IMG/VR virus record: IMGVR_UViG_3300020156_000442
Location: 1-34,446 of that record
DNA: 34,446 nucleotides
DNA from: a virus
Direction: 5' to 3' (one strand)
Every line of letters starts with the position of its first letter. Position 1 is the stretch's first letter. The position numbers and the translations under genes were made by a program. Below the pieces are notes generated by a model that ran no database searches, was not told the origin of the DNA, and saw only the letters and a list, made by a program, of their open reading frames with translations. Shown here in pieces: positions 1 through 34,446 of this stretch.

Positions 1-402
1 CTTGATGGCAGCAGCGCGGATGGAATCGGCCAGCACCTTGTCGCTGTACTTGGCGGCGAATTGCTCGGCCTTGTCGGCACGCGCTTTCTCGGCGGCCAGC
101 TTGGTGTCGTAGTCGGTGCGCAGGCGCTCGGTACGGCGCGTAATGACCTCGTCCAGCTTGCCTTCGGCAATCAGCTTGGTTTCTTCGTCTTGGCCAACTT
201 TGGTCAGCAGCCCTTTCACCGCGGAAATGTCCAAACCCTCGAACTGCGACTTGAAGCCGTCCAATTCAGTTTTGGTAGTCCGGAGCGAGCCAAGCAGCTC
301 GGTGTTTTTGTTCTTGAGGCCCACGGTCGCAGCCTCGACAGCTGCAGCAATGGCTGTCTGAACTGCCGGGTCTTCAAGATCAATCTGGTTTTCGTCTGCC
401 AC
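1..402 (-). CDS. Phage scaffold-like protein, N-terminal part (runs off the left edge)
   Basis: 134 codons are visible, beginning VADENQIDLEDPAVQTAIAA; the C-terminus lies outside the window. The protein is rich in Ala, Glu, Lys and Asp, has no hydrophobic core pattern, and reads as a long amphipathic helix (DGFKSQFEGLDISAVKGLL, then KLAAEKARADKAEQFAAKY). That is typical of phage scaffolding proteins encoded just before the major capsid gene. The start is GTG at 402, with AGGGG about 8 nt upstream; no in-frame ATG is better placed. It follows minor head and connector genes in the same leftward late operon, which supports a head-assembly role, but a strong terminator (443-468) lies just upstream. 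Scaffold function is inferred from composition and position. Confidence 0.6.
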   Translation of the reverse strand, partial: MADENQIDLEDPAVQTAIAAAVEAATVGLKNKNTELLGSLRTTKTELDGFKSQFEGLDISAVKGLLTKVGQDEETKLIAEGKLDEVITRRTERLRTDYDTKLAAEKARADKAEQFAAKYSDKVLADSIRAAAIK

Positions 403-442
403 TTGGTGCACCCCTTGGGTTTGGTCGGCCCGCTTTGCAGGC

Positions 443-468
443 AATAAAAAACCGCCCATTGGGCGGTT
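443..468 (-). terminator. Rho-independent terminator inside the late operon
   Basis: On the minus strand a perfect 8-bp stem (AACCGCCC / GGGCGGTT, 3-nt loop) is followed by TTTTTTATT. It sits between the DnaT-like gene, which ends at 487, and the scaffold-like gene, which starts at 402. Leftward transcription would be cut here unless antiterminated or restarted. Confidence 0.8.
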
Positions 469-486
469 TGGTTTGAATTCTGTGTT

Positions 487-972
487 TTATCGGACTATCG
501 AGAGTCCGCGCATGACCAGGTAATCGGCGAATTGCGTCCTGCTCGGCGCATACGGCGGCGGCCGCATTCGCAGGCCTGGCGTATCTCGGTTGAGCCTCGT
601 GCGCCGGCCATTCGGCTCAGTGCAATGCGTTGGCTCCTCGATCTGGCAGCCCTGTTCGCCGGCGTACAGTTCAACTGCCAACCGCACCTGACCCCATTCA
701 AGCTCAAAGGGCACGAACGTCTCGGACAGCGTCTGGTAATCAATCTTGCAGTCACGCCGGGGCCAGGCCATCGCCTGATCAGGATTGGCCTTTCGACCCT
801 TCCACTGTCGACTATTGATGTCGGCCGCGGCGCGCAGCAGCAGTTCGACCTGCTCAGCCTCTGCGTCAGGTATCCGGAACCCGTAGTAGTCGCGGTAGAA
901 GGTCAGCTTCTCCAGCGGCACGAAGCTATTGGCGTCCGGCCTGCCCCTTCCGTCTTCAACGATGATGTGCAT
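487..972 (-). CDS. DnaT-like / head-tail connector family phage protein
   Basis: 161 aa from ATG 972 (MHIIVEDGRG). An alternative TTG at 984 would overlap the stop of the upstream minor head gene. The central segment (ELLLRAAADINSRQWKGRK followed by DQAMAWPRRDC) matches the pattern of the phage 'DnaT-like ssDNA-binding' family: helices with a W-x-G motif and then QA-x-x-WPR. These proteins usually sit among head genes and are often thought to act as connectors rather than in DNA replication. The C-terminus is Arg/Pro-rich. Operon position directly after portal and minor head genes supports a structural role. Family assignment is by motif recognition only. Confidence 0.6.
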   Translation of the reverse strand: MHIIVEDGRGRPDANSFVPLEKLTFYRDYYGFRIPDAEAEQVELLLRAAADINSRQWKGRKANPDQAMAWPRRDCKIDYQTLSETFVPFELEWGQVRLAVELYAGEQGCQIEEPTHCTEPNGRRTRLNRDTPGLRMRPPPYAPSRTQFADYLVMRGLSIVR

Positions 973-980
973 CGGCTTTC

Positions 981-2093
981 TCAACCCGGTGGAGCGCCGA
1001 GTGTAACGCCTGCGCGGATGAACATGTCAGGCTCAGCCGCCTTCAGTTGCCCCAGCGTCAGCGGCTTGAACGACTTGTCTAGCTGCAGCTTGGCAAACTT
1101 CTCCGGAGTCAGGCCGCCATCGCGGAACAACTTGGCTCGCACAGGGCCCAACGCATGATCTTGAAAGCTCGCCGGCTGAGTTGCCAGCCACTCGTAATAG
1201 TTCAGGCTGGCATCAACCTGCGCTCCGCCGTTTTCGCCTACCGCAGCGCGCGTCGCGTCCTTCGCGAACAACTCGGAAAGCCGGGTTGTCGGCACCGTGG
1301 TTGAGCGGCAGTTAATGTGCGCCGGCGGAAGCGGCCCTTTTCCCAGGTCGAAGCGCATGCCATCCAAGCCCTTGCACTGCTGCGAAGTCTTGCGGTCGAG
1401 CGTCGATACCCAGCGATAGCCCAGCACTACGTCGCTGTTGGCTTTCAGCGTCTCCATTCGCGAAGTCGTGGCCACGTGCTGGATTGCCGTCTGCACCACA
1501 GAGGCGGCGTTGCGATTGCTCACCGCGAGGATGCCGTCCGTGAAGTTCTGCGCCGCGGTACCGCGAATCGCCTGAATGATCTGGGCGTTGGTTTGGCCCT
1601 GGCCGAAGCCGAGCCTGATGGTATTGGTTACGCGCATGGTCTCCGTGCGCGTCCAGCCGCTGACGAAACTCTTCAGCAGCTTGCCGCCGTCGATGCCTTT
1701 CACCTGCAGCGGATAGGAAAACACCGCCGCGCGGATCACGGTATTGCTCGGCACCACTGCGTCGATGGACAGCGCATTGCTCAGGCTGTTGGCCTCGAAG
1801 GTCGACTCGTACAGCGCGATATCGACCAGATCGGCCTGCACCAGATCACCGTAGGCCTTGTAGATCTCGAGCAGCTTGCCATCCACTCGGGCCAGGAACT
1901 GCTCAAGGCGGTCCCGGCTGTAGGTAGTCAGCTCCTTGCGCGTCAACTGCACCCGCACAAGCGTGTCGATCTGGCGCAGGTACTTCTCGAACTTCTTGAC
2001 CTCGCCGGCTTTAAGCCGCTCCAGCATTACCGAGTGGCGCGTCGTCTGCTCCAGCAGTTGGCTGTCCGCCTGCGCCAAGTTTGTCGATGGCAT
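981..2093 (-). CDS. Mu gpF-like minor head protein
   Basis: About 370 aa. The C-terminal half carries the Mu F signature: GYRWVSTLDRKTSQQCKGLDG, then GPLPPAHINCRSTTVP, with two conserved Cys and a P-P-x-H-x-N-C-R box. Family members are minor capsid proteins that sit near the portal and help package or organise the head. The N-terminal 150 residues are helical. I chose ATG 2093 (MPSTNLAQ), which overlaps the portal gene by 83 nt; an upstream ATG at 2132 would add 13 residues. The gene lies between the portal and DnaT-like genes, the usual order in phages with a DUF4055-type portal. Confidence 0.85.
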   Translation of the reverse strand: MPSTNLAQADSQLLEQTTRHSVMLERLKAGEVKKFEKYLRQIDTLVRVQLTRKELTTYSRDRLEQFLARVDGKLLEIYKAYGDLVQADLVDIALYESTFEANSLSNALSIDAVVPSNTVIRAAVFSYPLQVKGIDGGKLLKSFVSGWTRTETMRVTNTIRLGFGQGQTNAQIIQAIRGTAAQNFTDGILAVSNRNAASVVQTAIQHVATTSRMETLKANSDVVLGYRWVSTLDRKTSQQCKGLDGMRFDLGKGPLPPAHINCRSTTVPTTRLSELFAKDATRAAVGENGGAQVDASLNYYEWLATQPASFQDHALGPVRAKLFRDGGLTPEKFAKLQLDKSFKPLTLGQLKAAEPDMFIRAGVTLGAPPG

Positions 2094-3471
2094 CGTCTTT
2101 ATCCAGGTTGATGCCGGCCGACTCGCGCTCATCGCTGATCAGGTCGGCTTCGTCTTCGTATGGGCGATCCGGCAACTTGCCGGTGGTGAGGTACTGCCAG
2201 TAAGTGTCGGCGCTGATCGTGCCAGCCATCACGCCCTTGAGCAGCTCAGCCAGCACCTGGGCATCGACCACTGGGGTCACAAACTCAGGGCTCACCTTGA
2301 ACTTGACCTGCTTGGGGTCGTAGCCCTTCCACTCAGCCGCGTAGCGCAGCGCCTGCTCCACTGCCTCTGCCACCGTGACGACAATGCTGTGCAACGTGGC
2401 GTGCTGGTCGTTCTGACGTGTTTTACGCGCCTCACCCGACTCGGTACCGCCGACATCCATGACCTTGGCGCCGGCTTCAAGCGCGGCGTTCTTCTGGTCA
2501 TCCATGGCCTTGCGGACCGCTTCAATGCCAGCACCTTGGAACTCTAGGTAACCGCATTCGCCATTCGGGCCCAGATCCCAAGCAGCAGATGGCCCGGTCA
2601 CGCTCAGCACAACCGAGCCATCCAGGCCAGATACCCAAGGTTGCGGATGGCTGGTCTGGTGTAGCGCTGTGAAGTAGTCAGCGCTCAGCTGATAGGACTT
2701 CAGCGCGGCGCGCGCCATCGTGAGCAGCGGCACCTCGTCCACTTCCGGCGAGTTGTCGGTCGAGCCGCAATAGATCACCGGCAGGTATGACAGGCCTTTC
2801 ACCAGTCGGTTGTCGGTGCCAGTGGTGCCCAGAGGTTTCTCATCCTCGACGATCTCGCCACCTTCGTTCCGTACAGCGGTGTAACAGGTCTCGCCTTGCA
2901 TGAAGAACTCGCGGAACACCGTGTCGCAGTCATGGCTGTAGCGGTCGCCGCCCTTCTTGCGGAACTCCCGGAACACCGAAAGGACCAGGTCTTGGCGACC
3001 GCCTTGATCAGCCGTGTCCCAGTTGATCGCGTTGCGCGTGGCGTATGTCGAGAAGTACGGTTCGCCGCGCTCATCGATGTTCACCACCAGCGGGACGCGG
3101 CCGTGTGAAATAGCCTGGCGCACCATTCGGAAGAACAGCTGCTTCAGGCCGAAGCCGTCAGAGGTGGCATTGTCCTCAAGCCCCTTCAGGCCGGAAGGCA
3201 GCTCAATCTCCGGAATCAGCCGGGAAACCAGTCCCATCATCGACCGCAGAGAGTCACGCACCCAGTGCTCGTACTGGGCACGGTTCGTGTAGTTCTCGTA
3301 GACGTACTTGTTGCTCGCGCCGTCGAGCTTCTCAGCTTCGACCATGCCGCTCGGCTTGGGCAGGTTACGCTCGTTGCGCTTCACGGCGCACTCACCCTCG
3401 AGCGCGTCGTCCATCATTTCCCACTCGGCGATGTGCGCGTCGTAGTCAGGGTTTGTCGATTGCACTGGCAT
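2011..3471 (-). CDS. Portal protein (DUF4055 type)
   Basis: 486 aa starting MPVQSTNPDYDAHIAEWEMM. It resembles the DUF4055 group of phage proteins, which occupy the portal position between TerL and the Mu F-like protein and match portals in size. Recognisable stretches include LPKPSGM, YENYTNRAQYEHW and a C-terminal Asp/Gly-rich tail. The portal is the dodecameric ring through which DNA enters and leaves the capsid. ATG 3471 overlaps the TerL stop as ATGA and has GGAGG 9 nt upstream. The frame stays open another 57 codons upstream, but that extension is the shadow of the TerL C-terminus. Confidence 0.8.
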   Translation of the reverse strand: MPVQSTNPDYDAHIAEWEMMDDALEGECAVKRNERNLPKPSGMVEAEKLDGASNKYVYENYTNRAQYEHWVRDSLRSMMGLVSRLIPEIELPSGLKGLEDNATSDGFGLKQLFFRMVRQAISHGRVPLVVNIDERGEPYFSTYATRNAINWDTADQGGRQDLVLSVFREFRKKGGDRYSHDCDTVFREFFMQGETCYTAVRNEGGEIVEDEKPLGTTGTDNRLVKGLSYLPVIYCGSTDNSPEVDEVPLLTMARAALKSYQLSADYFTALHQTSHPQPWVSGLDGSVVLSVTGPSAAWDLGPNGECGYLEFQGAGIEAVRKAMDDQKNAALEAGAKVMDVGGTESGEARKTRQNDQHATLHSIVVTVAEAVEQALRYAAEWKGYDPKQVKFKVSPEFVTPVVDAQVLAELLKGVMAGTISADTYWQYLTTGKLPDRPYEDEADLISDERESAGINLDKDDAIDKLGAGGQPTAGADDAPLGNAGAA

Positions 3472-4790
3472 CAGGCCAAGCCTCCAATTCGGCGTGTTCC
3501 GCCTGTGCGTGTTTTGATCGGGTACCGTTTGGCAATGAAGTAGCCAGGTGCATCCACTAGATGGTCGTAGCCGGCCTTCTTGTCGGGCTCGCCCTTGTCC
3601 GTGTAAATCTGGCGCTCCAGGCACTGCGTGTATTTCGGACACTGGTCGACGTTGACCAGATATCGATGCTCACCGTAGGTATTGGCGAACATCGCGCACA
3701 TGGCGTTGACCCGGTCCTTCACAGCGGGGTTGGTCGAATCCACCACTACCGTAAATCCAGCCTTTTTCAGCAGTGACAGGTCAGATTCGCTTGCGCTCTT
3801 GCTGCTTGTGTTCTGGCCGCTGGCGTCCGGGTAGATCGCAATGCTGTGGTCAGGAAAGCGGAGCTTGATCTTCTCGATCATCTCAGGCGTGTCCCGCACA
3901 TCTGAAAACTCGCTGAGCGCCAGTGGGAGGTCGTCACGGATGACGTGCACGACTGCCGCCATCTTCATGACGTTGAAGTCCATGCCGATGTGCAAGGCCT
4001 CGCCGCGCTTGATGGTTTCGCTGGTGCGGTTCGCCTCACGATTGAACGTGTAGTAGACAACACCTGCGTAATTCTCAAAGCTGGCCTCGTATTCCTGTCG
4101 GAAGGTGCGAGGATCCATCTTGCGACGGGCCGCATCCAGCTCTTCAGCCGGCACGTTACCGCCATCGAGCGAGGTGTACAGCCAGCTTTTGTGGTCAGGC
4201 TCATGCCCCGGCCGGCCGTCTTGGAACGTGTCGTAGCAGTGGTTGAAACCCTTGGGTGTGCCGATGCGTAGCGCGTGACCGCCCTTCCGCATGCCGATGC
4301 CCGGTATCGAGTATTGGCAGGTCGAGAGCATCGGCCGGAGGACTTCCTCCCATGCTTCCCATGGGCAGTCCGCCCATTCATCCACCAGGACGAAGAACAG
4401 ACCGGAGCCGCGCAGGTTGTCGTAGTTGTCCAGCCCTACCACACGCATGACGTGACCAGACTTGAGCGTGATCGAACATTCTGTTTCGTTTGGCCGGTGT
4501 GCACGCCAGGCCTCGGGGATCGCCTGCTTCAGCCGTCGCCAGAACACACGTTTGGCCTGCTTGAACGTCGGCGCGCCGTACCAGATCTCGTCCTCGACGC
4601 TCACGCCCCACTCAGCAGCCAGCCGAGCAGCTCGTCGCATCTCAGCTTTGCCCAAGAACGTCTTGCCGAACCGGCGACCACACACCGCATCGCGGAAGCG
4701 CGCCTGAGGCTGGAAGCCCCAGCAGTAAATGTTTGCCTGTTTCGGCGTCAGCTTTACCGGCGGGTCATAGGTACGGGGTAGCGGGGACAT
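3471..4790 (-). CDS. Terminase large subunit (ATPase-nuclease)
   Basis: 439 aa from ATG 4790. Walker A-like CGRRFGKT lies at residues 37-44 and Walker B FFVLVDE at 132-138, followed by the coupling region IGTPKGFNH. The RNase H-like nuclease begins at GMDFN (269-273), continues through AIYPDASGQ, and ends with DHLVDAPGYF near the C-terminus. The protein packages DNA: the ATPase drives translocation through the portal and the nuclease cuts concatemers. Starts at 4796 and 4826 are possible; 4790 has GGAG about 10 nt upstream. It overlaps the TerS gene by 26 nt, and translational coupling is likely. Confidence 0.93.
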   Translation of the reverse strand: MSPLPRTYDPPVKLTPKQANIYCWGFQPQARFRDAVCGRRFGKTFLGKAEMRRAARLAAEWGVSVEDEIWYGAPTFKQAKRVFWRRLKQAIPEAWRAHRPNETECSITLKSGHVMRVVGLDNYDNLRGSGLFFVLVDEWADCPWEAWEEVLRPMLSTCQYSIPGIGMRKGGHALRIGTPKGFNHCYDTFQDGRPGHEPDHKSWLYTSLDGGNVPAEELDAARRKMDPRTFRQEYEASFENYAGVVYYTFNREANRTSETIKRGEALHIGMDFNVMKMAAVVHVIRDDLPLALSEFSDVRDTPEMIEKIKLRFPDHSIAIYPDASGQNTSSKSASESDLSLLKKAGFTVVVDSTNPAVKDRVNAMCAMFANTYGEHRYLVNVDQCPKYTQCLERQIYTDKGEPDKKAGYDHLVDAPGYFIAKRYPIKTRTGGTRRIGGLA

Positions 4791-5241
4791 TCTCATCAGG
4801 CTCCAGGGTGTACTCAGCGACTGCATGCTGCTGGTCCGCTTGGGAGCCCAGAGGTTTTTCGGGTTCGAGGCGGCGATTCACGTAAACGTCGCCCACTTCT
4901 TTGGCTGCCTGCTCCAGCAACTGGGCAGTCAGCGCCATGTTCTTCATGTTCTCGGCCTTCTCGGCCATGCGCCCCAAGGTGCGAAGTCGATACGCTCGGT
5001 TGGCGATCGGGATTTCTGCCGTCTCTTCGCGGAACCTCTTGCGGGTGTCGTTGAACAGCGTCTGCCACTTCACGTGCAGGTTGCGTCCAACGTACTTGGT
5101 TGGGTCGTATGCCTCGCACTGTTGGCGGGTGACTTCGAGCCCGAATCTTTCTTTGACGGACACCACCACTTGCGATGGCGTGTCAAAGCAGGCGAGAGCC
5201 TGTACAACAAAGGCTTTCACCTCGTCTCTGAGTGCGGCCAT
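4765..5241 (-). CDS. Terminase small subunit (DUF2280 family)
   Basis: 158 aa, MAALRDEVKAFVVQALACFD at the N-terminus. This opening, with a helix-turn-helix-like stretch TPSQVVVSVKERFGLEVTRQQ at residues 21-41, is characteristic of DUF2280 proteins found next to TerL in Gram-negative phages. The middle is basic (FNDTRKRFREE), followed by a coiled-coil-like oligomerisation segment (LGRMAEKAENMKNMALTAQL). The protein should recognise the packaging start site and load TerL. The gene overlaps the TerL start. The packaging site (cos or pac) is not identifiable by eye. Confidence 0.82.
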   Translation of the reverse strand: MAALRDEVKAFVVQALACFDTPSQVVVSVKERFGLEVTRQQCEAYDPTKYVGRNLHVKWQTLFNDTRKRFREETAEIPIANRAYRLRTLGRMAEKAENMKNMALTAQLLEQAAKEVGDVYVNRRLEPEKPLGSQADQQHAVAEYTLEPDENVPATPYL

Positions 5242-5271
5242 AAGTGGACATCCGTCAAAGTACTGTCAAAG

Positions 5272-5895
5272 TCAGGCCGACTTGAGCAGACAGGTTCCGC
5301 AGGCCCTCGATATGTTCAATTTCCCCACCTCAGCAGGACTGTTTGCAGCGTCCACCAGCTCTTGCACCTGAGCGCTCGCCCCATACCGACGCACCACACC
5401 GACGAACTCTTCAACGTCGTGTCCACGCATCTCAAGCTTGGGCAATCCTTCCTGGGTGAACTTGGGTGCGCCGTACTTATCGGTCGCTTGAGCGATGTGG
5501 TACAGCTCATGTTCTACCAGTGCGCAGAAGTCAGCATCACTGCACTGAGCGCAGTAGTCGGCTGCCAGAGTGATGATGTAGGCCGGCACGGCGCCGAACC
5601 AATCCAGCATCTGTTGTTCCATTCGGGCCTTCTGCCAACCACCAGCGCGGAACGCTACCTGCTCGGCCTGGCCAACGACAGTGCGCCCTTTCTTCGTGAA
5701 GGCGGCAGACGCCCACATGACTCTCACATCCGCATCGATCAGATGTGCATGGTCTGGGTTGTGGATGCTGCCGGTGTCGGCGAGGATCTCGGCTTGGAGC
5801 CATTCCCACACTTCCGGAGCAGGTATCAAGCGAATACCGAAGCCGGACAGCTCAGAAAGGTCGAGGAGCGACTCCGGAGGCATAGGCCTGCTCAT
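5272..5895 (-). CDS. Putative phage metallopeptidase
   Basis: 207 aa with a zinc-protease motif HELYH at residues 129-133 (VEHELYHIAQ). Flanking conserved features, AYIITLAADYC and later LRxH-like LEMRGHDVEEF, match the 'putative phage metallopeptidase' family found beside terminase genes. The C-terminus has three Cys residues nearby (ACGTCLL). The substrate is unknown. The family's repeated placement before TerS suggests a role in head assembly or lysis, but that is inference. It is the last leftward gene before two opposite-strand genes (5969-6851), so it may have its own promoter around 5900-5965 or depend on read-through. Confidence 0.8.
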   Translation of the reverse strand: MSRPMPPESLLDLSELSGFGIRLIPAPEVWEWLQAEILADTGSIHNPDHAHLIDADVRVMWASAAFTKKGRTVVGQAEQVAFRAGGWQKARMEQQMLDWFGAVPAYIITLAADYCAQCSDADFCALVEHELYHIAQATDKYGAPKFTQEGLPKLEMRGHDVEEFVGVVRRYGASAQVQELVDAANSPAEVGKLNISRACGTCLLKSA

Positions 5896-5968
5896 GGTTC
5901 ACCTTGCACTTGAAATGATGGCCGGATGCCGGTATTGGTAACGATCAACTCAACGCAAGGAAGAACAC

Positions 5969-6178
5969 ATGGCCATAGCTATCGATAAGCTCACTGAACT
6001 CGGCGGTCATCGCTACAGCTCGCTACCAGATGAGCAGAAGCGAGCCCTCGCAGTAGCGGCAGCACTTGAGGTGATCTGCTCCAAAGCCTCGGGCGGAGAC
6101 ACAACAAGCCTGAACGTCGAATTCGAAAACCTTTCGACGTATGCAGACCACCTTCAAGAAGCCTTGAAACTGAAGTGA
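5969..6178 (+). CDS. Small hypothetical protein, opposite strand to the late operon
   Basis: 69 aa, MAIAIDKLTELGGHRYSSLP at the start, with AAGGAAG about 6 nt before the ATG. It is predicted all-helical and has one Cys; no family is recognised. With the next gene it forms a rightward pair inside the leftward late operon, the typical position of a moron expressed independently of lytic transcription. No membrane segment or nuclease motif is visible. A plausible ribosome site and neighbours ending and starting at compatible positions make it likely real. Confidence 0.55.
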   Translation: MAIAIDKLTELGGHRYSSLPDEQKRALAVAAALEVICSKASGGDTTSLNVEFENLSTYADHLQEALKLK

Positions 6179-6287
6179 TCCATCCGTGCCGCACTCACCT
6201 GCGGCACACCTCCCAATTAACGACCAGCCCTTCTTTGTGGTTTAGCCGCGAAATGAATAGCTGGCCTAGCAAGATTCGCATTCTCCA

Positions 6288-6851
6288 ATGAATAACGTAG
6301 CCTCAACGCAGCAGCCCAATCAGCCTGAAAAAAAACCTCGAATACTCCTAAAAGCTATCGCTACCTTCGGCGCAGGTCTGATAGCCGCTGTCCCACTTAT
6401 TCATCTCGCCGGTTACGGAGCTGAAAAGTTAGTAGGCATCGGAAAGATTCAATCGACCGTCGAGGTGCAAGCAAAGCTGATCGCAGACCTGCAAGCTGAG
6501 AAGAAGACCCTTTCGGAAAAAGCTGATCAACTGCAGACGAAAGCGCATGACTTAGAATTGAATCTGAACAGATCCGACTCCAACCTAAATGCCGCGAACC
6601 AGCAACTGGCTCAGCTTACGAGCCTGCTTGGGGAGTACAAAAATCTCAACTCTCAATTGGGCAACCGCGTAAAAGCCACTGATCCATGTTTGGCGATACA
6701 GCGCGTGATTGCGGATATTGAAGAAAAACTGGCAGTCAGTCCGCCATGGTCACATGCGTTACAGGGTGAGCGCCGGGAAGAGGCCATGATTCAACTTGAA
6801 AAGCACCAACAATCGCTCCGATCTTGCCTGTCTCCCGGCACCAACCCTTAG
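6288..6851 (+). CDS. Membrane-anchored coiled-coil protein (moron candidate)
   Basis: 187 aa. After a basic N-terminus (QPEKKPRILLKAI) one hydrophobic helix spans about residues 25-47 (TFGAGLIAAVPLIHLAGYG). A long heptad-rich coiled coil follows (about 60-125: LIADLQAEKKTLSEKADQL), then a short C-terminal helical part with two Cys. It would be an inner-membrane protein with the coiled coil on one side. The gene is visibly more AT-rich than the flanking late genes and runs against them, suggesting separate acquisition and expression. The ribosome site is weak. Function unknown; a superinfection-exclusion or envelope role is a guess from topology. Confidence 0.65.
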   Translation: MNNVASTQQPNQPEKKPRILLKAIATFGAGLIAAVPLIHLAGYGAEKLVGIGKIQSTVEVQAKLIADLQAEKKTLSEKADQLQTKAHDLELNLNRSDSNLNAANQQLAQLTSLLGEYKNLNSQLGNRVKATDPCLAIQRVIADIEEKLAVSPPWSHALQGERREEAMIQLEKHQQSLRSCLSPGTNP

Positions 6852-6979
6852 CTCGATGGCTGTCGACTCATGGCCTGGAAGACCGCATCGTGACACCCAT
6901 TCGCGCTATCCAGCCCTGTAGAGCGTTGGTGATATCCTGGCTCAGCAGCAGCGCGTGACGCAGTCGAGTTATGACCCCA

Positions 6980-7210
6980 TCAGCTGAAAGGATCACTGGG
7001 CTTGGCGATCGAGCGAACGAACCACATGAAGCCCTGCTGGAGATTGGTCTTGGCCAAGGCCAGTAGGCGCGGGTCAACGCCTTCGATCTGACCGATCTGT
7101 TTGAACAGTTCGCCGGCGTCCGCTTCCAGCGCTTTGATCGAGTTCATGCCGTCGATTTCAGACTGGGTCAGGTCGCGGTAGCCGGTGATCTTCTTGTGCT
7201 GGTTATCCAT
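6980..7210 (-). CDS. acb2: Acb2/Tad1-family cyclic-nucleotide sponge (anti-CBASS / anti-Thoeris type)
   Basis: 76 aa, MDNQHKKITGYRDLTQSEID at the start, then MNSIKALEA and a C-terminal helix LQQGFMWFVRSIAKP. The pattern [I-x-G-Y-R-x-L-x-x-x-EI-x-x-MN-x-IK] followed by [LQ-x-GFM-x-x-VR] is the hallmark of the Acb2/Tad1 hairpin family. Family members form small oligomers that bind the cyclic signalling nucleotides of CBASS or Thoeris and so blind host immunity. Tyr11 and Lys26, which I recall as ligand-contacting residues in Acb2, are both present at the same numbers. A strong GAGGAGG site precedes ATG 7210. It sits between lysis and terminase genes in the late operon. Which nucleotides it binds cannot be read from sequence. 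Confidence 0.82.
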   Translation of the reverse strand: MDNQHKKITGYRDLTQSEIDGMNSIKALEADAGELFKQIGQIEGVDPRLLALAKTNLQQGFMWFVRSIAKPSDPFS

Positions 7211-7271
7211 GCTGCCCTCCTCGTCTCGTGTCGCGACACAATTTGCACTCTCGCGAAACGTGTCGCGACAC

Positions 7272-7478
7272 TCAGCCGGCAGCCGCAGCTGGGCGATGCT
7301 CGACGTGTGGGTATTGCACTCGGAAAGTCTTTGTGCAATCGCACTTGTTGCAGCGATGCGGGTACTGGGGTGGGCTGGACAACAGCGCGACGCCAGTCGG
7401 CCGCATGAACCCTTCCCCGCACGAATCGCACACGTAGTCGACGCGGTACCACTCAACGGCCGTCTGATGCTCTGCCAT
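7272..7478 (-). CDS. Small zinc-ribbon protein
   Basis: 68 aa with two CxxC knuckles: CDSCGEGF at about residues 17-24 and CNKCDC at about 43-48, the spacing of a zinc ribbon. No enzymatic domain is attached and the C-terminus ends in a run of Ala. AGGAG precedes the ATG at 7478. It lies between the spanin gene and the acb2-like gene in the same direction, so the two small proteins may be co-expressed. Nucleic-acid or protein binding is possible; the role is unknown. Confidence 0.7.
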   Translation of the reverse strand: MAEHQTAVEWYRVDYVCDSCGEGFMRPTGVALLSSPPQYPHRCNKCDCTKTFRVQYPHVEHRPAAAAG

Positions 7479-7487
7479 AAATTTCTC

Positions 7488-7988
7488 CTACTTTCTCTTC
7501 TGTGCGGCAGCGTATGCAGCCTCACACGCAAAGCCGGCTATTCGGCTTCGATCAAGCGCTTCTGCCAGTCTTCCCGCTTCCTCGTCAGCGCTTCTACGCA
7601 GGTCGGCGAGCAGAACGGTAAGGTCGGCTCTTGCCTTGCTTCCGCTGGCAACCTCGGAAGCAGAAGACCGTCGCTTGGCAATGAGGTCGGTGATTTGCTG
7701 CTGCAGGCTGCGAGCCCGGTTATCAGCAACAACAACGGCAGCCGATACATGCTCAGTCTTGGCTTTCGCATCGTCGGAGACTCGGTTGATGTCATTGGTG
7801 ATCTCGCGCTGAATGCGGAGCGTGTTGATGAGCGAGTCCACGCGGGCGGTGGCAGTGTCGCGCTCGGCGGTGATGGCTGCTCGATCGTCCTTTACGCTAT
7901 CCAGCCGAAGCGATAGGTAACCGACCGCTGCGAGCGCTGCCAGCACTACCCACACCCACGCTGGAACCAGCTTCAGCAAGGCGGTCAT
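7488..7988 (-). CDS. Rz-type i-spanin (DUF2514-like)
   Basis: 166 aa. The N-terminal signal anchor VPAWVWVVLAALAAVGYLSL (residues 8-27) is followed by a long periplasmic coiled coil (RAAITAERDTATARVDSL, later RRSADEEAGRLAEALD). This is the architecture of Rz inner-membrane spanins, which fuse inner and outer membranes at the end of lysis. A second reading frame inside it encodes a lipoprotein (7538-7771), the nested Rz/Rz1 arrangement, which strongly supports the call. Its ATG overlaps the stop of the upstream gene as ATGA. No endolysin gene lies directly before it, as is usual for such clusters. Confidence 0.82.
   Translation of the reverse strand: MTALLKLVPAWVWVVLAALAAVGYLSLRLDSVKDDRAAITAERDTATARVDSLINTLRIQREITNDINRVSDDAKAKTEHVSAAVVVADNRARSLQQQITDLIAKRRSSASEVASGSKARADLTVLLADLRRSADEEAGRLAEALDRSRIAGFACEAAYAAAQKRK
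7538..7771 (-). CDS. Rz1-type o-spanin lipoprotein nested within the i-spanin gene
   Basis: About 77 aa in the +1 frame, wholly inside the Rz gene. From Met at 7771 it begins MRKPRLSMYRLPLLLLITGL, ending in the lipobox LAAC-SS. The mature part is Pro/Ser-rich at first (SKSPTSLPSDG), as in Rz1. Other starts are ATG 7795 and ATG 7750, all compatible with a lipoprotein signal. As an outer-membrane lipoprotein it would pair with the i-spanin across the periplasm. It is longer than lambda Rz1 (60 aa) and ends with a helical, charged tail. The lipobox plus nesting makes chance unlikely. Confidence 0.75.
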   Translation of the reverse strand: MRKPRLSMYRLPLLLLITGLAACSSKSPTSLPSDGLLLPRLPAEARQEPTLPFCSPTCVEALTRKREDWQKRLIEAE

Positions 7989-8323
7989 GGGGTCTGCCGC
8001 TCTACTGCTTCGTTGACCTTCTCCGCTGCCTTGCTCGCGGTATCAGCGGCCTGGACGACTGAGTGCGAGGCCTCTTGCACCTTCACTGCTGCGTCCTGAG
8101 TCTTCTCGGCCAGGCTGTTCAGTCGAAAATCTCGCTTGCCCAGTGCCGCGTCATAGGCACGGCGAACTTCGGCGAGTTGCTTCGTGTGCTCACTGCTGGC
8201 AGACCACACGCCGGCTTGGTAGCCGAGGATCAGGCCGCCGGCGAGCAGCAGCGCGGCGATTACCCATACCTCCGCTCGACGCCACCAGCGGCGAGCAATG
8301 AATTCCATAGCGCATCTGTCCAT
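7985..8323 (-). CDS. One-TM coiled-coil membrane protein of the lysis cluster
   Basis: 112 aa. An Arg/Trp-rich N-terminus (EFIARRWWRRAEVW) leads into a hydrophobic helix (VIAALLLAGGLILGYQAGVW, about residues 20-39) and then a helical Ala/Glu/Lys-rich region. The topology resembles an i-spanin or an accessory lysis protein. ATG 8323 overlaps the upstream stop (ATGA) and has GGAGG about 9 nt upstream. It ends overlapping the true Rz-like gene. Two adjacent anchor-plus-coil proteins are unusual; one may act as a holin partner or regulator. No family recognised with certainty. Confidence 0.7.
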   Translation of the reverse strand: MDRCAMEFIARRWWRRAEVWVIAALLLAGGLILGYQAGVWSASSEHTKQLAEVRRAYDAALGKRDFRLNSLAEKTQDAAVKVQEASHSVVQAADTASKAAEKVNEAVERQTP

Positions 8324-8694
8324 CAGTTGATGCCTCCCAGCTTGGTACGCAGGCGGGCGATCTCTTCGCTCTGCGAGGTAACCGTGGCGGTGAGTTGTGC
8401 GACTTGGCTGGTGAGGGCTTCGATCTTCCCCTCCATCCGACCTACTGCTGCGGCGAGCTCGTTGCGCTCTTTCGCGAACTGGTCAGCGCGGGCTTCAGCT
8501 TCCTTTCGCGCGATACGCTCAGAGTCCAGGAGCTCATTCAGCCGGCGAAGCGTGAAGATGTCGGCGTTATCCATCGCCCTGTCAGCAGCATCCTTCGAGA
8601 GGAATTTACGCAGCCAAAGGAAGGCTGCCAGCAATACGGTTCCGGTACCGCCCAGCCAGGTAGCTGTGCCTGGGCCGAGGTCAGTAGGATCCAT
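8323..8694 (-). CDS. Holin-like small membrane protein (N-terminal TM, coiled coil)
   Basis: 123 aa. One hydrophobic segment at about residues 12-28 (TWLGGTGTVLLAAFLWLRKF) is followed by a basic stretch and a long coiled coil (about 55-118). It is the first gene of the leftward late operon, where holins usually sit, and precedes two further membrane proteins including the spanin pair. A single-TM holin or lysis accessory protein is the best inference; similar Pseudomonas prophage proteins are usually left hypothetical. GGAG stands 5 nt before ATG 8694. Confidence 0.6.
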   Translation of the reverse strand: MDPTDLGPGTATWLGGTGTVLLAAFLWLRKFLSKDAADRAMDNADIFTLRRLNELLDSERIARKEAEARADQFAKERNELAAAVGRMEGKIEALTSQVAQLTATVTSQSEEIARLRTKLGGIN

Positions 8695-8794
8695 CGCAAC
8701 TCCATCATGAAAAGCTGACCTGTCAGGTCAGAGCAAATAGGTCGGCGTCCGCTACACTCCCAGCTTGGGGCTATGGGTGTGGGGAGCCGAAAAC

Positions 8795-8834
8795 GAAAAA
8801 GCCCCTGCGAATGCAGAGGCTCTGAATAGGGGCT
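8795..8834 (-). terminator. Terminator in the late leader (tR'-like)
   Basis: The minus strand reads AGCCCCT ... AGGGGCT followed by TTTTTCGTTTT. The outer 7-bp stem (8800-8806 with 8828-8834) encloses an inner CAGAG/CTCTG hairpin. It lies about 30 nt downstream of a candidate leftward promoter (8867-8894) and about 100 nt before the first late gene. This is the arrangement of lambda PR'-tR', where Q allows read-through. Confidence 0.7.
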
Positions 8835-8866
8835 GAACTACTCAGAAATGTGAGCAAGATCAGTTA

Positions 8867-8894
8867 ATTATGAATTGTCAGACATTTTTTTGAA
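8867..8894 (-). promoter_or_regulatory. Candidate late promoter (PR'-like), leftward
   Basis: On the minus strand TTCAAA (8894-8889), a 16-nt spacer and CATAAT (8872-8867) form a fair sigma-70 promoter in an AT-rich island. The predicted start is near 8860. It precedes the leader terminator and the lysis genes. The call rests on position and hexamers only. Confidence 0.35.
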
Positions 8895-8948
8895 TCTTTA
8901 CCGCTACCCAGCCATCACTACCTCATAAGCCAACGGAAAGGTGCGGTC

Positions 8949-9197
8949 GTGAGTAGCGTGGATATTTACAAGATCGAGTACAGGCTCCACGGAGAGCCGA
9001 GATCTTTCATCATTCGAGCCAAGTTGATGAACAATTCTGAAGCGTGGCAATGGGCGAGCTGTGACGCGGGTATCGCCCCCATTCCCAAGCCGGGACGACC
9101 GCCATTGAAGCGTGTTTCGAAGCCTCTGGCCGAGCGGTTCGGCATCACCGACGTGAAGTGGCGCGCAACTGCGGCCCTCACATGGGAGGAGGCTTAG
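8949..9197 (+). CDS. DUF6555-like small protein
   Basis: 82 aa, starting at GTG 8949 with GGAAAGG upstream. The text SSVDIYKIEYRLHGEPRSFI, then AWQWASCDAGIAPIPKPGR and KPLAERFGITDVKW, matches a small Pseudomonas family that I recall as DUF6555; its members have no known function. It is rightward and sits between the late promoter region and the replication operon terminator. It may be co-transcribed with the next gene, 4 nt downstream. It is absent from the standard lambda scheme and is probably accessory. Confidence 0.6.
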   Translation: MSSVDIYKIEYRLHGEPRSFIIRAKLMNNSEAWQWASCDAGIAPIPKPGRPPLKRVSKPLAERFGITDVKWRATAALTWEEA

Positions 9198-9201
9198 GCA
9201 A

Positions 9202-9438
9202 ATGTTCGAGAGCACCTCTGATCTATCAGGCGGGCGATTCTGGGATGACCAGATCGCCGCGAATACCGAAATGTTCCGACAAGCAGATCTGCTGGAGGAA
9301 GCTGCCTACAAAATCATTGATTGCGACTCTAGCAACGAAGCTTGGGCGAGATTTACTGATGCCAAAGCTCTGGCGGATGCTCAACGAACGGCAGCCTACC
9401 GAGACTGGATGCGAATAAATCGCGCGATGCGAAAATAG
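9202..9438 (+). CDS. Small hypothetical acidic/helical protein
   Basis: 78 aa, MFESTSDLSGGRFWDDQIAA at the start, with an excellent GGGAGGAGG site about 10 nt upstream. Predicted all-helical; contains one Cys and several Trp/Tyr, and ends in basic residues (INRAMRK). No family recognised. Tight spacing to the DUF6555-like gene suggests a two-gene rightward unit. Confidence 0.55.
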   Translation: MFESTSDLSGGRFWDDQIAANTEMFRQADLLEEAAYKIIDCDSSNEAWARFTDAKALADAQRTAAYRDWMRINRAMRK

Positions 9439-9759
9439 GTGCGCTCGTCTTTCCGAGCTGTCGGCCAAAGACCATCCCAGCGTCGACGCCCCTTTGCATC
9501 GATCTCGCTGTTCCTGTCTCGCGCCACCTTGAAAGCATTGTGAGGTCAGGGTGCGCGGGCTGCCGGCATTGATTCCGTGCGTCGCACTATCCGGCTATCG
9601 ACGTCCAGGCCTTCCCGAGGGCTGTCCTGCTACAGGTAAATTCGAGGCAATAAAAAACCCAGCACAGTGGCCGGGCTTTATGAATCAATCCCTAACGCGC
9701 AAGATCGACAGGATGGGTAAATATTCTCTCACTTTCTCACTCATTGCAATGGCTTTTTG
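9439..9759. other. Gene-free interval between convergent units
   Basis: About 320 nt with no credible gene on either strand. It holds the leftward terminator at 9650-9677. The rest separates the end of the rightward pair from the end of the leftward replication operon; I see no repeat or RNA gene in it. Confidence 0.6.
9650..9677 (-). terminator. Terminator of the PR/replication operon
   Basis: The minus strand forms AGCCCGGC-cactgt-GCTGGGTT (8-bp stem with G-U pairs) followed by TTTTATTG. It lies about 80 nt after the stop of the last replication-operon gene (9760). Confidence 0.7.
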
Positions 9760-10431
9760 CTACGCCGCAAAACTTTCGATAAGTCCTTCCGCGTCAAGCA
9801 GTTCCTGCGCTGCCGTGAGCGCTTCATTGACCTGATCATCGAGCGCCTTGCGAATCGAAGAACGCCACCGGTACCGAGTCGATTCTGGCTTGCCGTCATT
9901 GTCCCAGTTGTCGATGTTGTACCAGGCCGCCGGCAGCACGGCCGTGGATCGCTTGAGTGTCAGCTTGCGGTCAACCGTGTCGTCCATGCCGCGCAACCCC
10001 TTCTCGTTGAACGTATCGACCAGCGCCTTGTTCTTGGCGATCGCCTCGGCCTCACGACTCACCACCTCGATGGTGGTTGGCTCATGCTTGCCGCCAACCT
10101 GAGGGATTGCCCAGGTCAGCACTGCACACTCACGGAACCGTTGCGGTGCCGGCGACTTAACCGAGCTCAGCAGTTCGAGGATCGCGCCATGCTTGCGCTC
10201 CTCATGTGTTGAATACTTCGCCACCAGCGCACGCCAGTGTGCCGGCGTGAGCGACTTGTGCAGGCGGCCGAACACCCAGCAGTCTTGTAGCAGCGCCGCT
10301 TCCTTGCCGACAATCTCCCCTTTCTGTTTGGCACATTGGACTTTTGGTTCGAAGTCGCAGCCCCCGGCAGAGCTGATTGTCTCGGCGGCCAGTGCCCGGA
10401 CTACGGCGGAAATCACGTTGCGATAGGTCAT
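9760..10431 (-). CDS. Conserved phage protein at the Q (late antiterminator) position
   Basis: 223 aa, MTYRNVISAVVRALAAETIS at the start. It contains two Cys near residues 25 and 33 (GGCDFEPKVQC) and an HTH-compatible, tryptophan-containing core (LTPAHWRALVAKYSTHEERKH). It is the last gene of the PR operon, immediately after NinG, where lambda encodes Q. I do not recognise a Q domain and infer only from position and basic character that it may regulate late genes. ATG 10431 overlaps the ninG stop (ATGA). Confidence 0.55.
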   Translation of the reverse strand: MTYRNVISAVVRALAAETISSAGGCDFEPKVQCAKQKGEIVGKEAALLQDCWVFGRLHKSLTPAHWRALVAKYSTHEERKHGAILELLSSVKSPAPQRFRECAVLTWAIPQVGGKHEPTTIEVVSREAEAIAKNKALVDTFNEKGLRGMDDTVDRKLTLKRSTAVLPAAWYNIDNWDNDGKPESTRYRWRSSIRKALDDQVNEALTAAQELLDAEGLIESFAA

Positions 10432-11030
10432 GCTGCAGCCCTCTTCAGTTCTCGGGTCTTGGCCCGGTATTCGGCCTTGATGGTTTTGATTTCTTCGACG
10501 GTGTACTTGCGGGGCTCATGAGGCCCTTCCAGCCACGCCACGGTCTCCGCGCCGATGCGCTGCACCAACCGGATGCGGTACTCGATCGCGTTACCGGACA
10601 GGTTGCGGTTGCACTTCACGCACTGGCGGTGAATGTTCAGCGGCTCGAAGCGAAGCTCGGGACACGCACCGACAGATCGGTAGTGGCCGGCGTCCCAGCG
10701 GCTGCCGGTCATGAGGTCGTTGTCGTTCGGCATCGAGTCGCAGCTGATGCAAGGCAGGTGCGCGTCACGCAGGCGGACGTACTCGTTCACCGCCGCCTGT
10801 GCTTCGCGCAGGTGATCCGCCCTGCTCTTCAGCTTCTCCTTGCGGACCTTGATCTCGCGGCGTTCGCGCTGGGCGAACGACTTGCGCTGCTTCTCCTGTC
10901 GCTGGCGGATGATCGCTACTGCACAGTCAGGTGAACACCAGGTTTGAAATGGCTGCGCAGGGACGAATGTGGCCCGGCATTCGGCGACTCGGCATTTCTT
11001 CGGGCGGGACCGCTTCACAGTGAGGCTCAT
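10428..11030 (-). CDS. ninG: NinG recombination protein
   Basis: 200 aa, close to lambda NinG (204). The N-terminus has paired cysteines (KKCRVAEC, then WCSPDC), a basic helical middle (RQEKQRKSFAQRERREIKV) and the conserved core PCISCDSMP ... AGHYRSVGACPELRFEPLN followed by HRQCVKCN, an HNH-like zinc-binding arrangement. NinG (Rap) is a Holliday-junction nuclease that works with Red recombination. I chose ATG 11030 (MSLTVKRSRPKK); the longer open frame upstream is the shadow of another gene. Neighbours NinB and the Bet/exonuclease pair elsewhere make a coherent recombination set. Confidence 0.9.
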   Translation of the reverse strand: MSLTVKRSRPKKCRVAECRATFVPAQPFQTWCSPDCAVAIIRQRQEKQRKSFAQRERREIKVRKEKLKSRADHLREAQAAVNEYVRLRDAHLPCISCDSMPNDNDLMTGSRWDAGHYRSVGACPELRFEPLNIHRQCVKCNRNLSGNAIEYRIRLVQRIGAETVAWLEGPHEPRKYTVEEIKTIKAEYRAKTRELKRAAA

Positions 11031-11194
11031 AGTGCTTTCCTTGCAGCTCGCTCTACTTCTTCCTTTCGGTCTTTGCGCTTGCGTTCGAACTCTGCGAGCG
11101 ATTGCTTGCGGCGGCGTTCGATGAAATGCCCAGCAATCACCCCGACGACCAAGGAGAGGAAAATCACAATCCAGAATTGCTCTGCTGGAGTCAT
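11027..11194 (-). CDS. Small membrane protein
   Basis: 55 aa from ATG 11194 (MTPAEQFWIVIFLSLVVGVI). One N-terminal TM helix is followed by a highly charged tail (RRRKQSLAEFERKRKDRKEE), giving a type Nin-Cout topology by the positive-inside rule. The start overlaps the ninB stop and the stop overlaps the ninG ATG, so it is locked into the operon. No known family; it is one of several tiny TM proteins in this phage. Confidence 0.65.
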   Translation of the reverse strand: MTPAEQFWIVIFLSLVVGVIAGHFIERRRKQSLAEFERKRKDRKEEVERAARKAL

Positions 11195-11592
11195 CAATAC
11201 CGCCCTCCCCACTTGTCCTGCTCAGTCCAGCGCACGTCATGCTCGGCGCCGAAAGCGTGCATCAGCTCGAACAGATCGCTGAACCACTTCTGCGATTGCT
11301 TGCGGGTCGATACGGCCATCACGACGAAACCACCGTCGAGGCCTGGCTCCGCGCGCTGCTTCTCCAGCGAGGCACTGAAAAGGCACTTCCAGTCTTCACT
11401 GGTCAGCTTCTTGCCGTGCCAGACCACTTGCTCCGATACGTCCTTGAGCATTGCCCACATCTTGCGGTTGCAGACGTCTGGGCGTTTCTCATCCTTGATG
11501 ACCACGATCTTCGGCTTGGTGAAGTCGGTTGCATGCAGGACGCCCATCAGACGGCTGATATCGCGCTGGCTGCGGATTGCGAACTCGTTCAT
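11194..11592 (-). CDS. ninB: NinB recombination protein
   Basis: 132 aa with the NinB pattern: KRPDVCNRKMWAMLKDVS, HGKKLTSEDWKCLFSASLEK, then GGFVVMAVSTRKQSQKWFSD and a C-terminal HDVRWTEQD. Lambda NinB (Orf) binds ssDNA and SSB and replaces RecFOR functions in Red recombination. Slightly shorter than lambda NinB (146). The start at 11592 overlaps the upstream stop (ATGA). Confidence 0.9.
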   Translation of the reverse strand: MNEFAIRSQRDISRLMGVLHATDFTKPKIVVIKDEKRPDVCNRKMWAMLKDVSEQVVWHGKKLTSEDWKCLFSASLEKQRAEPGLDGGFVVMAVSTRKQSQKWFSDLFELMHAFGAEHDVRWTEQDKWGGRY

Positions 11593-11765
11593 GGCTGATC
11601 CCCGCCCATGCGTGCCAGAAGCTTCAGCTTCGCCACTTCTTCGCGCTCGGCGTTCAGCTCGGGAATGAGGCGATTGAATGCGCGGTAATATCCGCAGGCA
11701 TACCCAAGCTGGGTACCGACAGCCCAGGCCGTTAGGATGATGAAAATCAAACCAGCCTCGCTCAT
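11589..11765 (-). CDS. Small membrane protein upstream of ninB
   Basis: 58 aa, MSEAGLIFIILTAWAVGTQL at the start: one TM helix covering most of the first 27 residues, then a charged amphipathic tail (FNRLIPELNAEREEVAKLK). Both ends overlap neighbouring genes as ATGA, which is strong evidence for translation. No family recognised; it may be an Rz-like or inner-membrane accessory protein. Confidence 0.65.
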   Translation of the reverse strand: MSEAGLIFIILTAWAVGTQLGYACGYYRAFNRLIPELNAEREEVAKLKLLARMGGDQP

Positions 11766-12208
11766 GACTGCTCTCCCTTGCTCATGGCTGACAGGATGTC
11801 GCGCAGATACCCCGTCGCAATACTTGGCTGTTTGCCCGCGACGTCACACAGTCGTTGCACGAAAGCGGTAGCCTTATGCAAGCGCTCGGCCTCCTTGCGC
11901 AACGCCTCGTTCTCAATCTTCAATGCTGTGATCGAATTCTTACGGTCACGGGCCGCTTCGTATTTCTCAACCAGCGCCGCGTTCTCGGCGAACAGGGCCA
12001 AGACCGTCGCAGGGTTTGCGGCGAGTGCCAAGTCCGCATAGTCCTTGTTCTGCGCCATCAATTCGGGGAATGACCGGTTCTGATGCACGTCAAAGACGAT
12101 TCCGTTGTCGTTGCGGATGTACAACGCGCCGTGGCTGCGCATGAAGCGAAGCGGCTGATGCTGCTGGCACACCTCGGCAATCGCCTTCAAATCGCGGAAG
12201 TCATTCAT
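11762..12208 (-). CDS. Ead/Ea22-like protein
   Basis: 148 aa. The central LALAANPATVLALFAENAAL is the typical core of Ea22-like proteins, followed by a coiled coil (KNSITALKIENEALRKEAER). An N-terminal part (QPLRFMRSHGALYIRNDNG) precedes the family core. Ea22-type proteins are common, variable early-phage proteins of unknown function. It overlaps genes on both sides by 4 nt. Confidence 0.7.
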   Translation of the reverse strand: MNDFRDLKAIAEVCQQHQPLRFMRSHGALYIRNDNGIVFDVHQNRSFPELMAQNKDYADLALAANPATVLALFAENAALVEKYEAARDRKNSITALKIENEALRKEAERLHKATAFVQRLCDVAGKQPSIATGYLRDILSAMSKGEQS

Positions 12209-12612
12209 TCGGCGAACTCCTTGAGCAGTTGACGAGCGCCCATAACAGCGCCCTTGTCGCCGGACGTGCGGCTAATGTCCCTGAGCCATTCAAGCATCCG
12301 AGTGTTTTGTGCTTTCAGGTCGATGACCATGCCGAGCAACTCATCGCCGTCGGCGTCCATGTCGGACTTGAGTGCGCCGCCAATCGCGCCAAGGTAGCAA
12401 ACGGCCGCCAGAAGCATCCGTTTGTGCGATTCGAGATCCTTGCTAAGCGTCTCGGTGTCAGCCAGCAGCTCAAGCGCCACCTCCTCCACGGTCTTCTCAC
12501 CGAGGAATTCCTGCAGCGCCTCGGTGTTGCGCTTCCAGTCTGCGCAGTCGGCACGGTACGACGCCGCCTCGGCCCACAGCAGCTTCTGGAGTTCTTGTTT
12601 GTCGATGCTCAT
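12205..12612 (-). CDS. Hypothetical early protein
   Basis: 135 aa, MSIDKQELQKLLWAEAASYR. Predicted helical throughout, with a leucine-rich middle (EVALELLADTETLSKDLE) and two Cys. It has no catalytic motif. ATGA overlaps both neighbours. It may be a second Ea22-like protein judging by composition, but I cannot assign a family. Confidence 0.6.
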   Translation of the reverse strand: MSIDKQELQKLLWAEAASYRADCADWKRNTEALQEFLGEKTVEEVALELLADTETLSKDLESHKRMLLAAVCYLGAIGGALKSDMDADGDELLGMVIDLKAQNTRMLEWLRDISRTSGDKGAVMGARQLLKEFAE

Positions 12613-13406
12613 TGAGCCGCACTCCTTGCTTCCAATTGTTCGGCCTGCTGAATGAGCAGCGCCCGGCGATCCGCCAGCTCATTGGCTGCCTGAATTCGCA
12701 TTTCTGTTTTTTCCTCGACTGATGCTTGGCGCATGGCGAGCATCGAATCCTTCACCGCGGCGAGCCTCTCGCGCAGTTTTGGCGAAGGCCGCGCAATCTC
12801 ACCCGTGAGCAGTGCTACGACGGCCCGACCGTCTTCAGTGACCGGAGCGACACTCAAGTCGGCCAGGTACTGCTGAGCGCGCTCCTGAGGGATTCGCTGC
12901 ATCTGCACGGCCTTGGTGATCGCCTGTGTGCGGCGGTTCGCGTCGAAGCCGACCGACACATGCCAGTTCACTTCCTTGCTGTCCTCCCGGGCCTGCCCCA
13001 CCAGACGCTCGTAAGCACTGTTGAACGCCATGCGCGCACCGACCTTGTCGCCGGCGTCGAGAACAGGTTTTGCGGCTGCCAGCGCAAGCTGAATCTCGTC
13101 GGTCAGCACCACGGTCTCGAACTCGTCGTTCGTGGTCATGGCGATCGCCCACGCTTCGTCCTTACCCGGGCGACCATCGGCTGCCTGCACTCGCTGGAGG
13201 ATGTCGGCCATCGCCAGCTTGCCCTTCACCTCGAAGCGGCAAGCCTTCAGCGCGGCCTTCACAGCGGGCACCGAGTAGGCGCAGAGGTCTTCGGCCATCA
13301 TCGCCGCGGTGCCTGGGTTCATTTCCTGACCCATTGCCTCGGCGGTGGCGCAGATTGCAGCAGCGAGCCCGGCAACCTGGTGATCGTTCATTTCAAAGGT
13401 ACTCAT
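12609..13406 (-). CDS. Hypothetical protein at the replication P position
   Basis: 265 aa, MSTFEMNDHQVAGLAAAICA. The first ~75 residues (PGTAAMMAEDLCAYSVPAVK, then LKACRFEVKGKLAMADILQRV) look like the N-terminal region of phage replication-accessory proteins that bridge O and DnaB. The rest is helical, with no Walker motif, so it is not a DnaC-type ATPase. It directly follows the O-like initiator (14-nt overlap), the place of lambda P. GGGAGAG precedes ATG 13406. A helicase-loader adaptor role is inference from position. Confidence 0.5.
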   Translation of the reverse strand: MSTFEMNDHQVAGLAAAICATAEAMGQEMNPGTAAMMAEDLCAYSVPAVKAALKACRFEVKGKLAMADILQRVQAADGRPGKDEAWAIAMTTNDEFETVVLTDEIQLALAAAKPVLDAGDKVGARMAFNSAYERLVGQAREDSKEVNWHVSVGFDANRRTQAITKAVQMQRIPQERAQQYLADLSVAPVTEDGRAVVALLTGEIARPSPKLRERLAAVKDSMLAMRQASVEEKTEMRIQAANELADRRALLIQQAEQLEARSAAQ

Positions 13407-14364
13407 TGCGCTCTCCCGCTTGGCGCTTGGCCAAGACCATTTGCGCGGCCTGCTCGGCGGCGGAGACGTTCGCCTCGGTGCGTTCCATCTGGCGCGCGGT
13501 TGTTCCGTTGATGCGCTGCCCGGTCACCCACTGGGTGTGGTAGCTCTCCGCGTTCGCCAGCAGCTCGTTGAGGCTGTGGCACTTGCGGAGCACGGCGGCA
13601 TCGCTGGTGTTCAGGAAGTGGGCGGCGACGTGATGGGCGACATCGGCGCCGAGGCGGTCGACCAGTTGGCCGAGTTGGCCACCGACCTTGGCGTTCCATA
13701 CCGGCCAGGTGCTGTAGCGCTTGCGGTAGGCCATGGCGTAGTTCGCCCAGACCTTGAAGGTTTTGCAGGACTGATCTTTTGGGCCCGGCATGTCAGCGGG
13801 AATCTCAACCCGTGGCGTATCAGTGCGATCAACCACTAAAACCAGATTGCGGGCCGGCTTGTCCGGGCTGCCTTGCAAGTCCTGACTGGTATCCTGATTG
13901 GTACCCTGATGATTGGTATCCTGATTTGTCGGAGATTTTTCCGACCCCAACTCGGATTTTTCTCCGACCTTGATCGGATTTTTTTCCGATGTGGATCGGA
14001 TTTTTTTCCGACCTTCGTTCTTTGGTGGGGTCGGATATTTTTCCGACCCGTCCAGCTTCTGATTCCACTCGATCGCCTTCGTGGTGAGGCGGAACAACGT
14101 GATGTTCGAAGTGCTGGAAAGCTCAATCAGACCGGCCTCTTCCAGGGCCTTCAGCATGCGGTAAGCGGTGTCTGGCTTATCAGTGAGCAGCGGCAGCTCC
14201 TCGATGATCTTGGCCTTGCTCAGCGCGAAGAAGATCCCGTCGTCAGTCTTGATTGGCTTGGTCCAGCTCGGGCAGCCGTAGACGAAGGCGAACAGCAGAG
14301 CCTGCTGAGAGTTAAGCCCCCACTCCAACGCCTTCACCTGATTGATCGTGACGGTGAATTGCAT
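13393..14364 (-). CDS. O-like replication initiator
   Basis: 323 aa in three parts. Residues 1-105 are a winged-helix DNA-binding domain (NSQQALLFAFVYGCPSW ... KIIEELPLLTDKPDTAYRML, then LEEAGLIEL). Residues ~105-175 form a low-complexity linker whose DNA contains the iteron array (13929-14046) and a second repeat set (13888-13925). The C-terminal part (~200-323) is helical with SCKTFKVWANYAMAYRKRY, likely for partner contacts. Lambda O has the same plan, with the origin inside its gene. The start at 14364 follows the rha stop by 1 nt. The protein probably binds its own gene to start replication. Confidence 0.75.
   Translation of the reverse strand: MQFTVTINQVKALEWGLNSQQALLFAFVYGCPSWTKPIKTDDGIFFALSKAKIIEELPLLTDKPDTAYRMLKALEEAGLIELSSTSNITLFRLTTKAIEWNQKLDGSEKYPTPPKNEGRKKIRSTSEKNPIKVGEKSELGSEKSPTNQDTNHQGTNQDTSQDLQGSPDKPARNLVLVVDRTDTPRVEIPADMPGPKDQSCKTFKVWANYAMAYRKRYSTWPVWNAKVGGQLGQLVDRLGADVAHHVAAHFLNTSDAAVLRKCHSLNELLANAESYHTQWVTGQRINGTTARQMERTEANVSAAEQAAQMVLAKRQAGERNEYL
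13888..13925. repeat. Short direct repeats next to the iterons
   Basis: GGTAYCCTGAT occurs three times, starting near 13888, 13900 and 13915 (steps of 12 and 15 nt). They encode the Asn/Gln/Asp/Thr-rich part of the O-like linker. They may be part of the origin or simply a codon repeat. Confidence 0.6.
13929..14046. repeat. Iteron array: candidate replication origin
   Basis: Five 16-nt units of type TCGGATTTTTTTCCGA begin at 13929, 13952, 13974, 13996 and 14031. Each is an inverted repeat (TCGGA ... TCCGA) around a T-run. The first four are 22-23 nt apart, two helical turns, and so face the same side of DNA. They lie inside the O-like gene, as lambda iterons do. Units 1, 2 and 5 carry small changes in the T-run. 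Confidence 0.8.
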
Positions 14365-14365
14365 A

Positions 14366-15169
14366 TCAGGCTTTCCCGACCAGTTTGGCCAATTCAGGGA
14401 AACGATCCACGTACCAATGCGGCTGTGTTTCGCGAGGGCTTTGAGGGCTGGTTAGGTTCTTGCCGTAGGCCAAGCCTTTCTCGGTAACCGACCAGAATTC
14501 GACCGTCTCCTGCTTGGAGTTTTTGCGCTGCATGGTCTTGAGGAAGCCATGCGCCGCCAATGCTCGGTTGAAGCCTGGCGCGGTGCTGCTAATGGCGTTG
14601 TCTTTGATCAGTGCGGTGACAGCTTTGGTTGGCATGGATGAGCCGCCCACAGTATCTGGCGCTGCGTCCACGGCATAGCCCGGCAAGAACTTGGCATCGA
14701 GCCCATTGTTGGCGGCGATCTGGTTCAGCATCATCACTTGGCTGGATGGCGCAGGTTTAAGCAGGCGCGTGAAGCATTCGAGGATGGCGAGCTCGCCGAC
14801 AACCTTGGTCCCGTTGAGAATGCCCTGCTCGCGGGCGCCCTGCTGCTTCTCCAGTTCATGCCACCGGCGAATCACGGCGAGGCGCATTTTTGCGCTGTAA
14901 CCAGTGAGCAGTGTGTCGGTGAGTTCGCGGTTGAGGTTGAAGCATGGAAGTGAGCGTCCGGTGCTGTCTTGGTACTGAGCCGAACAATCGGCCCAGTCAA
15001 TTTCCAGCTCCTTCAATATTGAGCGAACGTCCGAAAGGACATGCTTGTGCGCTTTGCCGGTGAGCTTGGCAATCTCGCGAGACGACATAGTGGTACGCGA
15101 CACATTTTCATAATTCGAAAAACGTGTCGTGGACTGTCCGGTATTGTCCAGTTGTAGTTGTGCGTGCAT
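14366..15169 (-). CDS. Rha-family phage regulatory / antirepressor-like protein
   Basis: 267 aa from ATG 15169 (MHAQLQLDN). The N-terminal domain is the pRha type: TTMSSREIAKLTGKAHKHVLSDV at residues ~27-49, then LPCFNLNRELTDTLLTGYS and KMRLAVIRRWHELE. The C-terminal part (SMPTKAVTALIKDNAISS ... FLKTMQRKNSKQETVEFW) resembles an antirepressor/KilA-C-type end. Such proteins modulate phage development. A GTG at 15181 is also possible, but GGAG is correctly spaced for 15169. The gene follows a strong terminator, so its expression likely needs antitermination or its own promoter. Confidence 0.8.
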   Translation of the reverse strand: MHAQLQLDNTGQSTTRFSNYENVSRTTMSSREIAKLTGKAHKHVLSDVRSILKELEIDWADCSAQYQDSTGRSLPCFNLNRELTDTLLTGYSAKMRLAVIRRWHELEKQQGAREQGILNGTKVVGELAILECFTRLLKPAPSSQVMMLNQIAANNGLDAKFLPGYAVDAAPDTVGGSSMPTKAVTALIKDNAISSTAPGFNRALAAHGFLKTMQRKNSKQETVEFWSVTEKGLAYGKNLTSPQSPRETQPHWYVDRFPELAKLVGKA

Positions 15170-15198
15170 AATCGGCTCCACTTGTTTTACCGCTGTTG

Positions 15199-15228
15199 AA
15201 AAAGCCGACCTCGTACGTCGGCTTTTTT
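15199..15228. terminator. Bidirectional terminator inside the PR operon (tR1-like)
   Basis: AAAAAGCCGAC-ctcgtac-GTCGGCTTTTTT: an 11-bp perfect stem including the A/T flanks, with T-runs in both directions. It separates the CII-like gene from rha and the replication genes. Confidence 0.85.
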
Positions 15229-15239
15229 GTGTCTGAAAT

Positions 15240-15665
15240 TCAGGCTGCCTTCACGGACTGCTTGAACACTTCCAGGCTGACGATTACTTCCTCAGCCTCC
15301 TTGAGCAGGCTCGTTTTCTCGACCGAGCAAACTCGACCATCAGCCTGCGCGTCGAACGCAAGGCGGGTAACGTCGGCAAGATCGGCATGCAGTCGAAGCA
15401 GAGCGGCGTTGAGGTTGATCCCTTCCGGCCGCTCCTTCGGGACTAGGTCGAAACCGAAGGACTCAGCCCAGGCCTTGAGCGGCCGGAAGTCCTGAGTGAA
15501 CTTCATCACGCGATGCAGCTCTTCCACGTTCATCTTGTGGCTGTCGTAATTCGGGTTGGCCTTCTGCGACAGCAGCGTGCGGCTGGTGAAGTCGGCGCCT
15601 TCGGCGATCTTGCTTGCACCGTGGGTGTCCACCACGTCGTAGATCGCACTCATCAATTCCTGCAT
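15240..15665 (-). CDS. CII-like phage regulatory protein
   Basis: 141 aa from ATG 15665 (MQELMSAIYDVVDTHGASKI), with GTGAGG upstream. The N-terminal helical DNA-binding part (AEGADFTSRTLLSQKANPNY) and SHKMNVEELHRVMKFTQDFRP match the 'phage regulatory CII' family (CP76/YmfL type). The second half is helical and could oligomerise. It lies second in the PR operon after cro, with a small opposite-strand gene between them. Family members activate lysogenic promoters; direct targets are unknown here. Confidence 0.75.
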   Translation of the reverse strand: MQELMSAIYDVVDTHGASKIAEGADFTSRTLLSQKANPNYDSHKMNVEELHRVMKFTQDFRPLKAWAESFGFDLVPKERPEGINLNAALLRLHADLADVTRLAFDAQADGRVCSVEKTSLLKEAEEVIVSLEVFKQSVKAA

Positions 15666-15746
15666 GTCACACCTCACAAATTGTTACGTGGCGTTGCGCC
15701 ATCAATGACGCGATCATCTGTTCATCAACTGATCAGGGACGCATCC

Positions 15747-15953
15747 ATGACCGACTCTTCAGAACTGCAAGGCGAGATAACCGCCCTTTGCTGCTTTGTG
15801 GCAGCCTTGGCATCCACCCTGCCCTTGTCTTCTCAGCTCAGGCTTTGGCCTGCGTTTGAATCGAAGGCCGATCTGTTGCGCACCCAGCTTGGGCGGGATG
15901 CCCTTCGGGGCTTCGAGCAGGCGACGATCTCGCTCAGCTCGAAGCGGGGTTAG
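15747..15953 (+). CDS. Small conserved Pseudomonas-type protein, antisense within the PR operon
   Basis: 68 aa, MTDSSELQGEITALCCFVAA at the start, then LRLWPAFESKADLLRTQL and FEQATISLSSKRG. The text resembles a small family I have seen in Pseudomonas genomes; no function is known. AGGGA lies about 8 nt upstream of the ATG. It runs rightward between the leftward cro-like and CII-like genes and overlaps the 3' end of cro by 4 nt. It is therefore antisense to PR transcripts and could be read from a PRE-type promoter. Confidence 0.6.
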   Translation: MTDSSELQGEITALCCFVAALASTLPLSSQLRLWPAFESKADLLRTQLGRDALRGFEQATISLSSKRG

Positions 15954-16189
15954 GCGGCGGTCTTATTTGGCTTCGCTTCCAAGAGCAGCCAAGATGCGTC
16001 GAACGGCTTGCCTTTGGCCGCTGCCAGCGCAGCGATCCTTTCCGCGTAACGCGTCTCCCCGGTGTATTCGGTGCGTGGCAGGCTGTCGGCAGTCAGCCAC
16101 TTATAAATGGCGCGTGGAGACTTCCCGCACGCTAGGGCAACCACCGGAACGCCGCCGGCGTCATCAATCGATTTTTTTAGCGGGCTCAT
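15950..16189 (-). CDS. Cro-like repressor
   Basis: 79 aa, MSPLKKSIDDAGGVPVVALA. The helix-turn-helix is GGVPVVALACGKSPRAIYKWL at residues 12-32, the YdaS/Cro-type arrangement. The C-terminal half (ETRYAERIAALAAAKGKPF) provides the dimer part. It is the first gene of the leftward operon, 27 nt after the predicted PR start, with GGAGG before ATG 16189. It faces cI across three operators. It should repress cI and dampen early transcription during lytic growth. Confidence 0.85.
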   Translation of the reverse strand: MSPLKKSIDDAGGVPVVALACGKSPRAIYKWLTADSLPRTEYTGETRYAERIAALAAAKGKPFDASWLLLEAKPNKTAA

Positions 16190-16207
16190 GTGGCCTCCGG
16201 GCTAATT

Positions 16208-16281
16208 ATGAACTTGCAGTACATATTATGTCGGAACTGAAAGTACATGCAAGGCCATGCGATATTGAACCTATGGTTCAA
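16208..16281. promoter_or_regulatory. Right operator region: three 17-bp repressor sites
   Basis: Half-sites of type TGAAC(C/T) with a 3-nt spacer recur at O1 16208-16224 (ATGAACTTGCAGTACAT, one mismatch), O2 16232-16248 (CGGAACTGAAAGTACAT, weaker) and O3 16265-16281 (TTGAACCTATGGTTCAA, perfect). Centres are 24 and 33 nt apart. O1 and O2 cover the leftward promoter and O3 covers the cI start, the lambda OR logic. Confidence 0.78.
16223..16252 (-). promoter_or_regulatory. PR promoter (cro operon)
   Basis: On the minus strand TTGCAT (16252-16247), 18-nt spacer, TAATAT (16228-16223), with a start near 16216. O1 overlaps the -10 and start, and O2 overlaps the spacer and -35, so repressor binding would block it. 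Confidence 0.75.
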
Positions 16282-17124
16282 ATAGAAGAGATTCGCGCCG
16301 CGTTTGCCTCCCGCCTCAAAAAGTCACTTGCCGAGAAGGGCATTGATCAGTGGGGAGCGGGCGCTCGCTTGGCGGAAATGACAAAAGTCACCCCGAAGGC
16401 TGCCAGCAAATGGCTCAATGGGGAGTCGATACCTGGCGCAGCAAAAATGCAGGCGATTGCCGAAAACCTCGGCGTCAAGATCGAATGGCTGCAACATGGC
16501 TCTGGCGAAGGGCCCGGGCTGCTAGTCGATAAGAGTGATGGTGGATCCTCGACTGCCGCTGACAAGCTCCGACAAATGCTCGCCGGGAAATCTCTCGGCG
16601 AAGACCGCCTTCAGAAGCTGCTGGCCGTCGCTGAGGGCACTGAGCCAGAGGGCACGGTCGAAGTCCTGGTGAGCGACGCTTACCGGCCCGGCAAGGTAGG
16701 CGATGAGGTGTGGATCGCGCACTACGACGTGCGCGGAGCACTTGGTGGCGGCGAGATTGCTCACGACTTCCCAGAGATGCTGCAGGATGTGCGCGTCAGC
16801 CCTTCCCAGCTCCGCTCCATGGGCGTTGAGTTCAAGGAGCACTATCACCTGAAGGTGATCACTGGATGGGGCCAGTCGATGACGCCGACGATCAAGCATG
16901 GCGACCCGTGTCTGGTGGACATCAGCATTAAGGATTTCATCGGCGACGGTATTTATTATTTCTCGTACCAGGGCTTTCAGTACATCAAGCGCCTGCAGAT
17001 GAAGGGAAAAGACAAATTCAAGATGATCTCGGACAACCGGAAGCATAAGGCCGAGGACATCTTCATCGACGAGACCTACATCCAGGCGCGCGTGCTGTTC
17101 GTGTGGAATGGGAATCTGGTCTAG
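16273..17124 (+). CDS. CI-type repressor with S24 peptidase domain
   Basis: 283 aa from ATG 16273. An N-terminal helix-turn-helix (WGAGARLAEMTKVTPKAASKW, residues 27-47) binds operators. A linker leads to a C-terminal LexA/S24 domain with the nucleophile in GWGQSMTPT (Ser202) and a likely Lys near 239 (QYIKRLQ). RecA-stimulated self-cleavage is expected, so induction would follow DNA damage. There is no Shine-Dalgarno sequence: a GATATT -10 at 16261-16266 would start RNA at the ATG itself, giving a leaderless message as for lambda cI from PRM. A longer start at 16228 seems less likely because it lies inside the operators. Confidence 0.9.
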   Translation: MVQIEEIRAAFASRLKKSLAEKGIDQWGAGARLAEMTKVTPKAASKWLNGESIPGAAKMQAIAENLGVKIEWLQHGSGEGPGLLVDKSDGGSSTAADKLRQMLAGKSLGEDRLQKLLAVAEGTEPEGTVEVLVSDAYRPGKVGDEVWIAHYDVRGALGGGEIAHDFPEMLQDVRVSPSQLRSMGVEFKEHYHLKVITGWGQSMTPTIKHGDPCLVDISIKDFIGDGIYYFSYQGFQYIKRLQMKGKDKFKMISDNRKHKAEDIFIDETYIQARVLFVWNGNLV

Positions 17125-17127
17125 CCC

Positions 17128-17376
17128 ATGCCCCTCACCAAGCCCAACCAGCAATTGCGCCGCGATCTGAAAGAGGCTGCTGCCCTGCTCAAGTGGTCGG
17201 GCGTGGATTTGATGCAGGCTGCCGTGAAGCTGTCCGAGTCCGGGCATGAGGATGACGCCCAGGAGCTGATCACGATAGCAACCAGGTTTCAGGCGGTTGA
17301 GGAGCTGATGGCGGGATATGCAGAAGAGGTGAAGGCGGCAAGAATTGTGCGGGCAAGGCCGGGCAAGCTTGAATAA
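17128..17376 (+). CDS. Small helical protein downstream of cI
   Basis: 82 aa, MPLTKPNQQLRRDLKEAAAL, starting 3 nt after the cI stop. It is predicted all-helical, with repeated patterns of small and acidic residues (VKLSESGHEDDAQELITIA) and a basic C-terminus (RIVRARPGKLE). There is no HTH or membrane segment. Tight spacing suggests it is translated from the cI message and thus made in lysogens. Function unknown. Confidence 0.65.
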   Translation: MPLTKPNQQLRRDLKEAAALLKWSGVDLMQAAVKLSESGHEDDAQELITIATRFQAVEELMAGYAEEVKAARIVRARPGKLE

Positions 17377-17390
17377 CTAAAACCCCATCT

Positions 17391-17443
17391 TTACACTAGG
17401 TGTAATGACGTCACTTGACGCGCTTTGCACCTTGATCTAGAGT
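17391..17443 (+). promoter_or_regulatory. higBA promoter with palindromic operator
   Basis: A perfect 15-bp palindrome TTACACTAGGTGTAA (17391-17405) lies upstream of TTGACG (17415-17420), a 17-nt spacer and TAGAGT (17438-17443). The predicted start is about 17450, the A of the HigB ATG. HigA-type antitoxins normally repress their own promoter through such palindromes. Confidence 0.65.
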
Positions 17444-17449
17444 AGCGCC

Positions 17450-17746
17450 ATGGACGTTGAATTTGACGATGATGACCTGGATAGGCTTGAAGTCGAGGCC
17501 CGATTCACAGCAGGTCATTCACAGGATGTGGTTCGCGCCTACCGAAGGCGCATGCAGCAAATTCGAGGGTTTAGTGACGAAAGAGACCTTTACGCTCTGA
17601 AGTCGCTGCATTGTGAAAAATTGAAAGGAAGCAGAGAAGGCCAGCATTCGATAAGACTAAATTTACAGTGGCGTCTAATTCTGGAAATCAGAGGCAATCA
17701 CCCCTGCAAAGTCATCGGAATCGTTGAAATAGCCGACTATCACTGA
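17450..17746 (+). CDS. higB: HigB/RelE-superfamily toxin
   Basis: 98 aa. The C-terminal core LHCEKLKGSREGQHSIRLN, then LQWRLILEIRG and VIGIVEIADYH, is the classic HigB RelE-fold signature; basic residues in SIRLNLQWRL form the active face. Such toxins cut mRNA on the ribosome. The first ~30 residues are unusually acidic (DVEFDDDDLDRLEVEARF). No ribosome site is visible, and the promoter predicts a leaderless message. The antitoxin follows 16 nt downstream, giving the toxin-first order of higBA. Confidence 0.85.
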   Translation: MDVEFDDDDLDRLEVEARFTAGHSQDVVRAYRRRMQQIRGFSDERDLYALKSLHCEKLKGSREGQHSIRLNLQWRLILEIRGNHPCKVIGIVEIADYH

Positions 17747-17762
17747 CAGGAGAAGAATTATT

Positions 17763-18881
17763 ATGAGCGCACGCGTGCCTGCTGAAGTATTTCCGCCAGG
17801 AGATTTCCTGCGGGAAGAGCTGGAAGCGCGAGAGTGGAGCCAGCAAGAGCTTGCAGATATCCTGGACCGCCCGCCGCGCCTTATTAGTGAGTTGATCGCT
17901 GGGAAGCGAGCCGTAACGCCTGAAACTGCGAAGGGGCTTGCCGAAGCTTTCGGAACGTCTGCTGAATACTGGATGAGCTTAGAGAGTCAGTACCAGTTGT
18001 CTAAAGTTAAAACAGAGAACAGCAGCGTCGCTAGAAAGGCTAATTTGTATAGTAAGTTTCCAGTACGGGAAATGCTGAGGCGAGGCTGGATTCAAGCAAG
18101 TGAAAATCTTGATGTTCTTGAGCAAAGGTTTTGTGATTTCTTCAACATTCCTACGCTACAAGACAATCCAAATCTGACGCACTACGCAAAGAAAACGGAC
18201 GTCGCTTTAGATGTTAACTCTCTTCAGCTTGCATGGCTCTTTCGTGTCAGGCTTATGGCTGATAGACAGATAATCACAACATATAAAAGAGAGAAGCTGT
18301 TAGCCGCGGTAGAAAGCTTGAAAGCTCTCCTGCTCTCTGCTGAGGAGGTTAGGCATGCTCCAAGACTTCTTGCAGAGGCCGGGGTGAGGCTGGTGTTTGT
18401 CGAGGCAATATCGGGCTCTAGAATTGATGGTGCCTGCTTTTGGTTATCCGAGGATAAGCCGGTGATAGGCATGACATTGCGTTATGACCGGATAGATAAT
18501 TTCTGGTTCGTGTTGCGCCACGAGATCGAGCACGTTCTGAGAGAGGACGGGCGGCACTCAAGTATACCGATTGTTGACCTAGATTTAGGGGCAGTAGAAA
18601 GCGAACTGGAAGAGTGCGAAAAAATTGCCAATGAGGCAGCGCAAGAATTTTGCGTTCCTACAAAACAGCTCAACGATTTTGTGTCTCGTGTACAACCATA
18701 TTTTTCAGAGCAAAAAATCACACTATTTGCTCAAAGAATCAAGGTGCATCCTGGGATAGTTGTAGGTCAGCTGCAGAGAAAGCTCGATCGCCATGATTTC
18801 CTTAGAAAGCATCAAGTTAAAGTAAGAAGTTTCGTCCTGCCTTCAGCAGACGCTGATGGCTGGGGATCGCTTTCTAGCTGA
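17763..18881 (+). CDS. higA: HigA-type antitoxin fused to an ImmA/IrrE (M78) metallopeptidase
   Basis: 372 aa. Residues 10-80 are a HigA-type XRE domain (FPPGDFLREELEAREWSQQE, then GKRAVTPETAKGLAEAFGTS). Residues ~200-330 form an M78 peptidase with the zinc motif HEIEH at 253-257 (VLRHEIEHVLRED) and ANEAAQEFCVPTKQL downstream. Ordinary HigA is about 100 aa, so this is the long fused form. It should neutralise HigB and repress the promoter; the peptidase could cleave a repressor or the antitoxin itself under stress. Ribosome site GGAG before ATG 17763. The gene is more AT-rich than flanking phage genes. Confidence 0.85.
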   Translation: MSARVPAEVFPPGDFLREELEAREWSQQELADILDRPPRLISELIAGKRAVTPETAKGLAEAFGTSAEYWMSLESQYQLSKVKTENSSVARKANLYSKFPVREMLRRGWIQASENLDVLEQRFCDFFNIPTLQDNPNLTHYAKKTDVALDVNSLQLAWLFRVRLMADRQIITTYKREKLLAAVESLKALLLSAEEVRHAPRLLAEAGVRLVFVEAISGSRIDGACFWLSEDKPVIGMTLRYDRIDNFWFVLRHEIEHVLREDGRHSSIPIVDLDLGAVESELEECEKIANEAAQEFCVPTKQLNDFVSRVQPYFSEQKITLFAQRIKVHPGIVVGQLQRKLDRHDFLRKHQVKVRSFVLPSADADGWGSLSS

Positions 18882-18891
18882 TGGAGTATTT

Positions 18892-19377
18892 ATGACTGCT
18901 TATTCCAACCAGATTAAACTGTACCTCGAACGATACAAAAAGGAAGTCGGTGATGATGGCTTGATTGACGCCCACGCAATTGCGGCATGGGCGTATAAAA
19001 ATGGGCTGCACAAACCGAACACAAAAACAATTATCGACGCGATTGCATCAGACATCTCTCAGGCTTTTCGCGAAGAATACAGAACCAACAAGAATGGTCA
19101 GCGTTACCGAGCGAAGCATGCGGTCAGATCGAAGAAAGGGAATAAGACACTTTCGCTCTGGGCTGATATAGATGATGACCAGGCACCTCGCGAGCACTTT
19201 GTCAGATCGTTCGCGCAACGCAGACAGCAAATTGTCGGCGATTGCTATCAGTTGAAAACGGATGTGGATGTCTACAACATGAAGGACCGTGCGCAAGAGC
19301 CGATCCAGATTGTTCTCGACTTCACATACGACGTCGAAGAGCTGCAGCTCCCCTTCCAGGACAGCGCTGCTGCTTAA
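18892..19377 (+). CDS. Conserved third gene of the HigB/HigA-M78 cassette
   Basis: 161 aa from ATG 18892 (MTAYSNQIKLYLERYKKEVG), with GGAG 5 nt upstream and 10 nt after the HigA-M78 stop. A helical N-terminal part (GLIDAHAIAAWAYKNGLHKP) precedes a basic middle (RAKHAVRSKKGNKTLSLWAD), then FVRSFAQRRQQIVGDCYQLK and a C-terminal acidic end. I have the impression of similar hypothetical proteins next to M78 peptidases elsewhere, but know no function. A terminator directly follows, so the cassette is a closed three-gene unit. It could be a peptidase substrate or an accessory effector. Confidence 0.7.
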   Translation: MTAYSNQIKLYLERYKKEVGDDGLIDAHAIAAWAYKNGLHKPNTKTIIDAIASDISQAFREEYRTNKNGQRYRAKHAVRSKKGNKTLSLWADIDDDQAPREHFVRSFAQRRQQIVGDCYQLKTDVDVYNMKDRAQEPIQIVLDFTYDVEELQLPFQDSAAA

Positions 19378-19379
19378 TG

Positions 19380-19410
19380 GAAGCCCGGCCCAGCGCCGGG
19401 CTTCTTGTTT
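19380..19410 (+). terminator. Terminator of the higBA-M78 cassette
   Basis: GAAGCCCGGC-ccagc-GCCGGGCTTC, a perfect 10-bp stem followed by TTGTTT, beginning just after the stop at 19377. The next 244 nt up to 19654 contain no credible gene. Confidence 0.88.
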
Positions 19411-19654
19411 CCGTATGTCGAGATTCTCGTTACGACGATATTCGAAGCGTACAGCTCGTCGACGCCCCACTTTCTCAAAGGTTTCCGATCACGGCTTTGT
19501 GGATTTCCAGGTAGAGGTTGATACAGACTTCAGATTATGGTTTAAAGGTTCGGTCACGTATCGATCGATCACGTGGCGGTTCGCGCCAGGGAGGCGCCGG
19601 CTGTAGAAGCGGATTGTCTCCGGGTGCTTCTTGGAAAAATAAAAGGAATTAGCT

Positions 19655-20221
19655 ATGACCCTTTCTCTGCAAGACATCAAGCCTGAAGAAATCGCTAACC
19701 TGAAGAATCAGTCTCAGGCTGCGTTTGACGCGGAAATTCAACGCCGGAACGAAGTCGTCAGCGCTAAGCCAGCGCTTCGAGAGGTTCTTCATCAAAACGT
19801 ACATCCGCAATCGTTGTGCGGATGCGGCTGCCAGCAGAACATTTGCGGTTACTTCAATTTTGAAGGTTGCGGTTGCGGCTGCTCTCCCCACACTGAAACC
19901 GTCCAGATCAGTTCTGCGCTGGCAAATATCGGGCCTAACGCGCCACAGCAAGGCACCTCTGTCAGATTCATCGGTCAAGCAACCGGTACCGGCACAAACC
20001 TCGATATCAGAGATGTCTACTTACAAGGCACAGTACCTGATGCGGAAAACCTCATCGGGATACAGCTTTCGCTTCAGTTGTCGATTAATCAAGGCGCGCT
20101 TTCCCTTTCCATCTTTGAAGGAAGTCGCTTGATCGCTGTATTGGTTCACCCTGCTCAATACCAGGCGAACATCAATGGTCAGTTTTACGGCAGCGGTATC
20201 GGCATGTTCCAGCAAGCGTAA
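19655..20221 (+). CDS. Unusual cysteine-rich protein with beta-rich C-terminal domain
   Basis: 188 aa. Residues 1-50 are helical and charged (SLQDIKPEEIANLKNQSQAA). A cysteine cluster at ~54-77 reads CGCGCQQNICGYFNFEGC followed by GCGC: seven Cys in about 23 residues. The remaining ~105 residues are Gly/Gln/Ser-rich with alternating hydrophobics (LIGIQLSLQLSINQGALSL) and end in NGQFYGSGIGMFQQA, suggesting a small beta-barrel. The end faintly recalls Rhodococcus Vap-type barrels, but this is weak. The Cys cluster could bind metal or be modified. AGGA precedes the ATG; it has its own terminator. No transport signal is seen. Confidence 0.7.
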   Translation: MTLSLQDIKPEEIANLKNQSQAAFDAEIQRRNEVVSAKPALREVLHQNVHPQSLCGCGCQQNICGYFNFEGCGCGCSPHTETVQISSALANIGPNAPQQGTSVRFIGQATGTGTNLDIRDVYLQGTVPDAENLIGIQLSLQLSINQGALSLSIFEGSRLIAVLVHPAQYQANINGQFYGSGIGMFQQA

Positions 20222-20257
20222 CTTAGCGATGCTTGCGTAGCGGATCTTCAGGAAGGT

Positions 20258-20288
20258 AGCCCTAGCGTAGATGCTAGGGCTTTTCCGT
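20258..20288 (+). terminator. Terminator after the cysteine-rich gene
   Basis: AGCCCTAGC-gtagat-GCTAGGGCT, a perfect 9-bp stem, followed by TTTCCGTTT. Confidence 0.85.
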
Positions 20289-20449
20289 TTCTAGCCAGCG
20301 CCTTTTTTGAGTTCGCTTCGTCAATAGCAAATATTCACGACCCCCAACCCGCAGTGACCTTTAGGCTTCCTCCTCTGAAGGCGCAGCCGCCAATGGTGGC
20401 CGTACGCCACGAATGGTAGAGTGCGGGCTTTCATGTGGAGAACTTAGGG

Positions 20450-21106
20450 ATGAAGGCTTCAATAGTTGCGGTTGCTAGCGCGGCCCTGGTCGCGGCCTGT
20501 TGTTGGTTTGGATGGGGAGCCTACCAAAGCCACCAGGAGAGCAGTCAGGCATTAAGCGCGGTTCAGGCATCAACGGTTTTATTCGAGAGGCAGCTTTCTG
20601 CTCGGAATGAGGATGGAATAACGCTAGTTGAGTACTCGAATCGCGCTTCGAGCGTCTTGGAATCACTGGACAAAGAGGCGGACAAACTCGCTTTAATGGA
20701 CTGGTCTCACCGGCCTGCTGACAGAGATACAGCGCTAGCATTCATTGATGAGTGCAAGGCAATGACAAGGCTTGCCTCCTCCAGGGTCCGCCTTATGGTG
20801 GAGGAAAGTAACGCCCAGGAAACATATGATCGGGCGACCAAGGAGCTCCACGACGCATCATCTTCAGAAAGGGAGTGGAAGCACAAAAGGTTCGCCGCCG
20901 CTTCAGATGATCTGATAGCCGCCCTCCAAAAGAGGATCGATGTATCCAAAGAAGCAAAAGGCAAAATTGAGAAATTTCTTGCCGCTGATGATGCTGTGAA
21001 AACTTCCTTTGGAGAGAATAAAGGGCTCTCCCAGCCCGTCGCCGAAGAGCTTAGAAAAAGCATCTCGCCTACCCCTTCAGAAAAAGATAGCGACGCAAAA
21101 AGCTAA
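20450..21106 (+). CDS. Membrane-anchored helical periplasmic protein
   Basis: 218 aa from ATG 20450. The N-terminus MKASIVAVASAALVAACCWF is either a signal anchor or a lipoprotein signal (VAAC fits a lipobox). The rest is charged and helical, probably periplasmic, with coiled-coil-like stretches (SVLESLDKEADKLALMDW; KRIDVSKEAKGKIEKFL) and a Ser/Asp/Lys tail. It sits alone between two terminators, so it is a single-gene unit in the lysogenic region, comparable in position and membrane nature to lambda rexB but not similar in sequence. An envelope-based exclusion role is a guess. Confidence 0.65.
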   Translation: MKASIVAVASAALVAACCWFGWGAYQSHQESSQALSAVQASTVLFERQLSARNEDGITLVEYSNRASSVLESLDKEADKLALMDWSHRPADRDTALAFIDECKAMTRLASSRVRLMVEESNAQETYDRATKELHDASSSEREWKHKRFAAASDDLIAALQKRIDVSKEAKGKIEKFLAADDAVKTSFGENKGLSQPVAEELRKSISPTPSEKDSDAKS

Positions 21107-21123
21107 TCTTTCGGGAGCCTCGA

Positions 21124-21150
21124 AGCCCGCCATTGAGCGGGCTTTTTTTG
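21124..21150 (+). terminator. Terminator after the membrane-anchored protein gene
   Basis: AGCCCGC-cattga-GCGGGCT followed by seven T-rich positions. It lies just before the end of the converging DUF1654 gene (stop at 21155). Confidence 0.85.
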
Positions 21151-21154
21151 TTCA

Positions 21155-21469
21155 TCAGAAAGGCGACACGTCCATCTCGGGCTCTCGCTCGACCTCTGCA
21201 GGCCCCTCATCGTCTTCTGAAGGCTCCCAACGCAGCGTTATCGATTCATCCTCATCATGAAACATCATGTCAATGCCGTCGGCTTCCGACAGCGCGCCCA
21301 ATATCTCCGACCACTCCCTGTCCCCGTCCGTGTCCAGCCGATGTATCCGCACCTCGCGCCGCTCTTGGGCGATCGGGTGATTGATCATCGACGACACTCG
21401 CAGCACAAGCCGCTCCATCGGGTTCATTGATTTGATTCCTGAGTCGTTCTTTTTGCTCTGCTGCGCCAT
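21155..21469 (-). CDS. DUF1654 family protein
   Basis: 104 aa from ATG 21469 (MAQQSKKNDSG), preceded by a near-perfect AAGGAGGT. The core MERLVLRVSSMINHPIAQER, then VRIHRLDTDGDREWSEILG and SITLRWEPSEDD, is the DUF1654 pattern common in Pseudomonas and its phages; function unknown. It runs leftward from the PL control region, divergent to the early operon, and operator OL1 (21524-21540) lies about 55 nt upstream. It may therefore also be controlled by the phage repressor. Confidence 0.8.
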   Translation of the reverse strand: MAQQSKKNDSGIKSMNPMERLVLRVSSMINHPIAQERREVRIHRLDTDGDREWSEILGALSEADGIDMMFHDEDESITLRWEPSEDDEGPAEVEREPEMDVSPF

Positions 21470-21523
21470 AAACACCTCCTTAACAAATGCTGTACATGCA
21501 TCCAGTATTAGAGCGCGAGCATA

Positions 21524-21540
21524 GCGAACCTTCGGTTCAG
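21524..21540. promoter_or_regulatory. Left operator 1
   Basis: GCGAACCTTCGGTTCAG: 7-nt half-sites around a 3-nt spacer, matching the perfect O3 site near cI in core (GAACC-nnn-GGTTC). It lies upstream of the divergent DUF1654 gene and about 75 nt before PL. Confidence 0.72.
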
Positions 21541-21612
21541 CGTAAATCCCATTACGACCGCCAATTTCTGAACTTAAAACTGAACCGGATAAAATTTATG
21601 TACTTTTGGTAC

Positions 21613-21641
21613 TTGACGCAATGTGAACCAGTAGTTCATAT
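21613..21641 (+). promoter_or_regulatory. PL promoter with embedded left operator 2
   Basis: TTGACG (21613-21618), exactly 17 nt, TCATAT (21636-21641). The spacer contains operator GTGAACCAGTAGTTCAT (21623-21639), with the same half-site and 17-bp geometry as the cI-side sites, so repressor would occlude the promoter. It should drive the rightward early operon. Confidence 0.75.
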
Positions 21642-22002
21642 TTGCTCCATCGCAGCGACACACAGCCACTGCGAAGGGCCTCAACAGACCCGCCGCTCTT
21701 TAACAACCAGCGCCATGAACGACTACCCGGCCAGTCCGGTTAGGTCACTCCCGGCTCCATCGGTGGGAGGTCAGTAAACCGATGAACAAAACCGCACTTG
21801 CCTCTACCGGCGACCGGCGATCCGACAGGCCCGAAAGCCTGCCCACGCGCAGCCCACTGCGACGGCGGACGAGGTGTTGACCGAACTGAGTGAATGACCT
21901 GGTAAGCGGGTGCGGAAAAAAACAGATTTCACTGGCTGGCCTTGGCGACAGGGCCAGACGGGAAATCAACCGCCCAGTTGGGCACAACAGCAGGTGATAG
22001 GC
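21642..22002 (+). other. PL leader region
   Basis: About 360 nt between PL and the first confident early gene. It contains the boxA (21694-21706), a small CCGG-ccagt-CCGG hairpin at about 21728-21741, and a 32-codon Arg-rich open frame at 21782-21880 that I do not trust as a gene. It probably works as an RNA leader. Confidence 0.5.
21694..21706 (+). promoter_or_regulatory. boxA antitermination element (nut-like)
   Basis: CGCTCTTTAACAA matches the bacterial rRNA boxA, which binds NusB/S10, at nearly every position, and it lies about 50 nt downstream of the predicted PL start. A short hairpin (about 21728-21741) follows and could act as boxB. An N-like gene was not recognised. Confidence 0.65.
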
Positions 22003-22578
22003 ATGGACATCAAAACCCTTGAAGCGCTGGGCGTGAGCGCAACCGATCTTTCCGAGCGCATCGTGGAGCAGGCGGTGCACGCCCTTCTCTACTCCACCAG
22101 CTACGGAGAAGACGACGAGGAAAGCACGCAGGCTTCCCGTTTCAAGCAGCAGATTGAAAAGCGTGTGAAGGATGCGGTCGACCAGAAGATCGACGCGATG
22201 TTTGCTGAGCACGTTCTGCCGCGCGTTGGCGAAATCATCGAATCGGCCGACATGCGCAAAACCAGTCATTACGGCGAACCGAAGGGCGAGCCCATGACCT
22301 TCAAGGAGTACATCGCCAGTCGCGCCGAGGTGTACATGAGCGAGAAGGTCGACTACCACGGCCAGTCGAAAGACGAATCGAAGGACAGCTATAACTGGTG
22401 CGAATCAGGCCCGCGCCTCACCGTTCTGATGAAGCTCTACATCAAGGACACACTCGAGAAGAGCGCGAAGTCGGCGATCAGCGACGTGAACAAGGTGATC
22501 GCCAAAAACATCGAGCAGGCTGCCAAGGATGCGATTACGTCCTGCGCCGCCTCTCTCAAGGTTGCAGCGACTCTCTGA
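22003..22578 (+). CDS. First PL-operon gene, hypothetical early protein
   Basis: 191 aa from ATG 22003 (MDIKTLEALGVSATDLSERI), with AGGTG upstream. Helical N-terminal third, then ASRFKQQIEKRVKDAVDQKI, a middle section GEPMTFKEYIASRAEVYMSE, and a C-terminal helix pair ending ITSCAASLKVAATL. I recall similar early proteins in Pseudomonas phages, all unassigned. As the first product after PL it would be made at once on infection, so a host-takeover role is plausible but unproven. Confidence 0.7.
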   Translation: MDIKTLEALGVSATDLSERIVEQAVHALLYSTSYGEDDEESTQASRFKQQIEKRVKDAVDQKIDAMFAEHVLPRVGEIIESADMRKTSHYGEPKGEPMTFKEYIASRAEVYMSEKVDYHGQSKDESKDSYNWCESGPRLTVLMKLYIKDTLEKSAKSAISDVNKVIAKNIEQAAKDAITSCAASLKVAATL

Positions 22579-23102
22579 CAACCAGCGCCACGACAGCCTG
22601 TCGTTAACTGCTCGATCCTCTCTATGAGAGCGCATCGGGGTGTGATCTGAATCCTGCCGCCAAGCAGCACAGCTTCTATCCAGCGAGATCCGGAGGAATG
22701 AACTCGGGTCGATGCAGGGATTGGCACCTGCCAGATCACACCCCGATGCGGACGAAACTGCGGCCTATAACCGCCCACCTGCATCACCGCAACACGCAGA
22801 TGAATGCCCGGGCTGACGGGCGAGTGTAAGACCTGAGGGATCGCGGGAACCGTGGCCGGTAGAGTGAGTAAGCGCCCAGATGGCCACGGCGAGTCCAAGA
22901 ATAAGCGGCTGAAACCTTCGCCCCGGTGAAACTCCGGTGTCACTAAGGCCGCTAATAGTCATGCCGGGATCAGCTCCGGCCATCTGCACCCACCCTTCCC
23001 CGACACCACCCGAAAGCACTCCCCTCCGGGCCGAACGGCAACCAGCGGAGCGGATGAGTGCATTGCGAGTTTTGTTGGATCAACCAGCGCTTGGAGAAAG
23101 CC
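22579..23102 (+). ncRNA. 524-nt non-coding block with strong secondary structure
   Basis: No credible gene on either strand. A perfect 19-bp inverted repeat, CGCATCGGGGTGTGATCTG (22631-22649), pairs with 22732-22750 around an 82-nt loop. AATCC-TGC and GCA-GGGATT just inside can extend the stem. Other hairpins are ACGACA-gcc-TGTCGT (22590-22604), and GCCGG/CCGGC near 22963-22980. Transcribed from PL, it would form a large folded RNA: a small RNA, a cis regulator or an antitermination element. Confidence 0.5.
22631..22750. repeat. Perfect 19-bp inverted repeat
   Basis: Arms at 22631-22649 and 22732-22750 are exact reverse complements (CGCATCGGGGTGTGATCTG), separated by 82 nt. No T-run follows, so it is not a simple terminator. 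Confidence 0.9.
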
Positions 23103-23342
23103 ATGGAATTCAGTTTTGAAGTGGACAGATTGTCGGTCGAACCATATGGCCGCAATGGCGTTTCGGTAACCGTCGAGGTAGAGGGCTCGGTCTTGGCGGA
23201 GGACCTGTCTGTCACTGACCGCCTCGAAGGTCTCGATGTTGACGACGTTCGTGAATGGCTACTGAAGAACGACAGCCACGACGACATCCTTGAGGCGATT
23301 GGCGAAGAGAAACTCCACGAATTCCTCTCGCACTCCGCCTAA
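23103..23342 (+). CDS. Small acidic early protein
   Basis: 79 aa, MEFSFEVDRLSVEPYGRNGV, with GGAG before the ATG. Beta-strand-like first half (VSVTVEVEGSVLAEDLSV), then an acidic helical second half (LEGLDVDDVREWLLKNDSHD). Strongly negative overall charge is a trait of some phage inhibitors such as DNA mimics and anti-CRISPRs, but I recognise no family. It is the first gene after the structured non-coding block. Confidence 0.6.
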   Translation: MEFSFEVDRLSVEPYGRNGVSVTVEVEGSVLAEDLSVTDRLEGLDVDDVREWLLKNDSHDDILEAIGEEKLHEFLSHSA

Positions 23343-23363
23343 CCCCAAACACTGGAGGTCGCC

Positions 23364-23666
23364 ATGAGCAAGCAGCAAGCAGTTCGAATTATTCAGCAGC
23401 AGATACACAGCCTTGCTGCGGAAGCTCAGCAATCACTGCAAGAGCACAACGGCTGGCTCAAATGCAGTGATCGACTTCCGGAACTTCCGAAGGGCGGCGG
23501 CAAGCATCACGTAATCGCCTACACACCAGCCAGACAGGCTCAGAGATTTGCGAAAGGTTCACGCTTCCTCTACTGGAACGGCATCGACTGGCGCTACCCG
23601 GACGGCTCTCGCTTCGAGCATCGCGTAACGCATTGGCAACCCTTCATCACCCCGCCCGCCGAATAA
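23364..23666 (+). CDS. DUF551-like early protein
   Basis: 100 aa. After a helical N-terminus (AVRIIQQQIHSLAAEAQQSL), the part WLKCSDRLPELPKGGGKHHV ... VTHWQPFITPPAE matches DUF551, a small phage domain with a W..C.DRLP start and THW-x-P end. Function unknown. GGAGG precedes the ATG at 23364. Confidence 0.7.
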   Translation: MSKQQAVRIIQQQIHSLAAEAQQSLQEHNGWLKCSDRLPELPKGGGKHHVIAYTPARQAQRFAKGSRFLYWNGIDWRYPDGSRFEHRVTHWQPFITPPAE

Positions 23667-23685
23667 CGCCACGCTGGAGGCAACC

Positions 23686-24114
23686 ATGAACGCAGCACTG
23701 AAGATTTGTCAGGCCATGCACGACGCGCAGTTGCCTCCGATGGTGAGCGAGCCGGACGATCAGCGCGAATGGCTGGAAAGCGCCGCTGAGCAGTTGGTGT
23801 GCGGCTCCGACGTGACGTGGAAGCGCCGGTTTGGCCCAGCGCAGAAGGTGACCAAGGCGCAGTACGCCGAACACTTGCAGCATCACCTGAACCAACGGCA
23901 GATCGACGGGCTGGATGATCGCGATTCGTTCGCCAATCTGGTGCTGGCCGTCGTGGTCGGAAGTTCGGCCGAGGCGCTGACTCACGCAAAGCACCTGCTA
24001 GGCACCGACAGCCCGGTCACGGAGCTGGAAGCGATCGCTGCCGACCTGCTCCGCCCGTACGCCGCCGAAGCCGTCACCGCTGAGCGCGAAGCGGCCGAGG
24101 ACGACGCGTTATGA
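23686..24114 (+). CDS. Hypothetical early protein
   Basis: 142 aa, MNAALKICQAMHDAQLPPMV. Helical throughout; segments REWLESAAEQLVCGSDVTWK and YAEHLQHHLNQRQIDGLDD stand out, with an acidic Ala/Glu C-terminus. No family recognised. GGAGG upstream; its stop overlaps the next start (ATGA), so the genes are coupled. Confidence 0.65.
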   Translation: MNAALKICQAMHDAQLPPMVSEPDDQREWLESAAEQLVCGSDVTWKRRFGPAQKVTKAQYAEHLQHHLNQRQIDGLDDRDSFANLVLAVVVGSSAEALTHAKHLLGTDSPVTELEAIAADLLRPYAAEAVTAEREAAEDDAL

Positions 24115-24326
24115 GCAATCAGGTAGCACTGGCCCGGCTGGGCCTTGAAATCGCGAAGATGCGCAAGTCCTGCACTCCGGTGCCGGATCGCACCTTCGTC
24201 ATGGGCATGATCGAAATGGCGGAGTTCGCCGAGATCGTCGACACCCGCACCGCCAATCGTTATCGGGATGCGCTGGACGCCAAGTTCGTCGAGCGCAACA
24301 CCCATCTGAAAGGAGTTTCGGCATGA
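24111..24326 (+). CDS. Small hypothetical early protein
   Basis: 71 aa, MSNQVALARLGLEIAKMRKS. Two helices with a central FVMGMIEMAEFAEIVDTRTA; could be a small helical regulator, although no HTH is clear. Overlaps both neighbours by 4 nt. Confidence 0.6.
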   Translation: MSNQVALARLGLEIAKMRKSCTPVPDRTFVMGMIEMAEFAEIVDTRTANRYRDALDAKFVERNTHLKGVSA

Positions 24327-24493
24327 CAACCCATCTGGTGAAAACGCTTATCGATGAGCAACTGGAGGAGATTGCACGCAGCCTCGCAGTTGTCGGCGCT
24401 GGCATCCCTCGCGAGCTTCCTGTTTCGGCGCTCCCTCCTCCACTGGTGGCAGCCATCAAACAAGGCCGCATCGCTGTGAGGGCTCGCCAATGA
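24323..24493 (+). CDS. Very small early protein
   Basis: 56 aa, MTTHLVKTLIDEQLEEIARS, then a Pro-rich stretch (ELPVSALPPPLVAAIKQGR). AGGAG is about 8 nt upstream and both ends overlap neighbouring genes. No family recognised. Confidence 0.55.
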   Translation: MTTHLVKTLIDEQLEEIARSLAVVGAGIPRELPVSALPPPLVAAIKQGRIAVRARQ

Positions 24494-24615
24494 ATCTCCT
24501 GTACTGGTTTCTCGTCGTGATCCTGATTGCCGGCGCAGGCGCCTACGGCATCGTGAAAGACGGCCAGGATACTTGCCAAGTGCCGCGCTCCACCACCTAC
24601 AACGTTTTCCGATGA
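24490..24615 (+). CDS. Tiny membrane protein
   Basis: 41 aa, MNLLYWFLVVILIAGAGAYG: a single N-terminal TM helix, then a short polar tail with one Cys. Starts and ends overlap neighbours (ATGA). Function unknown. Confidence 0.5.
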   Translation: MNLLYWFLVVILIAGAGAYGIVKDGQDTCQVPRSTTYNVFR

Positions 24616-24728
24616 CCAGCCGGCAGTTGGCCCGCCGCATCCTCATTCGGCGCGGATCGTTCCGTGTCCTCGCGATTTACACCTTCCTGATGCTGCTCAG
24701 CGCCCTCGCCGATCGCATCACTCAATAA
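24612..24728 (+). CDS. Tiny membrane protein
   Basis: 38 aa, an Arg-rich N-terminus (MTSRQLARRILIRRGSFR) followed by one hydrophobic helix (VLAIYTFLMLLSALA). Start overlaps the previous stop. The opposite charge layout to the preceding protein suggests opposite topology, so the two could pair. Confidence 0.5.
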   Translation: MTSRQLARRILIRRGSFRVLAIYTFLMLLSALADRITQ

Positions 24729-24770
24729 CCAAGCATTCAATCGCTGCGCTGGGCGCGGCAAGGATTCCCC

Positions 24771-25586
24771 ATGTCCGCAGTAATGAAACAGGCTGATCAT
24801 CTGCCAGCCATTTCCGAGGATGCACTCGTCGAAGTGCTAAGCGGAAGTCTGTATCCAGGCGCGGCGCACAACTCGGTTGTGATGGTGCTGGCCTACTGCA
24901 AGGCGGCCCAGCTCGACCCGATGCTCAAGCCGGTGCACATCGTTCCCATCTACCAAAAAGGCCGCGGGATGGTCGACACGGTCATGCCCGGCATCGGCCT
25001 GTACCGCATTCAGGCCGCTCGGACCGGGCAATACGCCGGAATCAGCGATCCCGAATACGGCCCCCCGATCACTGCCACGCTGGGCGGCGTCGAGGTCACC
25101 TATCCCGAGTGGTGCCGAGTGACGGTAAAGCGCCAGATGTCGAACGGCCTTGTCGCCGAGTTCACGGCCAGCGAGCGATGGCTTGAGAACTATGCCACTG
25201 CCAGCAAGGACACTGTCGCCCCGAACTCGATGTGGAAGCGCAGAGCGTTCGCCCAGCTCGCCAAGTGCGCCGAGGCGCAGGCGCTGCGCAAGGCGTTCCC
25301 CGAGGTCGGATCGGCGCCGACGGCGGACGAGATGGAAGGCAAGACGTTCGACGAGGCTCCGCGCGATGTGACGCCGCAGCCGTCCGCAATTAAGGAGCCT
25401 GCTCCAAATCCTGATTACTCGGATGAAAAGTTCGAGTCAATGCTCCCTACATGGCAAGGCGGCATTGACCAAGGGAAAACCAATCCCGAAACACTGATCG
25501 CGTTTCTTCAGTCTCGCTACACGCTGAGCGACTCGCAGATCGACCGAATCAAACGAATGGAACCAATCGACGGAGACGCAGCATGA
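24771..25586 (+). CDS. bet: Bet / RecT-family ssDNA-annealing recombinase
   Basis: 271 aa. The Redbeta-type domain covers residues ~10-190: SLYPGAAHNSVVMVLAYCKA, AQLDPMLKPVHIVPIYQKG, the GIGLYRIQAARTGQY box and MWKRRAFAQLAKCAEAQALR, equivalent to the lambda segment around the conserved RHKA...CAR motif. A C-terminal ~70-residue tail (from about 200) replaces the lambda C-terminus and may bind host SSB. It anneals ssDNA in partnership with the exonuclease encoded next (ATGA overlap). AAGGA precedes the start. Confidence 0.9.
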   Translation: MSAVMKQADHLPAISEDALVEVLSGSLYPGAAHNSVVMVLAYCKAAQLDPMLKPVHIVPIYQKGRGMVDTVMPGIGLYRIQAARTGQYAGISDPEYGPPITATLGGVEVTYPEWCRVTVKRQMSNGLVAEFTASERWLENYATASKDTVAPNSMWKRRAFAQLAKCAEAQALRKAFPEVGSAPTADEMEGKTFDEAPRDVTPQPSAIKEPAPNPDYSDEKFESMLPTWQGGIDQGKTNPETLIAFLQSRYTLSDSQIDRIKRMEPIDGDAA

Positions 25587-27205
25587 AAATTCACAACGTA
25601 GCTCAAGGCTCCGCCGAGTGGCGCGCATTGCGCGCTCAACACTTCACCGCCTCCGAGGCGCCCGCAATGATGGGCGCTTCGAAGTACCAGACCCGCACCG
25701 ACCTGCTGACCATGAAGAAAACCGGCATTACGCCGGAGGTCACTCAGGCGCAGCAGTACATCTTCGACAAAGGCCACGCAACTGAAGCGCTCGCCCGGCC
25801 GCTGGTTGAAGTCATGATCGGCGAGGAGCTGTATCCAGTCGTGGGTACCGACGGCAATCTGCTCGCCTCCATGGACGGCGCGACGATGCTGGGCGAGACA
25901 CTCTTCGAACACAAGCTTTGGAACGAGTCGTTGGTCGCCCAGGTGAAGGCTGGCGAGCTGGATCCACACTACTATTGGCAGCTCGAACAGCAACTGCTGG
26001 TGAGCGGCGCCGAGCGCGTGATTTTCGTGTGCTCCGACGGCACCGCCGAAAACTTCGTGCACATGGAATACCGACCTGTCGCCGGCCGCGCCGCGCAGTT
26101 GGTCGAAGGCTGGAAACAATTCGAGGCGGACCTGGCCAACCACGAAATGGCCGAGGCGCCGTCGATTATCGTCGGCAAGGCCCCGGACGAGCTACCAGCG
26201 CTACGCATCGAACTGACTGGCATGGTCACCGCGAGCAACCTCAAGGTGTTCGAGGATTCGGCTCTCGCTGTCATCGACTCTGTGAAAACCACGCTGCAGA
26301 CCGATCAAGACTTTGCCGACGCCAAGAAGGCGGTCAAGTGGTGCGGCGATGTTGAAGAAGCGGTTGCAGTAGCGAAGAAACAAGCGCTCTCCCAAACCCA
26401 AAGCATTGACGAGCTTTTCTCTTCTCTGGATCGAATCAGCGCGCATGCTCGCGAGACGCGCTTGAAGGTCGACAAGCTTGTGAAGGCTCAAGAGCTGCTG
26501 GTGAAGACCAACATCAAGCAGAAGGCTGAACAGGCGCTAGCGGATCACGTCGCTGCCATCAACAAAACGCTGGGCCGGGTGACGCTGCCAGCGGTTGCCG
26601 CAGACTTCGCCGGCGCCATGAAGAACAAGCGCACCATTGCCAGTCTGCAGGACGCCGTCGATACCGAGCTGGCTCGGGCAAAAATCGCCGCGAGCCAGTC
26701 AGCAGATGCCATTCGCTTGAATCTGACCAGCCTGGCCGAGCTCGCGCCAGACCATGCATTCTTGTTCAACGACATCCAACAGCTCGTTCTGAAGGCCAAC
26801 GATGACCTGGTCGCACTGATCAAGGTGCGGATATCGGAACGCCAGAAGGCCGAGGAGCAGAAAGCCGAAGCCCAGCGCGAGCAGATCCGCCAGCAGGAGT
26901 TGAAGCGAATCGAGGACGAGGCGAAAGCAAGCGCGCCGGTCGAGCCCGCACCAGTTGCCAGCCCGGCACCGGTGAAAGCCGCCGCGCCGGTTCAGTCTGC
27001 CGCGAAGCCGACGACCACAACTGCGGCGCCGGCGAACCTGCAGGCCGAAGTGTTCGATCTGGAAGAGCTGATCAAAGCAGTTGCCTACGGCCAAGCGCCT
27101 ATCTCGGTGCTGACCGTAAGCTGGGAACACCTCGACGCGCTAGTCGCCGATCAGGGCAGCAAATTCAGCATGGCCGGCGTGAGGCTGGTGAAGGTGGCAG
27201 CATGA
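25583..27205 (+). CDS. YqaJ-type viral exonuclease with long coiled-coil extension
   Basis: 540 aa. Residues 1-200 are a YqaJ/lambda-exonuclease fold: QGSAEWRALRAQHFTASEAP, the acidic FEHKLWNESLVAQVKAGELD region and DPHYYWQLEQQLLVSGAER. The rest is an unusually long helical extension (residues ~225-470) with coiled-coil runs (RISERQKAEEQKAEAQREQI), a Pro/Ala linker (APVEPAPVASPAPVK), and a small globular end (VSWEHLDALVADQGSKFSM). The nuclease should resect dsDNA ends 5'-3' for Bet; the extension may tether partners. Typical YqaJ proteins are about 200-330 aa. Confidence 0.88.
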   Translation: MKIHNVAQGSAEWRALRAQHFTASEAPAMMGASKYQTRTDLLTMKKTGITPEVTQAQQYIFDKGHATEALARPLVEVMIGEELYPVVGTDGNLLASMDGATMLGETLFEHKLWNESLVAQVKAGELDPHYYWQLEQQLLVSGAERVIFVCSDGTAENFVHMEYRPVAGRAAQLVEGWKQFEADLANHEMAEAPSIIVGKAPDELPALRIELTGMVTASNLKVFEDSALAVIDSVKTTLQTDQDFADAKKAVKWCGDVEEAVAVAKKQALSQTQSIDELFSSLDRISAHARETRLKVDKLVKAQELLVKTNIKQKAEQALADHVAAINKTLGRVTLPAVAADFAGAMKNKRTIASLQDAVDTELARAKIAASQSADAIRLNLTSLAELAPDHAFLFNDIQQLVLKANDDLVALIKVRISERQKAEEQKAEAQREQIRQQELKRIEDEAKASAPVEPAPVASPAPVKAAAPVQSAAKPTTTTAAPANLQAEVFDLEELIKAVAYGQAPISVLTVSWEHLDALVADQGSKFSMAGVRLVKVAA

Positions 27206-27543
27206 GATGGGACGCCCACAAGGCCGAAGAACCGGCCATTGCCCAAGCACTTCACCGGTTCGCAGATACCGGGATCTTCGCCGCGTCCAAGGCGCTGCAC
27301 CGGTCCACTCGCTCACTCAACCGGATCGCTAGCGAGCACGGCATTGAGTTCACGACCTGCACCGCCAGGACGATGGAAGCCCGTCGCCAAAAAAGGGCCT
27401 CAATGGTCACTCAGATAAAGGCTTTGGCCGGCACGCGATCTCAAGCTGAGATCTGCGCAGCCATCGGAATTTCGCGGGCTGTTCTTCGTGAGCTCGCCGA
27501 GATCTACGAAATCAACATCAACAGTCGCTCGAAAGGTGCCTGA
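27202..27543 (+). CDS. Small HTH-like protein
   Basis: 113 aa. A possible helix-turn-helix in TRSQAEICAAIGISRAVLRE (residues ~77-96), and an earlier helical repeat (GIFAASKALHRSTRSLNRIA) of similar pattern, so two HTH-like units may be present. It overlaps the exonuclease stop. A DNA-binding regulator is plausible; no family assigned. Confidence 0.6.
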   Translation: MRWDAHKAEEPAIAQALHRFADTGIFAASKALHRSTRSLNRIASEHGIEFTTCTARTMEARRQKRASMVTQIKALAGTRSQAEICAAIGISRAVLRELAEIYEININSRSKGA

Positions 27544-27544
27544 T

Positions 27545-27901
27545 ATGGAACAAGCATTCGTTGAAGCCGCAAAGCGGCAAAGTGGACTGGAGGCGGCGAA
27601 AGCTGCCTTCTTTGCATCTGGAGGTAAGGCGCAGCTAATCCCTACCGGGATCGGAAAGGACAGTCCAAGCATCGCAACGGTAGTCAATACGCCTTACGGC
27701 TACAGGAACATTGAAGCGCAGAAGGCCAAGCGAGGCCGAATGATCACTCAAGATGAGCGAGACAAGATCGCCGGCGAACTTATGAACTGCAAGGCAGCCG
27801 GAATGACGCGCAACAAAGCCTGCAAGCACATGGGTATCAGCACGACACTCGCCCGGAAGATCGTCGCGGACTACTCGCTCGATTACCCGACGAAAGCCTG
27901 A
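27545..27901 (+). CDS. Small protein with C-terminal HTH-like motif
   Basis: 118 aa from ATG 27545 (MEQAFVEAAKRQSGLEAAKA). The C-terminal GMTRNKACKHMGISTTLARK is a good helix-turn-helix. The N-terminal half is helical, then beta-like (AQLIPTGIGKDSPSIATVV). It follows the previous HTH protein and could have arisen by duplication of a shared HTH plan. Stop and the next ATG overlap (TGATG). Confidence 0.6.
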   Translation: MEQAFVEAAKRQSGLEAAKAAFFASGGKAQLIPTGIGKDSPSIATVVNTPYGYRNIEAQKAKRGRMITQDERDKIAGELMNCKAAGMTRNKACKHMGISTTLARKIVADYSLDYPTKA

Positions 27902-27985
27902 TGCGCAGATTCAACACTCGCACCCAACAACGCAAACGACAGACCTGGCTGGACTTGCCGGCCAGCGGAATTGAAGAGGTAGGCC

Positions 27986-28291
27986 ATGGCCAAGAGCAAT
28001 GCGCAATTGCAGAAGGACAAGCGAACCAAGGAAAAGGCCCTACTCGACCGGATCGGCGCCGAGAAGCGATTGGCGAACTTCAACCTCAAGCCTTTCATCA
28101 GGAAGGCTGAGCAGCCGCACCACCTTATCGCCTATCAGGTGTATCGCTTCCACATCGGTTTTCGTGCTCATCGCAATCACCATCAGGTCTGTGCCGAGTG
28201 CAAATCAATAGCCCAATTTCACGAATCACGCCAGCCGGCGAGGCAGGCGTATGCCCCGAGGAAATCGCAATGCCTGTACTCCACAGCGTAA
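27986..28291 (+). CDS. Doubtful small protein, possibly decayed
   Basis: 101 codons, [20 protein letters not shown] at the start, with GAGG before the ATG. The first ~35 residues resemble small basic phage proteins (DRIGAEKRL), but from about residue 40 the composition becomes His-rich and irregular ([20 protein letters not shown]), and the end overlaps the next gene. The upstream frame from 27901 shows the same loss of sense after ~28 codons. A frameshift or truncated gene is likely. Confidence 0.35.
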
Positions 28292-29277
28292 TTCACAAGA
28301 TCGACAAAAAGCCTGACGGCACCCCGGCTGTATTATTTCTCGGAGGTTCCGAACAGGTCGAAAGCCAAGCCCGCGACGATCTGATGAATCAGTTCAACGA
28401 AAGCTACAACGCCACCAGCGGCAAGGGCTGGGGATTCTTCCATGCCGAATCTGGAGCATTCCCTCTGAGCGGCTGGCTCGCCAAGTACATGGCGGGCGGC
28501 TCCGACTTCCTCGATTTCAGCGTCACCGCCGTCGAGCACTTGACCCGATTGATGGAGGAATCGAACTTGACTACGGGAGGCCACGCCCTTTTCTGCCACT
28601 ACCGGCAAGGTCTCACCGATTATCTGATCATTGCATTGGTGCAGGAAACAGAAGCGGTGGCCATGACCGAAGAACTCAGCCTGATGACGGTCAAGCGCCT
28701 GGATCTGGATCACATCCGCCTGGCCGCGCGCTTCAACATGAGCGAGTGGCAGAGCAATCCGCAATCGAAGCAGTACATCTCGTTCATCAAGGGCAAACAG
28801 GGGCGCAAGCTGAACGACTACTTCCGTGATTTCATCGGATGTCAGGAAGGGATCGACGGCCCCGGAGAAACCCGGACGCTGCTCAAGGCCTTCAGCGATT
28901 TCGTCGAGAGCGAAGACATGCCGGAAGACGCAGCTCGCGAGAAGACGCAGACCCTCGTCAGTTACTCCATGGCCCAAGCCAAGCTCGGCGAGCCGATTAC
29001 CATCGACGAACTTTCCGAGCTGATCAACGAGGACCAGCCAAAGGCATTTGTTGACTTCATCAAGGCCGCCGACTACGGGCTTTCCGACACCCTGCCGCCG
29101 GACAAGAAGACTCTCAATAAATTTCGGCGGTTCACTGGCCGGGCCGAGGGGTTGTCGATCAGCTTCGAACAGCATCTGCTCGGGTCGAAGATCGAGTTCG
29201 ACGAAGCCGGCGGCACGCTGACTCTGCGGGGCCTGCCAACTCAACTTACAGAACAGCTGAAGCGCGCAACGGCCTAA
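28270..29277 (+). CDS. YejK/NdpA-family nucleoid-associated protein
   Basis: 335 aa from ATG 28270 ([20 protein letters not shown]). The start matches the YejK N-terminus, followed by [40 protein letters not shown] and the conserved [20 protein letters not shown] with GCQEGI. The C-terminal part ([20 protein letters not shown]) is also family-like. Host YejK proteins bind the nucleoid and oligomerise. A phage copy could protect or organise phage DNA or disturb host chromatin. It sits amid small early genes downstream of recombination genes; GAGG precedes the ATG. Confidence 0.85.
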
Positions 29278-29320
29278 CCCACCCTCCACCGCCCGGGCAT
29301 GCCCCGGCATAGGACGCCCC

Positions 29321-29902
29321 ATGCCCACGGAAAACAAACCGGCCGAGCCGCTGCAGGTTGAGCGCTCGACTGTCACGAAGCTGGTGATCACCGGCGCGCC
29401 GAGCCTCGATCCGATCACCGTCTTCCTCGAAGACCTGGCACCTTGCAAGGGCAAGATCACCGTCAGCTGTTACGACAAGAGCTGGCACGCCTATTGGGGC
29501 GGGATGTGGGAAGGATTGAGCATTGGCCAATTCTTCTGCGAGCTGAATGCCGCCTACATCATCGGCTATTTCGAAAACGGCCTGAGTTGCCGACGGTTCA
29601 GTGGCGAAGCCCTGGCGGATAAAGCGCGGCTGGAAATCTTGGAAATGCGCCGGGATTTCGATCTCGACAGATCAGATGCTCGCGAGTTGTACGACGAAGC
29701 TGAGGATATTCGGTATGTGAACTCCATCGACGAGCTAGGAAGCGCACACAGAGAGCTGATGCAGCGCGTTTTTGGCGATGAGTGGTGGCACTTGAGCGAA
29801 GACGCGACCGCGCCGAATCCTGACTGGTACTACCTGGAACGCATCATCCACACGGTGCAGCAGTCGCTGCGCCAGGAACGGCTGCAGCAGGTGGCAGCAT
29901 GA
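29321..29902 (+). CDS. Hypothetical early phage protein
   Basis: 193 aa, MPTENKPAEPLQVERSTVTK. Two beta-strand-rich stretches (LVITGAPSLDPITVFLEDL, KITVSCYDKSWHAYWGGMW) with many Trp/Tyr, then a helical, acidic second half (EMRRDFDLDRSDARELYDE). Resembles unassigned conserved proteins from phages of Gram-negatives. Stop overlaps the next ATG. Confidence 0.65.
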   Translation: MPTENKPAEPLQVERSTVTKLVITGAPSLDPITVFLEDLAPCKGKITVSCYDKSWHAYWGGMWEGLSIGQFFCELNAAYIIGYFENGLSCRRFSGEALADKARLEILEMRRDFDLDRSDARELYDEAEDIRYVNSIDELGSAHRELMQRVFGDEWWHLSEDATAPNPDWYYLERIIHTVQQSLRQERLQQVAA

Positions 29903-30078
29903 AGCGCTTCGTCCGCCGCAAATTCGAAGCCTGGCTGATCCGGCTGGCCGCGAAGATCCTGAGCGGCCGCAACGTGCAGCGCTCCCCCGTTGTGTCCCGG
30001 CGCGACAACAACCAGATGTTTGAAATTGCCGGTGAGCTCGAAGAAATCGCCCAGCGCATCAGCACCAACTACCCGTAA
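29899..30078 (+). CDS. Small basic protein
   Basis: 59 aa, MKRFVRRKFEAWLIRLAAKI: strongly basic amphipathic first helix, then a polar part ending NYP. ATGA overlap with the preceding gene supports translation. No family recognised. Confidence 0.55.
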   Translation: MKRFVRRKFEAWLIRLAAKILSGRNVQRSPVVSRRDNNQMFEIAGELEEIAQRISTNYP

Positions 30079-30125
30079 CTCCCTCCCCCTTCAAAGTCAG
30101 CCGCTATAGCGGCAAGGACGAAGTC

Positions 30126-30713
30126 ATGTCTGCACAAAAGCCAATCATCATGTACGACGCCCCGGAAGCGGCCAGCCTCAAAACGGTAACCGGTTGGGTT
30201 TCCGCTGACGGTCGCTTTTTCGGCGCCGACGAAAACCTTGCCCGCTACTGCGGTGCTACCCACCGCCGCTGCGAAGCGAACCCTGACCACGATATCTACG
30301 AAGTGAACAGCTACTGCAAAGCGTGCCACCACGCCCGCCGCCAAGCGAAATTCGCGGCGATGCCGGTCAAGGAATGGGTCGGCGAACCTCTGGTCATCTT
30401 CGATGGTGACCGGTACTTCTTTGATGAAGACGATCTGCGCGACTACCTGGTCGAGAGTGAAACCGATCTGGCCGACCTGCAGCTCTGTATCTGCGAACCG
30501 AACTACCCCAGCCAAATCGACCCGGCAGATCACTTCATCGATGATCTGCCAGAGGACGGCGAGATCCGCGACGATCAGTTGCTTGCGGCATTCGAATTGC
30601 TGAACGAGATGATCCGCAAGTCCGAGCCACTGTCTTGGTCAGAAGGCGAGTTCGCCGCGCGACTCCCGCAGTCGCTCATCGATGAGGTCAGCACCGCGAG
30701 GGCCGCAGCATGA
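30126..30713 (+). CDS. Cys/His-containing hypothetical protein
   Basis: 195 aa. Likely zinc-binding segments are YCGATHRRCEANPDHD and YCKACHHARRQ (residues ~41-72), followed by an acidic half (FFDEDDLRDYLVESETDLAD, then CICEPNYPSQID). This looks like a small treble-clef-type protein with an acidic tail; substrate unknown. Stop overlaps the next ATG. Confidence 0.6.
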   Translation: MSAQKPIIMYDAPEAASLKTVTGWVSADGRFFGADENLARYCGATHRRCEANPDHDIYEVNSYCKACHHARRQAKFAAMPVKEWVGEPLVIFDGDRYFFDEDDLRDYLVESETDLADLQLCICEPNYPSQIDPADHFIDDLPEDGEIRDDQLLAAFELLNEMIRKSEPLSWSEGEFAARLPQSLIDEVSTARAAA

Positions 30714-30790
30714 TCCTCAAATGCATGGCCGGCTGCACCCTCTTCTTCTGGCTTCCATTGGTACTGACCATAAAGGCGGTGATCGGATGA
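30710..30790 (+). CDS. 26-residue membrane peptide
   Basis: MILKCMAGCTLFFWLPLVLT at the start, almost wholly hydrophobic, with 4-nt overlaps on both sides (ATGA). Such a short frame could be chance, but the coupling on both ends favours translation. Confidence 0.4.
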   Translation: MILKCMAGCTLFFWLPLVLTIKAVIG

Positions 30791-30981
30791 GCGACAAACC
30801 CAAAAAATCAACTATCTGCGCCGCCAAGTCAGGCGACCACGAGTGCAGTTTGCCAAGGGTGCGCGGCACGCTCTTTTGCAGCCAGCATCAGCGCTCAGAT
30901 TATCGCCGTCGCATGGGTTCACGCCCGATCATCAACGAACAACTCGCCTACATGATGCAGCGCGATGGGCAGCAGCAATGA
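30787..30981 (+). CDS. Small Cys/His protein
   Basis: 64 aa, MSDKPKKSTICAAKSGDHEC, then LPRVRGTLFCSQHQRSDYRR. Cys-x7-Cys...Cys-x2-His suggests one zinc site; the second half is basic. Possibly a small nucleic-acid-binding protein. Overlaps the preceding peptide. Confidence 0.55.
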   Translation: MSDKPKKSTICAAKSGDHECSLPRVRGTLFCSQHQRSDYRRRMGSRPIINEQLAYMMQRDGQQQ

Positions 30982-30994
30982 CAGAGGTGACGCC

Positions 30995-31087
30995 ATGTTT
31001 TTCCTGATTCCCGCCCTGCTCCCCGTTCTCACGGTAGGCTCCCCGCTCTACATGGCCTACCTCATCTACAAGGGGCCGTGGCGATGA
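30995..31087 (+). CDS. 30-residue membrane peptide
   Basis: MFFLIPALLPVLTVGSPLYM then AYLIYKGPWR: one TM segment with a basic end. AGAGGTGA is upstream of the ATG and the stop overlaps the next ATG. Confidence 0.4.
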   Translation: MFFLIPALLPVLTVGSPLYMAYLIYKGPWR

Positions 31088-31407
31088 ATGACCATGAGCT
31101 GTTGCGGCTGTCAGCAAAAGCCATGGGATTCGATCTGGAGTATCGGCGCGGGAGCGATGCCTTTTACTACGACGACCCAGACTCCGGACGGGAGCAATGG
31201 CAGCCGCTCAGCGATGACGGCCAGGCCATGCGCATGGCTGTAGAACTTCAGCTCAGCATCACCTGGTTTATCAACCTGCATTACGTGATGGTCGAGCGTC
31301 GCGGCTTCGGCGAGAACATCGGCTGGACCGACGACACGGAACGAGGCGGCGCGCTCCGCCAGGCAATCACCGTCGTAGCAGCACAAATCGGCAGCACCCT
31401 CCCCTAA
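31084..31407 (+). CDS. Conserved small phage protein
   Basis: 107 aa from ATG 31084 (MNDHELLRLSAKAMGFDLEY). The pattern WQPLSDDGQAMRMAVELQLS is a widespread short motif in phage proteins of unknown role (W-x-PL-x-DDG-x-A-x-RLA). The C-terminus has GGALRQAITVVAAQIGSTLP. A GTG at 31078 is an alternative. Confidence 0.65.
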   Translation: MNDHELLRLSAKAMGFDLEYRRGSDAFYYDDPDSGREQWQPLSDDGQAMRMAVELQLSITWFINLHYVMVERRGFGENIGWTDDTERGGALRQAITVVAAQIGSTLP

Positions 31408-31458
31408 CCGCTCCCCCAACTCAACAGCCTGCCGGTGTACGGTGGGTGAGGTATTCGT

Positions 31459-31953
31459 ATGTCCGCACTGAACCGCTTTCATGAAACAGCGAGCGATGCG
31501 CTGGAGAAGATCAGCGCCTGCCTCCCGGACGGCGCCAAGCTCTGCCTGGCCATCTACACCCCTGAAAAACCAGAACTCGACATCGTGCTGCAGGACAAAG
31601 GGCTCGACCTGAACGAGGCGGTTTCAACCCTGCGTCGGCGCGGCCTGAGCATCGACGGCGACAACGCCTACAAGCGCGATCTGCTGGACGCAGTGGTCGG
31701 AGCGCTGGCACTCGGCGCGCAGAACAGCAATCCGCCACCAGCTGGACACTGGGGCCAGCGCTTCTGGGATATCGGACGCGAGGAGCGCGGACTGCACGAA
31801 GAGTTAGTAGCCGCGCTGAAGCTCACCCGCGAGAACCTGCGCGCCTGCCAAGCAACCATCCACTTGGCCGGCTACTTCGACCCCGCCTACGTCAACGATG
31901 CCCAGGCTGCCATGAAGGTCGCCGACGCAGTTCTGGCCAAGGCCGGCGCATAA
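31459..31953 (+). CDS. Hypothetical early protein
   Basis: 164 aa, MSALNRFHETASDALEKISA. The first half alternates strand- and helix-like segments (AKLCLAIYTPEKPELDIVLQ); the second is helical (LHEELVAALKLTRENLRACQ). No family recognised. It is the last gene before the Xis-like gene. Confidence 0.6.
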   Translation: MSALNRFHETASDALEKISACLPDGAKLCLAIYTPEKPELDIVLQDKGLDLNEAVSTLRRRGLSIDGDNAYKRDLLDAVVGALALGAQNSNPPPAGHWGQRFWDIGREERGLHEELVAALKLTRENLRACQATIHLAGYFDPAYVNDAQAAMKVADAVLAKAGA

Positions 31954-31996
31954 CCCATCACCACCTTCTGCCGCCACGCGCGGCATGGAGACTGCT

Positions 31997-32341
31997 ATGT
32001 CCGAAACAGAAGAAATCGTCGAAACGTATCCATTCGACAAGGTGCCCGAAGAGCGGATGGCCGCACTACTGGACACCACTAAGCGTGCGCTCGAAGGAAA
32101 GCGGGCTCGCGGAATCATCCCCGAAGGCGTCTGGAATAAGATTGACGGCCGGGTTTTTTATAGCATCAGGAGATATGAAGCATGGCAAGAAAGCCAGTGG
32201 GCCTGCCCCGAGGAGTTGAATTTGCTGGCCAGTCTGTCCGTATCCGGTTCACTTGGAACGGCGAGCGGCGGTGCGAAACCCTTGCCCATCCCCAGACGCC
32301 AAAAGGGATCAAGGCGGCCGCCGATCTACGCGATCAAGTAA
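31997..32341 (+). CDS. Excisionase-like protein overlapping integrase
   Basis: 114 aa from ATG 31997, GGAG upstream. The conserved part is KVPEERMAALLDTTKRALEG, then GVWNKIDGRVFYSIRRYEAW: a short winged-helix typical of small excisionases/AlpA-like directionality factors. After residue ~70 the text becomes Ser/Gly/Lys-rich and lies wholly within the integrase gene in another frame (160-nt overlap). It should bend att DNA to direct excision. Position directly before int supports this. Confidence 0.7.
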   Translation: MSETEEIVETYPFDKVPEERMAALLDTTKRALEGKRARGIIPEGVWNKIDGRVFYSIRRYEAWQESQWACPEELNLLASLSVSGSLGTASGGAKPLPIPRRQKGSRRPPIYAIK

Positions 32342-33375
32342 TCAGCCTGGCCAAGCATGGGGTTCTGGACGAGAAGCGATATGCCGAACTGTTCCCGAAC
32401 TCCAGCTACTCCGCTGTGGCCACTGGCCTTACGTTTGGCGAATACGCCCAGACTTGGATCGACGGTCTTGAGATCGTTCCAGGCACTCGCCGGAACTACA
32501 AGGGCACCATCAACAATTACTGGATGCCGGAACTGGCCACGGTGCCCATGACCACTATCACCCCGATGCTGTTGCGTCGGGTGATTGCCGAGACCACTTG
32601 GGAAAGCACCACCGTGAAGCGCACGGCGATATCGCGGGTGAATGCCTTGTTCAAGGCGGCAGTGCGGGATGAGGTAATCGAAAGGAATCCGGCGACGGCG
32701 ATCAAGCTCCCTGGCAAAGCCAAGAAAGTGATTGATCCCTTCAGCGTGGAAGAAGCGGACATGATCATCGAATGGATGTATGCCAACTTCACTTCGAGGG
32801 CGGCACAGATCTACGCTGCTTACTTCGAGTTCGCGTTTTACTGTGGCATGAGGACGGGAGAGCTGCGGGCTCTGCGCTGGGATGAGATCGACATGGACAA
32901 GCGCGTTGCGCACGTCTGCCGGATCGTTGTTGATGGGAAGGTCGAGGAGCGCACGAAGACCAAGCACGCCCGCACGGTGATGTTGAACAGCCGAGCCATG
33001 CATGCGCTGGAGCGCGCCAAGCGAATCGCGGATGCCCGATTGAACCAGGTTCGGCGCAAGCGGCAGTATTCGCCGTATGTCTTTCCGCCTTCCGGAAGCT
33101 CGGAATACATTCTTGGCGCGACGACGCCGGGTGGCCACTTCGCCAAGGCACTGGAAGCCTTGAAAATAAAGCCGCGCAGTCAGTACAACTGCCGTCACAC
33201 TTACGCCACAATGTGCCTCATGGCGGGCATGAACCCCGCGTTCATCGCAGGACAACTCGGGCACAGCGTCCAGGTGTTACTGTCGACATATGCTCGCTGG
33301 CTGAGCTCGACTACCGACTGGTCTGAGGTCGGTAAGCTTGAGAGCCAGATTGGTACGAAATTGGTACAGGCTTAA
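32182..33375 (+). CDS. int: Tyrosine integrase
   Basis: 397 aa. N-terminal arm-binding domain (residues ~8-55, GVEFAGQSVRIRFTWNGER), a SAM-like core-binding domain (~83-175, TFGEYAQTWIDGLEI), and a catalytic domain: Arg224 (CGMRTGELRALRWDEI), Lys259/261 (RTKTKHART), Arg338 (YNCRHTYATM), His361 (GQLGHS), nucleophile Tyr370. The usual box-II first His is Tyr335, a known variant. It integrates and, with Xis, excises the prophage. Its gene ends 132 nt before host pbpG, so attP-derived DNA lies just downstream. Confidence 0.93.
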   Translation: MARKPVGLPRGVEFAGQSVRIRFTWNGERRCETLAHPQTPKGIKAAADLRDQVISLAKHGVLDEKRYAELFPNSSYSAVATGLTFGEYAQTWIDGLEIVPGTRRNYKGTINNYWMPELATVPMTTITPMLLRRVIAETTWESTTVKRTAISRVNALFKAAVRDEVIERNPATAIKLPGKAKKVIDPFSVEEADMIIEWMYANFTSRAAQIYAAYFEFAFYCGMRTGELRALRWDEIDMDKRVAHVCRIVVDGKVEERTKTKHARTVMLNSRAMHALERAKRIADARLNQVRRKRQYSPYVFPPSGSSEYILGATTPGGHFAKALEALKIKPRSQYNCRHTYATMCLMAGMNPAFIAGQLGHSVQVLLSTYARWLSSTTDWSEVGKLESQIGTKLVQA

Positions 33376-33507
33376 ATTTATTTCACTTTTCGCCCTTTGT
33401 TTACGGGCGCCTCTAGCTTTCCTAGCACATACTCCTAGAATGCGACGCTTTGAAGAAATAACCCGTTACAAACTAACGGAATATCCAACCTTTATGAGTT
33501 CGCCCGC
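33376..33507. other. Presumed att junction between prophage and host gene pbpG
   Basis: The 132 nt between int and pbpG must contain the prophage end, since the gene to the right is chromosomal. Visible features are a 5-bp hairpin CGCCC/GGGCG (33391-33409) and two TCCTAG copies (33420-33425, 33433-33438). No tRNA is present, and the core sequence cannot be defined without the other att site. Confidence 0.5.
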
Positions 33508-34446
33508 GTGAAAATTCGTCTTTCGATCCTGAGCCTGTTTTTTGCATTTACAGGCACATTCATCACGCCAACGATCAACGCTGCGGAAACCACCGCTGCC
33601 CCACGCGATGCCTCGACCCTGAAGATCGCCTCCGGCAGCGCCCTGCTCATGGATATGCAGACCAACAAAGTCATCTACTCCAGCAACCCTGACGTGATCG
33701 TGCCGATTGCCTCCGTCAGCAAGTTGATGACCGGACTGGTGGTGGTTGAAGCGCGGCAGAACATGGACGAATGGATCAATGTCGACATCAGCAATACCCC
33801 GGAAATGAAGGGTGTGTTCTCGCGAGTCAAACTCAAGAGCGAACTGCCGCGCCGCGAAATGCTGCTGATTGCCTTGATGTCCTCGGAAAACCGCGCGGCT
33901 GCCAGCCTCGCCCACCACTATCCGGGTGGCTACGCTGCGTTCATTGCGGCAATGAACGCCAAGGCCAAGATGCTGGGCATGACCAGCACACACTTCGTTG
34001 AGCCAACGGGGCTGTCGGAACGCAACGTTTCCACCGCACGCGACTTGAGCAAATTGCTGGTCGCAGCGCACAAGCACCCGTTGCTGAGCCAGCTCAGTAC
34101 CACCAAGGAAAAAACCGTCGCCTTCCGCAAGCCCAATTACACCCTGGGTTTTCGCAACACCGACCATCTGGTCAACAAGGCTGACTGGGACATCATGATC
34201 ACCAAGACCGGCTTCACCAATCCTGCTGGTCATTGCCTGGTGCTGGTGACCCGAATGGCCAACCGCCCGGTGGCGCTGGTGATCCTCGATGCATTCGGCA
34301 AGTACACGCATTTTGCAGACGCGAGCCGCATTCGCAGCTGGGTGGAGACCGGTCGCAGCGCGGCGGTGCCGGCAGTCGCGCAGCAGTACAAGGCACAGAA
34401 GAATCTCAAGTCGCGCCAGAGCGGCGTGGTTGAAGCGTCCAAATAG
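33508..34446 (+). CDS. pbpG: D-alanyl-D-alanine endopeptidase (PBP7), host gene
   Basis: 312 aa. Signal peptide [20 protein letters not shown] up to about residue 26, then a peptidase S11 domain with the three classic motifs: SxxK at 69-72 (SVSK, nucleophile Ser69), SxN at 126-128 (SEN) and KTG at 233-235. It cuts D-Ala-mDAP cross-links in the periplasmic peptidoglycan. Length and motifs match PbpG/PBP7. It is oriented away from the prophage; insertion upstream may affect its promoter but leaves the coding region complete. Confidence 0.92.

Follow-up and report, generated by a model that had tools for sequence, protein, structure and literature searches.

The acb2 gene and its neighbors

The window, i.e., the whole stretch of DNA that was analyzed, is an entire IMG/VR record of 34,446 bases and represents a Pseudomonas prophage. 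Its minus strand carries the acb2 gene (Table 1), which is translated as MDNQHKKITGYRDLTQSEIDGMNSIKALEADAGELFKQIGQIEGVDPRLLALAKTNLQQGFMWFVRSIAKPSDPFS, and the strong ribosome-binding site reported for this gene in a preliminary description, made from the sequence alone, is indeed present. On the same strand, acb2 is preceded by the genes for a holin-like protein, a small phrog_6065 protein, an Rz-like spanin and a zinc-ribbon protein, and followed by a metallopeptidase gene and then the terminase genes; this position supports the earlier placement of acb2 in a late operon. Farther upstream are NinG, Rha, CII, an S24 repressor and the Rfam Proteo-phage-1 RNA. This RNA (9558-9635, minus strand; 59 bits, cut-off of 42) is flanked by the lysis genes and by a putative Q-like gene at 10431-9760, for which Pfam gave no match; a late promoter would be expected at this site. 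Two genes of the opposite strand lie between acb2 and the metallopeptidase gene and are possible lysogenic-conversion genes: 6288-6851 (+) encodes a 187-aa predicted membrane coiled-coil protein, with 95% identical copies in two other loci (L003 and L006), and 5969-6178 (+) encodes a 69-aa phrog_5901 protein. The end of the record (32182-34446) contains an integrase gene, followed by a gene that is open at the record end and is probably the host flank of the prophage; judged by eye, the latter presumably encodes a D-alanyl-D-alanine endopeptidase.

Table 1. Features of the acb2 region and copies of the dyad element in the window.
Feature	Position	Strand	Evidence
Large terminase	4826-3471	-	PF10045, PF17289 (cited jointly with DUF2280)
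DUF2280 putative small terminase	5241-4765	-	PF10045, PF17289 (cited jointly with large terminase)
PhageMetallopep protein; the acb2 slot is followed downstream by this gene as the first conserved one	5272..5895	-	PF18894, E 5e-43
acb2, Acb2-type cyclic oligonucleotide sponge with short hairpin tip, 76 aa	6980..7210	-	PF24729, PDB, AF2/Foldseek, alignment
Ribosome-binding site GAGGAGG, 5 nt 5' of the acb2 ATG	7216..7222	-	sequence
Dyad element of the acb2 leader	7228..7271		core GCGACAC-N20-GTGTCGC at 7233-7266; RNA fold z -3.5
Zinc-ribbon protein, 68 aa, CxxC...CxxC, upstream neighbor of acb2	7272..7478	-	neighborhood counts
Rz-like spanin (DUF2514), lysis cassette	7488..7988	-	PF10721, phrog_312
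Holin-like ("hol-like chemotaxis") protein, lysis cassette	8323..8694	-	phrog_2658, E 8e-47
Second dyad copy, within the 5' portion of the Rha-like coding sequence	15097..15130		one mismatch

Identity and conservation of the acb2 product

The acb2 product matches the Pfam family Acb2_Tad1_hairpin (PF24729) with 68.5 bits (E = 5.8e-19); the family cut-off is 27 bits, thus the Acb2 match is far from chance. In a PDB sequence search p26/Acb2 was found with E = 1e-13, and the only convincing matches were Acb2 of Pseudomonas phage PaP2 (8h2j and its relatives), the best solved relative, and Vs.4 of T4 (7uq2). The Pfam match and the conservation of residues confirm the earlier description of a 76-aa protein with the Acb2/Tad1 hairpin pattern, with Tyr at position 11 and Lys at position 26. 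Among 57 representatives with less than 75% identity, Gln4, His5, Ile8, Tyr11, Arg12 and Asn23 are invariant and Lys26, a residue of the Acb2 pocket that was also named in the preliminary description, is kept in 56, although this N-terminal invariance is partly a product of the search patterns. In the C-terminal half, Arg48, Thr55, Gln58, Gly60, Met62, Arg66, Ala69 and Pro71 are kept in most representatives. The PDB sequence match aligns Tyr11 and Thr55 with Tyr8 and Thr68 of T4, assuming a one-residue offset in the PDB chain; the pocket residues Tyr11, Lys26 and Thr55 are all present. The Y8A change is reported to make T4 Acb2 binding-deficient and the T68M change to lower its affinity (PMC12657230).

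The length of the hairpin tip varies among the representatives, resulting in proteins of 73 to 117 aa; 32 of the 57 have at most 78 aa, i.e., the short-tip form is the commoner kind. The Acb2 pocket is located in the conserved N- and C-terminal parts of the protein (PMC10419184); therefore, a tip that is 17 residues shorter than that of PaP2 Acb2 appears compatible with the predicted binding.

The AF2 monomer model (pLDDT 85.5) is a two-helix hairpin with long antiparallel helices at residues 16-40 and 47-66, so that both long Acb2 helices are present; the stretch corresponding to the short N-terminal helix of Acb2 is in the low-confidence part of the model. The nine top Foldseek matches in the PDB are all Acb2 or Vs.4 chains (TMq 0.65-0.70, the best being 8h2j with 0.70), and the next match is an unrelated hairpin with E = 1.8. 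For the monomer, an Acb2-like fold, proposed earlier as a check of the assignment, is thus supported by the model and by the structure search.

Comparison with known proteins places the gene itself in an already known Acb2 kind. It shares with Acb2 of PaP2/PaMx33 (p26; PDB 8h2j, 8h2x, 8ixz) the N-terminal motif MDNQHKKI.GYRDL.Q.EID.MN..K, the C-terminal motif KT..Q.G.M...R.IA.P, the helical hairpin, Tyr11 and Lys26. However, PaP2 Acb2 is 47% identical and has 93 aa versus 76 aa here, and its gene is located between the MazG-like/DNA polymerase region and the structural genes, whereas acb2 of the window is in a late lysis-terminase slot. The relatives in PaP2, PaMx35 and PaMx41 are 40-47% identical. 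T4 Vs.4 (Acb2; 7uq2) has the same fold (TMq 0.66) and aligned Tyr and Thr binding residues; however, the identity is about 25% and the tip is longer than in the protein studied here.

We found at least 327 close relatives of the acb2 product in IMG/VR; the 80 that were retained are nearly all 76 aa long. GTDB genomes contain 43 acb2 loci, the close ones being nearly all from Pseudomonas, and the Acb2 family is above the cut-off in 19 of 200 Pseudomonas species genomes. In 29 genome loci, acb2 has a median amino-acid identity of 0.95 and a dN/dS ratio of 0.03, a value from the full genome set that supersedes an earlier estimate of 0.02, for which similar loci had been selected. Where present in the same loci, the genes for the metallopeptidase, the small terminase and the holin-like protein have dN/dS of 0.14-0.15. 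The acb2 gene in Pseudomonas genomes is under strong purifying selection. The terminases near acb2 belong to quite different families (27-100% identical), making acb2 a constant gene in mosaic surroundings.

A dyad element in the acb2 leader

The leader of acb2 contains a dyad element, which directly follows the zinc-ribbon stop codon and precedes the acb2 ribosome site. Its core is embedded in two perfect 12-bp palindromes GTGTCGCGACAC (7228-7239 and 7260-7271), and the consensus of the element, 34-35 bp in length, is GCGMCACRWW-N14-15-WWYGTGKCGC. In acb2 relatives, the leader inverted repeat mostly lies 54-61 nt upstream of the start codon. Of 125 unique acb2 leaders, 81 contain a perfect 8-bp repeat whose arms are 14-27 nt apart, compared to 1% of random 75-mers from the same loci. 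There are two dominant leader forms, CGCGACAC...GTGTCGCG and CGCGCCAC...GTGGCGCG. The element is not restricted to leaders, and its position in the Rha gene is common to many relatives. The dyad pattern was detected in 36 of 40 prophage records, with 1-5 copies each, versus one record for the reversed-pattern control; a longer form was detected in 83 of 200 Pseudomonas genomes, versus none of the 200 for the reversed pattern. A pattern scan of phages 5400 and U2 did not find the element. Rfam contains no known RNA family matching the acb2 leader up to E = 1, the palindrome GTGTCGCGACAC was not found in the full-text literature searched, and none of the papers listed in searches for Pseudomonas prophage stoperators, or for Pseudomonas prophage inverted repeats with Rha, has a title or abstract that deals with the dyad element. 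Judging from these searches, the dispersed dyad and its cargo slot appear to be the new, and surprising, part of the locus.

When the M position was left free, the two halves had the same base in 216 of 219 unique elements (137 C and 79 A). Furthermore, M is uniform in 49 of the 53 loci that have two or more elements, whereas 2000 shuffles gave 25 uniform loci on average and at most 38; a part of this uniformity may reflect common descent and the fact that some loci overlap. The purine at position 8 behaves differently from M: the halves are identical with a frequency of 0.39, versus 0.55 expected, and position 9 is near independent. One genome (G041) carries both A- and C-type elements; hence, the host does not determine the type.

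The left-right matching at M and its near uniformity within a locus fit a phage-specific DNA-binding protein, and the dyad is probably the binding site of such a putative phage protein. We tentatively suggest, as a possibility that falls short of even odds, that Pseudomonas prophages have a regulatory dyad recognized by a phage-specific DNA-binding protein with two or more specificities, and that the slot behind it would be a counter-defence or accessory locus, the occupants of which (e.g., the 63-aa phrog_15190 and 71-aa phrog_3540 proteins) would be candidate new inhibitors. Dispersed phage operators include the stoperators of mycobacteriophages and the repeats of SPbeta. In these systems, likewise, copies of one site recur at gene boundaries across a phage genome; in contrast, the dyad described here is 34-35 bp long, unrelated in sequence and has only 1-5 copies. 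Among the gene families of nine A-type (window included) and nine C-type phages, we found no regulator family that tracks the A/C type. Nor did the comparison of CI, CII, Rha, the Q-like protein, NinG and the integrase of the window reveal a regulator whose identity follows the type. If the element is a regulatory site, further counter-defence genes could be found by position alone, and there would be a handle on the regulator.

A rather doubtful alternative is that the element of the acb2 leader acts at the RNA level, by forming a hairpin (in translational control, processing or attenuation), and not as a DNA site. The leader can fold at -32.7 kcal/mol, and the A-U/C-G exchange at the M pair, seen in 16 of 49 leaders, is compensatory; however, a symmetric DNA dyad would give equal compensation. 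In addition, a continuous stem would not favor halves that differ above chance at position 8 and are near independent at position 9, and the element also occurs at the ends of genes and within the Rha coding sequence. A protein-bound dyad, as far as can be judged from the sequence patterns, fits better than a continuous RNA stem.

It is unlikely that the element is mainly a short homology patch for exchange of accessory genes, i.e., a boundary sequence with no regulatory role. This explanation is consistent with the occurrence of the same ~40 bp in one slot between differing upstream and differing downstream genes, whereas it does not need dyad symmetry, the left-right matching at M or the within-locus uniformity of M described above.

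The slot and the predicted role of Acb2

A scan of IMG/VR for the element, independent of acb2, yielded 55 copies with the form of the acb2 leader. A callable gene follows 47 of them, and 5 of these 47 genes are acb2, the others being varied; thus, acb2 is one of many slot occupants. The other genes encode the 63-aa and 71-aa proteins mentioned above, the metallopeptidase, a portal-like protein, a 144-aa family, gp49_66 and further small proteins, and genome regions selected for having no known acb2 provided further occupants, including a 101-aa zinc-ribbon protein. We counted 28 clusters; because some of these probably result from incorrect start calls, about 20 families is a fair estimate. 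Within the regulatory-dyad reading, the alternation of acb2 with about 20 families suggests a counter-defence or accessory locus. The sequences downstream of acb2-type elements in loci L302-L420 and L473-L492 contain these about 20 other families, which are candidate accessory or counter-defence genes.

The co-oriented zinc-ribbon gene next to acb2 is real, as described earlier; the protein has no Pfam family above the cut-off and matches only a PHROG without assigned function. The suggestion that it is a partner or a second inhibitor was not substantiated: a zinc-ribbon relative is beside acb2 in none of the 80 IMG/VR loci and in one of the 43 genome loci, and these counts led us to reject it as a conserved partner. 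A two-gene counter-defence unit is therefore very improbable, even though in the window the two genes are neighbors with the same orientation and one locus (L273) has a 58% identical zinc-ribbon gene before acb2; in L299 and L300, close zinc-ribbon relatives located before the same dyad element precede other genes, with no acb2 within the sequence stretch examined.

We consider it highly likely (probability of about 0.9) that the gene is acb2, that its product functions as an Acb2 hexamer binding cyclic nucleotides against CBASS, and that the gene is carried as cargo in an exchangeable slot, which lies between the lysis and terminase genes and is entered via the dispersed dyad. The family, the conserved pocket residues, the helical-hairpin fold, the late-region position and the strong purifying selection have direct support here. 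Acb2 is a hexamer with three dinucleotide and two trinucleotide sites. The product of the window gene most likely forms such a hexamer, which would bind the cyclic di- and trinucleotide products of host CD-NTases during late expression of the induced or infecting phage; CBASS effectors would stay inactive and the burst could finish. The predicted role as a cyclic-nucleotide sponge against CBASS follows from the Acb2 identity and is well supported by the sequence, the modeled fold and the residues.

The preliminary description had proposed suppression of CBASS and/or Thoeris, and only the CBASS part is retained. It is hardly credible that the protein is a Tad1-like sponge, which would bind gcADPR as well and inhibit Thoeris: Pfam does put the Acb2 and Tad1 (Thoeris anti-defence 1; PDB 8SMD) hairpins in one family, but Tad1 has an extra N-terminal beta domain, the loops of which form the gcADPR pocket (PMC12043709), whereas the 76-aa protein begins at the Acb2 N-terminus, a start shared by its relatives, with the hairpin helix from residue 16. 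With this domain missing, the Tad1 identity was rejected and the Thoeris reading is unsupported; furthermore, neither the PDB sequence search (E up to 10) nor the list of Foldseek matches contains a Tad1 chain.

A SMODS CD-NTase is encoded in 5 of 27 genomes of acb2 lysogens, compared to 18 of 200 Pseudomonas genomes representing the genus; the enzyme is commoner in lysogens, although the difference is not significant (Fisher p = 0.16).

The closest homologues among isolated phages are the 76-aa proteins of Pseudomonas phages 5400, vB_PaeS-D14B and vB_Pae_U2, which are 92% identical and, in 5400 and U2, are likewise encoded in the lysis cassette upstream of the terminase. These results show a widespread Acb2 of environmental Pseudomonas prophages that is short, highly constrained and mostly unannotated, and that moves as cargo. 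In the three isolated phages, the homologue is annotated as hypothetical or is overwritten by a reverse-strand call; for example, in vB_Pae_U2 (PP003914.1; L084 3980-4675) it is masked by a reverse-strand call named "Rz-like spanin". Other acb2 homologues are named "NAD/FAD-utilizing enzyme", which is apparently a wrong name.
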